From positions 1 through 64,000 of the forward strand of contig SLKI01000008.1 of NCBI GenBank assembly GCA_007134695.1: a stretch of 64,000 nt of DNA, read 5' to 3'. Position 1 is the first letter of the stretch. Each line of letters opens with the position of its first letter. Below the pieces are notes generated by a model. The model did no database searches. It was not told where the DNA came from and saw only the letters and a program-made list of their open reading frames with translations. This DNA comes from Balneolaceae bacterium. GTDB taxonomy: Bacteria; Bacteroidota; Rhodothermia; Balneolales; Balneolaceae. Shown here piece by piece: positions 1-64,000 of this stretch. Position numbers and translations under genes: made by a program.

Positions 1-473
1 CCGAAGAGATGGTGAAGTCTGCCGCCAGAGAGAATAAAGAGTTGATTCGGGATAGAAAATTGAAACTGATTCAAGGCAGCAGTGATGCCTTGCCGTTTGA
101 GGATCAATTCTTTGATAAGGTATTTTGCAACATGGTGATCTACTTTTGGGAATATCCGGCGGCTCACCTGTCGGAAATAGAACGAATACTTAAACCGGGT
201 GGCAGCTTCTATACCGGATTTCGCCCAAAAGAAAGTATGTTGCAGTTTCCGTTTGTCCGGTTTGGATTTACCTTGTACGAAATAGATGAGTGGAGTGATA
301 TTCTCAGGGGAAGCGGTTTTGACGTAACTGATGTAGCTAAACGGTCGGATCCGGTTTTTAAGGATGGAGAAGAGAGGGTAAGACTGCAGTCGGTATGCAT
401 CAAGGCAATGAAAGTGGGTGCTGCTGGATTCGAACCGCGCAAGCACCGCTTGCGCAATCGCAACGAGGGGTAG
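1..473 (+). CDS. Class I SAM-dependent methyltransferase, C-terminal part (5' end outside window)
   Basis: The frame is already open at the left edge (in-frame codons precede the first ATG at position 9), so the N-terminal SAM-binding motif I lies outside the window. What is visible fits a Methyltransf_11-type enzyme: an acidic stretch with DALPFEDQFFDKVF followed by the post-motif ILKPGG. The substrate cannot be told. Family similarity suggests the natural C-terminus is near CIKAMK (about position 411). The last ~20 residues are instead encoded by a copy of the 3' end of the neighbouring tRNA-Val and a following hairpin, so the original stop seems to have been lost and replaced. Whether the product still works is unknown. 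Confidence 0.7.
   Translation, partial: EEMVKSAARENKELIRDRKLKLIQGSSDALPFEDQFFDKVFCNMVIYFWEYPAAHLSEIERILKPGGSFYTGFRPKESMLQFPFVRFGFTLYEIDEWSDILRGSGFDVTDVAKRSDPVFKDGEERVRLQSVCIKAMKVGAAGFEPRKHRLRNRNEG
412..436. repeat. 25-bp direct copy of the tRNA-Val 3' end
   Basis: Positions 412-436 are identical to 543-567, which cover the 3' end of the tRNA-Val gene (discriminator base, acceptor 3' strand, T arm) plus three flanking bases. The copy lies in the same orientation, 131 bp away, inside the 3' end of the methyltransferase gene. A 3' tRNA fragment in direct orientation is the usual trace of integration by a tyrosine recombinase, but it could also be the remnant of a deleted tandem tRNA gene. Confidence 0.85.
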
Positions 474-478
474 TTGCG
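437..478. other. Two adjacent hairpins between tRNA-Val copy and tRNA-Val
   Basis: A perfect 8-bp inverted repeat (437-444 with 448-455, 3-nt loop) directly follows the tRNA-derived copy. A 6-bp one follows it (459-464 with 473-478). Neither is followed by a clear T-run on either strand. They could be part of the transcript end of tRNA-Val (minus strand) or a scar of recombination. Confidence 0.5.
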
Positions 479-545
479 TTGATCATCGGCAGTAATCAGA
501 GAAACATTTACATGATACAGGGGAGGGGGGCTGAAATAATGGAAG

Positions 546-620
546 TGGGTGCTGCTGGATTCGAACCAGCGACCTCTACCGTGTCGGGGTAGCGCTCTAA
601 ACCAACTGAGCTAAGCACCC
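546..620 (-). tRNA. tRNA-Val (anticodon GAC)
   Basis: The minus strand folds into a full cloverleaf of 75 nt. It has a 7-bp acceptor stem GGGTGCT/AGCACCC, a D arm GCTC/GAGC, an anticodon stem CTACC/GGTAG with loop CCGACAC, and a T arm GCTGG/CCAGC with TTCGAAT. Positions 34-36 read GAC, giving valine. CCA is not encoded. Position 33, almost always U, is C here. Confidence 0.93.
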
Positions 621-774
621 GCCTGTATTATCAATGCAAATATACCAAGCTTTACTTATCCAATGCAACGTATATCCGGCTGATTCCTTTTTCTGCTCTC
701 TGATAACATTCGTATTTTGAAATTTACAACATTGACAAGATATTCGAGGGTTTCCAAAACCGAGCTCTTATACC

Positions 775-1233
775 ATGAACAGAAGGGAAATAAGAGAACT
801 TGTACTGCAGGCTCTTTACGCTTACGAAGTAGGTAAAAACTCCAGAGAAGAGGTCCTGAATCATATTTTAAAACAGCGACTTGATAGCGATAAAGAAGCT
901 CTCAAGTTTGCTGAAAGTATGGTATTGAGAACTCTGGATATGGAAGAAGAACTGGATGAAATTATCAATCAGCAGATTAAAAACTGGGAAATCCATCGGC
1001 TGGCTGTAATTGACAAATTGATTTTAAGGCTGGCTCTATGTGAGTTTTTACGATATGAAGAAATTCCGACCAAAGTAACGATCAATGAAGCGATCGAGCT
1101 GGCAAAAAACTTTTCTACTCAAAAGAGTGGAAAATTTGTCAATGGCATACTGGATGCCGCCTTACAGATGCTTAAATCTGAAGGGCGAATTAAAAAAAGC
1201 GGCAGAGGGCTTATTGAGACGACCCGTAAATGA
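775..1233 (+). CDS. nusB: Transcription antitermination factor NusB
   Basis: This 152-residue protein has the full NusB fold length. The N-terminus RREIRELVLQALYAYE and the C-terminal INEAIELAKNFSTQKSGKF followed by VNGILDAAL match the family signature. NusB binds boxA RNA with NusE (S10) and supports antitermination of rRNA operons in the cytoplasm. It starts with ATG at 775. ychF follows 70 bp downstream on the same strand, so the two may be co-transcribed. Confidence 0.95.
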   Translation: MNRREIRELVLQALYAYEVGKNSREEVLNHILKQRLDSDKEALKFAESMVLRTLDMEEELDEIINQQIKNWEIHRLAVIDKLILRLALCEFLRYEEIPTKVTINEAIELAKNFSTQKSGKFVNGILDAALQMLKSEGRIKKSGRGLIETTRK

Positions 1234-1303
1234 TCAGAGATCTTTGTTAGAGTGGAAAATAGGGGCGCAAGAGATCATCAGAACAATTGAACGTACTTGA
1301 TCT

Positions 1304-2398
1304 ATGAATTTGAAATGCGGTATAGTTGGTTTACCCAATGTGGGTAAATCGACACTTTTTAATGCTTTGAGCAATGCCGGGGCTGAATCGGCCAACTTCC
1401 CATTTTCAACAATCGATCCAAATGTTGGTCTTGTACCTGTTCCGGATGAACGGCTCGAGAAACTTTCCGAATTGGTTGGGCCTGAAAAAACGATACCCGC
1501 TTCGATCGAATTTGTCGATATAGCCGGCCTGGTCAAAGGGGCGGCAGAAGGCAAAGGGAAGGGGAATGCATTCCTGGCACATATTCGGGAGGTAGACCTG
1601 ATAATCCACGTTGTTCGCTGTTTTGATGATCCGGACATTATACATGTAGAGGGCACAGTTGACTCGGAGAGGGATATCCGGATTATTGAGGAGGAACTGA
1701 TTCTAAAAGATCTGGAGATGGCTGAAAAACGGCTGGAGTCTTTACAAAAACAGTCGAAAAGCGGCGATAAAAAAATTATTGACCGAACCAGGCGGATGGA
1801 ACGGTTAAGAGACCATCTTGCCGAAGGCTTACCGGCTCGGACTTTCGAAGCCGGGATCGACAGATCAGGCCGGTTTGAGGAGCTGTTTCTGCTTTCGGGA
1901 AAACCGCTCCTCTATGCATGCAATGTTTCCGAGGATGAGCTGAACGAAGGCAATGAATGGGTAGAGTCTGTTCGTGAAGTTGCTTCAGCACAGGATGCTT
2001 CTATAATTAAGTTTTGTGCGAAAATAGAGGCGGAAGTTGCCGAGCTTAAGCCGGAGGAGAAACAGGAGTTTCTTGAGGAGCTAGGAATCGAAAAATCTGG
2101 TCTTGACCGCCTTATTCGAAAGGCATACGAAGAGCTGGGGTTGATCACCTTTTTTACAGCAGGCCCGAAAGAGGTGCGTGCATGGACAATCGAAAGGGGT
2201 ACAAAAGCACCCAAAGCTGCATCAGTAATTCATACCGACTTTGAACGGGGATTTATTCGAGCGGAAACGATTTCGTGGCGGGATTTTGAGAAATATAAAT
2301 CGGAAAAGGCTGCCCGGGAGGCAGGCAGGATGAGGCAGGAAGGTAAAGAGTATGTCGTCCGCGATGGAGATGTCATTCTGTTTCGTTTTAATGTTTAA
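1304..2398 (+). CDS. ychF: Redox-regulated ATPase/GTPase YchF (OLA1 family)
   Basis: The protein has 364 residues, the standard YchF length. Visible motifs are the P-loop GLPNVGKST near residue 8, switch/G3 DIAGLVKGAAEGKGKGNAFL near 68, and CNVSE in place of the usual NKxD, which in this family favours ATP. The C-terminal TGS-like domain ends in DGDVILFRFNV. YchF is a ribosome-associated P-loop NTPase that acts in translation and stress responses. Confidence 0.96.
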   Translation: MNLKCGIVGLPNVGKSTLFNALSNAGAESANFPFSTIDPNVGLVPVPDERLEKLSELVGPEKTIPASIEFVDIAGLVKGAAEGKGKGNAFLAHIREVDLIIHVVRCFDDPDIIHVEGTVDSERDIRIIEEELILKDLEMAEKRLESLQKQSKSGDKKIIDRTRRMERLRDHLAEGLPARTFEAGIDRSGRFEELFLLSGKPLLYACNVSEDELNEGNEWVESVREVASAQDASIIKFCAKIEAEVAELKPEEKQEFLEELGIEKSGLDRLIRKAYEELGLITFFTAGPKEVRAWTIERGTKAPKAASVIHTDFERGFIRAETISWRDFEKYKSEKAAREAGRMRQEGKEYVVRDGDVILFRFNV

Positions 2399-2430
2399 CT
2401 CTGCAGAACTCTTGGCAACATATCCGGACT

Positions 2431-3066
2431 CTAGGGGTGGATGCGGTCCAGTAAATCGATGAATTGAAACTCAAGTGTGTCGGCTGGTACCCGTTCGGGA
2501 TTAACCCGATCGTGAACAACCCATGCATTGGGATAACGAACTTTAAGCAAACTGGCTAATTCATTGGCTCTCTCACGATTGTGGAAATCGCCGACTCGTA
2601 CCCGGTAATAGGGCTGCCTGAAATGAACATACCCTCTCGGATTGTAGTCGGCAAGTGTAGAATCAGCCCAAACTTCAAATTCGAATAGTGTCGTATCCGC
2701 TTCAGACACGTCAAGGGTCGAAAGTATCTGAATCCGAAAACCCTGATAGATATCGACCTCCACTTCTTCGATCTCCTGTAACAGGAGTTCCGGCATATCG
2801 TGTTCTATTCTGCTGAACTGTTCACCAAGATTGCTGCGGGTACGGTAATAAAAGAGTTCCTCTTCCGAGAGCTCATCCAGTTCCAGCTCCGAAAGATAGG
2901 CATCTATCATCTCTTCACTAAGCTGAATGATAGACTCCGGCTGGTCGGCTGCAAGATCTTCTGTTTCATTTGGTGCTTCGGTGACCGGCTCACTGGTTGC
3001 ACAGGCATGTACCAGCAACAGGATTGCCGGTAAATAGCAGAGTATGTTAGAAAACTGTTTCATCAA
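2431..3066 (-). CDS. SPOR-domain lipoprotein
   Basis: The 211-residue protein begins with a signal peptide ending in the lipobox LVHAC, so it should be a lipoprotein. An acidic region (about 25-95) is followed by a SPOR-like module (about 105-200) with RVRVGDFHNRERANELASLL. SPOR domains bind denuded peptidoglycan at division sites. The gene is last in the minus-strand pckA-deoC-ALDH run (18 bp after the short ALDH gene), a position that may be incidental. Function beyond peptidoglycan binding is not predictable. Confidence 0.75.
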   Translation of the reverse strand: MMKQFSNILCYLPAILLLVHACATSEPVTEAPNETEDLAADQPESIIQLSEEMIDAYLSELELDELSEEELFYYRTRSNLGEQFSRIEHDMPELLLQEIEEVEVDIYQGFRIQILSTLDVSEADTTLFEFEVWADSTLADYNPRGYVHFRQPYYRVRVGDFHNRERANELASLLKVRYPNAWVVHDRVNPERVPADTLEFQFIDLLDRIHP

Positions 3067-3084
3067 TACTTAATCTAGTTTAAC

Positions 3085-3948
3085 TCAATAACCACTTGGA
3101 TGCCAGGTTGTTTTGATTTCCTGAAATTGAACGATCGAATAGGGGTTTTCATGCCTCGGGTCGAGCCAGTCATCTTGTTCTGTGTGAACAACCCGTTTAA
3201 TATTTAAAGCGGCATTTTCGTCTATTTGTTTCATCACCTCCTGCTTCTCTACACTATTCCATATCGCATTGACATCCATATGTGAAGTGAGCACCGGAAT
3301 CAATTCGTCGCGATATCCACTCAAAATATTGACAACGCCGGCCGGAAGATCAGAAACGTGTAAAACTTCACCCAAAGTAATAGCAGCCAGTGGATGAGTT
3401 TGTGAAGCCAGCATGACCAGTGTATTTCCCCCTGCGATGGCCGGTGCAATCATAGAAACTGGTCCGATCAGCCGGCTGGTTTCCGGTGGGATGACAGCCA
3501 GAATCCCGATGGGTTCCGGATAGCTGAAATTGAAATGATCGCTTGCAACCGGATTGATCGATCCGTAAATCTGTGCATATTTATCAGTCCATCCGGCAAA
3601 GTAAATAAAGCGGTCGATGGCAGCATCAACTTCCATGCGAGACTGTTTTTTACTTATCCCGCTTTTTATGAGCTCTTCGACAAACTGCTCTTTACGCCCC
3701 TCGAGCATCTCACTGATGCGGTAGAGAATCTGACCGCGATGATGGGCACTCAGCGATTTCCAGCCGGAAAAAGCAGCACGTGACGCCTCGACCGCATCCC
3801 GGATATCTTTGCGGGAGCACCTGCACGCATTGGCCAGCAATTGATCATTTTTTCCGTATACCTTGTAGGTTCGGCCCGATTCACTGCGGGGAAAAGCTCC
3901 TCCTACATATGTCTTATAAGTCTTCAATACATCTACACGATCAGCCAT
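3085..3948 (-). CDS. Short aldehyde-dehydrogenase-like protein, probable non-catalytic ALDH16-type second domain
   Basis: The 287-residue protein matches the N-terminal, NAD-fold half of aldehyde dehydrogenases (for example RILAxI-like GILAVIPPETS and AGGNTLVMLASQTHPLAA). It stops before the catalytic Cys/Glu domain, and no FxNxGQxC motif is present. ATG start, no frameshift seen. It lies 41 bp after a full-length ALDH gene. The combined length (500 + 287) resembles the two-domain ALDH16 proteins, whose second domain is truncated and inactive. I infer a separately encoded partner subunit rather than a decayed gene. Confidence 0.7.
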   Translation of the reverse strand: MADRVDVLKTYKTYVGGAFPRSESGRTYKVYGKNDQLLANACRCSRKDIRDAVEASRAAFSGWKSLSAHHRGQILYRISEMLEGRKEQFVEELIKSGISKKQSRMEVDAAIDRFIYFAGWTDKYAQIYGSINPVASDHFNFSYPEPIGILAVIPPETSRLIGPVSMIAPAIAGGNTLVMLASQTHPLAAITLGEVLHVSDLPAGVVNILSGYRDELIPVLTSHMDVNAIWNSVEKQEVMKQIDENAALNIKRVVHTEQDDWLDPRHENPYSIVQFQEIKTTWHPSGY

Positions 3949-3989
3949 GGATCTCGAATATGTTGGTCCCTATTTGAATTTTTTTCAGA

Positions 3990-5492
3990 TCACGAAGTCA
4001 GATGAACATATGGGTAGAGGCCATGCAGCCCGCCTTCCCGGCCTACTCCACTCTCCTTGTATCCGCCGAAGGGAGAGGTGGGGTCAAATTTGTTAAATGT
4101 GTTGGACCAGATCACTCCCGCCCTCAGCGCACGCCCAGTCTGGAAAATTTTTGAACCTTTATCTGTCCAGACTCCGCCGGAGAGTCCGTACGGGGTGTTA
4201 TTCGCTTTCTCAACAGCTTCATCTGGAGTCCGGAAGGTTTGAATCGTCAATACCGGCCCGAAAATCTCTTCATTAACGATTCGGTTCGATTGTCCGACGT
4301 CGGTAAAAAGAGTTGGCCGGCAAAAATAGCCGCTTTTTGGAAGTTCAGCTTGGGTCTGATAGATGGCAGCCCCCTCTTCAACCCCAATTTCGAGGTAGTT
4401 CAGAATTCTGTCATACTGCGCTTTTGAATTGATTGCCCCGATGTCGGTATTCTTGTCCAGCGGGTCTCCCACAATTAAAGTTTCCATTCGATCTTTTAAT
4501 CTGGAGATGAATAGGTCTGCGATCGATTCTTGAACCAGCAGTCGGGATCCTGCACAACAGACATGCCCCTGGTTGAAGAAGATAGCATTGATCACACCTT
4601 CGACAGCTTGTTCAATGGCAGCATCTTCAAAGATGATGTTAGCTCCTTTTCCCCCGAGTTCAAGAGTGTAACGTTTACCACTGCCGGCAAGTGATTTCTG
4701 GATGATTTTTCCTACTTCCGTAGATCCGGTAAATGCAATTTTATCAATATCGGGATGGTTGACGAGATTCGATCCTGTCTGACCGGCACCGGTAACAATG
4801 TTGATCACACCGTCGGGCAGGCCTGCATCCGAACAAATTTCTGCAAACCGAAGAGCCGTAAGTGATGTTGTTTCCGCCGGTTTTAATACTACTGTGTTTC
4901 CAGTTGCCAGGGCGGGAGCGATTTTCCAGGCAAGCATCAACATCGGAAAATTCCACGGGATGATTTGACCGCAAACACCAAGAGGTTCAGCTTTTCGACC
5001 TGGAAATGCATATTCAAGTTTGTCTGCCCATCCTGCATAATAAAAAAAGTGGGCTGCTGTCAACGGGATATCCACGTCCCGGGATTCCCGGATCGGTTTG
5101 CCTCCATCCATCGACTCCAGCACGGCCAGCTCCCTGGCGTATTCCTGGATCATACGGGCAATTCTGTAGATATATTTACCTCGCTCACGGCCCGGTAAAC
5201 CCGACCACTTGGATTTGAAAGCCTTTCCAGCTGCTTTGACAGCTGCATCCACATCTTCTCCGGTGCCATCGGCAATTTTGGCAAGACTTTTTTCTGTCGC
5301 CGGATTTATGCTTTCAAGATAGCGGCCTTTTGAAGGCTGAACGAATCGTCCGTCAATATAGTGGCCATAATTCTCATCCAGTTCGATATAGTCGGAGCTC
5401 TCGGGGGCTTCGCTGTAGCTCCATCCCGATCTGAAATCAAGTGCCGCGTCGAAATTTGGAGAGGTCGGTTTGTCAGGAGATGAATCACTCAT
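3990..5492 (-). CDS. NAD(P)-dependent aldehyde dehydrogenase
   Basis: This is a full-length (500 residues) ALDH superfamily enzyme. Seen are the NAD-fold motif PWNFPMLMLAWKIAPALATG, the general base Glu in TLELGGKGANIIF, the catalytic Cys in NQGHVCCAGSR, and the C-terminal EEIFGPVLTIQTF. It converts an aldehyde to an acid. It follows deoC by 17 bp, so acetaldehyde released by DeoC is a likely substrate (inference from context). A short ALDH homologue follows, as if an ALDH16-type protein were split in two. Confidence 0.9.
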   Translation of the reverse strand: MSDSSPDKPTSPNFDAALDFRSGWSYSEAPESSDYIELDENYGHYIDGRFVQPSKGRYLESINPATEKSLAKIADGTGEDVDAAVKAAGKAFKSKWSGLPGRERGKYIYRIARMIQEYARELAVLESMDGGKPIRESRDVDIPLTAAHFFYYAGWADKLEYAFPGRKAEPLGVCGQIIPWNFPMLMLAWKIAPALATGNTVVLKPAETTSLTALRFAEICSDAGLPDGVINIVTGAGQTGSNLVNHPDIDKIAFTGSTEVGKIIQKSLAGSGKRYTLELGGKGANIIFEDAAIEQAVEGVINAIFFNQGHVCCAGSRLLVQESIADLFISRLKDRMETLIVGDPLDKNTDIGAINSKAQYDRILNYLEIGVEEGAAIYQTQAELPKSGYFCRPTLFTDVGQSNRIVNEEIFGPVLTIQTFRTPDEAVEKANNTPYGLSGGVWTDKGSKIFQTGRALRAGVIWSNTFNKFDPTSPFGGYKESGVGREGGLHGLYPYVHLTS

Positions 5493-5509
5493 TTTGAATG
5501 CATTGCTGA

Positions 5510-6460
5510 TTAATCGATGGAGAAATAATCGGCACTCTGGTAGACACCGGTTTCCTGTTTGAGGATTTGCATAAGCAGATCATTTGCAAGAGAGCTTGCT
5601 CCAAACCGAAAATATTCCGGGGTCACCCAACCGGCTCCCAAAGTTTCCCGAAGGAGAACCAGATACTGAAGTGCCTGTTTCGCCTTGCGAATACCACCAG
5701 CCGGTTTCATCCCTACTTTATGGCCGGTAGCCAGATAGTGATCCCGAATCGCTTCCAGCATCACCAGGGTTGCTGGCTGAGTTGCGGCAGGTGCGATCTT
5801 GCCGGTAGAGGTCTTGATGAAGTCGGCTCCGGCACGAATTGCCAGGTCACTTGCTTTTCGGACATGTTCCAGCGTACCCAGCTCTCCGGTTTCCAGAATC
5901 ACTTTAAGGTGAACCTCTTGGCAGACTTCTCTGATGGATGCAATTTCGTCATATACATAACTATAGTTGCCTTTCAGGAATTCGCCTCTTGAGATCACCA
6001 TATCGATCTCTTCCGCTCCCTGTTCAATGGCATAGCGGGTATCGTCCAGTTTCTGCTTCAGACTAACCATACCAGCCGGAAATGATGTTGCAACACTCGC
6101 TGTAAAAATTCCGGTCCCTTCGAGCTGTTTACGGGCTGTGGAGACCATTGACGGATAGACACAAACCGCAGCTACATGTGGAAGGCTGGCCATCCCGGCG
6201 TGCGGGCGAGCAGCTTTGCGACAGAGCTGAATCACTTTACCGGTTGAATCTTTCCCTTCCAGAGTAGTCAAGTCGATCATGGAGAGCGCCAGTTTCAAGG
6301 CCTCTTTTTTCGAATCTTTCTTGATGCTTCGCCGGTTTAATCGTGCCACGCGTTCCCGGACGCCAACTTCATCAATCGGGCTGACAGGAAGATACGCCTT
6401 ATGCAACGACGGTTGTTGTGAGGATATGAGCTCACTCGAAGGTTTTGTCATTGCGGTCAA
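5510..6460 (-). CDS. deoC: Deoxyribose-phosphate aldolase, long (human DERA-like) form
   Basis: The 316-residue protein is longer than many bacterial DeoC proteins and resembles the ~318-residue animal-type DERA. Motifs include VCVYP, the Schiff-base lysine in DFIKTSTGK, and KPAGGIRKAKQAL. It splits 2-deoxyribose 5-phosphate into glyceraldehyde 3-phosphate and acetaldehyde. It sits 14 bp after pckA and 17 bp before an aldehyde dehydrogenase gene, suggesting one transcript for deoxynucleoside carbon use. Confidence 0.94.
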   Translation of the reverse strand: MTAMTKPSSELISSQQPSLHKAYLPVSPIDEVGVRERVARLNRRSIKKDSKKEALKLALSMIDLTTLEGKDSTGKVIQLCRKAARPHAGMASLPHVAAVCVYPSMVSTARKQLEGTGIFTASVATSFPAGMVSLKQKLDDTRYAIEQGAEEIDMVISRGEFLKGNYSYVYDEIASIREVCQEVHLKVILETGELGTLEHVRKASDLAIRAGADFIKTSTGKIAPAATQPATLVMLEAIRDHYLATGHKVGMKPAGGIRKAKQALQYLVLLRETLGAGWVTPEYFRFGASSLANDLLMQILKQETGVYQSADYFSID

Positions 6461-6474
6461 CGGATACTTTAAAT

Positions 6475-8079
6475 TCAGACAACCGGCCCTGCTTTGACGA
6501 GATTTTTACTCGCTTTTGCCTTGAACTTTTCAAAATTGTCACTGAACATCGTTGCCAGTTGACGAGCTTTTTCATCATAAGCAGCCGGGTCATCCCAGGT
6601 TGATCTCGGGTCGAGGATGTCGTCCGGTACTCCACTGATACGAACTGGATGTTCGAGGCCGAAAATCGGTTCTTTTCGATACTCAACGTGGTTCAGTTTC
6701 CCTCCGAGCGCTTCTGCCAACATCTTTCTCGTATATCGAAGAGCGATTCTGCTTCCGGTTCCATAAGGGCCGCCGGACCAGCCGGTATTTACAAGCCAAA
6801 CGTGTGCATTATGATCACGTATCTTGTCGGCCAGCATTTCGGCATAGACGGTCGGGTGAAGTGGCATGAACGGTGCTCCAAAGCAAGCGGAGAAGGTAGC
6901 TTGAGGCTCATCAATCCCGCGTTCAGTTCCCGCTACTTTTGCAGTATAACCGCTGATGAAGTGGTACATCGCCTGTTCCGGAGTAAGCTGTGAGATAGGA
7001 GGGAGTACACCAAAAGCGTCACACGTCAGAAAAACGATATGCTTGGGATGGGGGGCTACTCCGGTTTCACTGGCATTGGGAATATAATCAATCGGGTAAG
7101 AGCAGCGTGTGTTTTGAGTCATCGAGTCATCGTCAAAATCAGGGGCTCTCTGCTCATCCAGCACCACATTTTCGAGAATCGTGCCAGGCATTTTTGTTGT
7201 TCTGTAGATGAGTGGCTCCTTTTCTTCGGACAGGTGGATGGTTTTAGCATAACAGCCGCCTTCGAAGTTGAAAATTCCATTCTCACTCCAGCCATGCTCA
7301 TCGTCCCCGATCAGAATTCGATCCGGATCAGAAGAAAGAGTTGTTTTTCCGGTTCCGGAGAGGCCAAAAAAGATCGCAGTATTGTTATTGTGGTCCATGT
7401 TAGCCGAACAGTGCATCGGCATGACATTTTGATTGGGCAGCAGATAATTGAGAACAGAAAAGATCCCTTTCTTCACTTCTCCGGAGTAGAGAGTACCACC
7501 TATCAATATCATCTTTTTTTCAAAACTGCAAAGAATGAAGGTGCTTGTCCGGGTTCCATCTTTTTCCGGGTCCGCCTTGAAATGGGGAGCGGCCATAACG
7601 GTAAACTCCGGTTCGTGCTGTTCGAGCTCCTCCCGGTCCGGCCGGACAAACATGTTGTGAGCAAAAAGTGCATGATAGGCCGCTTCACTTACAATCCGCA
7701 CATTCAGGCGGTAATCGGGATCCGCGCCTGCAAAAAGATCCTTGACATAAACTTTTCGTTCATTGAGATAACGGCTGACTTTATCGAACATCCGGTCGAA
7801 AACATCACGGGAAATGCTTTGATTGAACTTTCCCCAGTCGATATCATCAGAGTGGGGTGGTTCATCGACGATAAACTTGTCTTTGGGAGACCGTCCTGTG
7901 TACTGGCCTGTGATTACACGAATGGCAAAGTCATTTGTAAGGGTCGCCTCACCGTTGGAGATCGCTTCTTCATACAGTTCTGGAGGGGTCAGGTTCCACA
8001 AGACCTGGTCATGGTCTTTCAGCCCCAGGTAATCGAGTCCGATCTGGCTTTTCGGGTGCTGTTTTCTATCTGCAGGCAT
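6475..8079 (-). CDS. pckA: Phosphoenolpyruvate carboxykinase (ATP)
   Basis: The 534-residue protein has the ATP-type PEPCK signatures: MHCSANM, the P-loop GLSGTGKTTLSSDP, the metal/nucleotide-binding IGDDEHGW, and FEGGCYAKTI. It converts oxaloacetate plus ATP to PEP and CO2, the entry step of gluconeogenesis. It is the first gene of the minus-strand run that continues with deoC. The ATG start at 8079 gives the normal N-terminus. A long open frame on the opposite strand is an antisense shadow. Confidence 0.97.
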   Translation of the reverse strand: MPADRKQHPKSQIGLDYLGLKDHDQVLWNLTPPELYEEAISNGEATLTNDFAIRVITGQYTGRSPKDKFIVDEPPHSDDIDWGKFNQSISRDVFDRMFDKVSRYLNERKVYVKDLFAGADPDYRLNVRIVSEAAYHALFAHNMFVRPDREELEQHEPEFTVMAAPHFKADPEKDGTRTSTFILCSFEKKMILIGGTLYSGEVKKGIFSVLNYLLPNQNVMPMHCSANMDHNNNTAIFFGLSGTGKTTLSSDPDRILIGDDEHGWSENGIFNFEGGCYAKTIHLSEEKEPLIYRTTKMPGTILENVVLDEQRAPDFDDDSMTQNTRCSYPIDYIPNASETGVAPHPKHIVFLTCDAFGVLPPISQLTPEQAMYHFISGYTAKVAGTERGIDEPQATFSACFGAPFMPLHPTVYAEMLADKIRDHNAHVWLVNTGWSGGPYGTGSRIALRYTRKMLAEALGGKLNHVEYRKEPIFGLEHPVRISGVPDDILDPRSTWDDPAAYDEKARQLATMFSDNFEKFKAKASKNLVKAGPVV

Positions 8080-8204
8080 GAATACGTTCTATTATTTTCG
8101 GCGTTAGTTTATTACAAAATTCTCTCTTCAGGGGCTTATCCGGCCCTGAACAGTTCAGTAAATGAAGACTCTCATGATACGGACTTTACGTCAAAAAAGC
8201 CGAA

Positions 8205-8999
8205 TCACTCAACGTATTCGAGGAGTTTCCATATATCGCTTTGAACCCGGTCTCGCATAGCGTAAATCGTTTCGAAAAATTCCATCACATTTACATCCGG
8301 ATGGTTGGCCCGAATCAATTCGTCGGTGAATCCAAATTCAACGTGCTCCAGCTTATTAAAGAAATTACCTGTAGCATAGTTGTAACCATAGTTCAGCCCT
8401 CCGGGAGTAATAAGTTGATACACCTCCCAGGCATTCATTCGATCTTGTTCCATGCGATCCTCGTGCAAGGGCCTGGCGATCTCATCTTCAAACATCACAT
8501 ATTGATATCCACTTCCAGGCGACACGTTCATAAAGTCCATCATCAGAAAGCGACTTTGCGGACCCTCCCGATCCCGCAGGACACTACGCCTAACTCGCCA
8601 GATTTCCGACTGAACAAAAGGCTGCTCAGAGAGTAAATCTGCAACCGGCGTCCCGGATGAGCGCCCTGACGCATCTCCAATCTGCCGGAAATCATCTATC
8701 TCAAACACTTCCATAGATTTGGTGCTGGTCACACTGACATAATTGTAATTGTCGGATTTGTTTCCGGAAAATCTCACTCTGTAGAGTTGCCAGCCGGAAA
8801 TTTTACCTTCATCGATTCGTTCCTGCTGAAAGGATTTCCAGGTTGTGGTAGCAAAACCGAGAAACTGCTCCTGTTCTGCAGGGTCCACGAAGAGATAATC
8901 GACCTTCATATATTCTCCCGCGGGAGTCTGGCTTGATGCAGGAAAAGATTGAAGTGCTAAAAGTATAGGTAGAAACAGAATGGAGAAGTAGAACTTCAT
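8205..8999 (-). CDS. Secreted protein of unknown function
   Basis: The 264-residue protein starts with a clear signal peptide (MKFYFSILFLPILLALQSF, cleavage probably after ASSQ). A good Shine-Dalgarno (GGAGG, 7 nt upstream of the ATG) supports the start. The body is rich in aromatic residues, with two related halves each containing a W-x-x-Y motif (GWQLYRVRF and AWEVYQLITPGG). This hints at a duplicated ferredoxin-like (dimeric alpha-beta barrel) fold, which is only a guess. It probably works in the periplasm or outside the cell. Confidence 0.65.
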   Translation of the reverse strand: MKFYFSILFLPILLALQSFPASSQTPAGEYMKVDYLFVDPAEQEQFLGFATTTWKSFQQERIDEGKISGWQLYRVRFSGNKSDNYNYVSVTSTKSMEVFEIDDFRQIGDASGRSSGTPVADLLSEQPFVQSEIWRVRRSVLRDREGPQSRFLMMDFMNVSPGSGYQYVMFEDEIARPLHEDRMEQDRMNAWEVYQLITPGGLNYGYNYATGNFFNKLEHVEFGFTDELIRANHPDVNVMEFFETIYAMRDRVQSDIWKLLEYVE

Positions 9000-9234
9000 A
9001 GTGGTCCTCCCTGAAATCGAAGTGCCGGGTTTTCATATCTGTCACTGCGACACGGACAGTTAATTTCAATTAACAAATTTTAATGAGAATTGGAAAGTTT
9101 TTGCTTTCTAAATCCAATTCCGTTTGCCGCCGATCTTGATTATCTTTCAGCAGCTGACAAATACACATTTTCAACACAGATGCTTGAAATAAAGTTTTGC
9201 CAAATCTAATAGGCAAACCGGATTTGTTTATAAT

Positions 9235-10695
9235 ATGTCCACTATTCAACACGATAAATTTGAAGCAGTCATCGGACTCGAGGTTCATGCTCAGCTGCTT
9301 ACCCAAAGCAAAGCGTTCGCACCGGTTTCGACCGAGTTTGGCGGAGCCCCCAATACCCAGGTCACACCCCTCTGTCTCGGCCATCCAGGCACACTGCCGG
9401 TTCTGAACGAGAATCTGGTTCGGTATACTGTACGTATGGGGCTGGCGACCGGCTGCAAGATCGCTGAAAAATCCATTTTTGCTCGCAAAAACTATTTCTA
9501 TCCCGATCTGCCCAAAGGATACCAGATCTCCCAGTATGAGACACCGATCTGCTATGACGGGGAGATCGAGATCGAACTGGATAATGGCCGAAAACGTATC
9601 GGAATTACACGGATTCATATGGAAGAGGATGCCGGCAAATCGATTCACGACCGGGACCCTGTTAACACACTTGTCGATTTAAACAGAGCGGGTGTACCTC
9701 TTATCGAAATTGTTTCCGAGCCCGATCTGAGAACACCTGGTGAAGCCTACGCCTACCTGAAAAAAATCCGTCAGATTGTTCAGTACCTGGAGATCTGTGA
9801 TGGAAATATGGAAGAGGGCAGTCTTCGCTGTGATGCCAATGTTTCAGTTCGGCCGAGAGGAGAGAGTGCGTTTGGGACTCGGACGGAATTGAAAAATATG
9901 AACTCTTTTCGCAATGTTGAACGTGCCATACAGTTCGAAATCGACCGGCAGATTGAACTGATCGAATCGGGCGGTGAGGTGGTACAGGAAACATTGTTGT
10001 GGGACCCGGATAAACTGCAAACACGTCAGATGCGCAGCAAGGAGGAGGCTCACGACTACCGTTATTTTCCAGAACCAGATATTCCGCCGGTTGTACTCGA
10101 AGAGGATTTTGTCGATGAAGTTCGACAAAATCTCCCCGAGATGCCGGAGTCAAGGCGAGAACGATTTGAAAAGCAGTTGGGCTTGAATTCGGATGACGCC
10201 CGAACGCTGACCGAAAATCGCTATCTTGCGGACTACTATGAAGAGATACTCGAATATTTGGACAACCCGAAAGCCGCTGCAAATCTGGTCATGACCGAAG
10301 TGCTGCGTGTACTCAACGAACAGAGCATCGACATCCAGGATTTTCCTGTGCGGCCCAAACCATTGGCTGACTTGATCCGGCTTAAACAGGATGAGAAAAT
10401 CAACTCTTCGGCTATGCAGAAAATCTTTAATCGCATGCTGGAGCAAGAGGAGGAGCCGGAAAAACTGGCCGGGGAGATGAATCTTTTGCAGATTTCTGAA
10501 GAAGGATTTGTCGAACCGATCATCCGTGAAGTACTCGATGCCCACCCGGACGAAGTGATGCGTTACCGGGAGGGGAAAAAACAGCTGATCGGGTTTTTTA
10601 TCGGCCAGGTTATGCAGAAGTCGAAGGGACAGGCAAATCCGAAACAGGTACGGGAACTGCTGACAAAAAAACTTGATCAAATTGAGAAATCATAA
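9235..10695 (+). CDS. gatB: Aspartyl/glutamyl-tRNA(Asn/Gln) amidotransferase subunit B
   Basis: The 486-residue protein has the GatB signatures GLEVHAQLLTQSKAF, YQISQYETPIC, RIHMEEDAGKS and DLNRAGVPLIEIVSEPD. It ends with the helical YqeY-like tail used for tRNA binding. In the GatCAB complex it transfers ammonia to mischarged Glu-tRNA(Gln)/Asp-tRNA(Asn). gatA is 14 kb downstream in this window; gatC was not seen. It is first in a plus-strand run (gatB, TlpA-like, tpiA, purD, luxE-like) with overlaps or very short gaps. Confidence 0.96.
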   Translation: MSTIQHDKFEAVIGLEVHAQLLTQSKAFAPVSTEFGGAPNTQVTPLCLGHPGTLPVLNENLVRYTVRMGLATGCKIAEKSIFARKNYFYPDLPKGYQISQYETPICYDGEIEIELDNGRKRIGITRIHMEEDAGKSIHDRDPVNTLVDLNRAGVPLIEIVSEPDLRTPGEAYAYLKKIRQIVQYLEICDGNMEEGSLRCDANVSVRPRGESAFGTRTELKNMNSFRNVERAIQFEIDRQIELIESGGEVVQETLLWDPDKLQTRQMRSKEEAHDYRYFPEPDIPPVVLEEDFVDEVRQNLPEMPESRRERFEKQLGLNSDDARTLTENRYLADYYEEILEYLDNPKAAANLVMTEVLRVLNEQSIDIQDFPVRPKPLADLIRLKQDEKINSSAMQKIFNRMLEQEEEPEKLAGEMNLLQISEEGFVEPIIREVLDAHPDEVMRYREGKKQLIGFFIGQVMQKSKGQANPKQVRELLTKKLDQIEKS

Positions 10696-10696
10696 A

Positions 10697-12103
10697 GTGA
10701 ACAATAATCGACTTTCGAATGACGATCGGATTCAGCGGTACTGGCTGATCTTATGCAGTCTGCTGCTGGTTTTTACCTCCTGCGGTACTACTGAGGAGGA
10801 CCCCTATATCGGCAATATTATCAAGGGACAAGTCACAGTCGACGAAAATATCGATCAGACGGGCGATTATTCAGGAATAGAATTGAAAATATTGAACCAT
10901 GCCGGAGATCCTGCATTACCGGACACAATCTTTTATACTACTACCGATTCAGCCGGTCATTTTCAATCCAGATCCCGGTTCCTCAACCCGGCAATCTACA
11001 CTCTGGAGATCGGCCGCAGAGGCCAGACCCTGGAGTCGGTTAACCTCGTTCTTGCACCGGAGGACACCGTTCGGCTCGAAGCGGAGCTGCCGAACGTAGT
11101 GGAAACTTTGCAGGTGTATTCGAGAGAAAATGAGTTGTTTGAAACCTATGAAAGGCTTGAGAGAGGGTTGGAACGTGTTCTGCAGTTTGCCCGGGCTGGC
11201 CACCTGACGGGAGACTCACTGGAAGCGGAGCTCCGGAAATGGAGTGACCTTTACTGGGATTTCTATCAGGATCATCCGAAAAGCTTTGCCGGAGAGCAGT
11301 CGGCCGTCAATGCGCTCTATCTGCTGGAGGGCTGGGATGACGAAATGATGATTGAGCGCCTTGAAATCTTGCAACAGGAATCCCCATCACTACTGCCTTT
11401 TTCATCTCGGCTGGCCGTTTTCTACTATGCTCATGAACATGGCCTGAATCGAGCACTGGACTATCTGGAGTCGCTAAGGGAGATGGAACTGGAGCAGCAG
11501 GCCAGGATGGAGATAGAACAGACCTTGATCCATCTTTTACACGACAGCCTGATGCTGGAACGGGCGGGAGAAGAATTGGCCCGCTTCAAAGAGGAATTTT
11601 CTGACCTGGAGAGAGCTGTAGAATGGGCTGAGGGACTGGAAGCGGATCTGACTCGACTGGCACCCGGGATGCCGGCACCTCACCTTGAAATCACCACTCT
11701 GGGTGGAGAGCAGCTTCATACAGGTTCAATCGGGGAGAAAGTACTGATTATTGAATTTACCCGAATCGAAAATTTTCTCTATCAGCATCAATATGAGGAG
11801 TTGATAAATCTTTACAGGGAGTATGGCAACGAAGACGTGGAAATTATTACGGTACCTTTTGGTGCAAATCCGCTGCTGATGGCCGCATTTTTTGAAGAGA
11901 GAGAACAGCTCTGGAGATTTGCCGAATCCGGCTCTGTAGATGAAGAACAGCTCCGTGCCGACTTTAATATACAGGTAATTCCAACCCGATTTCTGATAGA
12001 CACTAACGGTAATATCGTCGGAAAATATGAAGGATTGGAACTGGAAGAGATGTTTTCGGATTTTGAAACCCTCATTAACACTAACCTGGAAGAGGTCCTA
12101 TGA
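10697..12103 (+). CDS. Lipoprotein with TlpA/thioredoxin-like domain lacking CXXC
   Basis: The protein has ~468 residues, with a lipobox (LVFTSC) after a hydrophobic segment. An N-terminal beta-rich part looks like a carboxypeptidase-regulatory/DUF4369-type domain and is followed by a helical middle. The last ~140 residues look like a TlpA thioredoxin fold: GMPAPHLEITTLGGEQL, a beta strand VLIIEFTRI, and the cis-Pro loop VIPTRFLIDTNGNIVGKYEG. Where redox enzymes carry WCxxC this protein has FTRIENFLYQ, so it cannot do disulphide chemistry. The GTG at 10697 follows the gatB stop; a TTG at 10673 is an alternative start. It overlaps tpiA by 4 bp. Confidence 0.75.
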   Translation: MNNNRLSNDDRIQRYWLILCSLLLVFTSCGTTEEDPYIGNIIKGQVTVDENIDQTGDYSGIELKILNHAGDPALPDTIFYTTTDSAGHFQSRSRFLNPAIYTLEIGRRGQTLESVNLVLAPEDTVRLEAELPNVVETLQVYSRENELFETYERLERGLERVLQFARAGHLTGDSLEAELRKWSDLYWDFYQDHPKSFAGEQSAVNALYLLEGWDDEMMIERLEILQQESPSLLPFSSRLAVFYYAHEHGLNRALDYLESLREMELEQQARMEIEQTLIHLLHDSLMLERAGEELARFKEEFSDLERAVEWAEGLEADLTRLAPGMPAPHLEITTLGGEQLHTGSIGEKVLIIEFTRIENFLYQHQYEELINLYREYGNEDVEIITVPFGANPLLMAAFFEEREQLWRFAESGSVDEEQLRADFNIQVIPTRFLIDTNGNIVGKYEGLELEEMFSDFETLINTNLEEVL

Positions 12104-12870
12104 GTAACCTGTTGATTGCTGGAAACTGGAAGATGAACAAAGGCCCAGAAGAGGCCCAAAAGCTCTTAAAGGAGATTCGTGCAAACCTGGATGGCCGAAA
12201 ACTTACCTCTCAAGTAGCTGTTTTTCCTCCATATGTATCGATACATACAGCAAAGGAAGTTCTTGACGAAACTCCGGTTTTCATCGGTGCACAGAATGTT
12301 CATGAATCATCACCAGGAGCTTTTACAGGTGAGGTCAGCAGTTCCATGCTTCTGGAGGCCGGCTGCAGCCATGTAATTATTGGTCATTCCGAACGAAGAG
12401 AGCATTTCGGGGAAAGTAACGAACTGGTTGCGAGGAAGGCCCGGAGGGCTATAAATGACGGACTGAAGGTGATCCTATGCGTGGGCGAAACTCTTCAGGA
12501 ACGTAAAAAGAACAGGCATCAAAAAGTGGTCATGGAACAATTGCGTTCAGTTTTGCAGCAGCTGACCGAAGAAAATGCAAATTCACTGACCATTGCCTAC
12601 GAACCGGTTTGGGCAATTGGAACCGGTGAAACGGCAACCCCTCAGCAGGCACAGGAGATGCACGCTTTTATTCGAAATTATCTGACGGAACTCTGGAGCA
12701 CTCAGGCGTTATCGGGACTCAAAATTCTTTACGGCGGGAGTATGAAGCCGGAGAATGCGATGGAGCTCCTCAAGCAGGAAGATGTGGACGGAGGGTTGAT
12801 TGGTGGAGCCAGCCTGAAAGCGGAAAGTTTTTGTGAAATCATCAATATCGCTGAGAATCTCAGCCGCTAA
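12100..12870 (+). CDS. tpiA: Triose-phosphate isomerase
   Basis: The 256-residue protein is the standard TIM length. Motifs are AGNWKMNK (substrate Lys), IIGHSERREHFGES (catalytic His), AYEPVWAIGTG (catalytic Glu and loop 6), and LYGGSMKPENA and GGLIGGASL (phosphate binding). It interconverts dihydroxyacetone phosphate and glyceraldehyde 3-phosphate. The start overlaps the preceding stop as ATGA, indicating translational coupling. Confidence 0.97.
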   Translation: MSNLLIAGNWKMNKGPEEAQKLLKEIRANLDGRKLTSQVAVFPPYVSIHTAKEVLDETPVFIGAQNVHESSPGAFTGEVSSSMLLEAGCSHVIIGHSERREHFGESNELVARKARRAINDGLKVILCVGETLQERKKNRHQKVVMEQLRSVLQQLTEENANSLTIAYEPVWAIGTGETATPQQAQEMHAFIRNYLTELWSTQALSGLKILYGGSMKPENAMELLKQEDVDGGLIGGASLKAESFCEIINIAENLSR

Positions 12871-12897
12871 CTCGATCTGACCATTCAAATCGGAATT

Positions 12898-14184
12898 ATG
12901 GCAACACACAACGTATTGCTGATTGGTGGAGGCGGAAGAGAACATGCGCTCGCATGGAAACTCTCCCAATCCGAACTACTGAAAACCCTTTTTATAGCAC
13001 CCGGGAATCCCGGCACTTCGCAGTTTGGTAAAAACATCAGTCTGGACATTTCTGATGCGGACCGGGTAGTACTTTTTTGCCGAAATAAAAAAGTCGACCT
13101 GGTGGTAATCGGGCCCGAAAAGCCTCTGGTTGAAGGTTTGGCTGATCATCTGGAATCTCATGGAATTTCGGTTTTCGGGCCTCGAAAGGAAGCTGCAAAA
13201 CTGGAAGGCAGCAAAATGTTTGCCAAAAAGTTCATGAAAAAATATGAGATACCAACCGCCTCGTTTAAAACCTTTTCGTCCGATAAATTTGATGAAGCAT
13301 TAAACTATATAGAAAAACGGGATCGTTGGCCTGTAGTACTGAAAGCGGACGGGCTCGCAGCGGGGAAAGGAGTTTTTATCTGTGAGTCGGCAGAAGAAGC
13401 CGGACAAAGGCTAAAGCAGTATCGTGAAAATGATATGCTGAAAGAGGCTTCCGACAGGCTGGTAATCGAGGATTTTATGAAAGGAGAAGAGGCCTCTGTA
13501 TTTGTCATGTGCGACGGACATTCGGCCAAGATTTTGCACCATGCCCAGGATCACAAACGGATCGGGGATGGAGACACCGGTTTGAATACAGGTGGGATGG
13601 GTGCCTATAGCCCTGCACCGATTGTAGATGACCATATGCTCGACCGGATCGAAAGGGAGATTATCGCACCGACAATTACCGGAATGCAGCTGGAAGAGGC
13701 TCCCTATAAAGGTATTCTCTATCTGGGCCTGATGATTACTCCAAAGGGGCCGAAAGTAGTTGAGTACAACTGCAGGTTCGGTGACCCGGAATGTCAGGTG
13801 ATTTTGCCCTCACTAAAAAATGATCTGCTCGATCTGATGGTCGCCAGTGAAGAGCAGCGTCTCGATGAGAAAGAGATTCAAGTTGATGAACTGTTCAGAT
13901 GTTGTGTTGTGTTGGCCAGTGAAGGATATCCCGGCAGTTATCAAAAAGGAAAGAGGATCTCCGGAATCGAAAATACAGACAGCAATGCACTGATATTTCA
14001 AGCGGGAACCGCCCTTGAACATGGAGAACTTGTCACGTCTGGAGGACGGGTTATGGGAGTGGTCGGTAGTGGTGGAACTTTGCAGCAAGCAATTGATCAT
14101 GCTTATGATAATGTTGACAAAATCTCGTTCGAAGGAGCTTACTGGCGCAAGGATATCGGAAAGAAGGGGCTCTTGCACCTGTAG
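12898..14184 (+). CDS. purD: Phosphoribosylamine-glycine ligase
   Basis: The 428-residue protein has the PurD N-terminus VLLIGGGGREHALAWKL, an ATP-grasp domain (VVLKADGLAAGKGVFIC, MGAYSPAP) and the signature RFGDPECQVILPSL. It makes glycinamide ribonucleotide, the second step of purine synthesis. No other pur gene is near; it sits between tpiA (27 bp gap) and a luxE-like gene (5 bp gap), probably on the same transcript. Confidence 0.96.
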   Translation: MATHNVLLIGGGGREHALAWKLSQSELLKTLFIAPGNPGTSQFGKNISLDISDADRVVLFCRNKKVDLVVIGPEKPLVEGLADHLESHGISVFGPRKEAAKLEGSKMFAKKFMKKYEIPTASFKTFSSDKFDEALNYIEKRDRWPVVLKADGLAAGKGVFICESAEEAGQRLKQYRENDMLKEASDRLVIEDFMKGEEASVFVMCDGHSAKILHHAQDHKRIGDGDTGLNTGGMGAYSPAPIVDDHMLDRIEREIIAPTITGMQLEEAPYKGILYLGLMITPKGPKVVEYNCRFGDPECQVILPSLKNDLLDLMVASEEQRLDEKEIQVDELFRCCVVLASEGYPGSYQKGKRISGIENTDSNALIFQAGTALEHGELVTSGGRVMGVVGSGGTLQQAIDHAYDNVDKISFEGAYWRKDIGKKGLLHL

Positions 14185-14189
14185 ATGAA

Positions 14190-15173
14190 ATGCTCAGTAA
14201 TGAAGAGATATTTAGCAGCGATATCCCTTTTGAAACGAAAGCGGCAGCCCTCTTTCGAAATCAAGCCAGCCAGAACCGGCTTTATCGCCGTTTTCTGACT
14301 AACCTCGGCATTTCACCAAATTCGGATCTGAACCTGCATCGATACCCGCTTCTGCCGATACGGGCATTCAGGGAGCGAAGAGTTACCACTTCCGAAAAAC
14401 CTCCAAAACTGCTCTTCAAGAGCAGCGGGACTCAATCGATGAAACGAAGTGTGCATGAGATTTTTGACCTTGAGCTTGCAAGAAAAGCTGCGGTTCAGGG
14501 GTTCGAGCAATTCTATCCGGGTACTCCTGTAGTCTGGGCCTATACACCCGGATATCTGGAATACAGAGAATCCTCACTGGTGTGGATGTTGCAACAACTG
14601 ATCGATCGGGATCCTCAGAATTTGAGTCGTTTTATTCCACTCGGACAGCCTTTGGATAAAGGCCAGATGGCCAGCGCAGCGGATTCAAATCGACAACTGA
14701 TCCTGTTCGGTGCCGCATTCGGACTTCTCGATCTGATAGAGCTGGAAAAAGTAAAACTGCCTACTGGTTCAGTTGTGATCGAGACCGGCGGGATGAAAAC
14801 CAGAAGGAGAGAGATCGGGCGAGATGAATTACACAGCCGGCTGGCCGATGGGTTTGGTATCCCGAGAGAAGATATCCACTCTGAATATGGTATGTGTGAA
14901 CTTCTCAGCCAGGCTTATTCGACTGAAGGGGGATGGTTCAGGACAACGGCTACGATGCGTGTTACGATTCATGATGGTGATGACCCGCTCAAAATCTGCC
15001 GGCCGGGACAGGAAGGCAGAATCGGAGTTGTCGATTTGGCCAATCGAGACTCCTGCTCATTTGTATTAACCGGAGATCGGGGTGTTGCAGATGAAAATGG
15101 GCGTTTTCAAGTGCTTGGCAGGTGGTCTCCGGAAGATATGAGAGGTTGCAACTTTCTGATTGACCGTGACTGA
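14190..15173 (+). CDS. LuxE/PaaK-like acyl-protein synthetase
   Basis: The 327-residue protein belongs to the acyl-protein synthetase (LuxE) branch of adenylate-forming enzymes. Seen are the nucleotide-binding FKSSGTQSMKR, GGMKTRRREIG, and SEYGMCELLSQAYS near residue 230. In luminous bacteria LuxE activates a fatty acid and passes it to the LuxC reductase. A LuxC-like gene lies at 62045, but no luciferase genes are present. In the FCB group such proteins probably feed aldehyde or acyl transfer in lipid or polymer synthesis (inference). The ATG at 14190 lies 5 bp after purD. Confidence 0.82.
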   Translation: MLSNEEIFSSDIPFETKAAALFRNQASQNRLYRRFLTNLGISPNSDLNLHRYPLLPIRAFRERRVTTSEKPPKLLFKSSGTQSMKRSVHEIFDLELARKAAVQGFEQFYPGTPVVWAYTPGYLEYRESSLVWMLQQLIDRDPQNLSRFIPLGQPLDKGQMASAADSNRQLILFGAAFGLLDLIELEKVKLPTGSVVIETGGMKTRRREIGRDELHSRLADGFGIPREDIHSEYGMCELLSQAYSTEGGWFRTTATMRVTIHDGDDPLKICRPGQEGRIGVVDLANRDSCSFVLTGDRGVADENGRFQVLGRWSPEDMRGCNFLIDRD

Positions 15174-15185
15174 GATCGTTGAATG

Positions 15186-16355
15186 TCAGAACAGTTCGCT
15201 TTTCAGCCGGTGCCGAAGCTGGAAGATTGCGTGCAGAAACGGGCCCGGGGGGACCGAAGCGAGAATTGAAAGATCTTCGCCCGGATGCGTCTTTTCATCC
15301 ATAAATCGAAGTACGGTTTCCAAACTGTTTTGGCTGAAAAGTTGATGGAAGATCTGACGTGAAGCCGGAACATCATGCTTGAGAAGGTAGAGGAGTAGCA
15401 AGTCGTATAATCTGAACCGAAGCGGGGATCCGCTAAGTGGGGGCGGGTTGCGATCTGTTTCGAGTGATTCGACAATCTGTTTGCAGTGTCTTTGTATCCG
15501 TGAAAAGGCATAACCGGTAGAGGCTTTGGCTGAGCGGCCGGAAAGACCGATGTTCAAAATTCCGGGTATGGGATTATCTGCCGGAGTTTCGTCATTCATC
15601 GGTATGATTCCCTCTTCGCAGCGAAGAATCGTGTAATGATCATCGTCAAGATCGAACGTTCGTTTAAGGTAGTTCTGTATCTCTTCGTCGTAATCTCTTT
15701 TTTTCAGGGGCTGGGCGGAGAAGAGAGTATACTCGACAAGCGCCCTTTTTGGAGTAAAGGGAAGCAGGTAGAAGAAGGTTAACCCTCCGCGTTGCAGGGT
15801 GTCCAGGTCCATCAGTACCGCTTCTTCAGGATCGAAAAGATTGTGGTCGGTTTCAACTTCCCAGCCTCTGAAGTGTTGCAACAGAGAAAGAGGAGTGGGA
15901 AGCCGAGTGGAGCCCGGTTTTGGGAACACACTCTGAAATATCCAGGGAGCCGTGAATGTCCCATCATCCGTCGAGACGCAGGGCAGCGAATTAACCCGGC
16001 CGAATTCCTGAATGTCGGATTCCAGCAGGTCGATCGTTCGGCTCTGTTTGGCACGGCTCAGAACTCTCGAAGAAAATTCACTGCTTTGCAAACAGTGGTA
16101 TCGAAGCTGCCTCAGAGATTCCGAATAGACGATATCATTTGAGACAACCCGCAGACGACTCCACTGTTTTGCAGACCAATCTGAAAATGGGTGGTCGTGG
16201 TCCCAGAAACACCAGCTTTTATCACTCCTCACTCCAAACGATCGATCGACTAAAAGAATCTTCCGATCGGAAAGTGAGCTCTCCGATAGATGCCAGAGCA
16301 AACTGAGGCCGGCTGCGCCGGCACCGGCGATAATGTAATCGTAATTGGGTGACAT
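15186..16355 (-). CDS. crtY: Lycopene beta-cyclase (CrtY type)
   Basis: The ~389-residue protein starts with the dinucleotide-binding motif YDYIIAGAGAAGLSLLWHL. It has the lycopene-cyclase signatures DKSWCFWDHDHPF and GLSGRSAKASTGYAF, plus FFYLLPFTPKRALVEYTLFS. It closes beta-rings on lycopene at the membrane. I chose the ATG at 16355 because the motif begins six codons later; the frame stays open upstream into the glycosyltransferase gene, which ends 17 bp before. The pair is likely one transcript in carotenoid synthesis. Confidence 0.85.
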   Translation of the reverse strand: MSPNYDYIIAGAGAAGLSLLWHLSESSLSDRKILLVDRSFGVRSDKSWCFWDHDHPFSDWSAKQWSRLRVVSNDIVYSESLRQLRYHCLQSSEFSSRVLSRAKQSRTIDLLESDIQEFGRVNSLPCVSTDDGTFTAPWIFQSVFPKPGSTRLPTPLSLLQHFRGWEVETDHNLFDPEEAVLMDLDTLQRGGLTFFYLLPFTPKRALVEYTLFSAQPLKKRDYDEEIQNYLKRTFDLDDDHYTILRCEEGIIPMNDETPADNPIPGILNIGLSGRSAKASTGYAFSRIQRHCKQIVESLETDRNPPPLSGSPLRFRLYDLLLLYLLKHDVPASRQIFHQLFSQNSLETVLRFMDEKTHPGEDLSILASVPPGPFLHAIFQLRHRLKSELF

Positions 16356-16372
16356 CTTTATCTGAACGGGCC

Positions 16373-17398
16373 TTATCTGCCGACAAGTTCCCCGAAAGTC
16401 CTTTTCTTGTCGATGAAGTAATTTCGAACGACCGAGATATCGATCATTTCCTCCGGTCGGCCCGGACTGATTCCGAACTTCCGGTTCTCCAGTCGTTTTC
16501 GGTGGATCGTCCGCCAATGAAAATAAAAGGAGAAATGTGCTTTTATAATACTCGTGAAATCGGAAAAGTTGCCTTTTAACAGAGCATAAAAACCGGCTAT
16601 GCCGTCCAGACAGAAACGAATCATGAGCCTGCGCTTCAGCCATTCCGTATCAGCATTTTTCCAGATCATGAAGAGGCTGTTCCGGAAATTGAAATAGGTT
16701 TTCCTTGCAGAACCCATCGGCAGCGACCCCCCGCCGAGATGAAAGACCAGGCTATCGGGTGAAAATCGAATTTTGTACCCGCTATTAAGCAAACGCCAGC
16801 AGAGATCAACCTCCTCCATGTGAAACCTGAACAGTTCATCAAAGCGTCCAGCCTCGAGAAACCGGTCTTTTCGGATCGCAAAAGCCGCTCCGGAAGCCCA
16901 GAAAAGATCGGCCGGGTTGTCATATTGCCCCAGATCCTCTTCGACCGTATCAAAAATTCGACCTCGGCAAAACGGGTAGGCATATTTATCGAGATATCCT
17001 CCGGCCGCTCCTGCATACTCAAAATGGTTTTGTTCATTCCATGAACGTATTTTGGGTTGTGCCACAGCAACTTTGGGATCGTCAAACGTTTTTACGAGCG
17101 GGGAGAGCCAGCCGGGATTCACTTCCACATCATTATTCAAAAAAACCAGGATCTCTCCCGATGCATATTCAACGGCACGGTTGTTTCCCCCGCAGTAACC
17201 GTAATTTCTTGGATAGGTGACGATTCGGCACTGAGGGTAGTGTTGACGTATCCAATCGGCTGAACCGTCGCTTGAAGCGTTGTCAGCAATAATAATCTCG
17301 AAATTTTCATAGTCGGTATCTACAACCGACGGCAGATAATTCTGCAGATGCTTCAGTGCGTTCCAGGTAACGATGATTACACTTACAGATCGTGTCAA
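16373..17398 (-). CDS. Family 2 glycosyltransferase
   Basis: The 341-residue GT-A fold enzyme has SVIIVTWNALKHLQNYL, DNASSDGSADW, and a DxD-type site in FLNNDVEVNPGWL. ASGAAFAIRKDRFLEAGRFDE and the later FHMEEVDLCWRL are typical of rhamnosyltransferase-like GT2 proteins. The start is TTG at 17398; an in-frame stop lies upstream and no ATG or GTG fits. Being 17 bp upstream of the lycopene cyclase, it may glycosylate a carotenoid, but a role in surface polysaccharide is equally possible. Confidence 0.85.
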   Translation of the reverse strand: MTRSVSVIIVTWNALKHLQNYLPSVVDTDYENFEIIIADNASSDGSADWIRQHYPQCRIVTYPRNYGYCGGNNRAVEYASGEILVFLNNDVEVNPGWLSPLVKTFDDPKVAVAQPKIRSWNEQNHFEYAGAAGGYLDKYAYPFCRGRIFDTVEEDLGQYDNPADLFWASGAAFAIRKDRFLEAGRFDELFRFHMEEVDLCWRLLNSGYKIRFSPDSLVFHLGGGSLPMGSARKTYFNFRNSLFMIWKNADTEWLKRRLMIRFCLDGIAGFYALLKGNFSDFTSIIKAHFSFYFHWRTIHRKRLENRKFGISPGRPEEMIDISVVRNYFIDKKRTFGELVGR

Positions 17399-17535
17399 TG
17401 TCTTTTCGGGATTGGTTGGTTTGTACAGTTAAAATGCGAAATATGTTTGAAAATCTCTCCGGGCTTCTCGATCAAATCTATTGAACAACAACATGTTGGG
17501 ATTTCAAGCACAGTGTGGTAGATTTCCTGTAAATC

Positions 17536-18039
17536 ATGCTCAAGATCGGTCTCATATCAGATACACACGGATTTCTGGATCCAGAAGTGCTCGACTATTT
17601 TTCCGGCAGGGATGAAATCTGGCATGCTGGAGATTTCGGAACGCCGGAAATTGCTCATAAGCTTCGCCAGGTGGCTCCGCTTCTGGGAGTCTACGGAAAT
17701 ATCGACGGTCAGGAAATTCGGAAAGAGTTCCCCCTTCATCAGAAAGTAAACAGGGAGGGGTTGGAGATCTGGATGACCCATATCGGCGGGATGCCCGGCC
17801 GCTACTGTATTCCGATTCGCGAAGAGATCGAGGCGGATCCACCGGATATCTTTATCTGCGGTCATTCTCATATTTTGAAAGTTGCCCGTGATCAAGATCT
17901 GGGCGGAATGCTTTTCATCAACCCCGGTGCAGCAGGCCGGCACGGCCTCCAGGTTTACAGAACTATAGTCCGGTTTGAACTGGCTGGTGGGGAGATTCAA
18001 AATTTTGAGGTGATCAAACTTGGAAAACGTGTAGAGTAG
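17536..18039 (+). CDS. YfcE/MJ0936-family metallophosphodiesterase
   Basis: The 167-residue calcineurin-like phosphoesterase has all five metal motifs: GLISDTHG, HAGDFGTPE, GNIDGQ, CGHSHI and INPGAAGRHG. Small proteins of this family hydrolyse phosphodiesters in a Mn-dependent manner; the cellular substrate is unknown. It is a single plus-strand gene, divergent from the glycosyltransferase and convergent with the desaturase gene (2 bp gap). Confidence 0.9.
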   Translation: MLKIGLISDTHGFLDPEVLDYFSGRDEIWHAGDFGTPEIAHKLRQVAPLLGVYGNIDGQEIRKEFPLHQKVNREGLEIWMTHIGGMPGRYCIPIREEIEADPPDIFICGHSHILKVARDQDLGGMLFINPGAAGRHGLQVYRTIVRFELAGGEIQNFEVIKLGKRVE

Positions 18040-18041
18040 AA

Positions 18042-19655
18042 TTACAAATTCGCATCTCTATTTTCAAATCTTTCGACCAGCTCTGCCGTGTGAACTGCTG
18101 ACCTGATTACAAGCGGTATTCCGCCACCGGGATGCGTGCCGCCGCCGGTAAGATAGAGGCCGTCGATCCCCTTTACCCGATTCCCGGGTCGGAAAAATGC
18201 GGAAAACCGGCTGTTGGAGGAAGTTCCGTAGATACTGCCCCTCCAGGCACGAAACTGATCTTGAAAATCCCTGGGCGTCAGAATTTTCCTCCAGGCGATA
18301 GATTCCGACAGTCCGTTCAGACCGGACGATTCCAGTTTTTCAATGATGCGGTCCGGATAGTCGTTCTCCGATTGTTGATGTTCAGGATGCTCACCCAAGC
18401 TGGGAGCGTTGACAAGGATAAAAAGATTGGAACCACCCTCCGGAGCATCGGCCGGATCTGTGACCGATGAGTTAACAACGTAAATTGTGGGGTCCTCAGG
18501 CAGCTTTTTTTCACTGAATATCTGCTCAAATTCATCTCTGTAATCGTTACTGAAGTAGATGTTGTGGTGTCTGAGTAGCGGCCACTGTTTTTGGGCGGCA
18601 AGCAGCAGAACATACCCTGAACAGGAGGGCTCAAGGGCAGACTGTCTGCGAATACGTGAATTCCGGAAGAAGGTTTTGCTCTCCTCCGGCAGCAGATGGT
18701 TCATCGTTTCGGTGGGATCGCAGTTGGAGATGACGACGGAAGATCGGATCAGCTGTCCGTTGCCAAGTTTCACCCCTGTGGTTTGACAGGATCCGGGACC
18801 TTTTTTATCGACCTCGATGGATTTAACCTCAGTTTGAAAATGAAATGTAACTCCAAGGCTTTCTGCCAATTCGGTCAGAGATTCGGCGATACGGTAGATC
18901 CCTCCCTTGACATACCAGCCACCCTTTTCAATTTCGATATGGGGAATGATGTTGAGAGTTGCAGGAGCCAGCCAGGGCGAAGAACCGCTGTAAGTTGTAA
19001 ATCGCTTGAAAAAATTTCTCAGGTAGACCGAACGAAAAGATTTGTCGATTCGGCGGGAGATAGTAGTCATGGGGTCGATTCGAAATAGATCGAAAAGTTT
19101 GACCTGCCGGAGATCCCCCCATTCAGCCAGCGGATTATAAAGAAAAGGGGGGGCTGCTGTTCGATAAAGCCTGGCCGAATAGTTCAGAAATTTTTTGAAT
19201 GCCGCCAGATCTTCTGGAGCGATCCTCTGAACTTCTTCGATTGTCCGGTCCGGGTCGGCATGATGCAGAAATTGGGTGCCGTCAGGATAGTGATATCTGC
19301 AGACCGGATCCATCCGAACCAGATCAAGGTGTCGGCGAATATTACTTCCGCATCGGGAATAGAGGTGACCGAGGATTTCCGGGAGGGTCAAAAGTGTCGG
19401 GCCTGCGTCAAATCGATACCCATTCCACTCAAATTGTTGGATTTTGCCGCCGGGCTTTTCGTTTCGCTCCAGGACAGTCACTCTCCATCCGTCAGTTGCC
19501 AAAAGACAGGCGGCTGCAATACCGCCGATTCCGGCTCCGATAACCGTCACATCTGTTGATTCGGGCAGGCCCGCATCCGGGCTGGAAGCAAAGTATTTCG
19601 AAGTAGTTTCGGATCTCAAAATAGAATTGAATTCACTTGAGGGAGAGACGGGCAA
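18042..19655 (-). CDS. Phytoene desaturase family (CrtI/CrtD-like) carotenoid oxidoreductase
   Basis: The protein has up to 537 residues. Motifs are the FAD-binding TVIGAGIGGIAAACLLATDG, the CrtI N-terminal RFDAGPTLLTLPEIL, and the C-terminal GLYLTGGGTHPGGGIPLV. It desaturates carotenoid precursors. Without crtB nearby I cannot say whether it is phytoene desaturase or a CrtD-type hydroxycarotenoid 3,4-desaturase. The start is uncertain: TTG at 19655 overlaps rlmD by 23 bp, TTG at 19619 does not, and GTG at 19550 would place the FAD motif at the N-terminus. It follows the cNMP protein-rlmD pair on the same strand. Confidence 0.85.
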   Translation of the reverse strand: MPVSPSSEFNSILRSETTSKYFASSPDAGLPESTDVTVIGAGIGGIAAACLLATDGWRVTVLERNEKPGGKIQQFEWNGYRFDAGPTLLTLPEILGHLYSRCGSNIRRHLDLVRMDPVCRYHYPDGTQFLHHADPDRTIEEVQRIAPEDLAAFKKFLNYSARLYRTAAPPFLYNPLAEWGDLRQVKLFDLFRIDPMTTISRRIDKSFRSVYLRNFFKRFTTYSGSSPWLAPATLNIIPHIEIEKGGWYVKGGIYRIAESLTELAESLGVTFHFQTEVKSIEVDKKGPGSCQTTGVKLGNGQLIRSSVVISNCDPTETMNHLLPEESKTFFRNSRIRRQSALEPSCSGYVLLLAAQKQWPLLRHHNIYFSNDYRDEFEQIFSEKKLPEDPTIYVVNSSVTDPADAPEGGSNLFILVNAPSLGEHPEHQQSENDYPDRIIEKLESSGLNGLSESIAWRKILTPRDFQDQFRAWRGSIYGTSSNSRFSAFFRPGNRVKGIDGLYLTGGGTHPGGGIPLVIRSAVHTAELVERFENRDANL

Positions 19656-21069
19656 CCGATTCGATATGCCATGTTTGCGGAAACATATCGACCGGCTGTA
19701 CCTGATCGACCTGATATACCTCCGAAAGTGTTTTCAGGTCCCTGGCCTGAGTCGAGGGGTTGCAGCTGACGTAGACAACTCTCGGCAACTTGAGCCGGCA
19801 TATTCGATCAACCACATCGGGATGCATTCCGGCTCGAGGGGGATCCGTTACCAGGCAATCCGGCATACCATGCTGGTTGATAAGCTCATCATTGAGTGTA
19901 TCTTTCATGTCGCCAGTCAAAAAATGGACATTTTCCGTCTCGTTCAGCAGGGCGTTGATGCGAGCATTGTCGACGGCTACATCCGACAATTCGATTCCCA
20001 CCACCTTTTTCGCAATGTCACTGAGATAGAGCGAAATCGATCCCACTCCGCAGTATAGATCATAAATCAGTTTTTTTGGTTGGCTCCCGATTTCTTTAGA
20101 TGACATCTCATCATCGAGGCAAAAGCTGCGTGCGATTTTATAAAGCTTTCCGGCCTGGGAGGTATTGGTCTGGAAAAAACTGTTGGCGCTGATCCGGAAA
20201 GACCAGGGGCCGATGGAGTCGGTGATATAGCCTGATCCGGATAGTACCTTTTCCGTGTGGCCGATCGCTGTCGGATTTCTCTGGTCATTGATATTGTTGA
20301 GAATTGTTGTGATTTCTGAAAAATGATTCAACAGGTGAGAGGCGAGTTTACCGACTATGTGATCATCTTCACCGTTGGTAACCAGATTCACCATCAGTTC
20401 GTTGTTGGCCTTGGATGTTCGGACCACAAGGTGCCGCATAAACCCGCTGTGGGCTTTGGTGTCGTAGGCAGGTACACCATTTTCAATACACCACGAGCGC
20501 ACCTGATCCAGGATTCGGAATGAGACCGGGTGCTGAAGATGACACTCCTGCAGATCCAGGATCTTGTCGAAACGTCCGGGGGCGTGCAGGCCGGCCGCAA
20601 ACCCCTTATCGTCGACATATTCATCTTTTTCGATCTCATCCCGGCTGAGCCACCGGCGGGTTCCAAAACTGTATTCCATCTTGTTCCGATAGTAAAACTC
20701 TTCGTCGCAACCGATGATCGTCTCGACTATCGACGGATCGAGTTTGCCGATTCGTTCCATATGGTCCCGAACCTGTTGCTCCTTGTACTCAAGCTGTTTC
20801 TCGTAAGGCAGCTGCTGCCATGTACATCCGCCGCACGTTGAAGCGTGCCGGCATCGCGGTTTGATCCGATCCTCCGACGGGTCCAGCATCTCAAGGATTC
20901 TGGCTTCCCGATAGCTCTTTTTTCTTTTTGTGATGCGAACTTTAACTCGATCGCCGGGGACCGCCCCGGGGATAAAAATGGCCATTCCGTTGTGGCGGGC
21001 CACGCCTTTACCTTTAAATGCCGCCGCTTCAACCTCAACAACGGCCTCTTCGCCTCTTTTCAGACTCAT
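19633..21069 (-). CDS. rlmD: 23S rRNA (uracil-5-)-methyltransferase, RlmD/RumA family
   Basis: The 478-residue protein has an N-terminal TRAM domain (residues ~1-60). It has iron-sulfur cysteines in CRHASTCGGCTW, the SAM motif YDLYCGVGSISLYLS, a DPPRAGMHPDVV motif, and the catalytic Cys in VVYVSCNPSTQARDL. It makes 5-methyluridine in 23S rRNA (the exact position is inferred from the family). It directly abuts the cNMP-binding gene upstream and overlaps or abuts the desaturase downstream. Confidence 0.92.
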   Translation of the reverse strand: MSLKRGEEAVVEVEAAAFKGKGVARHNGMAIFIPGAVPGDRVKVRITKRKKSYREARILEMLDPSEDRIKPRCRHASTCGGCTWQQLPYEKQLEYKEQQVRDHMERIGKLDPSIVETIIGCDEEFYYRNKMEYSFGTRRWLSRDEIEKDEYVDDKGFAAGLHAPGRFDKILDLQECHLQHPVSFRILDQVRSWCIENGVPAYDTKAHSGFMRHLVVRTSKANNELMVNLVTNGEDDHIVGKLASHLLNHFSEITTILNNINDQRNPTAIGHTEKVLSGSGYITDSIGPWSFRISANSFFQTNTSQAGKLYKIARSFCLDDEMSSKEIGSQPKKLIYDLYCGVGSISLYLSDIAKKVVGIELSDVAVDNARINALLNETENVHFLTGDMKDTLNDELINQHGMPDCLVTDPPRAGMHPDVVDRICRLKLPRVVYVSCNPSTQARDLKTLSEVYQVDQVQPVDMFPQTWHIESVARLSLK

Positions 21070-21627
21070 CTAGACGTTCTCCTGCTCTTCATCAGAATAG
21101 TAGGTGGAAAAATGAATGGAAAATGCGGTTTGGAGATCCGTTTCTTCAATCAATTTATGTGTCGTCACCTCAAGCTGTTTCATCGAGATTTCGGAGAGAG
21201 TTTCCAGAAATTTGACAGCAATTTTCGGATGTCGCTTTTTCAGGGTGACAAAATCGGGTTTAAAAAATCCGAGCAGAACGGCATCGCTCAAACACCTGGC
21301 TGACGAGAGCCGCCGGAGATCATATCCAAGTGAAAGAGACCCGAAACTTTCGGGAGGGCTCAGGTCATAAGTCAGGCCTCCCTCTTCGTCATTCAGGTTC
21401 TGCCGGCCGACGATTAGCTGGATTCTTCCGCTTTCAATAAAATAGATACCGGTTCCGGGGTCGTTCTGATAGTAGATATACTCCCCCTCATGGTATTTTC
21501 GTCGATGGCACAGCTGAAGAAATTCATATCTCTCCAGAGTTGAAAGCGGTTTTAAGAAGCGTGAGTTGAACAGCAAACCGCTCTGCTGTTTCAGTTTTTC
21601 AATTTTTTCTTTTACAGATCGTGGCAT
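21070..21627 (-). CDS. Cyclic-nucleotide-binding domain protein without HTH
   Basis: The 185-residue protein has one cNMP-binding beta-roll (residues ~25-130; YHEGEYIYYQNDPGTGIYFI then ESGRIQLIV and FGSLSLGYDLRRLSSARC). A helical C-terminus follows, with no recognisable helix-turn-helix. It therefore is not a classical Crp/Fnr regulator and may act through protein contacts. It is the first gene of a minus-strand run with rlmD and the carotenoid desaturase. Whether the pocket binds a ligand cannot be judged; the usual phosphate-binding Arg region is only partly conserved. Confidence 0.75.
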   Translation of the reverse strand: MPRSVKEKIEKLKQQSGLLFNSRFLKPLSTLERYEFLQLCHRRKYHEGEYIYYQNDPGTGIYFIESGRIQLIVGRQNLNDEEGGLTYDLSPPESFGSLSLGYDLRRLSSARCLSDAVLLGFFKPDFVTLKKRHPKIAVKFLETLSEISMKQLEVTTHKLIEETDLQTAFSIHFSTYYSDEEQENV

Positions 21628-21669
21628 AATAACCGGAGTTTGATATCTCTGAATATACGTCGGATCATA

Positions 21670-24273
21670 CTAAAACGAATGGCCGATTCCGAAGCTGAAA
21701 AAGAGACGGCGGTTTTCGAACCAGCCTCTCTGAAGATCGTGTGCTCTCATCGTAAAATCGAATCTTGCTACAATGAAATCCCACTCCATGCGAAGTCCGA
21801 GGCCGCTTCCGACAGCTATTTGGTTGTAGAACCGATCAAACTGGAATTTACCATCTTCGAGCAGATCTCCCTGCTCTTCGTCGGTAAAATCGTTACGGGG
21901 GCCGTACCAGATGTTACCTGCATCGGTGTACCACGCCAGGTACCAGTCGGCATTAAAGAGGTTCTCGAACATCACCTGGCGCAATTCCTTGAACGCTGCG
22001 AGCTTGATTTCACCACCACTGACTGTCACAGCGTCAGCATCAATTTCGCCCGGACCGAGCCGGAATGGCCCCCATCCCCGTATATCGTTGCTTCCGCCTG
22101 CAAAAAATCGGTGGTTTAACGGGACCGTATCACTCCGATTGTAGGGGTGAGCATACCCGGCAAAGCCGCGAAGAGCAAACACGGCATCCGGACCGATCGG
22201 AAAGTAACGTCTGAGGTCAAGTGATATCTTGGCGAACTGGCTGTAGCCCAAAGCATTTTCAGAGATTCCGAGGGGGGAGGGAAGGGTGCCTTTGATCTCA
22301 CCCGGGCTAAAGAGAAAACGGTCCATCAGGTAGGGGATGTTACCACCAACGGCAATCGAGACTTCATTGAAGTGCCCGAAATTTCTTTTAATCAGGTTGG
22401 TATTACGGCTTCTGAATGTATAGCGAATTGTTGATGAAAACTGGGGGCGAAAATCTTCCAGGATTCTCTGAAACTCAAACCGTCCTTCGACAATCTCATC
22501 CGGTTCGCCCGGTTCACGCCGGAACTGGTCTCTCAAAAAATTGAGGTAATCCGATGATGGGTCTGCATCGACAATATCGAGCTGAATCAGGTCGAGAAAA
22601 CTTGCATACCGTTCGGTGTGGCGCACTTCGTAACGCAAGTTGAAGCGTGCATCAAAATTGATATCAAAAAGCGGCTGGTTGGACTGGCCGTAGGTCAATT
22701 GATAGTGAGTTCTCGTATTGGTGAAATAGGTTCTGCGGTCGAGGCTTGCAAACGGGAAGTTGAGCCTGGGGATGGAGTAGTCGATTCTCGCCTGATAGGT
22801 GTTGAATACAGTCACGTCGTCGGCAAATTCCGGGGAAGTGACCAGTTCGAAGTTGGTGTTCACTCCGATGGTAAGCTGTTCCGCCTTCCCGAAGAGGTTG
22901 TTGTTCAAATAGTTGAGCCCGATTCCAGTACCGAATCCATATCTCCGCATTCCAAAAAATTCGGTTCGGACAGAGTGCCTGGGCAGGCTTTGAAGATCGA
23001 TGTAAACCGGAATGTCGGGCTGGCTGTAGTCGGGCAGGGCTCCATCCTCACTGAAACCGAAATGGCGGACCGTCATCATGCCGAGGTTCTGAAACGCGTT
23101 GACACTCTGCAGATAGAGAGTATTATTGAAAGTATCTCCGGGACGAAACAATATCTGTTCGGTCAGCAGACTGAAACGGGTCTGGGCCGATACATTTTTG
23201 CTCATGTAGATCGTCTTTCCCGATGTGACATGAGGGCTCTCGTCAATCGTTACCGATTCGTCGTAGGTTGAGGAGAATTCACCGGGGCCGGCCAGATTAA
23301 TATGCAGGTCACCGAATAAATATTTACTCCCGGGGTTAATACGGAATAGTACATCGAGCAGCAGCTCATTCTCATCCGCCGGCCGGACCAGCGCTCGCAC
23401 CGAGTCACGTTGAATGGATGCGTAACCGTGATCTTTCAGAAAATTGATGATTCGAGTCTGTTCGTCCCGGAGATCGTGAGCATTGTAAGGCCTGTTAACG
23501 CTAAATGAGGTATCGCTGATTACGGATTTACCGATCAGCGTCTGATTTAGAAATCGGTTTCGGGTCGATTCGTCGTCAAAGTCCGGAAAACCGGTATAGT
23601 AGATGTTTCGGATCTGCGACTGGGGGCCTTCGTCGATATGAAAAGATACTTCGACCCGACCGGTTCGAAATTCAACTATGGATGAATCGACCTCCACTTC
23701 CAGAAATCCGATATTTTCATAGAAAAGCTGAATCCGCTCAATGTCGGAAGCGACCGTCTCCCGGTCGAGCAGGGCAGGAGATTCACCGAACCGCCCGGTC
23801 AGCCGGTAGATATAGTACCAGGGAGTGAATCGGGGGATTCCGAGCAGTTCCCGGTTTGTTCGTGTGCGGATCAGCGATCGAAGGGTGCGGTTTCGTACGT
23901 TGTCATTCCCGGTAAAACGGACTTTTCGTACCACATATCCGGATTGATCCGGATCCATCTGATCTGAATATGGAACGTGAAATATCTCTGTCAGGCCTGT
24001 TTCTTCTGTCAGGCCTATATCAGGATCGGGGGATATGGGGTCAAACCACATCAATCCATCTGCCCGCATTGCCCGCATCAGCCCACCTGCCTGCATCAAG
24101 CCGCCTGCCTGCATCAAGCCGCCTTCTTTTTTACCCGCACCCAGGCTCAAATCCGGTGTAAATGTATCGATAACCTCTTTTCCCGATTCCGAATCCTCGT
24201 CACTCAGGGCCAGGGAGTTGCCGGGGCCGAAAACGAAGCTCAATACCAGAATAAGAGAAAAGGTTCGAAGCAC
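21670..24273 (-). CDS. BamA/TamA-like outer membrane assembly protein (POTRA + surface antigen barrel)
   Basis: The 867-residue protein has a signal peptide and then a linker with the unusual six-residue repeats GGLMQA (residues ~52-70). POTRA-like domains follow (VRKVRFTGNDNVRNRTLRSL; later FHIDEGPQSQIRNIYYTGFP). The ~400-residue C-terminal D15-type barrel contains the HRFFAGGSNDIRGWGPFRLG motif and ends in Phe (GIGHSF). Such proteins insert or export outer-membrane proteins. The order resembles TamA more than BamA because only two to three POTRAs are visible. It is a single gene, with a 42-bp gap to the cNMP gene. Confidence 0.88.
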   Translation of the reverse strand: MLRTFSLILVLSFVFGPGNSLALSDEDSESGKEVIDTFTPDLSLGAGKKEGGLMQAGGLMQAGGLMRAMRADGLMWFDPISPDPDIGLTEETGLTEIFHVPYSDQMDPDQSGYVVRKVRFTGNDNVRNRTLRSLIRTRTNRELLGIPRFTPWYYIYRLTGRFGESPALLDRETVASDIERIQLFYENIGFLEVEVDSSIVEFRTGRVEVSFHIDEGPQSQIRNIYYTGFPDFDDESTRNRFLNQTLIGKSVISDTSFSVNRPYNAHDLRDEQTRIINFLKDHGYASIQRDSVRALVRPADENELLLDVLFRINPGSKYLFGDLHINLAGPGEFSSTYDESVTIDESPHVTSGKTIYMSKNVSAQTRFSLLTEQILFRPGDTFNNTLYLQSVNAFQNLGMMTVRHFGFSEDGALPDYSQPDIPVYIDLQSLPRHSVRTEFFGMRRYGFGTGIGLNYLNNNLFGKAEQLTIGVNTNFELVTSPEFADDVTVFNTYQARIDYSIPRLNFPFASLDRRTYFTNTRTHYQLTYGQSNQPLFDINFDARFNLRYEVRHTERYASFLDLIQLDIVDADPSSDYLNFLRDQFRREPGEPDEIVEGRFEFQRILEDFRPQFSSTIRYTFRSRNTNLIKRNFGHFNEVSIAVGGNIPYLMDRFLFSPGEIKGTLPSPLGISENALGYSQFAKISLDLRRYFPIGPDAVFALRGFAGYAHPYNRSDTVPLNHRFFAGGSNDIRGWGPFRLGPGEIDADAVTVSGGEIKLAAFKELRQVMFENLFNADWYLAWYTDAGNIWYGPRNDFTDEEQGDLLEDGKFQFDRFYNQIAVGSGLGLRMEWDFIVARFDFTMRAHDLQRGWFENRRLFFSFGIGHSF
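24068..24121. repeat. 18-bp in-frame tandem repeat in the BamA/TamA-like gene
   Basis: Two exact 18-bp copies (24086-24103 and 24104-24121) and one diverged copy (24068-24085) encode GGLMQA, GGLMQA and GGLMRA on the minus strand. The unit length is a multiple of three, so copy number can change without frameshift. Confidence 0.85.
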
Positions 24274-24363
24274 GATTCGTTGGTTCGATGATCACCGATA
24301 TGAAAAACGGCTGCATAATTCAGATGCAACCGCCATGAGATTCAAATGTAAGAAATTCAAACG

Positions 24364-24618
24364 CTACACGTCATCATAATCAAACCCTTCATCCTCTTCG
24401 CCGTGGAAGAAATCCTCTTTTCGGATATAATCGGGCCAGATATCTTCTATTCCCTCATAGATAGTATCTTCGCCCTCTTCGATCTCGTCCAGTTCATAAA
24501 GGTTGTCGATCAGCTGCTGTGGTAATCCGTTACGCTCCGCCCACTCAATAAGCTCTTCTCGAGTAGCCGGAAAAGGGGCGTCATCCAGTGCTGCGGCCAA
24601 TTCTACAGTCCAAATCAT
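24364..24618 (-). CDS. DUF2795 family small acidic protein
   Basis: The 84-residue protein starts MIWTVELAAALDDAPFPATR. Its N-terminal half (EELIEWAERNGLPQQLIDNL) fits the DUF2795 family, small helical proteins of unknown function. The C-terminal half is very acidic (IEEGEDTIYEGIEDIWPDY, DEGFDYDDV). It stands alone between the TamA-like gene and tatA. Confidence 0.7.
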   Translation of the reverse strand: MIWTVELAAALDDAPFPATREELIEWAERNGLPQQLIDNLYELDEIEEGEDTIYEGIEDIWPDYIRKEDFFHGEEDEGFDYDDV

Positions 24619-24846
24619 TGTCTTCGTCTTGTTTTAAGGTTTAATTTCTTCTTTTCAATAGTGATTTCAGCAATCAATAGTTCCATCTGACAGCTATAAA
24701 ACAGATGGAGGGGAAAAAAGCAAATCAAAGAGGAATAAAAAAGAAGAAATTATCTGATGGGCGGCTGAAAGGTTCTGAAAAATATTTTTTATCTTTATCT
24801 GTTGACAGTTTTTCCAACATAACCGATTCATAACAGGATTTATTAT

Positions 24847-25083
24847 ATGGGAAGTTTTGGCGGATTAGAATGGATTGTCATCGGACTGGCTGTGTTGCTT
24901 CTGTTCGGTGCCAAGCGGATTCCCGAACTGGCTCGTGGTTTGGGCCAGGGCATAAAAGAGTTTCGCAAGGCCTCCGACGACATCAAGAAAGAGATTGAAC
25001 AGGGGCAGGAAGAGCCTCCTTCGACATCTCAAGAGTCGGATAAGAAAGAAGGCAATACCAATACCGAAACATCGGCAGGCTGA
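24847..25083 (+). CDS. tatA: Sec-independent translocase subunit TatA/TatE
   Basis: The 78-residue protein has the TatA plan: an N-terminal membrane helix (GLEWIVIGLAVLLLFGAKRI, with FGAKRIPELARGLG at the hinge), an amphipathic helix (GQGIKEFRKASDDIKKEI) and a charged tail. It builds the Tat pore for folded proteins. A perfect -35-like TTGACA lies at 24802-24807, but no good -10 follows at standard spacing. Its stop overlaps the gatA start by one base (TGATG). tatC is not in the window. Confidence 0.92.
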   Translation: MGSFGGLEWIVIGLAVLLLFGAKRIPELARGLGQGIKEFRKASDDIKKEIEQGQEEPPSTSQESDKKEGNTNTETSAG

Positions 25084-26612
25084 TGGCGGAAATCCGTTCG
25101 ACGCGTGAACAGCTCGAAAATGGGGAGATTACACTGCCGGAAGTAGCCGATCACTATCTGACACGCATTCGCGAGGAGGATTCGACGGTGAATGCATTTG
25201 TTTCGGTGGATGAAGAGGAAGTTCTTGATACCGCTGCCAGAATTCAGAAAAAAATCGATGAAGGGCGTGCCGGTACACTTGCGGGGTCGGTGATTGGCAT
25301 CAAGGATCTGATTTGTGAAAAGGGAAAAATAACTTCCTGCGCCTCGGCAATTCTCAAGAACTTTGAAAGTATATATGATGCAACGGTTATCGAGCGCCTG
25401 CGAAAAGAGGATGCACTTCTGATCGGACGACTCAATATGGATGAGTTTGCGATGGGATCCTCTACCGAGAACACTATTTATGGGCCGACACGCAACCCAC
25501 TCGACACGGAGAGGGTTTCCGGCGGTTCCAGTGGTGGAAGTGCCGCTGCAGTGGCGGCTGATTTCTGCAACGCAGCGCTCGGCAGCGATACCGGCGGCTC
25601 CATTCGGCAGCCGGCTTCCTACTGCGGAGTTGTAGGCCTGAAACCGACCTATGGCCGGGTTTCACGTCACGGCCTGGTCGCCTATGCCTCTTCGTTTGAC
25701 GGTATTGGCCCGATGACTTCCAATGTGCGGGATGCAGCCAAAATTCTGAAGGTAATTGCAGGTTACGACTCCAGGGACAACACCACCGCACGTGTCAAAG
25801 TGCCCGACTATGAGTCATATCTCGAACAGAGTGGAAAGCTGAAAGTTGGTGTGCCCTCCGAGTATTTCGGGGAGGGGCTTAACGAAGAGGTCCGCCGAAA
25901 CGTCGAAGAACTGCTCGAGAAGCTCGAGAGGAGGGGAGATATCGAACGGGTGCCTGTAGAAATGCCGCATATGGAGTACAGTATCGCCACCTACTATGTG
26001 CTGGCCACTGCTGAAGCTTCCAGCAACCTCGCCCGGTATGATGGTGTACGATATGGACATCGTGCCCAAATAGAAGAGGTACACAGAGAGATCGACCGGG
26101 AAAAAAAGGAAATCGAAGAGCAGATCAGGCAGGCTGATGGAGAGGAAAAAACAAAACTGTCTGAAACTCTGGCCGGACTCAATTCACCACTGATCCGTCT
26201 CTATAAAAAATCAAGAACTGAAGGATTTGGCCGGGAGGTCAAGCGTAGGATCTTGCTCGGCACTTATGTGTTGAGTGCGGGGTACTATGACGCCTATTAT
26301 GCCAAGGCTCAAAAAGTACGGCGTCTGATCCGAGAAGACTTTGACCGGGCGTTTTCCGATGTCGACCTGATTGTCTCTCCGACTGCACCGACAACGGCAT
26401 TTCATCTGGGTGAGAATCAGGACGATCCGGTCCGGATGTATCTGAACGATATCTATACCGCACCGGCCAATCTGGCCGGTATCTGTGCGATTAGCCTTCC
26501 TGCCGGTGCTGAAGAGAACGGGTTACCGACCGGAATCCAGTTTATGGCCGACCGGTTTCGGGAAGACCTACTGTTCAGAGCAGGCCGGAAAGTTGAGCAG
26601 CTGCTCTCATAA
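25083..26612 (+). CDS. gatA: Aspartyl/glutamyl-tRNA(Asn/Gln) amidotransferase subunit A
   Basis: The 509-residue amidase-signature protein has the catalytic Lys in GIKDLICEKGKIT, the Ser cis-Ser/Ser triad in GGSSGGSAAAVAADF with SDTGGSIRQPASYCGVVGLK, and KPTYGRVSRHGLVAYASSFD. It releases ammonia from glutamine for GatB. It is about 25 residues longer than typical GatA because of a charged, probably coiled-coil insert (about residues 325-358) between RYGHRA and the RTEGFG motif. The ATG overlaps the tatA stop. Confidence 0.96.
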   Translation: MAEIRSTREQLENGEITLPEVADHYLTRIREEDSTVNAFVSVDEEEVLDTAARIQKKIDEGRAGTLAGSVIGIKDLICEKGKITSCASAILKNFESIYDATVIERLRKEDALLIGRLNMDEFAMGSSTENTIYGPTRNPLDTERVSGGSSGGSAAAVAADFCNAALGSDTGGSIRQPASYCGVVGLKPTYGRVSRHGLVAYASSFDGIGPMTSNVRDAAKILKVIAGYDSRDNTTARVKVPDYESYLEQSGKLKVGVPSEYFGEGLNEEVRRNVEELLEKLERRGDIERVPVEMPHMEYSIATYYVLATAEASSNLARYDGVRYGHRAQIEEVHREIDREKKEIEEQIRQADGEEKTKLSETLAGLNSPLIRLYKKSRTEGFGREVKRRILLGTYVLSAGYYDAYYAKAQKVRRLIREDFDRAFSDVDLIVSPTAPTTAFHLGENQDDPVRMYLNDIYTAPANLAGICAISLPAGAEENGLPTGIQFMADRFREDLLFRAGRKVEQLLS

Positions 26613-26636
26613 ACGATCAAAATCCAGGCATTTCAG

Positions 26637-27635
26637 ATGAACAAGTCATATGGTTTGTTGTTGATTACTGTTGGATGGATCCTGGTTTTTGGCTGCAGGC
26701 CAGCTGAAGAGCAAGCTTTCCAATTTGCCGATCAGGGAAGGGAAGTGCCCCAATTTAATGCCGATCGAGCCTATCAATATATCGTAGATCAGCTTGAGAT
26801 GGGGCCGAGAAATCCGGGCTCTCAGGGGCATCTGGATACCAGGGATTTTCTGATGGAGAGGCTCGAGGAGTATGCAGGGGAGAGCAGCGTCTTTATGCAG
26901 GCATTTGAACATGAAGGGTATGATGGTGAGCCGATCTCGATGTATAACCTGATCGCCTCCTTTAATCTGCAGAGCAGTGACCGTATTTTACTTGCAGCAC
27001 ATTGGGATACAAGGCCAAGAGCCGAAAACGATCCCGACCGTCCGGGTGATCCGATTCCGGGTGCAGACGATGGAGGCAGCGGTGTGGCTGTATTGCTGGA
27101 ACTGGCCCGCATCATGCAGGAAAATCCACCTCCCGTCGGGGTAGATATTATCTTTTTTGACGGGGAGGATTACGGTGAAAGCGGAGATCTTCAAAACTAT
27201 TTTCTTGGAGCCAGATACTGGAGTGCAAACCCGCCGGTTCCCGGCTACCAGCCGCGTTTCGGGATCCTGCTGGATATGGTAGGAGGCGAAAACGCTCTTT
27301 TCCCGCAAGAAAGTTATTCGATTCGGTACGCTCCTTCGCTGGTGGACGCGGTCTGGGATGTAGCGGGGGAGATCGGGTATGAAGAACTGTTTCCTAAAGA
27401 GGAGGGTGCTCTGATTGCCGACGATCATATGATTGTCAACCGTCAGGCCGGGATTCCGATGATCAACATTATTCACCACCGGCGGGGTGATGACGGGAAT
27501 GCACAGTTTCCCCCATATTGGCATACTCACAGTGACGATATCGATATCATCGACCGCCAGACTCTGCAGGCAGTCGGGGAACTGCTCACCGAGATCGTCT
27601 TTAATCGAATTGAAATTCAGGAGCCGGCCCTGTAG
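26637..27635 (+). CDS. M28 family zinc peptidase / glutaminyl cyclase-like lipoprotein
   Basis: The 332-residue protein has a lipobox (LVFGC) after a short signal peptide. Metal-ligand motifs of clan MH are visible: AAHWDTRPRAENDP, GADDGGSGVAVLLELARI and FFDGEDYGESGD. A further His lies in INIIHHRRGDDG. The DTRP and DGED pattern resembles glutaminyl-peptide cyclotransferases as well as M28 aminopeptidases, so the reaction is unsettled. It lies 24 bp after gatA and 15 bp before prmA, so the three probably share a transcript. Confidence 0.85.
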   Translation: MNKSYGLLLITVGWILVFGCRPAEEQAFQFADQGREVPQFNADRAYQYIVDQLEMGPRNPGSQGHLDTRDFLMERLEEYAGESSVFMQAFEHEGYDGEPISMYNLIASFNLQSSDRILLAAHWDTRPRAENDPDRPGDPIPGADDGGSGVAVLLELARIMQENPPPVGVDIIFFDGEDYGESGDLQNYFLGARYWSANPPVPGYQPRFGILLDMVGGENALFPQESYSIRYAPSLVDAVWDVAGEIGYEELFPKEEGALIADDHMIVNRQAGIPMINIIHHRRGDDGNAQFPPYWHTHSDDIDIIDRQTLQAVGELLTEIVFNRIEIQEPAL

Positions 27636-27650
27636 CCGGAAAAAATCGAT

Positions 27651-28523
27651 ATGACCTGGGTCAGACTGATTGTTGATATTTCTTCCGAATACCAGGAACT
27701 GCTGATCGCTGAACTGCTGGAGCTCGACTTTGAAGGATTTGAACAGTCTGGTGAGAGGCTGGAAGCCTGGATACCCCGGAACAGGTTTGACGATACGCGT
27801 CGTGAACAGATCGAACAGGCTCTGCAGCTTCTCACCAGGCGTACGGCCGCTGAGAGTGAAGGGAAGGAGTTGCAATTTCGTTTTGACGAAGTGGAAGGAC
27901 AAAATTGGAATGAAGCGTGGGAAAAAACCGTCAAACCCCAGTCAGTCGGACGGTTTTTCATCAAACCCTCCTGGTCGCGCAAAGAGGGACAACAAGGCCA
28001 GACAAAACTCGTCATCGATCCGAAAATGTCGTTTGGCACAGGTTATCACCCGACCACACGGCTTGTTCTGGAAGAGATTTCCGAAATGAAGCTGAAGGGC
28101 CGATCGGTTCTGGATGCTGGAACGGGTACCGGGATCCTGGCAATTGCTGCGTTGAAATGTGGTGCAGATGCTGTTTTTGCTTTCGATAATGACGAATGGA
28201 GCCGTGATAATGCTGCAGAGAATGGATGGCTCAATGGGGTGGGAAAGAAGTTCAGGTTCGGATTCGGGGGGATTGAAACGGTGCCGAAAGATGAGAAGTT
28301 CGACCTGGTGATTGCCAATATCAACAAGAACGTTATTCTTGAGATGCTGAAAGGGCTGGCAGGACACCTGTCCCCGGGAGGCCGGATGCTTTTAACCGGA
28401 CTGCTGTACGACGATTGTCCGGAGGTGAGAAAGAAATCGGAACTGGCCGGATTGGAATTAGTCTCAATCAAACAAAATGAGGAGTGGGCGTTGCTTCATT
28501 TGAAACTCACGAAGAGGGACTAA
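27651..28523 (+). CDS. prmA: Ribosomal protein L11 methyltransferase
   Basis: The 290-residue protein has an N-terminal L11-binding domain. The PrmA signature DPKMSFGTGYHPTTRLVLEE is followed by SAM motif I VLDAGTGTGILAIAALKCGA and motif IV VIANINKNVI. It trimethylates ribosomal protein L11. It ends 22 bp from a convergent outer-membrane protein gene. Confidence 0.93.
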   Translation: MTWVRLIVDISSEYQELLIAELLELDFEGFEQSGERLEAWIPRNRFDDTRREQIEQALQLLTRRTAAESEGKELQFRFDEVEGQNWNEAWEKTVKPQSVGRFFIKPSWSRKEGQQGQTKLVIDPKMSFGTGYHPTTRLVLEEISEMKLKGRSVLDAGTGTGILAIAALKCGADAVFAFDNDEWSRDNAAENGWLNGVGKKFRFGFGGIETVPKDEKFDLVIANINKNVILEMLKGLAGHLSPGGRMLLTGLLYDDCPEVRKKSELAGLELVSIKQNEEWALLHLKLTKRD

Positions 28524-28545
28524 TCATCGATGACTGGTTGCTTCT

Positions 28546-29064
28546 TTAGAACGGAACTCTGAGGCCGGCTGAAATAACCAGCTGATCGGCTTCACTCAGT
28601 ACGTATTTGACCTCGGAGACCAGAGAAAAGAAGCCCGCCTGATACTCAAGGCCGCTGCCTATATTCAAGCCCCATTCGGTCCGGGATTCAGTTGTGCCCG
28701 GTAAAATCCCGAAACCCGTGTCAATCTCCGGGTAGTCAAACCGAAGCCGGGTAAAGTTAACCCCGCTTATAGCATACACTGTCAGGCCTTCATCCTCATA
28801 AAACAGATAATGACCGTTTCCATTGATCTCCAGCCAATCGGCATCAATGTTGTCATCCAGCTCTTCGGTCAGGTAGATAACGAGGTCTGATGAAGCTCGA
28901 ATTCGGTCGCTGATCCCGAGAACGGCATCCACCTTGAAACCGGGTTGACTGATTTCGGTTCCGTAAGCCAGCCCGGCACCAAATGAAAAGTCCTGGGCTG
29001 TAGCTGCAGCCGATAAGCTCGTCAAGAATAAAATGGGCAAAAGAAATTGTTTAAAGGGCTTCAT
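28546..29064 (-). CDS. Small outer membrane beta-barrel protein (paralogue 1)
   Basis: The 172-residue protein has a signal peptide (ending SAAATAQ) and about eight amphipathic strands, ending in VISAGLRVPF (C-terminal Phe). This is an OmpA/OmpW-size barrel. It shares FGAGLAYGTEI and the end DQLVISAGL with the next gene upstream, so both come from duplication. The function is unknown; small barrels of this kind are abundant in the FCB group. Confidence 0.8.
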   Translation of the reverse strand: MKPFKQFLLPILFLTSLSAAATAQDFSFGAGLAYGTEISQPGFKVDAVLGISDRIRASSDLVIYLTEELDDNIDADWLEINGNGHYLFYEDEGLTVYAISGVNFTRLRFDYPEIDTGFGILPGTTESRTEWGLNIGSGLEYQAGFFSLVSEVKYVLSEADQLVISAGLRVPF

Positions 29065-29146
29065 GAGCGCCTCATCTTTATTAGGAGTGAGTTGATTTCA
29101 TCATTGAATCAGATAATCTGGCAAGTATGAGTCGACAGGAATATAG

Positions 29147-29179
29147 AAAAAAAGGTGCAACTGTCGGAACAGTTGCACC
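29147..29179 (-). terminator. Rho-independent terminator after OM barrel paralogue 2
   Basis: A perfect 11-bp stem (29154-29164 with 29169-29179, loop CGGA on the plus strand) is followed on the minus strand by seven T residues (29147-29153). It lies 27 bp past the stop of the barrel gene at 29206-29727. Confidence 0.9.
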
Positions 29180-29205
29180 CTGGATGGAAGCATTCAACTG
29201 ATGAA

Positions 29206-29727
29206 TCAGATCGGGAATCTTAAACCGGCCGCAATGACAAGTTGGTCTGCATCACTGATGGCGTACTTGAGTTCGGCAGCAAGTCTGGCAAATCCGAGGT
29301 CATACTCCAGGCCGGCTCCGATGTTTAATCCAAACTCAGTAGATGAAGACTCTCCACCTCCGATCACTCCGACTCCCGGAATATTCACTCCCGGAATATC
29401 TACTGACAGGCGTGCAAAATTCAGGCCGGCCAATCCATAGACGTTGAGCTCATCTTCCTGGAGAAACAGGTAGTGAGCATTAAAATTAAACTCCATCCAT
29501 TTGAAATCTGCTCCACCTCCCAGATCTTCCGGAAGATAATAGATGAAATCGACCGATCCGCGGATCTCATCGGTAAAAGCATATCCAGCCTCTGCTTTAA
29601 ATCCGATCTGTTCGATTTCGGTTCCGTAAGCAAGCCCGCCTCCTAGATGTATCTCCTGGGCGTTTGTCTGGTTTACCAATGTAGCTGCAATGATAATTGA
29701 AAAGAAAAGCGTTACGAGTTGTTTCAT
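29206..29727 (-). CDS. Small outer membrane beta-barrel protein (paralogue 2)
   Basis: The 173-residue protein has the signal peptide MKQLVTLFFSIIIAATLVNQ ending at NAQ, and barrel strands ending in LVIAAGLRFPI. I chose the ATG at 29727 because the signal peptide starts there and a GGAG lies about 10 nt upstream. It is clearly related to paralogue 1 (shared LGGGLAYGTEI near the N-terminus and SDADQLVIAAGLR at the end). It has its own terminator. Confidence 0.82.
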   Translation of the reverse strand: MKQLVTLFFSIIIAATLVNQTNAQEIHLGGGLAYGTEIEQIGFKAEAGYAFTDEIRGSVDFIYYLPEDLGGGADFKWMEFNFNAHYLFLQEDELNVYGLAGLNFARLSVDIPGVNIPGVGVIGGGESSSTEFGLNIGAGLEYDLGFARLAAELKYAISDADQLVIAAGLRFPI

Positions 29728-29885
29728 GGTTTTCGTCTCCAGTTGGTTGTAAGTGTAAGGGTAAGCTATCTGAATTCGGTATGTTGCAGTTTTCTCCTGA
29801 TTGAAAATTTGGAAACTGAACATCCTGTTATATTGAACTGAAATGATAACCTATTTTACGAAATAATCGTTTTAAATCAACGGAT

Positions 29886-29919
29886 AAAAAAAGCCGACCC
29901 CTGTTAAGAGGTCGGCTTT
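29886..29919 (-). terminator. Rho-independent terminator after OM barrel paralogue 3
   Basis: A 10-bp stem (29890-29899 with 29910-29919) with a 10-nt loop is followed on the minus strand by a T-run. It lies just past the stop of the gene at 29971-30474. Confidence 0.88.
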
Positions 29920-29970
29920 ATACTTGAAAAGATTGTCAGCTTTTCAAACGGAAGTTGAAAGCTAAACCAA

Positions 29971-30474
29971 TCAGAATCTCATTCGCAGGCCGCCTGAAAC
30001 GTTTAGAGGAGTTCCGCCAATGGTGTTCAGTTTTGGCTCGGCGAAAAGCAGGAAGTCACCGAGGTCATACTCCAGTCCGGCTCCGAGGTTGAGACCTGTT
30101 GTAGAGGCGCTGACACTTCCCCAGGGACCGTCCCACGACCAGGACCAGTATCCGAGTCCGGCCAGTCCGTAAAGCACAAGCCCATCTTCATTTTTAAAGA
30201 TGTAGTGGCCGTCGATGTTGAATACGGTCGGAGCAAAATCTCCGAAGAAGAGATTGAATTCCGCTCCGGCTCGAATTTCATCTGTAATGGAATAGAATCC
30301 GTTTACACTGATTCCGAACTCTCCGCTAAAACCGGCACCTGTTGTAAGTGTTAAACCGCCGCCGGCAGTAATGTCACCTTCTTCAACGACCTGTGCGTGA
30401 GTGTCCGGGGTATAAGCGAATACCAAAAGTAGTCCGAGGCCGAGTGCAGCAAATGTTTGTTTGATTTTTTTCAT
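29971..30474 (-). CDS. Small outer membrane beta-barrel protein (paralogue 3, diverged)
   Basis: The 167-residue protein has a signal peptide (MKKIKQTFAALGLGLLLVFA, cleavage after THAQ) and strands ending in NVSGGLRMRF. The shared pattern of GxYSITDEIRAGAEFNLFF, HYIFKNEDGLVLYGLAGLGY and LNLGAGLEYDLGDFLL links it to the two downstream barrels. The ATG at 30474 is used because the signal peptide starts there. Confidence 0.82.
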   Translation of the reverse strand: MKKIKQTFAALGLGLLLVFAYTPDTHAQVVEEGDITAGGGLTLTTGAGFSGEFGISVNGFYSITDEIRAGAEFNLFFGDFAPTVFNIDGHYIFKNEDGLVLYGLAGLGYWSWSWDGPWGSVSASTTGLNLGAGLEYDLGDFLLFAEPKLNTIGGTPLNVSGGLRMRF

Positions 30475-30790
30475 AGCTAGGTCAATTATTTGAGTGTTAG
30501 GTGTAGATATCAATATTGAGGATTATCCCTTTTTCTGTACTTTTAATTGGCTCAATTATAAATCGGTCGGGCAACAAATCAAAATCGGATTCTGTTTTAC
30601 AGGTGAAAAATCGTCCAGCCGGAATTCGAAATATGGCCGGAACTCTTTTACCCTTGGTGATTTGGCAGTGAATTTCTTATTGTTTTAAAAGATTTGACGC
30701 TTGGACTACAGAATATCATCGCTCAAGGAGGCTGCCCGGTTGTGTGAGGACGACTGATTTGCTTCCTGATTGCAGTTAATTGATTTTTTA
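30475..30790. other. Divergent intergenic region between OM barrel 3 and the sigma factor
   Basis: This 316-bp A+T-rich stretch has no convincing gene. It must hold promoters for both flanking genes, but I see no strong -35/-10 or Bacteroidetes-type box. A Shine-Dalgarno-like AAGGAGG at 30725-30731 is not followed by a usable start. Confidence 0.5.
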
Positions 30791-31423
30791 ATGAGTTCGG
30801 ACTCACGTTCAAACACAGATAACCCGCCCACCGACAGGACCACCGACAGCAGTCGGGAGGACGACAAACTCGTCGCTGCAGCTGTAGAAGGGGATGAAGC
30901 CGCTTATGCCCGGCTTGTGGAGAAATATCAGCGGGCACTCTATTTCCATATCTCCAAAATTGTAAAGGATCGGGAGCATATCGAGGATCTGGTACAGGAG
31001 GCGTTTGTCAAAGCGTTCGGCAACTTGACTTCTTACAATACAGATTATGCTTTCTCTACCTGGCTCTACCGCATTGCAACCAACCACTCGATCGACTATC
31101 TAAGGAAAAAGAAGCTTCAGACATTTTCCATCGATGAACCGGTGAAGACCCGTGAAGGGGAGATGCGGGTACAGCTTAAAGATGAAGATTCTGCAACAGA
31201 CCGTCGGATTATTCGAAATCAGAGGGCCGAAATTATCCGGTCGGCCATTGATAATCTGCCCGAAAAATATCGGCAGGTGATCGAGATGCGGCATATGGAG
31301 GAGAAAAGTTATCAGGAGATTTCAGAGGAACTGGATTTGCCTCTGGGTACTGTCAAAGCTCATATCTTTCGGGCTCGAGAGATGCTGAACAAGGCGCTGC
31401 AGGAGAAAAGAAAACATTTTTAA
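30791..31423 (+). CDS. Sigma-70 family (ECF/SigE-like) RNA polymerase sigma factor
   Basis: The 210-residue protein shows region 2 (ARLVEKYQRALYFHISKIVK, LVQEAFVKAFGNL, FSTWLYRIATNHSIDYLRKK) and region 4 (LPEKYRQVIEMRHMEEKSYQ, LGTVKAHIFRAREML), without regions 1.1 or 3. This is the ECF layout. I chose the ATG at 30791; a TTG at 30770 would add seven residues. No anti-sigma gene is adjacent, unlike many ECF systems; queG follows in the opposite direction. Confidence 0.93.
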   Translation: MSSDSRSNTDNPPTDRTTDSSREDDKLVAAAVEGDEAAYARLVEKYQRALYFHISKIVKDREHIEDLVQEAFVKAFGNLTSYNTDYAFSTWLYRIATNHSIDYLRKKKLQTFSIDEPVKTREGEMRVQLKDEDSATDRRIIRNQRAEIIRSAIDNLPEKYRQVIEMRHMEEKSYQEISEELDLPLGTVKAHIFRAREMLNKALQEKRKHF

Positions 31424-31505
31424 GGCCGGAGAATTTCAGGCTCTTTTTGACTTCCAAAGAATCTTGTCGGAAACTGATTGCGTTTGTGCGGCGGGGTAAC
31501 CGATG

Positions 31506-32435
31506 TCAGAGGGTTATCCGGGCGTTCTCCTTGAGTTTCGGGAATTTTGCTCTGCGAACGGGAGTGCCGTTAAAAAGCTCCTCATACTTGGTCTCATCCA
31601 GTGATTCCCAGAAGGCCGGGTCATCAGTTAACATTTTCTTCCTGGGACGCAGATCGTCGATCTGTCCCTCGCGCGCATTCCGGTTCCAGGGGCATACATC
31701 CTGACAGATGTCACAGCCAAACATCCAGCCCTCCAGATCCCGCCTGAATTTGTCGGGCACCTGCTCCTTGAGTTCGATCGTCAGGTAGGATATACAACGG
31801 TTGCTGTCGATTCTCCAGGGTTCATAGATAGCGTTGGTCGGACAGGCGTCGATACACCGGGTACAGCTTCCACAGTGATCAGTTGCCGGAGAATCATACC
31901 GGAAGTCGGCATCCAGCAAGATCTCTCCGATTAAAAACCATGAGCCGAAAGACTTGTTTAGTAAATTGGAGTTTTTACCGATCCAGCCGAGGCCTGCTCT
32001 TTCCGCCCACACCTTGTCCATTACAGGTGCCGAGTCGACAAATACTCTTCCGGAAACCTCACCTACGATCGATCGGATCGACTCGAACAGTTTTTTCAGA
32101 CGCTGTTTAAACACCTTGTGGTAATCACGGCCTCTTGCGTATTTGGCAATTTTTGGTGGGCCGTTCTTACTGTCGTATTCCAGATTTTCCCGAAAGTGGT
32201 AGCTGCCGATCACAGAGATAACCGTACGGGTTCCCGGAATCAGGCGGGTTGGGTCGACTCTCTTCTCAAAATGACGCTCCATCCACTCCATTGAACCGTG
32301 GCGGTTTTCAAAAAGCCACTCCTCCAGCCGTCTCGCTTCCCGGTCCAGCGGCTCGGCTCGTGCAAAACCGCATGCGTCGAAACCGAGTTCCAGGGCCCGT
32401 TTTCGGACTTGAGCCGTACGTTTATGCAGATCCAT
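31506..32435 (-). CDS. queG: Epoxyqueuosine reductase
   Basis: The 309-residue protein shows the QueG cobalamin-binding N-terminal part (GLGWIGKNSNLLNKSFGSW) and two [4Fe-4S] clusters (CGSCTRCIDACPTNAI and CDICQDVCPWN). It reduces epoxyqueuosine to queuosine in tRNA anticodons. It is a stand-alone minus-strand gene, convergent with the sigma factor. Confidence 0.95.
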   Translation of the reverse strand: MDLHKRTAQVRKRALELGFDACGFARAEPLDREARRLEEWLFENRHGSMEWMERHFEKRVDPTRLIPGTRTVISVIGSYHFRENLEYDSKNGPPKIAKYARGRDYHKVFKQRLKKLFESIRSIVGEVSGRVFVDSAPVMDKVWAERAGLGWIGKNSNLLNKSFGSWFLIGEILLDADFRYDSPATDHCGSCTRCIDACPTNAIYEPWRIDSNRCISYLTIELKEQVPDKFRRDLEGWMFGCDICQDVCPWNRNAREGQIDDLRPRKKMLTDDPAFWESLDETKYEELFNGTPVRRAKFPKLKENARITL

Positions 32436-32533
32436 AGCTATCTAATTCACAGTGATTACCAACTTTACTGCACTTCGAATAACGTACGGTTTATCCAGAT
32501 GATTCTGCATTTCGGCCTGCGGCCCAAATCAGA

Positions 32534-33253
32534 TCAATCCAGAATATCCAGCAATTCAACTTCAAAAATGAGAACCACGCCAGGTTCGATCGGGCTGCCA
32601 GGGGGTGGAGTGTTCCCGTAACCGAGCTCCGAAGGGATAAAAAACTCATATTTCGAACCGACGCTCATCAATTGTACACCTTCGGTCCAGCCTTCGATCA
32701 CCTGGTCGAGCGGAAATTCGGCAGGATCTTCCCGCTGATAGGAGCTGTCGAACTCCGTTCCATCAATCAGGGTTCCGCGATAGTGAACTCTGACATGGGA
32801 GTCGACAGAAGGACGTTCCCCGTCTCCCTCTTCAATTATCCTGTACTGGAGTCCGCTCTCGGTTACATGTACATCATCGCGCTGGGCATTTTCTTCCAGA
32901 AAAGCGCGGGAGGCTTCGATATTGATGGCAGCGAGATCTTCACGCTCGGCTTCTCGGCGTTGTTGCAGGGCATACTGAAAATTTTGTAGTGCACGATCGA
33001 TCTGCTCTTCACTCAGATCCGGGTCCTCCTGCAGATGACCATCCATGAGGCCGGCCAGGAAGTTCTGGTAATTGATATCATCGACTCCTTCTCCTGCAAT
33101 AGAGCGTCCGTAAAAAAAGCCGAGGCCGTAGCTGACCGAATCGGCAGTTGACTGGTAGGAGGTCTCGGCAGTCAGGTCACCGGGATCTTCACATCCGGTT
33201 GAGAAAAATAGTGTTAAAGCAATAGCAGCGGGTAAAAGGTAAACGGTTTTCAT
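32534..33253 (-). CDS. FKBP-type peptidyl-prolyl isomerase lipoprotein
   Basis: The 239-residue protein has a lipobox (FFSTGC). An FKBP_N helical dimerisation part (~25-125) precedes a C-terminal FKBP domain (VHYRGTLIDGTEFDSSYQRE, VIEGWTEGVQLM, IPSELGYGNTPPPGSPIEPG). It resembles FkpA/Mip-type periplasmic foldases anchored in a membrane. Confidence 0.93.
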   Translation of the reverse strand: MKTVYLLPAAIALTLFFSTGCEDPGDLTAETSYQSTADSVSYGLGFFYGRSIAGEGVDDINYQNFLAGLMDGHLQEDPDLSEEQIDRALQNFQYALQQRREAEREDLAAINIEASRAFLEENAQRDDVHVTESGLQYRIIEEGDGERPSVDSHVRVHYRGTLIDGTEFDSSYQREDPAEFPLDQVIEGWTEGVQLMSVGSKYEFFIPSELGYGNTPPPGSPIEPGVVLIFEVELLDILD

Positions 33254-33445
33254 ATTCCGGTGGATTGTCTAAATATTTCCGATTGGTCGTTTGATAACAA
33301 ATAAGCATTGGAAGTTATCACTTTTTCGATCCCCAAAAAACTGAGAGGGAAATGCAGAGCGCTTTAATACGACGATTCTCATAGATCTTTTGTATATTTA
33401 TTTGATGAAAACTTTTATACAAAATCACAAAATCAACAGACGCCT

Positions 33446-35128
33446 TTGAAGTTTACTGAACTTGGTTTGACAGATGAATTGTTGTCGGGCCTGAACGATA
33501 TCAATTTTACAAAGCTCACCTCCATTCAAGAGAAAGCGATACCACACATTCTGGAGGGAAAGGATACGATAGGCATTGCACAGACCGGTACCGGCAAGAC
33601 GGGTGCTTTTGTAATACCGATTCTGAACCGCATATTGAATAGCGACCGCGAGGGTATAAAAGCGGTGATCGTGACTCCGACGAGAGAGCTTGCCCAGCAG
33701 ATCGATGAACAGATTTTTGCAATCGGTTACCACGCCGGCATATCATCTGCCACCATCATCGGCGGCAGTGATTTTTCGGCTCAGGCCAAAGCATTAAAAG
33801 CGGGTGTCGACCTGATTGTTGCCACTCCCGGCCGGCTGATCGACCAGAACAAGATCGTCAACATCGACTTTTCTACCGTTGAATTCCTGGTTCTCGATGA
33901 GGCGGACCGGATGCTTGATATGGGTTTTCTACCCGATATGAAACTGATTATCGGGTGGATGCCTGAAGATCGTCAGACATTGCTCTTCTCCGCGACCATG
34001 CCGAAGGAGATCGAGAAGCTGGCCGGTTCGATTATGAACGATCCGGTATCGGTCGAGGTGGCCCCGTCAAAACCTGCAGAATCGGTTGAGCAGAGAGCTT
34101 TTTTCCTGAAAAGTGATCAGAAGATTCCACTGGTCAAACAGATCTTCAAAACGATCGAGTGGGATTCCTGTATAATTTTTACTTCAACCAAGAAGGGTAC
34201 CGATGAACTACAGCGGCTGCTCAAAAAAGAGGGGATTAAAGCAGCAAGTATACATGGAGACCGAAGTCAGGAAGAGCGAAACAAAGCCCTGGCAGCATTC
34301 AAAAATGGGGAAGTACCGGTGATTGTAGCAACCAACGTGCTTGCTCGCGGAATCGATATTAAAGGAGTTTCCATCATCATCAACTACGATGTGCCGAGAA
34401 ATTCGGATGATTATATTCATCGAATCGGCCGAACCGGCCGTTATGATCAGACCGGAATTGCGGTGACGTTTGTCACAAAGCGCGACCGGCGAAATTTCGG
34501 GGATATCGAGAAGATAAAAGGGAACAAGATTCGCAAGATTACCCTTCCGGGAAATTTCGATGAGTCGTCCAGATTTGACTGGGAAAAACCCGAAGAGGTC
34601 AAAAGCGGTAAAAAGAGCGGCCGCGGAGAAAAGAAAGAGCGTAAGGACTCCGGCGAGGAGGGTGCTCACAAAGGTTCCGGAAAAGCTGATTCCCGCAAAA
34701 GCAGTGGCAAAGATGATTCACGAAAGCAGCGGGGAGAGCAAGAGAAAAAGGGTAAAAGCCAGCAAAGTAAAAGTAAGGATACCCGAAAAGATGAATCCGC
34801 AGGCAAGGAGCAGAAGAAGGAGGCCAAACGTCAAAGCGGAAGTAAGCAGAGTAGCAAAAAGAGGGATGAAAAGCAGAAGAGCAGGGGAGAGCAAACCAAT
34901 GACAAGCCCTCGCGCGGAAGCGACAAAAAGAGTTCCCGAAAATCGAACGGATCGGCCGGACGCAAAGACGGCGACCACAGCTCCGGCCCGGATCACGGTA
35001 AAAAGGAACCGGAGATCGTCCTTCCGGTAGTGGAAAAGGCAGCCGAGAGAAATCGTTATGTCCGTAAACCGGCGAAGGGGTATTGGGGACTGATCAAGAG
35101 CCTGATCCCCAAATTCAGATCCAACTGA
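33446..35128 (+). CDS. DEAD-box RNA helicase with long basic low-complexity tail
   Basis: The 560-residue protein has all helicase motifs: Q motif (FTKLTSIQEKAIP), I AQTGTGKT, PTRELAQQ, DEADRML, SAT, ARGIDIKG and HRIGRTGR. After about residue 385 comes a ~150-residue tail made almost only of K, S, R, E, D, G and Q, likely disordered and RNA-binding, then a short tail KGYWGLIKSLIPKF. The TTG at 33446 is used because the core domain begins there. It overlaps the stop of a 14-codon frame (33405-33449), so its translation may be coupled. Confidence 0.93.
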   Translation: MKFTELGLTDELLSGLNDINFTKLTSIQEKAIPHILEGKDTIGIAQTGTGKTGAFVIPILNRILNSDREGIKAVIVTPTRELAQQIDEQIFAIGYHAGISSATIIGGSDFSAQAKALKAGVDLIVATPGRLIDQNKIVNIDFSTVEFLVLDEADRMLDMGFLPDMKLIIGWMPEDRQTLLFSATMPKEIEKLAGSIMNDPVSVEVAPSKPAESVEQRAFFLKSDQKIPLVKQIFKTIEWDSCIIFTSTKKGTDELQRLLKKEGIKAASIHGDRSQEERNKALAAFKNGEVPVIVATNVLARGIDIKGVSIIINYDVPRNSDDYIHRIGRTGRYDQTGIAVTFVTKRDRRNFGDIEKIKGNKIRKITLPGNFDESSRFDWEKPEEVKSGKKSGRGEKKERKDSGEEGAHKGSGKADSRKSSGKDDSRKQRGEQEKKGKSQQSKSKDTRKDESAGKEQKKEAKRQSGSKQSSKKRDEKQKSRGEQTNDKPSRGSDKKSSRKSNGSAGRKDGDHSSGPDHGKKEPEIVLPVVEKAAERNRYVRKPAKGYWGLIKSLIPKFRSN

Positions 35129-35156
35129 TTTTTTAATTTGATATGTGACCGGGAAG

Positions 35157-35912
35157 ATGCAACGATTGACCTCTCTGCTGATATGGGCGGGAGTGATCCT
35201 GCTAACACTACTCTGGTTTCCATTCCTTCTATTGATACGATTCACAGACCGGACTGAAACGCGATACCGTACAGGGCGGTGGTTTCGAAGACTGGGCAAG
35301 GCGATCACCCGCATCAACCCGAACTGGAAGATAACGATTGAGGGAGAGAGCGAAATCAATGATCGAAGACCCTATGTGATGGTGAGTAACCATCAGTCGA
35401 ACGGGGACATCCCCGTCATTTCCAACCTGCCCTGGGAGATGAAGTGGATAGCCAAAAAACAGCTGTTCAGCCTTCCGTTTGTCGGCTGGATGATGAAGCT
35501 CGCCGGAGATATTCCGGTCAAGCGCGGTTCGATCGGGCAAGTCGGCATGATGAAGAGAGCAATGTTCTACCTGGATCGGCGGATCTCGGTCATCATTTTC
35601 CCCGAAGGAACTCGATCGAGGGATGGTCGATTGACCCGGTTTTCGAAAGGTGCCTTTGAGCTCGCCATCAAGAAACAGGTGTCTATTCTTCCGATAGTCG
35701 TGGAGGGTACACACGGCTGCCTGCCTAAAAACAGCTGGGTCTTTGAGCCGGATGTCCACGTCAGATTACAGATCCTTGAGCCGGTCTCAACCGATGGAAT
35801 GGGGCTGGAAGATGCTGACGAGTTGAAAGAGAGGGTCAGGCTCAGAATGGTTGAGGCACTGATGGAGGTACGGGGGGAGCCGGCACGTGAGGTGGATGCG
35901 ATGGCCGGTTAA
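35157..35912 (+). CDS. 1-acyl-sn-glycerol-3-phosphate acyltransferase (PlsC family)
   Basis: The ~251-residue membrane protein has an N-terminal hydrophobic segment (SLLIWAGVILLTLLWFPFLL). Acyltransferase motifs are the HX4D box in VSNHQSNGDIPVI, the GxxxxxR region IPVKRGSIGQVGMM and FPEGTRSRDGRLTRF. It acylates lysophosphatidic acid to phosphatidic acid. I prefer the ATG at 35157; GTG at 35145 is possible. A second PlsC-family gene lies at 50070. Confidence 0.88.
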   Translation: MQRLTSLLIWAGVILLTLLWFPFLLLIRFTDRTETRYRTGRWFRRLGKAITRINPNWKITIEGESEINDRRPYVMVSNHQSNGDIPVISNLPWEMKWIAKKQLFSLPFVGWMMKLAGDIPVKRGSIGQVGMMKRAMFYLDRRISVIIFPEGTRSRDGRLTRFSKGAFELAIKKQVSILPIVVEGTHGCLPKNSWVFEPDVHVRLQILEPVSTDGMGLEDADELKERVRLRMVEALMEVRGEPAREVDAMAG

Positions 35913-36062
35913 GATAGTAAAGTGCTAATATGGCATGCTGATGAGGATTGAATCCAGGTTGACGGGGCAAATTGCCATAAAGGGATTAGTATCCGGTTTA
36001 TGTGATATTCTGATCGGGGAGGAGTGAGAATCGGATGTTTGCCTGATGGAAACTGAGTGTAT

Positions 36063-36452
36063 TTAATTCTCTTCTTGCGATTTGCGATCAACGATAAACT
36101 GCCTGGACCCGAAGGCTCCTGCCAGGGAAAGGCCGCCGGAGAGGTAGATGATCCAGTCCGGTTCGGACGGGACCAGTATTAACGGGGCAAGACGCCATAA
36201 ACCGAGAGCGATCAGATAGAGGATGAAGGGAAACCAGCGCCGTCCGGAAAAGGTGATCACCATCATGGCACCGATAAAGGCGGCAATAAAAGAGATACCG
36301 ATCATAACCCAGGGGTAGAACTCCGGGTAGACGACATAACTGAAAGGAGAAAAGTCGAGCCCCATATAGACTGTGAAGATCACTCGCGAGAGGGAGTCGA
36401 TAAAGAGCAGGCTGAGAAATCCGATGATGGGTGACTTGATATCCTGTTTCAT
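36063..36452 (-). CDS. Hypothetical small membrane protein
   Basis: The 129-residue protein has about four predicted transmembrane helices (IIGFLSLLFIDSLSRVIF; WVMIGISFIAAFIGAMMVIT; FPFILYLIALGLWRLAPLIL; WIIYLSGGLSLAGAFG) and a short charged C-terminus. No family is recognised. Confidence 0.65.
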   Translation of the reverse strand: MKQDIKSPIIGFLSLLFIDSLSRVIFTVYMGLDFSPFSYVVYPEFYPWVMIGISFIAAFIGAMMVITFSGRRWFPFILYLIALGLWRLAPLILVPSEPDWIIYLSGGLSLAGAFGSRQFIVDRKSQEEN

Positions 36453-36649
36453 AGTTCTAATAACGAAAATTTATTTCATCTTTTCAGCAATCATGACTAT
36501 CATCTCGCCCGGTTTGAAACGAGCCGGGGAGCCGATCTTCAAAACTTCCGGCATGATCCGCTTTGATTATACCGGATCAACGTTCACAAACTTCGGACGG
36601 CAGAAAGTCCGAATTCAATTGGTAATTCTCAAAATGCAGATTTGTATTT

Positions 36650-37144
36650 ATGCAAGATAACGAATATCTGGACCCGAAAGGCGATGTCAAACTGACAGAT
36701 AAACAATTAATGGAATCTCCCGAGGTAGCGGAAGTGGCCCGCCAGGTGATTGAGGAGTTCGACCTGGATTTTGGCCCGGCGGAGGTCGGTTACTTTCTCG
36801 TCTATCCGAACATCTCTAAGCAGCGAGCGGCCAAGTGCATCAAGGCGTCCAGAGAGGTCAAATACTACTCCGGCAACGATTATCTGATCGAGATTTCCGG
36901 TGAGCTATGGGATATGCTCGATCACGATACACGGAAAATGCTGGTTTATCACGAACTGCTTCATATCGATCCGGTCTTCAAGGCGAAAAACCAGGAGTGG
37001 AAGATGCGGATCAAAAAACCGGACTTCCAGGATTACTACCAGATCAACGACAAATTTGGCAATGAGTGGTACAAAACGATTCAGGCAACTGTCTCGTCAC
37101 TCTACGATCTGGATCCCAAGCAGGAGAGCAAGGTATCGACTTGA
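36650..37144 (+). CDS. Putative HExxH metallopeptidase, phage-type
   Basis: The 164-residue protein has a zincin motif HELLH at residues 101-105 (VYHELLHIDP). This follows a segment (FGPAEVGYFLVYPNISKQRA then AAKCIKASREVKYYSG) that fits the putative phage metallopeptidase family (PF18894-like, recalled from pattern, not searched). There is no signal peptide, so it should be cytoplasmic. It stands alone on the plus strand, next to the diverged AAA-like gene. The substrate is unknown. Confidence 0.65.
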   Translation: MQDNEYLDPKGDVKLTDKQLMESPEVAEVARQVIEEFDLDFGPAEVGYFLVYPNISKQRAAKCIKASREVKYYSGNDYLIEISGELWDMLDHDTRKMLVYHELLHIDPVFKAKNQEWKMRIKKPDFQDYYQINDKFGNEWYKTIQATVSSLYDLDPKQESKVST

Positions 37145-37255
37145 CCCGATTGCGTACGGATCTCTGCCGGGGGTTCGGTTATCGGCTGAAAGTGTGGGGT
37201 TCAGCAGTTTGTAGCGAGCACAGCAGTGCAAATATTTCAGCGCTATTCAGGGTGA

Positions 37256-37816
37256 TCAGGAAAGCGTGCGGTCGCTGGTAAACTGATGGCCGTGAAGCTT
37301 CACCTGGCTGCTGATTCTCCAGAGAAAGCGTTTGAGCGCTGATTTAGGCTGGTCGAACTGAATCTCCGAATGGGCATATCTGCGAAGTGTCTTATCGACA
37401 TTGTGGATTTCTCGTACGTCGATCATAACGATCTTCTCAAGTTTGTCCAGCTTGCTGATCAGATATCTCTGCTGGGGAGTGGCATATCGGGTATGAGAGT
37501 TGGTGAAGCCGGTATATGCACCGCTGAGGCTGTCTCCATGTGAGAAAAAGAGGAGTTTGTCCTCCTCGCCGATTTGATCAAAAATCTTGTCGATATTTTT
37601 ACCGGCTGTCTGGGCATCTCTGGAGAGAATTTTCCTCAGGTCGATCTGTGTAACCTGGCATCCCAGACTTTTTGACACTCGGTGGATGAAGCGTCGCTTT
37701 CCAGCCAGGTAGTGGCCCGTCAGCAGCATCAGATAGTAACTTCCTTCCAGATCGATCGATTGGAGCTGCCCGAGATAGTCATTGAGATCCGTATCGGAGT
37801 GACGGAAAGTTTTCAT
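37256..37816 (-). CDS. Diverged AAA-ATPase-like protein lacking catalytic residues
   Basis: The ~186-residue protein matches the core of AAA ATPases but with the active site lost. The Walker A site reads GHYLAGKRR, with R where S/T binds Mg. Walker B reads LLFFSHGDSLSG, where active relatives have LLFFDEADALFG. The following SHTRYATPQQRYLISKLDKL and the LRRYA motif align with the normal AAA pattern. I start at the ATG at 37816 (TTG at 37870 is an alternative). It may be a non-hydrolysing partner or scaffold. Confidence 0.65.
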   Translation of the reverse strand: MKTFRHSDTDLNDYLGQLQSIDLEGSYYLMLLTGHYLAGKRRFIHRVSKSLGCQVTQIDLRKILSRDAQTAGKNIDKIFDQIGEEDKLLFFSHGDSLSGAYTGFTNSHTRYATPQQRYLISKLDKLEKIVMIDVREIHNVDKTLRRYAHSEIQFDQPKSALKRFLWRISSQVKLHGHQFTSDRTLS

Positions 37817-37991
37817 GGGAATGTCGTCTGACGGTTGAATTAGTTGATGATATCGGTTTAACCGGCCCAATATTTTGACCGGCCCAAAATTACGCTGATA
37901 GGGAGTGGATCACAAATGGAGAGGATAAATAAAGGTTCGTGATTCAACAGGGCGATTCGTATATTTTGCCAGTCAATAATCACCGGTTTTT

Positions 37992-38015
37992 AACACCTGA
38001 AAACGGGTGTTTTTC
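37992..38015 (+). terminator. Terminator-like hairpin without an upstream gene
   Basis: A 6-bp stem (37992-37997 with 38006-38011) is followed by a T-run on the plus strand. No plus-strand gene ends before it. It could end a small untranslated RNA starting after about 37870, or separate tRNA-Leu from upstream transcription. The stem is short, so the call is tentative. Confidence 0.4.
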
Positions 38016-38097
38016 TGATTTGTCATCCTGATATTCGGATGGTTCGGCTAGCTGGTTTGATGGACGACCGGAAATGCTCACCGATATTTGATTTACT

Positions 38098-38181
38098 GCC
38101 CGGGTGGCGGAATTGGTAGACGCGTCGGATTCAAAATCCGATGGTGGCAACATCGTGCGGGTTCGAGTCCCGCCCCGGGTA
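38098..38181 (+). tRNA. tRNA-Leu (anticodon CAA)
   Basis: The 84-nt cloverleaf with a long variable arm is typical of tRNA-Leu. It has the acceptor stem GCCCGGG/CCCGGGT (G1:U72), the anticodon stem TCGGA/TCCGA with loop TTCAAAA (anticodon CAA), and the T arm GCGGG/CCCGC with TTCGAGT. CCA is not encoded. Confidence 0.95.
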
Positions 38182-38667
38182 CTCCTTTTCACAGAGGGCC
38201 GATATATCGATTGACGGCCAATTTCCAAGAAGCCATCAGGATAATAAGAGCATATATAGTTTACAATAATTTACAAAGATTAGAAATTCTTAATAATAAT
38301 TTTGATTTTAGATTCCAATCACTTAAAATGGAAGTGAAATATGAACAAGTGAACCAATCGGGGTTACAAATAAAAGGATAGATAGAATAACCCTTCCTCA
38401 AAACCTGATATTTAATGAATGACAACAGATCTCAGCTACATTGAGAGTGAACAATTTCAGGTTGAACCATTTTTAACTTTGAGTTTTCAATCGATTCTCA
38501 CATTTTGTCGGTTATAAATAGACAATGGAAGGCTTTTAAAGGGAAAAAATTGTTATCGGGTACCAGCTAATTAAAATTTTTTTGTAACAAATGGCTTTCT
38601 CATGTCTCTTGTACACTACAACACGTTAGGAACTTCTAACTATCAACAAACCAACACGGAGTAAACA
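38182..38667. other. Long A+T-rich intergenic region before the pilin gene
   Basis: This 486-bp region has no convincing gene and is clearly more A+T-rich than its surroundings. It contains a 6-bp inverted repeat TCACTT/AAGTGA (38319-38324 with 38332-38337) and a 5-bp one GTTAG/CTAAC just before the pilin gene. It probably carries the promoter and 5' UTR of the pilin gene; no standard promoter boxes could be fixed. Confidence 0.5.
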
Positions 38668-39153
38668 ATGGGTCAACAACAATTATTACTCGTTATACTT
38701 GTAACGATCATCGTGGGTATCGCGACGGTCGTGGCTATCAACACATTCGGCGCAGCTGCCGACGACGCAAACGTACAGGCATCCATTCAGGATTCTGCTC
38801 AGATCGGTGCAACTGCACAAAGTTTCTATATGAGGCCTGAAATGCTTGGTGGAGGTGGCAGAGATTTCTCTGATATCACATGGGATGATATACCTATGGG
38901 TTTCGATGATGATTGCGCTCATATTGAGGGTAATCCCGAAAGATGTAATGAGAATGCAGGTTTTACGACAATTACGAGCCCTGGATCAAATGATTTCACT
39001 TTCACAACGATTCCAGCTCAAGCAGGTGGAGTAATAGCTGTCCGTGTCTGTGCCGATGACGTGCAGATGTCAAGCTGGGACGCAGATGGCACCCTTGGTC
39101 CTAGTGATGCACCAGACTGTGACAATGGTGATGAAGGTGGTGAAGGTGGTTAA
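38668..39153 (+). CDS. Pilin-like filament subunit with minimal leader
   Basis: The 161-residue protein starts MGQQQLLLVILVTIIVGIAT, a single long hydrophobic helix as in type IV pilins, with Gly at position 2 as possible prepilin peptidase site. The leader would be only two residues, and the mature position-5 residue is Leu, not Glu. The globular part is acidic and contains four cysteines (83, 93, 128, 151) that could form two disulphides; it ends in GDEGGEGG. It is followed by its own strong terminator and then by PilC/PilB genes, which supports a pilin role. The short leader has not been shown to be cut. Confidence 0.7.
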   Translation: MGQQQLLLVILVTIIVGIATVVAINTFGAAADDANVQASIQDSAQIGATAQSFYMRPEMLGGGGRDFSDITWDDIPMGFDDDCAHIEGNPERCNENAGFTTITSPGSNDFTFTTIPAQAGGVIAVRVCADDVQMSSWDADGTLGPSDAPDCDNGDEGGEGG

Positions 39154-39182
39154 ACCTATAATTAACATAAGCTGATTTTTAC

Positions 39183-39212
39183 AAAAGGGCTCCTTCGGGA
39201 GCCTTTTTTTTT
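39183..39212 (+). terminator. Rho-independent terminator after the pilin gene
   Basis: The stem GGCTCC/GGAGCC (39188-39193, 39198-39203) is closed by a TTCG tetraloop, extended by A-T pairs and followed by a T-run. It lies 30 bp past the stop, so the pilin transcript mostly ends here. The downstream machinery genes must use readthrough or their own promoter. Confidence 0.93.
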
Positions 39213-39380
39213 CGAACATTATAATGCCTGTGACTCTGGTAAACCAGTTAACCTGCAAGCATCTAAAGCATTAGAGAATTTTAAGATTAACCTTTCAGAA
39301 TTACTGTCAGTTTACTATTCTGTAGAAAATATGTGCAATATGGCTCAGATGGGTAATATCGCCGAACACGTTATCGACTT

Positions 39381-40706
39381 ATGCCTCAATTCAGATTACA
39401 AGCGGTTTCATCGGCCGGCAAACAGGTAAAAACCGAGTTCGAGGCTCCTAGCAAGAAGGAGGCGAAGAAAAAGGTGGATCGCCTTGCCCAGAAGCAGGGC
39501 TTCAGCGTCAGAGCACTCGATCAGAAGCAAACCTACCTGTACAAGGCCCGCCGGAACGGCAAAACAATCAAAGGTGAACAGGAAGCCTACAACAAGCAGG
39601 AGCTGGAACGGGCACTGGTCAAGCTGGGCTACAAGGTCGAAAAGATCAACAAGAAGCTTTTCGACTTCAAGGGTGGAGTACCCAGAAATGATGTAGTCAC
39701 CTTCATCAGTCTGTCGGCCGATCTTCTGCGCCAGCAGCTGACGTTCGATGAAATTTTGACACTTCTTCACGAAGATACCACCAATCAGCGGATGAAGGAG
39801 GTGATCAAGGAGATTCAAAAGGATCTCAAGGAGGGTAAAGATGGCAAGGAAGTTTACGGCAAACATGAAGATGTCTTCGGAAAATTTGCCGCTTACATGC
39901 TCAGTGTTGCCTCTACGTCAGGTAATATGGCCCTGGTTTTCGACAGTACAGCCAAGTTTCTGGAACGGGATGCCGAGTTCAAGAAAAATCTCCGCCGTTC
40001 TCTGATGATGCCCACAGTCACGGTCATCGCCGTTATTGCAACCTTGCTTTTCTATGTGGGATATATCTTTCCTGCCCAGGCTGAAATGCTTCTCGAATTC
40101 GATATGCAGATCCCTCCGATGACGATGGCAACCCTCGACATGAGCTACTGGCTGCAGGATCACTGGATTCTGATCACACTGGCTCATGTTCTGCCGTTTG
40201 TAGTTTTATTTGCGATGTGGAAACATCCGAAAGGGCGTCTGATTCTTGACAAATACCTGATCAAGCTCCCGATCATGGGTGACCTGATGCACAAGACCAG
40301 TATTGAGATCTTCTCCAGGGTATTTTATACACTTTACAGCGGATCCGGTGAAAATATCGAGGTGATCCGGGTTGCGTCAGAAGCCTGCCGCAACACCTAC
40401 ATGGAAAAACAGATTAAAGAACAGGCGATTAAAAGTATGCTTAAAGAGGGGACCGGTCTGGTGGAGGGCCTTGAGTCGACCGGTGTTTTCACCCGGACGG
40501 CGATCAGCCGCTTCAGGTTGGGTGCGGAATCGGGAGCTCTTCGCGACAACGCCAAACAGCTGGCCGATTACTATGAAGTCCAGACCGGCTACAAGATGGA
40601 ATCGATTATCGATCAGATTAACCTCTTTGTCAACCTCTTTATCATGGTTGCATTGATCGCCATTACGGTGGTCTCTTCCGAGGCGGCGCTCGTAAGTCCG
40701 GCTTGA
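39381..40706 (+). CDS. pilC: Type IV pilus / type II secretion inner membrane platform protein PilC/GspF
   Basis: The 441-residue protein has a basic N-terminal part (~1-100) and two T2SSF domains: VTFISLSADLLRQQLTFDEI with membrane helices MPTVTVIAVIATLLFYVGYI, and a second copy with IEIFSRVFYTLYSGSGENIE and a C-terminal helix LFVNLFIMVALIAITVVSSE. PilC anchors the assembly ATPase under the inner membrane and moves subunits into the filament. pilB follows after 117 bp. Confidence 0.9.
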   Translation: MPQFRLQAVSSAGKQVKTEFEAPSKKEAKKKVDRLAQKQGFSVRALDQKQTYLYKARRNGKTIKGEQEAYNKQELERALVKLGYKVEKINKKLFDFKGGVPRNDVVTFISLSADLLRQQLTFDEILTLLHEDTTNQRMKEVIKEIQKDLKEGKDGKEVYGKHEDVFGKFAAYMLSVASTSGNMALVFDSTAKFLERDAEFKKNLRRSLMMPTVTVIAVIATLLFYVGYIFPAQAEMLLEFDMQIPPMTMATLDMSYWLQDHWILITLAHVLPFVVLFAMWKHPKGRLILDKYLIKLPIMGDLMHKTSIEIFSRVFYTLYSGSGENIEVIRVASEACRNTYMEKQIKEQAIKSMLKEGTGLVEGLESTGVFTRTAISRFRLGAESGALRDNAKQLADYYEVQTGYKMESIIDQINLFVNLFIMVALIAITVVSSEAALVSPA

Positions 40707-40823
40707 TACACCGAGGAATTATTTTAAATGATTGGGAATCCTGCTTTGAATCAACCATTTTTAGATCGTAAACCAGGGTAAACCGTAGAGAATCCAACCA
40801 AAGCAAATTTGTTGTCCATTTAG

Positions 40824-42599
40824 ATGGGAAAGGTCAATACAAGACAACATATCGGAAAACTGCTGGTAAACCGCGGGGTTATCACCGAGGAACAGCTTTC
40901 CAAAGCGCTTATGATTCTGGATGAGGAGCCGGAAACCTCAAACCGGCGTCTCGGGCAAATTCTCTATCAGGATCTCAAACTCGACCGGCATACGGTGATG
41001 AAAGAAATTGCCGGCATCTATGCCTTTGATGAGGTGTTTACCGGCAAAGAGGAGCTTCCGGCAGAGGAGATCTCGAAGATAAAATCGAATGTCGACGAAC
41101 TTCCCGAAGAGGTGGTCGAAGACCTGGTCTACCTTAAAGCGGTGCCGATCGAAAAAAGCAATTCGACGCTGACCATTGCGGCTGCCGACCCATCTGAACC
41201 GAATTTGAATTCAGTCATCTCCAGACTCAACTTCAAGCAGTTCGAGATCAAGTATTGCCGGTATGACCTGATTGAAAGTATCCTGGCCGATGTGTATGAG
41301 CAGAAGAACGAATTTCTCGACCTGCTTGAAGATATCGAGTATGAGGAAGCTGAAATTCCCGGGGATGAGGAGGAGGTCGATGAAGAGGAGATCGACGCCG
41401 AGATTAATCAGAGCATGCTCAACTCTCTTGTGGAGGGGATGCTCGTGGAAGCCGTACGTCAGGGAGTCAGTGACCTCCATATCATCCCGAGCGGTCCTGC
41501 AACAACCGACATCCGGTTTCGGACCGACGGGAAACTGCAGCTCTGGCATCAGCAAAAAGGAGTCAAGCCCGAAGCGATTTCGGCTGTTATCAAAGATAAA
41601 ACCAGAAATGTAGATCGTTTTGAGAGAGACAGTTCCCAGGACGGTTTCATTCAGCGTACAGTCGACAATTACAACATTCGATACCGGGTTTCCATCATGC
41701 CGATGGTCGGCGCACAATTTGAGCGTAAGTTCGAATCGGTTGTGATCCGGGTTCTCGACGATAGAAAAGTGATCACCGACCTGGAAGTTCTCGGACTTCA
41801 GGAGCAGGCCAAGGCGGATTTTGTCAAAGCGATCGAGAAACCTTCAGGTATCGTCATTATCACCGGGCCGACCGGAAGCGGTAAGTCGACCACACTGGTT
41901 GCGGCTCTCTACTATGTACTTGACCCGACCAAAAACGTTTTGACAGTTGAAGAACCGGTCGAATACCTGATTAAGGGAGCCCGGCAGTTAAAAATCAGCC
42001 ATCACATGACATTCGATCAGGCGATACGCGGAATCCTTCGTCACGACCCGGATATTGTACTGGTAGGAGAGATCAGGGATCTTAAAACGGCTGAAATCTC
42101 CATCAAGCTGGCGAATACCGGCCACCTGACTTTTTCCACACTTCACACGAATGATGCTCCAAGCGCTATATCAAGGCTTTACAAAATGGGGGTCGAACCG
42201 TTTCTGATCGCCAATGCCGTCAACCTGGTGATGGCTCAGCGTCTGGTACGAAGATTATGTAAGGAGTGCAAGCAGCCCTATGAGCCGCACGAAGAGACAC
42301 TTCGGGGCCTGGGGTTTACTGATGAGGAGATCAACTCGACGACATTCTACAAACCGGTAGGGTGCAAAGCCTGCAACCAGATAGGATATAAAGGGCGAAT
42401 GGGTATCCATGAGGCGCTTTTTTTCAGCAAAGAGATCAAGCGCCTTATTCTGGAAGCCGGTCAGGAGATCGACGAGGAGAAGATCAAAGAAACTGCGATC
42501 CGGCAAGGTATGAAAACATTACGGGCGTCCGGACGCGAACGGATCAAGCAAGGAACCACCTCTATTGAGGAAGTTCTTGCCATAACGATCGAAGACTAA
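40824..42599 (+). CDS. pilB: Type IV pilus extension ATPase PilB/GspE
   Basis: The 591-residue protein has an N-terminal MshEN/T2SSE_N domain (~1-160), a known c-di-GMP-binding type in some relatives, followed by an acidic linker (EIPGDEEEVDEEEIDAEI). The ATPase core has Walker A GPTGSGKSTTL, the Asp box VEEPVEYLIKGARQ, Walker B DPDIVLVGEIRD and the His box TFSTLHTNDAPSA. A tetracysteine zinc knuckle is present (CKECKQPYE and CKACNQIGYKGR). It powers filament assembly. Confidence 0.95.
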   Translation: MGKVNTRQHIGKLLVNRGVITEEQLSKALMILDEEPETSNRRLGQILYQDLKLDRHTVMKEIAGIYAFDEVFTGKEELPAEEISKIKSNVDELPEEVVEDLVYLKAVPIEKSNSTLTIAAADPSEPNLNSVISRLNFKQFEIKYCRYDLIESILADVYEQKNEFLDLLEDIEYEEAEIPGDEEEVDEEEIDAEINQSMLNSLVEGMLVEAVRQGVSDLHIIPSGPATTDIRFRTDGKLQLWHQQKGVKPEAISAVIKDKTRNVDRFERDSSQDGFIQRTVDNYNIRYRVSIMPMVGAQFERKFESVVIRVLDDRKVITDLEVLGLQEQAKADFVKAIEKPSGIVIITGPTGSGKSTTLVAALYYVLDPTKNVLTVEEPVEYLIKGARQLKISHHMTFDQAIRGILRHDPDIVLVGEIRDLKTAEISIKLANTGHLTFSTLHTNDAPSAISRLYKMGVEPFLIANAVNLVMAQRLVRRLCKECKQPYEPHEETLRGLGFTDEEINSTTFYKPVGCKACNQIGYKGRMGIHEALFFSKEIKRLILEAGQEIDEEKIKETAIRQGMKTLRASGRERIKQGTTSIEEVLAITIED

Positions 42600-42618
42600 T
42601 GGAACAGGAGCCACCATC

Positions 42619-43122
42619 ATGCTGAATGAGGGGAATCAATCAACCAATCTGCTGCCGGAATACAACAGAAAACTTCTGAAGGATCCACCGATGATTCTGA
42701 AGAATTTTCACTATGAGGATGTACTGTCTTTTCTAAATATGGGGGTAGAAGAGCGATATGTGGACGGTGATGAACTGATCGCCGACGATGAACCGGTAAG
42801 CAAAGCATATCTGATTGCAGAAGGTCAGGTTTCAATATGGAAAGAGAATATCCAGCTGGCAGAGTTGACGATCGGAGATTTTATTGGCGAATCGTTTCTC
42901 TTCAGCAAAGCCCGAACCATTGCCAAGGTTCAGGCGGATCGGGACACCGTTGTCCTGAAGTATGAGCGATATGAGGTGTTGAACTTTTTTCGCAAACGCC
43001 CGGGGAAACTTTTTAACATCTTTACAAAGAATATTATTGAAATTCAGCAGAAGAAAATTGCAAATATGAATATGCAACTTCTTCAGTTGAAAAAACGACT
43101 TTTACAGCAGGATCAATGGTGA
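42619..43122 (+). CDS. Cyclic-nucleotide-binding domain protein in the pilus locus
   Basis: The 167-residue protein has one cNMP-binding beta-roll (~25-125: VDGDELIADDEPVSKAYLIA, EGQVSIWKENIQLAELTIGD, FIGESFLFSKARTIAKVQAD). A helix/coiled coil follows (NIIEIQQKKIANMNMQLLQL) instead of a DNA-binding domain. It lies 19 bp after pilB and before pilT, so it may tie pilus motor activity to a nucleotide signal. Ligand binding is unproven. Confidence 0.78.
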   Translation: MLNEGNQSTNLLPEYNRKLLKDPPMILKNFHYEDVLSFLNMGVEERYVDGDELIADDEPVSKAYLIAEGQVSIWKENIQLAELTIGDFIGESFLFSKARTIAKVQADRDTVVLKYERYEVLNFFRKRPGKLFNIFTKNIIEIQQKKIANMNMQLLQLKKRLLQQDQW

Positions 43123-43401
43123 AATAATGGTTGTTTTTGCTCTAATAGCGTATAATAATGGCTTAAAGTTGCCAAAATCGGGGATTTGGACTAAATATTA
43201 GAAATTAAGGGTAATACTTGTTTTGCTACAATGGAATGTTTTTATTATGCATGACAGACGGCTTTAGATAAAAACATAAAGGATTAACAAGATCAAACCG
43301 AACAAATAGTGCCGGTTAGGGTTTTTTGTGGATGATATTAAACCGGTATTAATAATTCGAAGGCTTCACCAAACACGGGATATAAAGACCAACAGCTCCC
43401 C

Positions 43402-44649
43402 ATGCAGTTCTTCAGTGAAAATTTACCACGATTAACGGAACTATCACGCAGTGTACACGAACAGATTCCTGCGACGGTGCGAGGACTGGATTATCATGAA
43501 AGACTGGGAGAAGAGATCGAAAAACTGGACCAGGATTCCAGGATTGACCTTGAAAAGATGGTAGAGGACCTGCTTCTCTATATGTATAAGAACGAAGCAT
43601 CCGACATTGATCTGGGAGGGCCCGGCTGCTTTGGAAAGATCTGGTATCGGGTTCACGGTAAAAAGTCACCGATTAAATTGAATAAGGAACTGGAACTGGA
43701 GGAAACAAACCTGCTTCTCCACAACATTATTACACCTGGGCAGCGAAAAAGGTTTATAAGGGATAATAGTCTCGACTTTTCTCATTCCATTGAACAGGAG
43801 GGGAAAAAAGAGAATTTGCGGTATCGGGCCAGCATGTACCTCGATCTGGAGCAGGTTGCACTCAATATGCGAAAGATCGACGCAGAAATCCGGCCGTTCA
43901 AAGGATTGAATCTGCACCCGGAGATCGCCAAGGCGTTAAGCCTCAAATACTACAAATACGGCTTGACACTTGTGACCGGTATCACCGGGTCAGGTAAATC
44001 TTCGACACTCGATACCATCATTGATGCCAATAATCGAACCGTCGATGCTCATATTGTAATCGTCGCCTCACCTGTTGAATTGATACACAAACCGATTAGA
44101 TCGGTGGTTCGCCACCGTGAGGTGGGACGCGACGTACCAAGCTTTAAAGATGGAGCGGTTCAATCTCTGCGTCAGGACCCCGATATCATCGTGGTCGGTG
44201 AGCTTCGGGATCCGGAAACGATCATGACTACGCTGGAAATTACCGATTCCGGGCACAAGACATTCGGTACCCTTCATACCTCTTCGGCTATGGAGAGTAT
44301 TGAACGAATCGTCGGTGAGGTACCATCAGAAGAACAAAATAGGGTTAAAACCCGCCTGGCCGATGTGTTAACCTGTGTGATGAGCCAGAAACTGGTACCG
44401 AGCCTGGACGGAAAGAGGGTGCTGGCCAAGGAGGTGCTGTTGGTTACAGGCCCGGTCCGGGCGGCCATACGAAATGACAATGTGAATGAGATCTACCAGA
44501 TGATGGCCGAAGGAAGCGATTACGGTATGATCACGATGGAACAGGATCTGAAGCGACTCTACCAAAGCGGGACCATATCCCGTGAGGAGGCGTTGAACAA
44601 TGCCAACAACAAAAAACGGTTCCTGCAACTCATTGACGAGGCAGACTAA
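43402..44649 (+). CDS. pilT: Type IV pilus retraction ATPase PilT-like
   Basis: The 415-residue secretion-superfamily ATPase lacks the long MshEN region and zinc knuckle of PilB. Motifs are Walker A GITGSGKSSTL, Walker B DPDIIVVGELRDPETI, the His box KTFGTLHTSSAMESI, and the PilT-like AIRNDNVNEIYQMMAEGSDYG. Family knowledge says it retracts pili. It starts with ATG at 43402, after a 279-bp A+T-rich gap that may hold a separate promoter. Confidence 0.85.
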   Translation: MQFFSENLPRLTELSRSVHEQIPATVRGLDYHERLGEEIEKLDQDSRIDLEKMVEDLLLYMYKNEASDIDLGGPGCFGKIWYRVHGKKSPIKLNKELELEETNLLLHNIITPGQRKRFIRDNSLDFSHSIEQEGKKENLRYRASMYLDLEQVALNMRKIDAEIRPFKGLNLHPEIAKALSLKYYKYGLTLVTGITGSGKSSTLDTIIDANNRTVDAHIVIVASPVELIHKPIRSVVRHREVGRDVPSFKDGAVQSLRQDPDIIVVGELRDPETIMTTLEITDSGHKTFGTLHTSSAMESIERIVGEVPSEEQNRVKTRLADVLTCVMSQKLVPSLDGKRVLAKEVLLVTGPVRAAIRNDNVNEIYQMMAEGSDYGMITMEQDLKRLYQSGTISREEALNNANNKKRFLQLIDEAD

Positions 44650-44661
44650 AGAAGGACAAAT

Positions 44662-46416
44662 ATGTTTGGCAAGAAGGATTACATAGGAATTGCACTGGAT
44701 AACAAAACGATGGATTCGGTGCGCATCCAGCTTGACGGAAAAAAGGTGCAGCTGCTGGATATGACTCGCCATGAGCTGGTGACGCCGCTGGATGAAGGGT
44801 ATGACTCATCGACGCAGGAGGGCCGGCATCAGGCCGATGAAGGGCAGGATGTCGATGATATTTTCGGTTTTGATAACTCCGGAGGGCAGGCCGCAGCTGA
44901 AGAATCATCCGGTGAAGAGATAGAAGGCCTGGAAGAATTAGAGGAGTTTGATGAGTTCGAGGATTTCGATGAGCTGGACGATCTTGATGAGCCTGCCGGT
45001 GAGTCGATGGACCTGGATATTACCGACGAAGCGGATGCCCCGGAAAACAACGTCATGCTACTTTATAACTATCTGCTGGCTTCGGACGGCAGGAAGAAAC
45101 ATCTCGGCCTGAATATCCGCTCAGGCAATACCGTCTTCCTGTTTGAGCGTGAACGGAATTTCAAGGAAGTTAAACAGAAGGAGCTTCAGGAAGTGGTCAG
45201 CTCCCGCCTGGAATCGGTATATGGATTTCAGCCCACCACAGACCGCTATAGCTATTTTGTACGTCCGGATGGATCACTCTCCATTGCATCTGTAGACAAA
45301 GAGCCAGCCTCTTTGGAACTGGTGAACCAGATCGATGAAAATTTTTCAGGCCTCAACCTGTATATCGAAAATATTCTGCCTGATGAGGTCGCTCTTACCG
45401 GGCTGTACCGTTATAACTATCCGGATGCGGATGGAACGGAGATTACCGGGCTGATTCAGTTCGGAGCGAGCCGATGCCGTATCATCTTCATGAGGGGGAA
45501 AGAAGTGCTTCAGGTATCGCCGGTTATAAATGAAGGAACGTTGAATAAAAACTTCCTTAATACTCTTTTCAGCAAGCTGCTATTTCAGCTCGATACGGGT
45601 GAAGTTCCAGCCCTGAACCGAATAGTTTTATGTGATAACACTCTCGGCAGTAAAGCGCTGGAGTTTTTCCAGAACAATTTCCCGGATGTTGAAGTCAGTG
45701 AGTTCACGCTCAACCCCAACCTGTTTGAAATCTCTGATGATCAGCTTCCAAAAGTAAGAGAGTATACAACGGCGATCGCTATCGCTGTCGGTGCCAGCGG
45801 TGCGGCAGGCCAGCTCTATCCCGACCTCTCCATCATCCCGGACTATGTACATGATCGCCAAAAAATATTCAAACTCGAGTGGCATGGTGTTATTTTGTTG
45901 ATTGCCATTGGGTTAAGTCCAATACTTGTCAATCATTATTACCAGGAAAATCAGGAGCGGATTAACCAGTTGGAGTCAGAAAACCAGCGAGTTGAAACCA
46001 TGATTTCCGACCTGGAAGAGACGGTTATTCAAACCGAACTTCTGCAGGAGATGCTCGTTTCGTATCAGGATCAACTGGTAATGCTGCAAGAGCTGAGTGA
46101 AGGCAATATTCGCTGGACGGCATCCTTCGACCGGTTTAATGATGCTGTGGCTGATGTGGGCGGTATCTGGATCACATCGTTCAGGGAGACGGCCGACGGA
46201 CTGCAGATCGAAGGCAACTCTCTGTTTGAAGACAGAATTCCTCAGCTTGCGCGCCAGTTCAGCAACGTAACCCTGCTCAATGTGAGAAACAGACAGGTTC
46301 AGGAGCAAAGTGTCTTCTCATTTACCATGCGTATCAGCCGCATCTATCCGGACGATTCTTTCTACACTCCGGAAGAGACCCGGGAGCTGCAACAATTTTT
46401 GGAAACGATGAATTGA
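44662..46416 (+). CDS. PilM-PilN fusion / GspL-like protein with acidic insert
   Basis: The 584-residue protein begins with an actin-like (PilM) fold (YIGIALDNKTMDSVRIQL). Early in that domain (~residues 45-120) sits a strongly acidic, repetitive segment (EELEEFDEFEDFDELDDLDE). The fold resumes (GLIQFGASRCRIIF, AIAIAVGASGAAGQLYPDLS), followed by one membrane helix (~409-429, WHGVILLIAIGLSPILV), a coiled coil and a PilN-like periplasmic domain (~500-580). This joins the usually separate PilM and PilN, as in GspL. It links the ATPase level to the periplasmic alignment complex. Confidence 0.78.
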   Translation: MFGKKDYIGIALDNKTMDSVRIQLDGKKVQLLDMTRHELVTPLDEGYDSSTQEGRHQADEGQDVDDIFGFDNSGGQAAAEESSGEEIEGLEELEEFDEFEDFDELDDLDEPAGESMDLDITDEADAPENNVMLLYNYLLASDGRKKHLGLNIRSGNTVFLFERERNFKEVKQKELQEVVSSRLESVYGFQPTTDRYSYFVRPDGSLSIASVDKEPASLELVNQIDENFSGLNLYIENILPDEVALTGLYRYNYPDADGTEITGLIQFGASRCRIIFMRGKEVLQVSPVINEGTLNKNFLNTLFSKLLFQLDTGEVPALNRIVLCDNTLGSKALEFFQNNFPDVEVSEFTLNPNLFEISDDQLPKVREYTTAIAIAVGASGAAGQLYPDLSIIPDYVHDRQKIFKLEWHGVILLIAIGLSPILVNHYYQENQERINQLESENQRVETMISDLEETVIQTELLQEMLVSYQDQLVMLQELSEGNIRWTASFDRFNDAVADVGGIWITSFRETADGLQIEGNSLFEDRIPQLARQFSNVTLLNVRNRQVQEQSVFSFTMRISRIYPDDSFYTPEETRELQQFLETMN

Positions 46417-46422
46417 TCGGAT

Positions 46423-47280
46423 ATGTCATACGGAATTCGTAATACATTAATTCTTGCATTTGTACTGCTCCTTTTTTTAGGAAGCGGATTCGGCTATATC
46501 CATTTCTACCAGAAGAGTATGATAGAGGAGCTGGAGCTCTCACTGGAAGAGAAAGAAGTGGAGTACGCAGAAATGAGTGAAATTGCAGAAACCTTTCCAT
46601 TTTACAGCCAGGCTGTGGAAGAGGCACAGAACTTTATTGAAACATTCGATAAAACTCTTTTCCCGATCAATGACACCGACCGCATTTTTAAATTCCTTTC
46701 GGAAATCAACCTGGAAGCACCGAGAGTTGAATTTGAGTACCTCTACTCCGATTCGACCGCAGAGGAGGAGTATGGCATTATCACATCGACCATCACCGGT
46801 TACGGCCCCTACCAGAGTATCTATACGTTTATAAATCGAATCGAAAACAGCCGCCCGGTCCAGAAAATTGAAAACCTGCAGGTATCACCGGTTAACCGGC
46901 CGGATGAATATGGACATGCAAATTTCAACTTTACCCTCAACAGCTACTACAATCGAACGGAGCATTTTGATACGACAGAAGAGGATTTAACGGTTGCTGG
47001 CCGGTATCCGGATCGATTCCACAATCCGTTTTACCCCCTTATTCGCGAACCGGAGCCGAATGTAGACAACCTGGTCGAGGTCGACAACAGCCGGCTGATT
47101 GGTGTCAGTCAGTCTCGCATCTTTTTACGTAATCAACATGGCGAATTGATCAACCTGTCGCTGAATGACCCTGTATATCTCGGCCAATTGACTGAAATCA
47201 ATTCCCAACAAGGCCGAGCGACATTTCGGCTTAACCGAGGAGGAATTATCGAAGAGGTAACCCTGGAGGTACAACGATGA
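46423..47280 (+). CDS. PilO-like pilus alignment protein
   Basis: The 285-residue protein has one N-terminal membrane helix (LILAFVLLLFLGSGFGYIHF), a coiled coil (EELELSLEEKEVEYAEMSEI) and a ferredoxin-like periplasmic domain (~85-180, GPYQSIYTFINRIENSRPVQ). This is the PilO plan. A C-terminal extension (~215-285: LVEVDNSRLIGVSQSRIFLR, LNDPVYLGQLTEI) looks like a PilP/GspC homology-region beta-domain, which may replace the missing PilP. It overlaps the secretin gene by 4 bp. Confidence 0.72.
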   Translation: MSYGIRNTLILAFVLLLFLGSGFGYIHFYQKSMIEELELSLEEKEVEYAEMSEIAETFPFYSQAVEEAQNFIETFDKTLFPINDTDRIFKFLSEINLEAPRVEFEYLYSDSTAEEEYGIITSTITGYGPYQSIYTFINRIENSRPVQKIENLQVSPVNRPDEYGHANFNFTLNSYYNRTEHFDTTEEDLTVAGRYPDRFHNPFYPLIREPEPNVDNLVEVDNSRLIGVSQSRIFLRNQHGELINLSLNDPVYLGQLTEINSQQGRATFRLNRGGIIEEVTLEVQR

Positions 47281-49151
47281 AAAGTAACAGAATGCCGACA
47301 CTCACAACGAGATTGACCATCTTGCCAACCCTCTGTTTGGCGATGCTGATAACCGCCGGTACCCTGTTTGCCCAGGATCGGCTTCCCAGAGATTTCACTC
47401 CTCCGGATCAGTCGATTGCATTCGACCGCTCGACCGATTTCCAGGAAGCGATCGATGTACTCAATGAATTTTCTCTGGAGTTTGAAGATATGCTGATCAT
47501 CGACCGTACGGGGCATACGGGCGAAATCGGCCGTTCACTTCCCAATATGCACTGGCAGGAGTCCCTTCAGATGCTGCTCAGAATTCATAATATGGTGCTG
47601 CACAGAGAGGAAGACTATTATGAAGTTCTGACTCGGGAGCAGGCTGAAGAGCGTGTACGGCCGGATCGAGTCGATCCGGATGCGCCGGACGAGCCTCGCC
47701 TGACTACAGCTACCCGTGAAGTACGTATCAACGCTACTTTTTTTGAAGGAAACCGGAGTGCGCTCAGAGAGGTCGGTGTCGACTGGTCGACCCTTACCAG
47801 CAATGTACCCCCCAATGCGATCAATTTTATCGGTGAGGATGCAACCGAATCGATTCCCGGATCTTTTGAAAACCGGTTTGTATCGGTCAATGCTGCGGGT
47901 GCCCGGAGTGTATCCCAAAATGTATTCAACTCGCTGGTAAACTTTGGCGATATCGGTGCAGGAATCGAGGTTCAGGCACTTTTCAGTGCCTTTGAGGCGG
48001 ATAATCTGGGAGAAGTTCTCGCAACACCGTCTGTCAAGGTGATGGATGGCGAAGAGGGCCGGATACAGGTAGGAGAGGACTTTTCGATCAAGCAGCGCGA
48101 CATTGCCGGCAACGTTATCGATGAATTTTTCAGTACAGGTACAATTTTGACCGCCACCCCACAGGTAGTCGATTATCAGGACACCACATTTATCTATCTG
48201 CAGCTCGAAGTAGAGCGTTCCTCCGCTCAGCCGGATCCGGTCAGCACGGTTATCAGCAAGGAAGATGCAAGCACGCACACACTGCTCCTGAACGGTGAAA
48301 GTACGGTGATAGCCGGTCTTTACCGTACTGAAAGAAGTGAAGTCCGAAGGGGCATTCCCATATTGAAGGATCTGCCAGGGTGGTTTTTCGGCCTGAAGTA
48401 CCTTTTTGGGTACAACAGAACTGAGGTCTCCCAGTCCGAACTCATCGTGCTTGTTCAGGCAGAGCTTGAGGATCCGCTGCCGGTCAGGCTGGCACGTCAA
48501 TTGCAATCCAAACGTGAATTGCTGGAAATGCAGCAGCTGCGTCACAGGGATGAGCTCGACTATATTACAGGTGATGCTTTTGACTCGGACTTTTTTGATG
48601 AACCCGAACAGGAGCCGAACGACGATCCGCCGCCGGCTGAGGAGCTGATCGAAGAGGAGCGTGAAGAGAGACCGCTTACTGAGGAACCGGAAGATCCGGT
48701 TATTGAGAAACCTGAAGAAAAGAAGGCTGAAAAGCCGGAGATAAAGGATCCAGAAGAGCCTGAAAAGGTCGAAGAGGTGAAAGAAAAGGAACCGGAAAAG
48801 GAGATCGAAGAGGTCGAACCTGAGGAGGTTCCCGAAGAGGAGGAAGTTGTAGAAGAGATCGAGGAAGAGATCGAAGAAACTGTAGAGCCGATTGCTCTGC
48901 GATATTTCACGATTGCCGAGACGCTGACTTCACGCTCGGCGGCTGAAAGAGTTTATAGGGAACTGCAAGATGAGAATTACCGTCCCTATCTTCTCTACAG
49001 TCCGAGAACATCCTATTACTTTGTCGCTTACGCCGGGTTTGAAGATTTAGAAGAGGCACGCAGTTACACACGGCAGATACGCGAAGAGATTCAGCCGGAT
49101 GCCTGGATGTCTACCCTGACGGTGGAAGAGATTATCGAACCGCGAAACTGA
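47277..49151 (+). CDS. Secretin with acidic linker and C-terminal SPOR domain
   Basis: The 624-residue protein has a signal peptide (ending TLFAQ), an STN-like domain (~45-100) and the secretin core (~150-400: IGAGIEVQALFSAFEADNLG, EVLATPSVKVMDGEEGRIQV, AGLYRTERSEVRRGIPILKD). An ~115-residue Glu/Pro/Lys-rich linker (~430-545) precedes a SPOR-like module (~548-620; YFTIAETLTSRSAAERVY, YYFVAYAGFEDLEEA). Secretins form the outer-membrane pore of pili/T2SS. A SPOR end should bind peptidoglycan, where PilQ normally uses AMIN domains at its N-terminus. The ATGA overlap with the pilO-like gene shows coupling. Confidence 0.85.
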   Translation: MKSNRMPTLTTRLTILPTLCLAMLITAGTLFAQDRLPRDFTPPDQSIAFDRSTDFQEAIDVLNEFSLEFEDMLIIDRTGHTGEIGRSLPNMHWQESLQMLLRIHNMVLHREEDYYEVLTREQAEERVRPDRVDPDAPDEPRLTTATREVRINATFFEGNRSALREVGVDWSTLTSNVPPNAINFIGEDATESIPGSFENRFVSVNAAGARSVSQNVFNSLVNFGDIGAGIEVQALFSAFEADNLGEVLATPSVKVMDGEEGRIQVGEDFSIKQRDIAGNVIDEFFSTGTILTATPQVVDYQDTTFIYLQLEVERSSAQPDPVSTVISKEDASTHTLLLNGESTVIAGLYRTERSEVRRGIPILKDLPGWFFGLKYLFGYNRTEVSQSELIVLVQAELEDPLPVRLARQLQSKRELLEMQQLRHRDELDYITGDAFDSDFFDEPEQEPNDDPPPAEELIEEEREERPLTEEPEDPVIEKPEEKKAEKPEIKDPEEPEKVEEVKEKEPEKEIEEVEPEEVPEEEEVVEEIEEEIEETVEPIALRYFTIAETLTSRSAAERVYRELQDENYRPYLLYSPRTSYYFVAYAGFEDLEEARSYTRQIREEIQPDAWMSTLTVEEIIEPRN

Positions 49152-49953
49152 CAGACGCTTCAGAATCCCGAGTTGACTGTTTGAGAAGAAACCGAATCGC
49201 TTCCCGGTTGAATTCATCCGGTTGTTCGATATTGCAGACATGGCCGCAGTCGTCGATAACAAACAGACTACTGTTATTGTGCTCCGCCACCATTTTTTTT
49301 ACCGGCGGCAGAAACATGTGATCCTCACTGCCCATTATGTAGAGAGTCGGGTTGGAGCTTTCTGACTCACGGAAGTAACGCAGCAGTGGATTGACTTCGT
49401 AAGTCAGCCTGTACCATCGCAAAAATTCCTTTCGGGCCATTTTTTTGGCTTCATTGATAAACATGCCTCTCGATTCTTCATGATTGGCCCGGGGCAGTAT
49501 CACCCATGCAAAGAGTGAATAGAGCCACATAAACGGTATGATGCGTTTGAGTTTGTGCCCTGCCCATACCAGAAAACGTGAGCGGATATTCAGCCGCATG
49601 ATTGCACCACACATCACCGATGAGATCACTCTTTCGGGTTGTTCCTCTTCAATCGTTCTGATAATAATCGTGCCGAGAGAGACACCGGTAAAGTGTGCCC
49701 GGTCAATTTTAAGGTGGTCTAGTACCTCGATTACATCCTGGCTGACCGTTTTGAACGTATATTTCTCTTTGTAGTAGTCATAAATGATGTGGCTGGAATT
49801 ACCGTGCCCGCGCAGATCGATAAAGAGGACATTAAAATTTTCTGTAAAAGGCTTGATCTGACGATACCAGATCGTTGAAGAGCCTCCGGCTCCATGGATA
49901 AAGACGACCCAGTCGCGGTCTTCGTCAAGCAGATATGTCTTGTGATACAGCAT
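49132..49953 (-). CDS. Alpha/beta hydrolase
   Basis: The 273-residue protein has an oxyanion segment VVFIHGAGGSSTIW, LRGHGNSS, a nucleophile elbow FTGVSLGTII (Ser in G-x-S-x-G), an acid in YIMGSEDHMF and the final catalytic His in DDCGHVCNIEQPDEF. No signal peptide is present. The substrate is unknown. Its 3' end overlaps the convergent secretin gene by 20 bp. Confidence 0.88.
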   Translation of the reverse strand: MLYHKTYLLDEDRDWVVFIHGAGGSSTIWYRQIKPFTENFNVLFIDLRGHGNSSHIIYDYYKEKYTFKTVSQDVIEVLDHLKIDRAHFTGVSLGTIIIRTIEEEQPERVISSVMCGAIMRLNIRSRFLVWAGHKLKRIIPFMWLYSLFAWVILPRANHEESRGMFINEAKKMARKEFLRWYRLTYEVNPLLRYFRESESSNPTLYIMGSEDHMFLPPVKKMVAEHNNSSLFVIDDCGHVCNIEQPDEFNREAIRFLLKQSTRDSEASVSFAVR

Positions 49954-50069
49954 CGTTAAGTCAGCATCAATATAGCATGAATTTCTCGTACCGAAAACGG
50001 GTACAACGGTTCCGAATTATGATGATTTTTCTGAAATCGCTCTTTATCTGATTCTTGTTATTTTTCATT

Positions 50070-50864
50070 ATGAAAATGATACGAGCCCTTTTACGTCTTC
50101 CCGCCATCGCTGTTACAACGGTATCGCTCTACCTCTTATTTCTGGCCGGATCTCTACCGCTTAAACTCGTAAACCGGAATACAGAAAATTGGAGACATAA
50201 ATGCACAAAAAGCTGGGGCAGGGCGATTCTGGCGATTGCAGGTGTTGAAATACACCGGGAGGGGAGAGCACCGAAAGAGCCATTTTTTCTTGTTTCAAAC
50301 CACCTCAGTTATCTCGATATAGCTGTCTATTTAAGCAGTGTAAACGGCACCTTTGTTGCCAAGAAAGAGATGGAGAACTGGCCGGTACTCGGCTGGATTG
50401 CAAAAGGGCTTGGCATTTTGTTTATCGACCGTACAAAAAAAAGTGATGTACACCGGGTGAATCAGCAGATTACGGATGCGATGAAAAGGAAGCAGGGAAT
50501 TATTCTTTTTCCCGAAGGTAAAACCTCAAAAGGGGAAGAAGTTCTGCCTTTCAGGCCGGCACTACTTGAACATCCGGTAAGAGCGGGTATGCCTGTATAC
50601 TATTCCTCTGTAACATATCGCACGGGCAAAGGTGATGCTCCCGCCGAACAGGCGGTCTGCTGGTGGGGAGATGAGCCTCTGTTCGCTCATGCCCGTCGGC
50701 TGGCAGGATTGAAGAAGATCCGGTGTGATCTGATTTTTGGAGAGAAACCGCTTAAAGCCGATGACCGCAAGGAGCTGGGCCGGGAGCTTCACCGGGAAGT
50801 AACTTCAATTTTCAGGCCTGTAGACCAGGAGCTCCCGGCTCAAGGAAACATTTCATCCCGATAA
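50070..50864 (+). CDS. 1-acyl-sn-glycerol-3-phosphate acyltransferase (PlsC family), second copy
   Basis: The ~264-residue protein has an N-terminal hydrophobic helix (AVTTVSLYLLFLAGSLPLKL), the HX4D box in VSNHLSYLDIAV and FPEGKTSKGEEVLPF. It is more like lyso-ornithine/olsF-type or PlsC acyltransferases than the gene at 35157; the acceptor is not predictable. I use the ATG at 50070; a TTG at 50055 would add five residues. Confidence 0.85.
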   Translation: MKMIRALLRLPAIAVTTVSLYLLFLAGSLPLKLVNRNTENWRHKCTKSWGRAILAIAGVEIHREGRAPKEPFFLVSNHLSYLDIAVYLSSVNGTFVAKKEMENWPVLGWIAKGLGILFIDRTKKSDVHRVNQQITDAMKRKQGIILFPEGKTSKGEEVLPFRPALLEHPVRAGMPVYYSSVTYRTGKGDAPAEQAVCWWGDEPLFAHARRLAGLKKIRCDLIFGEKPLKADDRKELGRELHREVTSIFRPVDQELPAQGNISSR

Positions 50865-50885
50865 TGGTTCAAATTTCCTGAAATG

Positions 50886-51347
50886 TCAGTCAGTTCTGAG
50901 TTTTTTAAAAAAAGATTTCAGGAGTGCTGAACAATCGGCCTCCAGAACACCCTGAACAACTTCAACCTGATGATTTAATCGTTTGTTTTCAACAATATTG
51001 AAAATAGAGCCACAGCCTCCCGCTTTATCATCTGTGGCACCAAAAACAAGTCGTTTCAGCTTCGAATGGACAATGGCTCCTGCACACATGGGACAGGGTT
51101 CGAGAGTCACATAGAGCGTACAATCCAGAAGATATTTTGTTTCGATCGTGGCACATGCTGCGGATATAGCTAACATTTCGGCATGTGCTGTCGGATCCTT
51201 CAACATCTCAACCTGATTATAGCCTTTGCCGATAATTTTATTGTTATGAACTACCAGGGCACCAACCGGAATTTCACCTTCATCAGCTGCCTTTTGAGCA
51301 AGTAATAACGACTGGTGCATATATTTTGCATGATATGTAAATTCCAT
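50886..51347 (-). CDS. tadA: tRNA-specific adenosine deaminase TadA
   Basis: The ~153-residue cytidine-deaminase-fold protein has the zinc/catalytic motif PTAHAEMLAI (HAE) and LEPCPMCAGAIVHSKLKRLV (PCxxC). GATDDKAGGCGSIFNI is typical of TadA. It converts A34 to inosine in tRNA-Arg(ACG). The ATG at 51347 is preferred over a TTG at 51368. Confidence 0.94.
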   Translation of the reverse strand: MEFTYHAKYMHQSLLLAQKAADEGEIPVGALVVHNNKIIGKGYNQVEMLKDPTAHAEMLAISAACATIETKYLLDCTLYVTLEPCPMCAGAIVHSKLKRLVFGATDDKAGGCGSIFNIVENKRLNHQVEVVQGVLEADCSALLKSFFKKLRTD

Positions 51348-51563
51348 ATACTCTTGGCCGGTCAACAATTACAAATATGTGTATGAAGATCGGCATATAA
51401 GATACATAGAAGTTCCAAGGGTAAGAATTTCAGGATCTCTCTTAAATATTTCACAAAAAATGTTAAGTTACGCGATCAATCCTGAAGAGTTTACCAAACG
51501 ATCTCATTTTTATTTTCGTTTTATATCTCAAATGAACAACAATCAACTATAAGACTTCTAACC

Positions 51564-52013
51564 ATGGTTAAAAATTATATTACGACGCTCTTTATCAGTG
51601 CTGCGCTCATGTTGAGTGTTGCAGCTTGCGGGCCGTCGCTTGTCATTACGGACGTCAACTATACTCAACCGGTTGAGAGTGTAGTTTCTCCGGACGCTGA
51701 CAATGTGATTAACGACAGGCGGTACGCGATTTCATTCAGCATTACGTCTATTCTTGAAGAAGAGAATATCGCATCGACTGATGAAGTCCGGCTCATTCGT
51801 AATCGTTCGGGGTACTATTTCGTAACGGCTGCAGGATTCAATCATATCTATGTATTCAAACCTGCATCTGGCGAACTCGAGCTGGAAAATAAAATTGAAC
51901 TCACCACGGATGGACTGGGTCAGCCGGCACTCAATCAGCGCGGGGATCATATTGAAGTTGTTGATCGCGCAACGGGCCAGACCTATCGTGTAACTGAAGA
52001 AGGAAGAAGCTAA
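51564..52013 (+). CDS. Lipoprotein of unknown function
   Basis: The 149-residue protein has a lipobox (SVAAC) and a beta-rich body. VRLIRNRSGYYFVTAAGFNH followed by IYVFKPASGELEL suggests a small sandwich or single propeller-like blade. No family is recognised. It lies 17 bp before the next gene and probably forms a transcript with it. Confidence 0.65.
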   Translation: MVKNYITTLFISAALMLSVAACGPSLVITDVNYTQPVESVVSPDADNVINDRRYAISFSITSILEEENIASTDEVRLIRNRSGYYFVTAAGFNHIYVFKPASGELELENKIELTTDGLGQPALNQRGDHIEVVDRATGQTYRVTEEGRS

Positions 52014-52029
52014 CAGACAGGAGCCAACC

Positions 52030-53250
52030 ATGGATAAAATGATGAAAAGAACCTTTTCGACACTTTTTGCACTGATTCTGATCGCTGCTTCCGTCTCAAA
52101 TGTGGAAGCGCAGCAATCGGATTATGATACCATACAGGATTTCAGAGCTGAATATCAGCAGCTTCTTGAAAGCGTGGAACGGGCTGCAAGCACCGATGAA
52201 CTGAATGAAATTGCAGCATCGATTGACGCATTGGAGTCCGATTACAGGGGTTATGCCGATCTGATTAATGCCGCCATTTACCCCGACACTTACAGCTCCA
52301 GAATTGCAACTCTGCGATCCTGGCATGCAGATGCCGTAGAGCATTATAGATCGATCGAAGAGCTGAATGAACGGGTCGATGAACTTCGAAGTGAAGTGGA
52401 ATCTTTTCAGGCAGACCTTGCCGAGATGGATGCAAGAGCTGTAGAGCTTCGCAGGGAGATTGAGGAATCACAAGCCAATGAACGCAGACTGTCCGGCCTT
52501 GTCCGTGAGTATCGGGAAAATCTGGAAGCCCGCGACGAGTTTGTTACTGATTTTCTCGAAGATCTTCTGAAGAGGTATGAAGTTTTGGATGCGGCAACAG
52601 CGGATGAACTGGCTGAAGCTGCCGAACGCCTGGAAGACAATCCTGTAGACCTGGTCAAGACCATTTTGGGTGAGTATATCAACTTCACCAATGAGGCGAC
52701 CGGACTGAATGCTTATGACTATCTGCGAATGTCGACTCAGCACGCATACTTTAACGATGTCTGGCAGCGTATCGGTGAGAGGCTGACCCAGGTATTTGAT
52801 GCGGATCCTGTTCAGTCGCATCAGGAAGTAACCGATCTGCTTGCAAACTGGAATGCAGCGATCGACAACCGTATCTGGGGAGCTCTCGACAGTGCGTTTG
52901 CACAAAACGACATCAGCCTGGATAACTTTACGGATGCCGGCACCTTCTTCAACTCACTGACCTCATACATTCGTGCCCAGACCGAAACAGCTATCGATCG
53001 AAACAGCGAAGAAGATCTTGAGCAGTACCGGAACTTCTCCCGCTTTTGGAATCAGACGGTGAAGGGTGAGTGGGGTGAATATCTGATGAATGGCAATATC
53101 CTGACTTATGAGCAGATGTCTCAGATTGACAGCCAGCTGGAAGAATGGAACGAAGCTGCTGTTCCTGTTTCCAATTTGATGCTGATTCTGTTTTTAATCA
53201 GTGTTGCAGTAATTATTGGCTTGGTTGTAGCACTCGTCAGAAAGAAATAG
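52030..53250 (+). CDS. Periplasmic coiled-coil protein with C-terminal membrane anchor
   Basis: The 406-residue protein has a signal peptide (cleavage after VEAQ), a long coiled coil (~95-170, LNERVDELRSEVESFQADLA) and a helical domain. It ends with a membrane helix LMLILFLISVAVIIGLVVAL followed by VRKK. This is an N-out/C-in single-span protein with a large periplasmic part. No family is recognised; the paired lipoprotein upstream suggests an envelope-spanning complex (inference). A strong terminator follows. Confidence 0.65.
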   Translation: MDKMMKRTFSTLFALILIAASVSNVEAQQSDYDTIQDFRAEYQQLLESVERAASTDELNEIAASIDALESDYRGYADLINAAIYPDTYSSRIATLRSWHADAVEHYRSIEELNERVDELRSEVESFQADLAEMDARAVELRREIEESQANERRLSGLVREYRENLEARDEFVTDFLEDLLKRYEVLDAATADELAEAAERLEDNPVDLVKTILGEYINFTNEATGLNAYDYLRMSTQHAYFNDVWQRIGERLTQVFDADPVQSHQEVTDLLANWNAAIDNRIWGALDSAFAQNDISLDNFTDAGTFFNSLTSYIRAQTETAIDRNSEEDLEQYRNFSRFWNQTVKGEWGEYLMNGNILTYEQMSQIDSQLEEWNEAAVPVSNLMLILFLISVAVIIGLVVALVRKK

Positions 53251-53273
53251 CCAGCAAATTACCTTTTGGTTTT

Positions 53274-53310
53274 AAAAGCCGGTACATGAATTGAATGTAC
53301 CGGCTTTTTT
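53274..53310 (+). terminator. Bidirectional rho-independent terminator
   Basis: A perfect 13-bp stem (53274-53286 with 53296-53308) with a 9-nt loop ends in T6 on the plus strand and T4 on the minus strand. It lies between the convergent ends of the coiled-coil gene (53250) and the VWA gene (53330), so it can serve both. Confidence 0.93.
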
Positions 53311-53329
53311 ATTTCTCCCTAATACCGGA

Positions 53330-55432
53330 TCAGGGAAGAGCGTATTTGCGGCGGAGGATCCATTCTCCCGTCAGAATCAGGATCACCAGCAGAAACCATG
53401 CTAAATGCTGATAAAAATAGCTGAATGCGGTATGTTCCTCTTCAATCGGATTCAACAACCCACCCGCTTCCAGATGATCGAGCAAAGCTTCCGGATTACG
53501 ATGTGAAATGAATTCACCACCGGTGATGTGAGCAAGCTCTCTGAGGAGCTGATCGTTTCTTCGAGTCTGGACAAACTCAATATTCGAAGGAGTTACGGTG
53601 AATTCGCCTACCGCTCTATCGATGACACGATCCGATTTCCTAGCGACTGCAGAAAACTGATAAGAATCTGCACCGAGAGAGGGCAGAGCAAGTTCATAAC
53701 GTCCTTCGGTTCGGTGCGACATGGTAAACGGCCTACTCGTACCGTCACCGTCCAGCAGAGTTATTTCAATGACCGCATCGCTTTCGGGCTCGCCGCTCTC
53801 CTGTCGGAGATTCGCTCTGAATAACACTTCATCTCCTTCTCTATAGACATTTCGGTCTGGAGTTATAGAGAGTCTTTCCAGTTCCGGGGATGTCATTGTC
53901 CAGGAAAACAGATTCTGAAATAGTTCCCGGGTGAACTCGCGGGTTGTGCTGTTATTCGACTGAAAGTATCGATACCAGCCTCGTGCTGTTACTGTTGTAC
54001 GACGGACAGTATCGCGTTCATCGACGATCACCAGAGGCTGACCTGTATCTTCCCCCCTGAAACTTGCAGTAAATAGTACCGATGCAGAGGCAGGGAATCT
54101 TATTTCACTCGCCGGTATTAAAAGTGCTGGCATGCGCTCCAGTGGTGGAATCTCCAATTCCAGTACAGGATGAGATAACTGGCCCGCAGCCTCCAGCTGG
54201 ACATTTAAATAACCTGATACCGGTCGGACTTCGTCAAATGTTCCGATGTTAGATGAAGTTTGCAACAGGTCTTCATTCTCTGTTGGAAAGTAGAGAATCG
54301 GCAAGTCTACAAACTGATCAGGCGAAATCGAAAGTTGCTCCGGAATAGAACCATGAATGACGATTAAGTCAGGATTATCAAAATCTGTTTCAGCGGTCCC
54401 GGTTTCGATAAATCGATCTCCTGTCCAGGTTAATGTTTCCAGTGAGATGTTTCGGTCTTCAGCCAGGAGGCTGCGGATCGATCTGACGTCCGGATGCAAC
54501 GCAAAAGCCAGGTGAACAACCGTTTGCTGTTGATCGACCACATCGACGGTAAATGGATAGCGGTTATTCTCTGCCGTAAGTTCACCCTCAAGTTCCGGGA
54601 CGTAAGCCTCGAAGTGATGGAGGCCCTCCTGTTCAAAATGAAGTTCAAACGTGATTCTTTCTGACGGTTGATCCTCTTGAAAGGTTAACGTTTCTCTTTC
54701 GATCTCCTCCTCATCTTTCAACAAAATCAAATTTGCGGCTTCTCCGGCAAATCCTTCATGGGAAACCGTTACTTCCACTATTTGACGTGTATCAACATAT
54801 CCCTGATCGTTGGTAAACAGGTCACTGATCGCAACATCGCGAACTCGGGTTGTGTCTCCGACCGGAACTGTAAATAGGGGTTTGGAGAGCTCGCGGGCTC
54901 GGAATATCGGGTCTCTGCCGCGAGTGATGATGCCATCGCTGAAAATCAGAGCAGCTGTAATCCGCTCATCTAGTTCAGTCATATGACGGATTACCGCGTC
55001 CAGGCTGGTGGAGCTTCCATCAAGCGAGAGGTCAAAGTGATCTGCCTGTGTTACGGAGCCGTCAAAATGAAAAATCTGAAGATTCACCTGTTCAAACACT
55101 TCCAGCTCAAAAGATTCAATAATCTCACGATAACTGTGAACACCGTTATAATCACCACGCTCAATACTCATGCTTTGGCTATTGTCCAGATAGATAGCGA
55201 GAGCAGGCATATGGCCTTCAGTCTGTCGATGCATCAGGTAGGGGTTGGCCAGGAGGATAATTAACAAAAGCAGGGCAGCTGACCTCAGAAGAATGAGGCC
55301 CCATCGGCTCCGAGCCGATATCGACTCAAGATAACTGTAGCTCCACCAGGAGACAACAAGCGCAGCAGCGGTGAGGAGCAGAAGAAACAGCCACGAAAAT
55401 ACCGGATTGAAGCCCTGAAATAGCGTTTCCAT
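53330..55432 (-). CDS. VWA-domain membrane protein (BatA/aerotolerance-like)
   Basis: The 700-residue protein has two N-terminal membrane helices (WLFLLLLTAAALVVSWWSYS, LILLRSAALLLLIILLANPY). A VWA-like domain has the MIDAS-type DNSQSMS near residue 83. A long beta-sandwich region (CARDB/macroglobulin-like, e.g. VTVSHEGFAGEAANLILL) and a last helix (YQHLAWFLLVILILTGEWIL) follow. It sits 63 bp after a MoxR ATPase gene; MoxR-VWA pairs act as envelope-linked chaperone or metal-insertion modules. No DUF58 gene lies between them. Confidence 0.8.
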   Translation of the reverse strand: METLFQGFNPVFSWLFLLLLTAAALVVSWWSYSYLESISARSRWGLILLRSAALLLLIILLANPYLMHRQTEGHMPALAIYLDNSQSMSIERGDYNGVHSYREIIESFELEVFEQVNLQIFHFDGSVTQADHFDLSLDGSSTSLDAVIRHMTELDERITAALIFSDGIITRGRDPIFRARELSKPLFTVPVGDTTRVRDVAISDLFTNDQGYVDTRQIVEVTVSHEGFAGEAANLILLKDEEEIERETLTFQEDQPSERITFELHFEQEGLHHFEAYVPELEGELTAENNRYPFTVDVVDQQQTVVHLAFALHPDVRSIRSLLAEDRNISLETLTWTGDRFIETGTAETDFDNPDLIVIHGSIPEQLSISPDQFVDLPILYFPTENEDLLQTSSNIGTFDEVRPVSGYLNVQLEAAGQLSHPVLELEIPPLERMPALLIPASEIRFPASASVLFTASFRGEDTGQPLVIVDERDTVRRTTVTARGWYRYFQSNNSTTREFTRELFQNLFSWTMTSPELERLSITPDRNVYREGDEVLFRANLRQESGEPESDAVIEITLLDGDGTSRPFTMSHRTEGRYELALPSLGADSYQFSAVARKSDRVIDRAVGEFTVTPSNIEFVQTRRNDQLLRELAHITGGEFISHRNPEALLDHLEAGGLLNPIEEEHTAFSYFYQHLAWFLLVILILTGEWILRRKYALP

Positions 55433-55495
55433 CGGAATGGATTAATACTTTTTTGTACGGTATCGGCTCAAAGCAATCAGTTCGACGGCCTGCGG

Positions 55496-56524
55496 CTACA
55501 ATTGATCCATCAGTCGATGGATGATGTCGGCCGGAGTCAGCCCTTCAGCTTCGGCTGCAAAATTTGTGACAATCCGGTGACGAAGTACAGGAACTGCCAG
55601 GGCCTCGATATCTTCAACGGCAACATTTGCACGCCCTCTGGATAGAGCCCGGGCTTTCCCGCCCAGAATCAGGTATTGAGAGGCACGCGGCCCGGCACCC
55701 CAGCTGAGATATTTTTTCACTTCATCAACTCTGGAGTGTTTCGGGCGCGTAGATTGGACGAGTTTCACAACTCTGTCGAGCACATTTTCCGGTACCGGAA
55801 CTTGCCGGACAAGTTGCTGCAGGCCCAGGATCTGCTCTTTATCCAGTACCGGTTGAATTTCTTCTCCGTCGGAAGAGGTGGTCTGGCTGACAATCGTCTT
55901 CTCTTCATCAAAACTTGGGTAATCGAGCCACAGGTTGAACATAAATCGGTCGAGTTGTGCCTCCGGCAGAGGGTAGGTACCTTCCTGTTCGATCGGGTTT
56001 TGGGTGGCCAATACAAAGAAGGGGAGGTCCAGGTCATGGGAGGTCCCTCCGGCCGTGATCGTGTACTCTTGCATTCCCTCAAGCAGTGCCGCCTGTGTTT
56101 TGGGTGGGGTACGGTTAATCTCATCAGCCAGAATGATGTTGGCAAAGATCGGCCCCCGGATAAATTTGAAAGATTTGTGACCGCTAGCTCTGTCATCTTC
56201 GATGATCTCCGTACCGGTGATATCACCCGGCATCAGGTCCGGGGTAAACTGGATTCTGCTGAACGTCAAATTGAGAGACTGTGCAAGTGTTCGGATCAAC
56301 AGGGTTTTGGCCAGGCCCGGCACGCCGATCAACACACAGTGCCCCTTGGAAAAAAGGGATAAAAGCAATTGATCGACAACCTGTTCCTGGCCGATGACCG
56401 CTTTGGCTACCTCTTTTTTTATACTGTTGAATGACTCCTCGAAAAAGGTAACAGCCTCTTCAGGGGAATCAGGTATCGATGTCGGTTTGGGTGTCTGCTC
56501 CTTCAGGTGGGGCTTCGAGGTCAT
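55496..56524 (-). CDS. MoxR family AAA ATPase
   Basis: The 342-residue protein has Walker A GVPGLAKTLLIRT, Walker B IILADEINRTPPKTQAALLE, and the MoxR motif FVLATQNPIEQEGTYPLPEA followed by QLDRFMF. MoxR ATPases remodel proteins together with VWA partners, and one follows directly. The ATG at 56524 overlaps the end of the SurA gene by 56 bp; no better internal start is visible. Confidence 0.93.
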   Translation of the reverse strand: MTSKPHLKEQTPKPTSIPDSPEEAVTFFEESFNSIKKEVAKAVIGQEQVVDQLLLSLFSKGHCVLIGVPGLAKTLLIRTLAQSLNLTFSRIQFTPDLMPGDITGTEIIEDDRASGHKSFKFIRGPIFANIILADEINRTPPKTQAALLEGMQEYTITAGGTSHDLDLPFFVLATQNPIEQEGTYPLPEAQLDRFMFNLWLDYPSFDEEKTIVSQTTSSDGEEIQPVLDKEQILGLQQLVRQVPVPENVLDRVVKLVQSTRPKHSRVDEVKKYLSWGAGPRASQYLILGGKARALSRGRANVAVEDIEALAVPVLRHRIVTNFAAEAEGLTPADIIHRLMDQL

Positions 56525-57917
56525 GAAAATCTAATTGGGGTTCACGGTAGCGTTCCGGTACATCGATTTTATATTCTATATGGACATCATCTCGAAGATT
56601 TTTCAACCAGTTTGATAAAACGTCCATTCGCTTTTGCTGCAGGGCAATTTCTCTTATTTGGTCGTAATCCTGCTCCAGGTTGGCACGATGTTCCGGGATA
56701 TGGCGGTCAAGCCGGATGATCCGGTAAGCAGTTTCCGAGTCGCCGGCGGCCGGGTTGAAAGATTTCGGTTCAGTCAGCTCGCCCTCTTCCTCAAGCTGGA
56801 GTACGGTTCGATAGAGATCCGAATCCAGCTCTTCAAGGTAGATCAGCCGCTGACCGGTTTGCCGGTTGATGATGCGTCCATTCATATCCCGGGTAAAAGA
56901 GTCGTCGGAATATCGCCGGGCCATCTCTCCGAAACTCTTTCCGTGGTTCATAACACTATCCCGAATCGCTTCAAGCTTCTCAATGGCATACTCTTCGTCG
57001 AGTCCCTCTTCACCAACTGAAATCAGGATATTGCTGGTAGCGATATTCTCTCCAACCCGTTCGTTCAGCCGGATGATGTGAAATCCGAATACGCTGCGGA
57101 CTACACCGGAAATTTCACCCTCTTCGAGAGCAGCAGCTGCCGCTGAATATTCGGCAACAAGATCACTCATCGGCATCATGGGAAGTTCGCCACCTCTGTT
57201 TGCGGTCGGGCCCATGCTATAACGCCGGGCCATCTCTTCAAACGAGCGCCCGTGAGTGACGATCGAATCTCGAATCTGCTCCGCTTTACGCCTTGCCTCG
57301 ATTTCAGCGTCCTGCAGGGCTGGAGGAATAACGACAATCTGTGATAGAGCCACCTGTTCTGGAATGACAGGGCGCTCATCCTCCGGAATCTGTTCAAAAA
57401 ATTCGATCACTTCCGGACGTGTGATAGAAACCTTCTGCATCCGCTGTTGTTGAACCTGCTGGGCAATCAGCTGTTCACGGAACATCTCACGGTTATCCGC
57501 TCTCAATTCTACAATACTCATGCCAAAAGCCCGTTCCAGGGCTCGTTCACTACCTGCTTGCTGAATCATCTGCTGAATCCTCTGGTCCATCTGACGGTTG
57601 ACCATATCATCCGAGACTACAACAGAATCCATTTTTGCCTTTTCCAGTAATACGTAGTTGTCAATAATCGACTCCAGAACTTCATACCAGAGTGACTGGT
57701 CAAATTGAATGGACTGATTCGACATCTCCATCTGCCGCATATAGTTGGTCACTTCCTGATCGACATCGCTTTTAAGGATGATCCGGTCATTGACGATCGC
57801 CACGATCCGGTCGGAAACCTGTTCTTCTGATTCGGCATAGAGTGAGGTGACGATAAACAGCGATACCAATAGCGTACCCAAAATGTGTCGCATTATATTT
57901 TTTACGGTTTTCATCAA
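56469..57917 (-). CDS. surA: SurA-like periplasmic peptidyl-prolyl isomerase/chaperone
   Basis: The 482-residue protein has a signal peptide (LLVSLFIVTSLYAESEE), an N-terminal SurA chaperone domain (VAIVNDRIILKSDVDQEVTN) and two parvulin (PpiC) domains. The first is ~175-280 (RRYSMGPTANRGGELPMMPM), the second ~285-395 (RRYSDDSFTRDMNGRIIN). It guides unfolded outer-membrane proteins through the periplasm. It lies 3 bp after another PpiC-like gene and overlaps moxR. Confidence 0.9.
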   Translation of the reverse strand: MMKTVKNIMRHILGTLLVSLFIVTSLYAESEEQVSDRIVAIVNDRIILKSDVDQEVTNYMRQMEMSNQSIQFDQSLWYEVLESIIDNYVLLEKAKMDSVVVSDDMVNRQMDQRIQQMIQQAGSERALERAFGMSIVELRADNREMFREQLIAQQVQQQRMQKVSITRPEVIEFFEQIPEDERPVIPEQVALSQIVVIPPALQDAEIEARRKAEQIRDSIVTHGRSFEEMARRYSMGPTANRGGELPMMPMSDLVAEYSAAAAALEEGEISGVVRSVFGFHIIRLNERVGENIATSNILISVGEEGLDEEYAIEKLEAIRDSVMNHGKSFGEMARRYSDDSFTRDMNGRIINRQTGQRLIYLEELDSDLYRTVLQLEEEGELTEPKSFNPAAGDSETAYRIIRLDRHIPEHRANLEQDYDQIREIALQQKRMDVLSNWLKNLRDDVHIEYKIDVPERYREPQLDFHDLEAPPEGADTQTDIDT

Positions 57918-57920
57918 GAA

Positions 57921-58835
57921 TTAATCATTTCTGTTCAACAGACTGCGAATAATCTCCAGATCCATCTCTTCAACGTTCATTTGGTGCAATTCATTATTTG
58001 CCTGTGCCTGGAGGTACAAGTTTCTGTAGTAGGAGTTGATCAGCCGTCTGGAACGCTCAAGATAGAGCCATTCGGCGATCTGATCAATGAGCCATTCAAG
58101 TTCCGGGTGATCCCCTTCGGGCCTCTCCTCCATTTTCTGCACAAAATGATAGCTGCCGCCATAACTCTCTATCGGAGATATTTCCCGGATTCCGATAATG
58201 CCCAGATAACGGTTCATCATCGGTACTTCTGATGCGGCTGTCGAAGCGGGCCAGAAGTGATCGGATTGTTGAAGCTGCTGCTCCGGCCGGATGCTGAATC
58301 GGTCAACGACTTCACCCCAAGGTACACCGCCCAGCAGCTGCTGCCTCGCTTGCTCAGCCTCCTGGACAGTTCGAGTTGTCAAATGACGAAACCGAATATA
58401 ATTTTCATCCAGGATAAATCGCTCTTTGTTTGCCTGAAAGTATTCGCTGGCTTCTTCACGGCTGACGAAAAGATCCTCTTCGTGCCTGTTCAGGAGATAC
58501 TCACGAAGCGCATTCTTGAGAAGTCTGGATCGCAGTCTGTCCAGACGAAGCTGTACATCTTGATTTCGGTTAAGCCCGAGGCGCACTGCTTCACGTTCGA
58601 AAATCTGGTTTTCGATCCACTCCTCTTTGACATGACGCACCGCCAGAAGAGTATCCTGGTTCAGGAGGGAGCGCGGAGCCTGATGAACCGCCTCCTGGAG
58701 TGTCAGGGTCTGGTTATGGACCCTGGCAAGTACGAGATCCTCATCGTTCGGCTGAAAATATTCACAGCCGCCGACGAACAACTGCAGCAAGAAAATGGCT
58801 ATACAGATCAGAAATGGAGACCGTTTTAAATTCAT
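57921..58835 (-). CDS. PpiC-like lipoprotein
   Basis: The ~304-residue protein has a lipobox (LFVGGC) and the N-terminal SurA-like helical part (LVLARVHNQTLTLQEAVHQ). A diverged parvulin domain (~135-245: IRFRHLTTRTVQEAEQARQ, ISPIESYGGSYHFVQKME) follows. It is an envelope foldase candidate, upstream of surA in the same transcript. I use the ATG at 58835, where the signal peptide begins. Confidence 0.8.
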   Translation of the reverse strand: MNLKRSPFLICIAIFLLQLFVGGCEYFQPNDEDLVLARVHNQTLTLQEAVHQAPRSLLNQDTLLAVRHVKEEWIENQIFEREAVRLGLNRNQDVQLRLDRLRSRLLKNALREYLLNRHEEDLFVSREEASEYFQANKERFILDENYIRFRHLTTRTVQEAEQARQQLLGGVPWGEVVDRFSIRPEQQLQQSDHFWPASTAASEVPMMNRYLGIIGIREISPIESYGGSYHFVQKMEERPEGDHPELEWLIDQIAEWLYLERSRRLINSYYRNLYLQAQANNELHQMNVEEMDLEIIRSLLNRND

Positions 58836-58934
58836 TCGCTGGGTTGTAAAGATGCACACGTGTGAATTGAAAAAGGTATGGATAGCTCCGTCTAAATAAA
58901 AGAGGCCGTCACGGTTTCAGAACAGAATGACCGT

Positions 58935-60263
58935 TTAGAACAGCATACCCGCAATAGTTGCGGTCATCAGGTTGGCCAGGGTGCCGGCAAATACAGCCCA
59001 GAGGCCAAATTTGGCCAGGTCCGACTTGCGGCTCGGTGCAATACCGCCGATTCCCCCGATCTGTATCGCAATCGAAGAGAAATTGGCAAATCCGCAGAGT
59101 GCAAATGTTGCCATGGTGATGGTTTTTGGCGACAGTAGATCGTCGCCTACCATCTCGGCCATCTGCATATAGGCGACAAATTCATTCAGCACCACCTTGA
59201 CTCCCAGAAGCGAGCCCACATCGACAATATCGCTCAGTGGAACACCGATTATGAACGCAATGGGAGCCAGGAGCCAGCCAAGCAGCGTCTCGATCTTGAG
59301 GTCCTGCTCGAGCATCTCATTCAGGCCGGTAAACTCTCCAAAATGGAAGAGAAAATGATTTCCCATAGCTAATAGTGCTATGAACGCCAATAACATAGCA
59401 CCAACATTTAAAGCCAATTTTAATCCGAGGCCGGCTCCGCTGGCGGCAGCATCAATCCCGTTGGCATCCTTCTGCTTCACCTCCATCTTTACATCTCCCA
59501 TGGTCTCCGGCTCACTCTGTTCGGGGTAGAGGATTTTGGCAATCACGAGAGCCGCAGGCGCTGCCATAAGACTGGCCCCGAGCAACTGTTCAGCAAACAT
59601 CAGCCTTCCTACATCCAGCTCGACGCCGTGGGCAATTGCATAGGAGTTGCCAAGCATCTGAACATAGGCAGCCATCACGCCTCCGGCGATCGTGGCCATC
59701 CCCCCAGTCATTACAGCAAGGAGTTCTGATGGAGTCATCTTTTCGACATAGGGCTTGACGACCAGCGGGGCCTCCGTTTGGCCGACAAAGATGTTGGAGA
59801 TCACCGATAACGATTCAGCCCCTGACGTGCCCATCAGCTTCTGCATCGCACTGGCCATATGTTTTACAACCCACTGCAATATTCCGTAGTGGTAGAGAAT
59901 GGTAGTCAGGGAGGCAAAAAAGACGATGGTGGGGAGTACCTGGAAGGCAAAAAAGTTCCCCATACTTCCCTCCATTCCGGGGCTGAGAGCCAGATCACCA
60001 AATATGAATTCTGCCCCGGCGGTTGTAAAATCAAGAACGACCACAAAAAAGGAGGAGACCCAGCTGAAGAAATCTTTCGGCCAGCCGAGCGGTGCCCAGT
60101 GGGCTTCCATATCCCGCCCCTTGAGAATAAATACGGCCAGGATAAACTGAATACCCAGCCCGTAACCGACCAGTTTCCAGTTGATCGCTTTTCGATTACT
60201 GCTGAATGCGACAGCCAGCAGAAGAATGGCTGCCATCCCGAAGATTCCGCGTACTATCTCCAT
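58935..60263 (-). CDS. nupC: NupC/CNT family concentrative nucleoside transporter
   Basis: The 442-residue polytopic membrane protein has the CNT signatures GQTEAPLVVKPYVEKMTPSE, MTGGMATIAGGVMAAYVQML and FALCGFANFSSIAIQIGGIG. It imports nucleosides with Na+ or H+. The ATG at 60263 is chosen because the first membrane helix follows; the frame stays open upstream inside tdk. It lies 10 bp after thymidine kinase, forming a salvage pair. Confidence 0.93.
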   Translation of the reverse strand: MEIVRGIFGMAAILLLAVAFSSNRKAINWKLVGYGLGIQFILAVFILKGRDMEAHWAPLGWPKDFFSWVSSFFVVVLDFTTAGAEFIFGDLALSPGMEGSMGNFFAFQVLPTIVFFASLTTILYHYGILQWVVKHMASAMQKLMGTSGAESLSVISNIFVGQTEAPLVVKPYVEKMTPSELLAVMTGGMATIAGGVMAAYVQMLGNSYAIAHGVELDVGRLMFAEQLLGASLMAAPAALVIAKILYPEQSEPETMGDVKMEVKQKDANGIDAAASGAGLGLKLALNVGAMLLAFIALLAMGNHFLFHFGEFTGLNEMLEQDLKIETLLGWLLAPIAFIIGVPLSDIVDVGSLLGVKVVLNEFVAYMQMAEMVGDDLLSPKTITMATFALCGFANFSSIAIQIGGIGGIAPSRKSDLAKFGLWAVFAGTLANLMTATIAGMLF

Positions 60264-60273
60264 TCGGGCAGGT

Positions 60274-60978
60274 TCATTGATGGATGCTGTTTCTGTTTTC
60301 GCCTGCTTCCGCTGGCACGTCGTCCGGTGTCGTATCGTTGCCTTGCGGGCTGTTGTGATGGTTCCCTTTGCCTGGAGACTGCGCTCGGCCGGTGTTCTTC
60401 TGCCTGACATCTACAGGCGGCCGGAAGCAGTGTCGTGCCCGCGGCTCGTACACATTCTGGTCGCCCACCAGAACCCTCGATTCATCCTCAACTATTCTCT
60501 GCGAATAGTTGGCTGTAAGGCCGCTTTCGGCGCAGATCGCATGCAATTTGGTCACATATTCGGCTATTGCGAGCAGGTAGGGCATCGGTTCAAATGGTTT
60601 GCCGGTATAATCCATATCAAGTCCGGCAATAATCACCCTTTTCCCGTTATTTGCCAGGTTGTTGGCAACATCGACCAGGCTGTTGTCGAAAAATTGAGCT
60701 TCATCAATACAGACAACTCTTGCATCTGAAGTGAGCCGGGAAATCTGGCCTGCCGTTTCAACGGTTAAGCCGGGAAGCGTTGTATTGTTGTGTGAGACCA
60801 CCTTCTCGTTGCTGTAGCGGTTATCAACGGCCGGTTTGACGACAACCACTTTCTGGCCGGCGATCTGAGCTCTTCGCGCCCTGCGAATCAGCTCCTCCGT
60901 TTTTCCGCTAAACATCCCCCCGCAAATTACCTCGATCCAGCCGGACTGTTCCGGCAGGGAACCCGGTTCATGAAACAT
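60274..60978 (-). CDS. tdk: Thymidine kinase with reduced zinc site and long tail
   Basis: The ~234-residue TK1-type protein has the P-loop VICGGMFSGKTEELIRRARR, CIDEAQFF (Walker B/active Glu), IIAGLDMDYTGKPFEPM and the lasso region. The usual zinc site has two CxxC pairs; here only one Cys of each remains (ICAES and RARHC). A ~45-residue polar tail (ending EAGENRNSIHQ) extends beyond the normal end. The ATG at 60978 is used, since the conserved part starts just after. It phosphorylates thymidine; nupC follows. Confidence 0.92.
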   Translation of the reverse strand: MFHEPGSLPEQSGWIEVICGGMFSGKTEELIRRARRAQIAGQKVVVVKPAVDNRYSNEKVVSHNNTTLPGLTVETAGQISRLTSDARVVCIDEAQFFDNSLVDVANNLANNGKRVIIAGLDMDYTGKPFEPMPYLLAIAEYVTKLHAICAESGLTANYSQRIVEDESRVLVGDQNVYEPRARHCFRPPVDVRQKNTGRAQSPGKGNHHNSPQGNDTTPDDVPAEAGENRNSIHQ

Positions 60979-61107
60979 AGATGTTGTACAAGTTTTGTTA
61001 CGACCCTGGAAAGAATGGAATATATCCTGCAAGTGTGAAAACAAAAAATGGGTATGGCCGCGTTGCGGACTTTTTGATCAAATAGTCCCTCCGGAGATCG
61101 CTGGATC

Positions 61108-61237
61108 TACACTTGTACAATGAGTGCACTCATGAAGGGGGGGGTGCACTCATGAACGTTAGATGCACTCTTGTACGGTGGGTACGCTCTTGAACGGGGG
61201 AAGTGTTCTTTTAAAGATACACTCTTGTACTGGTGGC
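61108..61237. repeat. Degenerate ~19-bp tandem repeat array
   Basis: About seven copies of a unit close to TGCACTCTTGTACGGGGG start at 61108, 61125, 61145, 61164, 61183, 61204 and 61218. The conserved part is (T/G)(G/A)CACTC(A/T)TG(T/A)AC, followed by a G-rich spacer. The array lies in the 355-bp gap between tdk (start 60978) and the PIG-L gene (61334). The rest of that gap shows no gene. The spacing is uneven (14-21 bp). Confidence 0.75.
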
Positions 61238-61333
61238 CCAGCCTCTTAATTCTCATTTTGACCCGTCAAATCTCTTGCAGATATTTAATTTGAATGCAGA
61301 TGTAACACCGGAATAGGTCAAAAATCCACTCTC

Positions 61334-62038
61334 ATGAAACGTATCCTCTATATTTTCCCGCACCCGGACGATGAATCGTTCGGCCCCGCTCCTGCAATCG
61401 CCGCCCAGCGCCGGGCAGGGCACCAGGTTTATCTGTTGACCCTGACAAAAGGGGAGGCAACCAAGCAGCGATTTCGTCTCGGCGTGGAGAAGGAGGAGAT
61501 GGGGGAGATCCGCTACAGGGAGATGCAGTGTGTTGAAAAGGTGCTGGGGCTCAGCGGGATGACCGTTCTTGATTTTCCGGATGGCCGGCTGAAGGAGCTC
61601 GACCCGATTGAACTTGAAAAGAGAATCGAGGAGGAGATCCGGCGGATTGAACCGGATGTTGTAATCACCTATGCAGTACACGGGGTAAGTGGATTTGAGG
61701 ATCATCTGGTCAGCCATGCGGTCGTGAAGCGCGCCTGGTGTGCCATGAAAAGAAGAGGAGAAGCTCCGGCTCGGCTTGCCTTCTACACACATCGGGGAGA
61801 GGTGAACCGGGACGGGAAATTTACTCTGCAAACGTCGTCCGACGAAGAGATCGACTGCATCACCCGTTGCAGCGAGGAGGATATGGAGGCGTTTCACAAA
61901 GCGCTGGACTGCTACGAAACCTACGAGGAAGTGATCGAGCAGAGCGGTGTCCGAAAGGTGGTGACCGGTGAGGTTCCGTTTGAGTTTTTCCAGGAGGTTC
62001 TGGACGAATTTGCGTCGGATGTAACCGAAGGATTGTAA
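61334..62038 (+). CDS. PIG-L family N-acetyl-sugar deacetylase
   Basis: The 234-residue protein starts MKRILYIFPHPDDESFGPAP, with the zinc motif HPDD near residue 10. The third metal-ligand region is FEDHLVSHAVVKRAW. PIG-L (LmbE) enzymes deacetylate GlcNAc-type glycosides; BshB in bacillithiol synthesis is one member, but specificity cannot be assigned here. It lies 6 bp before the acyl-CoA reductase gene. Confidence 0.88.
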   Translation: MKRILYIFPHPDDESFGPAPAIAAQRRAGHQVYLLTLTKGEATKQRFRLGVEKEEMGEIRYREMQCVEKVLGLSGMTVLDFPDGRLKELDPIELEKRIEEEIRRIEPDVVITYAVHGVSGFEDHLVSHAVVKRAWCAMKRRGEAPARLAFYTHRGEVNRDGKFTLQTSSDEEIDCITRCSEEDMEAFHKALDCYETYEEVIEQSGVRKVVTGEVPFEFFQEVLDEFASDVTEGL

Positions 62039-62044
62039 ACGGTT

Positions 62045-63223
62045 ATGAATCATCAATCCGAATCAATAAAAAAGCGAGCCGACCGGGTTGCCGATGCGGT
62101 CGAAAAGTGGCTGAGCCCGGGTAACACCGAGCTGGCCGCTGCAATCGACCGGACGGTGGAGGAGAAGTTGTTCAGCCGCCAGGATATTGAGTTTCAGTTG
62201 CGGGCCCTCAGGCAAACCCTCACGCGCAGTGAGTTGAGGCGGTGGGTAGGAGAGCGGCAACCGGGAAGCGGGGAAGCTTTCGCCGGTGGGAAGGCATCCA
62301 CCGTTGAAAAAAGTTCTGCGGGTGAAAAAGATTTCGCCGGTCAGGAACACTCCGAAGGCGGGAAAGCCCTCTGCCTGCACGCCGGGAACCTGCCTCTTGT
62401 CGGGGTTCAGGACCTGCTCGCCGTTGCCCTTTCCGGGTATCATTATACGGGAAAAGTCTCCCGTAAAGATCCCTGGCTGCTCCCCACACTTATCGACAAG
62501 CTCCGGGAGGAGGAGGTGCTCTCCCGGCCCGAAGTGTCGGCAGATCTGCAAGAGTTGAGCGGTGCTGAAGCCGACCGGGTGCTGTTTGCCGGTTCGGGAC
62601 GCTCCGTGGAGAGGGTTAGAGATGAGATTAAGAGGCTCGGACTGGCTCGAGGCGGAGCAAGATTTCTGGTTCGTACCGCCCACTATTCGATGGCAGTGAT
62701 CCGATCGGACTCACCCGTTACGATCAACAGCCTGATGGAATCTGTACTCCGGTTTGGAGGAAAGGGGTGCCGGTCGGTTGCCGTCGTGTTCGCCCCGTTC
62801 GGGCTCAACTCCGGGGTTTGCGACCTGACCGACTACGCAGAAGCGTTTTGGGTGAAAAATCCGCAGCACGATCAGCCTCCGGCGTCACTGCGATATCGAT
62901 ATGCCTACAACAAGGCGGCGGAACATTGTCAGATCTGGCTGGAGGATTTCCTGTTTGAGGAAACCCGGATGAGGCCGGAGGAGTCGTTTGTTCTTCACTG
63001 GCTGCAGGGAGGGATCGATGAGGCGGTGGAATTTATCCAGGAATTTGGAGGCGGCTTGCAAACGCTCTATCTGGACGATCCGTTGATGGAGGAGAATGCC
63101 GGCGACATTGTCGTCCCGGGTTTAACGATTCGTTCGGAACCGCTTAAACGTGCCCATCAGCCGCCCGTAGACTGGCAACCGGACGGGGTGGACCCGCTGG
63201 AGTGGCTGCTCACCGAAGTATAG
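62045..63223 (+). CDS. LuxC-like acyl-CoA/acyl-protein reductase with low-complexity insert
   Basis: The 392-residue protein belongs to the LuxC branch of the ALDH superfamily. Seen are HAGNLPLVGVQDLLAVALSG, SRKDPWLLPTLIDKL, FAGSGRSVERVRDEI and the nucleophile Cys near residue 242 in FGGKGCRSVAVVFAP. It reduces activated acyl groups to aldehydes. Residues ~70-107 form a repetitive Gly/Ala/Glu/Lys-rich insert (FAGGK, SAGEK, FAGQE, SEGGK) not expected in the family. A LuxE-like partner is at 14190. Confidence 0.82.
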   Translation: MNHQSESIKKRADRVADAVEKWLSPGNTELAAAIDRTVEEKLFSRQDIEFQLRALRQTLTRSELRRWVGERQPGSGEAFAGGKASTVEKSSAGEKDFAGQEHSEGGKALCLHAGNLPLVGVQDLLAVALSGYHYTGKVSRKDPWLLPTLIDKLREEEVLSRPEVSADLQELSGAEADRVLFAGSGRSVERVRDEIKRLGLARGGARFLVRTAHYSMAVIRSDSPVTINSLMESVLRFGGKGCRSVAVVFAPFGLNSGVCDLTDYAEAFWVKNPQHDQPPASLRYRYAYNKAAEHCQIWLEDFLFEETRMRPEESFVLHWLQGGIDEAVEFIQEFGGGLQTLYLDDPLMEENAGDIVVPGLTIRSEPLKRAHQPPVDWQPDGVDPLEWLLTEV

Positions 63224-63310
63224 GGTGTTAAATTCCGGTAAAGTGCGGCGAAATCGAGCAGAAATTTTGTTACCTTTTCGCCTTGCAAAACAGGAACGCA
63301 ACCCGCATTT

Positions 63311-64000
63311 ATGCACGCTTACAACCCCTCGAAGATCGAGAAGAAATGGCAATCCTACTGGCTGGAAAACAAAACCTTCCGGACTCCGGAGGATGAGGAG
63401 AAACCGAAGTATTACGTTCTGGATATGTTTCCCTATCCGAGCGGCGACGGCCTTCATGTAGGGCACCCGGAGGGATATACGGCAACCGACATCGTTGCCC
63501 GCTACAAGCGGATGAACGGCTACAACGTACTGCATCCGATCGGGTGGGATGCGTTCGGCCTGCCTGCCGAGCAGTATGCGATCCGAACCGGAACCCACCC
63601 GAAGCAGACGACGGAGCGAAACATCGGCCGTTTCAGGGAGCAGCTTCAGATGCTCGGGTTTTCTTACGACTGGGACCGGGAGGTCAACACCACCGATCCC
63701 GATTACTACAGGTGGACTCAATGGATTTTTTTGAAACTCTATGAGATGGGGCTGGCCTACCAGGATGAGGTGCCGGTCAACTGGTGCCCCGATCTCGGGA
63801 CCGTTCTCTCCAACGAAGAGGTGATCGACGGCAAGAGCGAAGTGGGAGGCTTTCCTGTCGTTCGAAAGCCGATGCGGCAATGGATGCTCCGCATTACCGA
63901 ATATGCCGACCGGCTGCTTGAAGACCTGGAGGATCTTGACTGGCCCGAATCGACCAAAGAGATGCAGCGCAACTGGATCGGCCGCTCGATCGGAGCCGAT
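63311..64000 (+). CDS. leuS: Leucyl-tRNA synthetase, N-terminal part (3' end outside window)
   Basis: 230 codons are visible, starting from the ATG at 63311. It begins [20 protein letters not shown] and has the class I HIGH motif in [20 protein letters not shown], then [20 protein letters not shown] and [18 protein letters not shown], typical of LeuRS. It charges tRNA-Leu. The frame runs off the right edge. Confidence 0.97.

Follow-up and report, generated by a model that had tools for sequence, protein, structure and literature searches.

A predicted type IV filament machine with leaderless pilins in Balneolaceae and other bacteria of the FCB group

Results

Gene content and order of the locus

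The window, by which we mean the whole analysed stretch of 64,000 nucleotides from a Balneolaceae bacterium, carries at positions 38668-49151 eight open reading frames, all on the + strand and in the order already given in a preliminary description of this DNA. Domains were assigned by Pfam and NCBIfam searches, which recognised PilC, PilB, cNMP, PilT, PilN and secretin domains; the PilO protein and the SPOR tail matched weakly, and the pilin gave no match. The first gene (38668..39153) encodes a putative leaderless major pilin of 161 aa, assigned from its reading frame, the upstream TAA, an AlphaFold model and a profile search; a GGAG Shine-Dalgarno-like sequence (38658..38661, +) is located 6 nt 5' of its ATG. 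It is followed by the genes of a PilC/GspF-like inner-membrane platform protein (39381..40706; PF00482 (T2SSF), 1.4e-27), of a PilB-like extension ATPase with an N-terminal MshEN-like/c-di-GMP-motif region (40824..42599; T2SSE, 4.8e-104, and the ATPase tree), of a protein with a cyclic-nucleotide-binding domain (42619..43122; PF00027 (cNMP_binding), 2e-10), whose place between pilB and pilT is conserved in the synteny comparison, and of a PilT-like ATPase (43402..44649; TIGR01420, 2e-91, PDB PilT matches and the tree). Further downstream lies a PilM-PilN fusion in a GspL-like arrangement (44662..46416), where the PilN domain (PF05137) occupies residues 501-558 with an E-value of 4.5e-06 and the PilM part was identified by position and a weak match to the Amuc_1101 family (7e-07). 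Within this family and order, 42 of 59 genomes contain relatives of the fusion.

The penultimate product (46423..47280) is PilO-like by weak matches to T2SSM_b (0.09) and, for the family profile, to the PDB PilO structure 3jc8 (E 0.008). The PilP-like end tentatively ascribed to it in the preliminary description has moderate support: its C-terminal part, approximately residues 190-285, resembles PilP/GspC, giving in hhalign a probability of 58% (E 1e-4) against a T2SSC/PilP-like set, with which it has in common the motif NPF...IF..DQ.G...GD.VYLG. The last gene (47277..49151) encodes a PilQ-like secretin with an acidic linker (PF00263, 5.8e-27) that scores alike for PilQ and GspD models; the secretin announced earlier is thus present, while its supposed SPOR tail at the C-terminus reached only 0.0028 with PF05036, below the cut-off.

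Chance can be excluded as the origin of this arrangement, since the gene order pilC-pilB-cNMP-pilT-pilMN-pilO-pilQ was identical in 40 of 40 related loci, which is the outcome that the synteny check proposed beforehand was to look for; all seven machinery genes were present in 28 of the 40. An assembly ATPase, a polytopic platform protein and a pilin-fold subunit are encoded together, as in other members of the type IV filament superfamily. Viral contigs searched with PilB gave no match.

The major pilin starts directly at its membrane helix

The predicted pilin begins with MGQQQLLLVIL... (MGQQQLLLVILVTIIVGIATVVAIN), that is, directly at the membrane helix and without Glu5. Any leader is excluded, because an in-frame TAA stop (38662..38664, +) precedes the ATG by two codons. 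The same holds for most relatives: an in-frame stop was found within 17 codons upstream in 35 of 39 pilins of Balneolales and within 4 codons in 31 of them, and among the matches listed for a multi-phylum sample of 144 pilins, collected by the MGQQQ motif, 123 had a stop within 10 codons and just 7 had any other upstream start. When pilins were collected by a profile search independent of this motif, all 159 distinct N-termini began at ATG, TTG or GTG; residue 2 was Gly or Ala in every one of them, Gly2 being almost invariant.

The pilin nature of the product of 38668..39153 is suggested by its fold. In the AlphaFold model, built from an alignment of 122 rows (pLDDT 88), a helix of residues 2-55 is followed by a four-stranded sheet. 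The best PDB matches of the family profile are type IV pilins (PilE1, geopilins and, lower, PilA5), weak as they are (E 0.027-0.8), and comparison with canonical Balneolaceae pilins in hhalign gave a probability of 74% (E 3e-5). The preliminary description had spoken of a pilin-like subunit, which is borne out by the model, and had overlooked that the leader is absent. A match of the pilin to MacB_PCD (0.00097, below cut-off) was judged to be a helix artefact.

Minor-pilin-like families

Three further families, PilV/GspI-, PilW/GspJ- and PilX/GspK-like, are also leaderless and start at the helix, so that neither major nor minor pilins carry the class III leader peptide of the superfamily. The names PilV, PilW and PilX are given by order, size and motif, the homology being not significant. 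In other families of the order this trio is situated inside the locus, between pilB and pilT. In the window's own genome it forms a second locus on another contig (C43, L295: 6932-7426, 7495-8184 and 8229-9305), with stops 3-7 codons upstream and no match to any Pfam family, and the eight genes taken earlier for the machine are in this sense an incomplete set. Leaderless homologues of the trio occur across other FCB groups too. The PilW-like family was modelled by AlphaFold as a helix of residues 2-55 with a beta-sheet (pLDDT 92); the second PDB match of its profile is a type IV-like pilin, again weak (E 0.069), and Foldseek found no significant counterpart of the model in PDB. For the leaderless PilX-like family, hhalign against canonical PilX-like proteins gave a probability of 31% (E 5e-4), which is no more than suggestive of homology.

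Phylogeny of the motor ATPases

Both ATPases score under the curated NCBIfam cut-offs, which was the first sign of their divergence: PilB received 455 bits as pilB and 414 bits as gspE, and PilT, a member of the PilT family as in T4aP, stays just below the limit of TIGR01420 (306.8 versus 319.1 bits). A tree was built by a quick search from 86 PilB and PilT proteins; its few references cover T4aP and T2SS, and some of its branches are long. PilB proteins belonging to these loci fall into one clade in it (SH-aLRT 98), and their PilT proteins into another (SH-aLRT 100, branch length 2.4). Within this limited reference set both clades are placed outside the reference T4aP and T2SS proteins, and outside the canonical second system of Balneolaceae as well. 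By this tree the predicted motors have a separate ancestry, in line with the distinct filament type proposed beforehand. The accompanying idea of a mixture of T2SS and T4P traits does not hold as a hybrid by descent, at least as far as the ATPases show, each of them being one separate branch.

PilT proteins of the clade share the motif GITGSGKS, and that of the window retains Walker A and the Walker B glutamate. The Glu-Asp pair of the Asp box is replaced in it by Ala222-Ser223 (44065..44070, +) and is lost in every PilT of the clade that was examined (AS, SS, AA etc.; one retains Asp), as against ED in 11 of 11 reference PilT/PilU proteins.

Prepilin peptidase is missing from most genomes of the lineage

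A prepilin peptidase (PF01478) had been reported as absent from the neighbourhood of the locus. This was confirmed, and none was found in the rest of the window's own assembly either (2.71 Mb, 91% complete), where relaxing the threshold to E<=10 gave a single sub-threshold match, judged to be noise. The domain was likewise absent in 56 of the 59 relatives. Of 196 class genomes 181 were without it, among them 122 of the 134 that carry the leaderless pilin, and so were 37 of 50 genomes with this pilin in other groups; closed chromosomes are among those lacking it. The missing PilD is therefore a lineage-wide trait and not a gap in one locus.

Pilins with the classical leader, detected as N_methyl, were found in 14 of 15 PF01478-positive and in 7 of 181 negative genomes (Fisher p=1.9e-15; phylogeny ignored), whereas occurrence of the leaderless pilin in the same 196 genomes was independent of PF01478 (p=0.40; phylogeny ignored). 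Since the classical pilins track the peptidase and the leaderless one does not, the leader and PilD vary in step, and the leaderless system takes no account of either. The N_methyl search found no leader-bearing pilins in the window's own genome; N_methyl genes of one other genome (G058, L267) seem to be contaminating FimT/PilV-like genes from Gammaproteobacteria. In those Balneolaceae loci that were read, PilD belongs to a separate canonical locus, where it directly follows a leader-bearing prepilin (DGFSLTELLIVLAIIGIL), and in PilD-positive Balneolaceae (L047, L050, L055) the leaderless pilins are still leaderless.

Taxonomic spread

A scan for the DNA pattern encoding MGQQQ, with one genome per species, detected more than 100 leaderless pilin genes; it shows the breadth of the distribution and not its exclusivity. 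Every listed match that had a lineage name belonged to Bacteroidota/Balneolota/Rhodothermota, Ignavibacteriota, Kryptonia, Calditrichota, KSB1, Marinimicrobia or Zixibacteria. Several FCB phyla therefore carry the predicted system, and the preliminary view of a filament type confined to one lineage was too narrow. A type IV pili cluster has been reported for Caldithrix abyssi (PMC5317091).

Discussion

Gene content, absence of the leader and absence of an A24 peptidase from most carrier genomes are read directly from sequence. On this basis we consider it very probable that the locus specifies a machine for type IV filaments in which no prepilin peptidase is used. A somewhat more specific reading, which we hold to be likely, is that of an FCB-group filament whose whole pilin set is made mature, with no peptidase, no leader removal and no N-methylation by PilD, and at most with housekeeping removal of Met.

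With T4aP (PilA-PilB-PilC-PilT-PilMNOP-PilQ-PilD) the system has in common homologues of PilB, PilC, PilT and secretin, putative counterparts of PilM/N/O, a minor-pilin set and a pilin-like fold. It differs by the lack of a pilin leader and PilD, by the fusion of PilM with PilN and, apparently, of PilP with PilO, by the altered Asp box of PilT, the cNMP protein in the operon and ATPases that do not fall inside the T4aP clade of the limited reference set. Homologues of GspE, GspF and GspD relate it to T2SS as well, and since the PilM-PilN fusion resembles GspL, the minor subunits resemble GspI/J/K and the secretin does not discriminate between PilQ and GspD, one may suppose that the machine builds not a surface pilus but a T2SS-like secretion pseudopilus. 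We regard this as unlikely: a PilT-like ATPase, of the family of retraction ATPases, is present in the clade, and PilB scores slightly higher as PilB than as GspE and belongs in the tree neither to GspE nor to the other reference set. From T2SS the system also differs in having no leader and no GspO. The second Balneolaceae locus (L261, L262, L263) belongs to the same host family and also comprises PilM, PilO, PilP-like, secretin, platform and ATPase genes, but its pilins have the classical leader (..DGFSLTELLIVLAIIGIL..), PilD is adjacent and the ATPase groups with reference PilB/GspE. With the type IV pilus-like locus Amuc_1098-1102 of Akkermansia, the Amuc_1101 and Amuc_1098 models of which are weakly matched by the PilM-PilN-like protein and the secretin, similarity exists at the domain level only.

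The almost invariant Gly2 allows one more reading, according to which the pilin has a minimal leader of two residues, Met-Gly, cut off ahead of Gln3 by some undescribed peptidase in place of PilD. Gly2-Gln3 does resemble the class III cleavage site G|x, mature archaeal pilins can start with Gln, and an N-terminal Gln could cyclise; cutting after Gly2 could be done by a peptidase from some family not yet known. This appears rather improbable to us, because the minor pilins often have no Gly (MN, MS and MY starts) and thus no conserved common site, no conserved extra enzyme was found in the operon neighbourhood, and most genomes are without an A24 homologue, nothing rising above noise in ten genomes even at the relaxed threshold of E<=10.

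Less probable still is that the first gene encodes no pilin but an unrelated small membrane protein in the neighbourhood of the machine, the true pilin being elsewhere. This protein has indeed no match in Pfam pilin families and no significant Foldseek match of its model in PDB. Nevertheless its modelled layout, one 54-residue helix and a four-stranded sheet, is that of a pilin, type IV pilins are the best profile matches, the gene is situated just 5' of pilC-pilB, often as a tandem pair, and no leader-bearing pilin was found in the genome. That a prepilin peptidase exists but was missed owing to assembly gaps (many genomes are incomplete MAGs, and the window's assembly is 91% complete), or because it has diverged extremely or is shared with another system, is hardly credible, since it is absent from six single-contig genomes (G033, G043, G060, G061, G064 and G079) and from closed chromosomes CP053447, CP070637 and CP070707, the control search was positive in 12 of 14 reference genomes, both sub-threshold matches (E<=10) that were read, near a YebC-like gene of the own genome and in a CPBP-like protein of G064, were judged noise and not A24, and the pilin has no leader to be cut anyway.

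For a filament assembled from pilins that are made mature, the following scheme may be proposed. The pilins would insert N-in through the first helix. As the major pilin invariably has Gly or Ala at residue 2, which efficient action of methionine aminopeptidase would need, this housekeeping enzyme may remove the initiator Met and so yield an assembly-ready subunit with no dedicated protease. Subunits would be added from the inner membrane, by PilC together with the PilB ATPase, to a filament primed, presumably, by the PilV/W/X-like minor pilins. PilM-PilN and PilO(-PilP) would connect the motor to the PilQ secretin, the C-terminus of which may bind peptidoglycan, and the filament would pass through this secretin. 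PilT might retract or otherwise remodel it despite the missing acid pair of the Asp box, and nucleotide second messengers may act on the filament through the cNMP-binding protein and the MshEN-like region of PilB.

Type IV filaments are defined, and searched for, by their leader and prepilin peptidase (PMC4471445); MSH loci, which have no peptidase of their own, occur in genomes that carry one in another system (PMC6668835). The predicted system works like a type IV pilus but lacks two of the features that define the canonical family. No account of this system, nor of type IV pilins without a leader, was found among open-licence PMC papers. In the 2013 genome paper on Melioribacter roseus, pilT, pilQ, pilB and pilC were reported with no pilA or pilD, and the authors concluded that a complete pilus set is probably absent (PMC3534657). 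A MAG of this species (L202) carries a leaderless pilin, which is likely to be the missing pilA.

If the proposed reading is true, it explains why annotators find pilB/C/T/Q without pilA or pilD, and cleavage of the leader is not essential to assembly across a clade spanning several phyla. The pilin of the window's genome and its minor pilins, matching no Pfam pilin family, would represent new families missed by current models. Roles of the leader, Glu5 and N-methylation become directly testable. It appears that this group of phyla does without a step so far regarded as universal in pilus assembly.

Loci accompanying the pilus genes

Just upstream of the pilus locus (38668-49151, forward strand) the window encodes a putative phage metallopeptidase (36650-37144; PF18894, 3e-24), and a tRNA-Leu gene (38098-38182) lies between the two. 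Elsewhere in the same genome DUF4402-like secreted proteins are encoded after the leaderless minor-pilin trio (the whole stretch being 6932-10728 of locus L295), and in relatives (L296-L299) a conserved secreted protein of ~275 aa and a protein of ~1100 aa with a SPOR domain were also registered downstream of the trio. The trio and the secreted proteins that follow it may possibly form a chaperone-usher-like arrangement or a tip-adhesin export set. One genome, G029 (L062), carries two loci of the leaderless type, one compact and the other with minor pilins inside.

Some Balneolaceae second pilins (L098, L102) begin with MANKELLL; numbered with the initiator Met as residue 1, they have Glu at position 5, where canonical mature pilins have it too. 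A separate, canonical leader/PilD locus is present in some members of the family (L261, L262, L263), and in L262 and L263 very large secreted proteins are encoded downstream of it; together they possibly represent a T2SS-like system with its substrates encoded beside it. FimT/PilV-like leader pilins were found on contig C255 of genome G058 (L267), which looks like gammaproteobacterial contamination of this MAG.

Asp box of PilT

In the PilT-like ATPase of the window (44065-44070) and in 30 related PilT proteins the Glu-Asp pair of the Asp box is replaced clade-wide by AS, SS or AA; Walker A is kept, as is the glutamate of Walker B. The altered Asp box may change ATPase chemistry or retraction in this clade.
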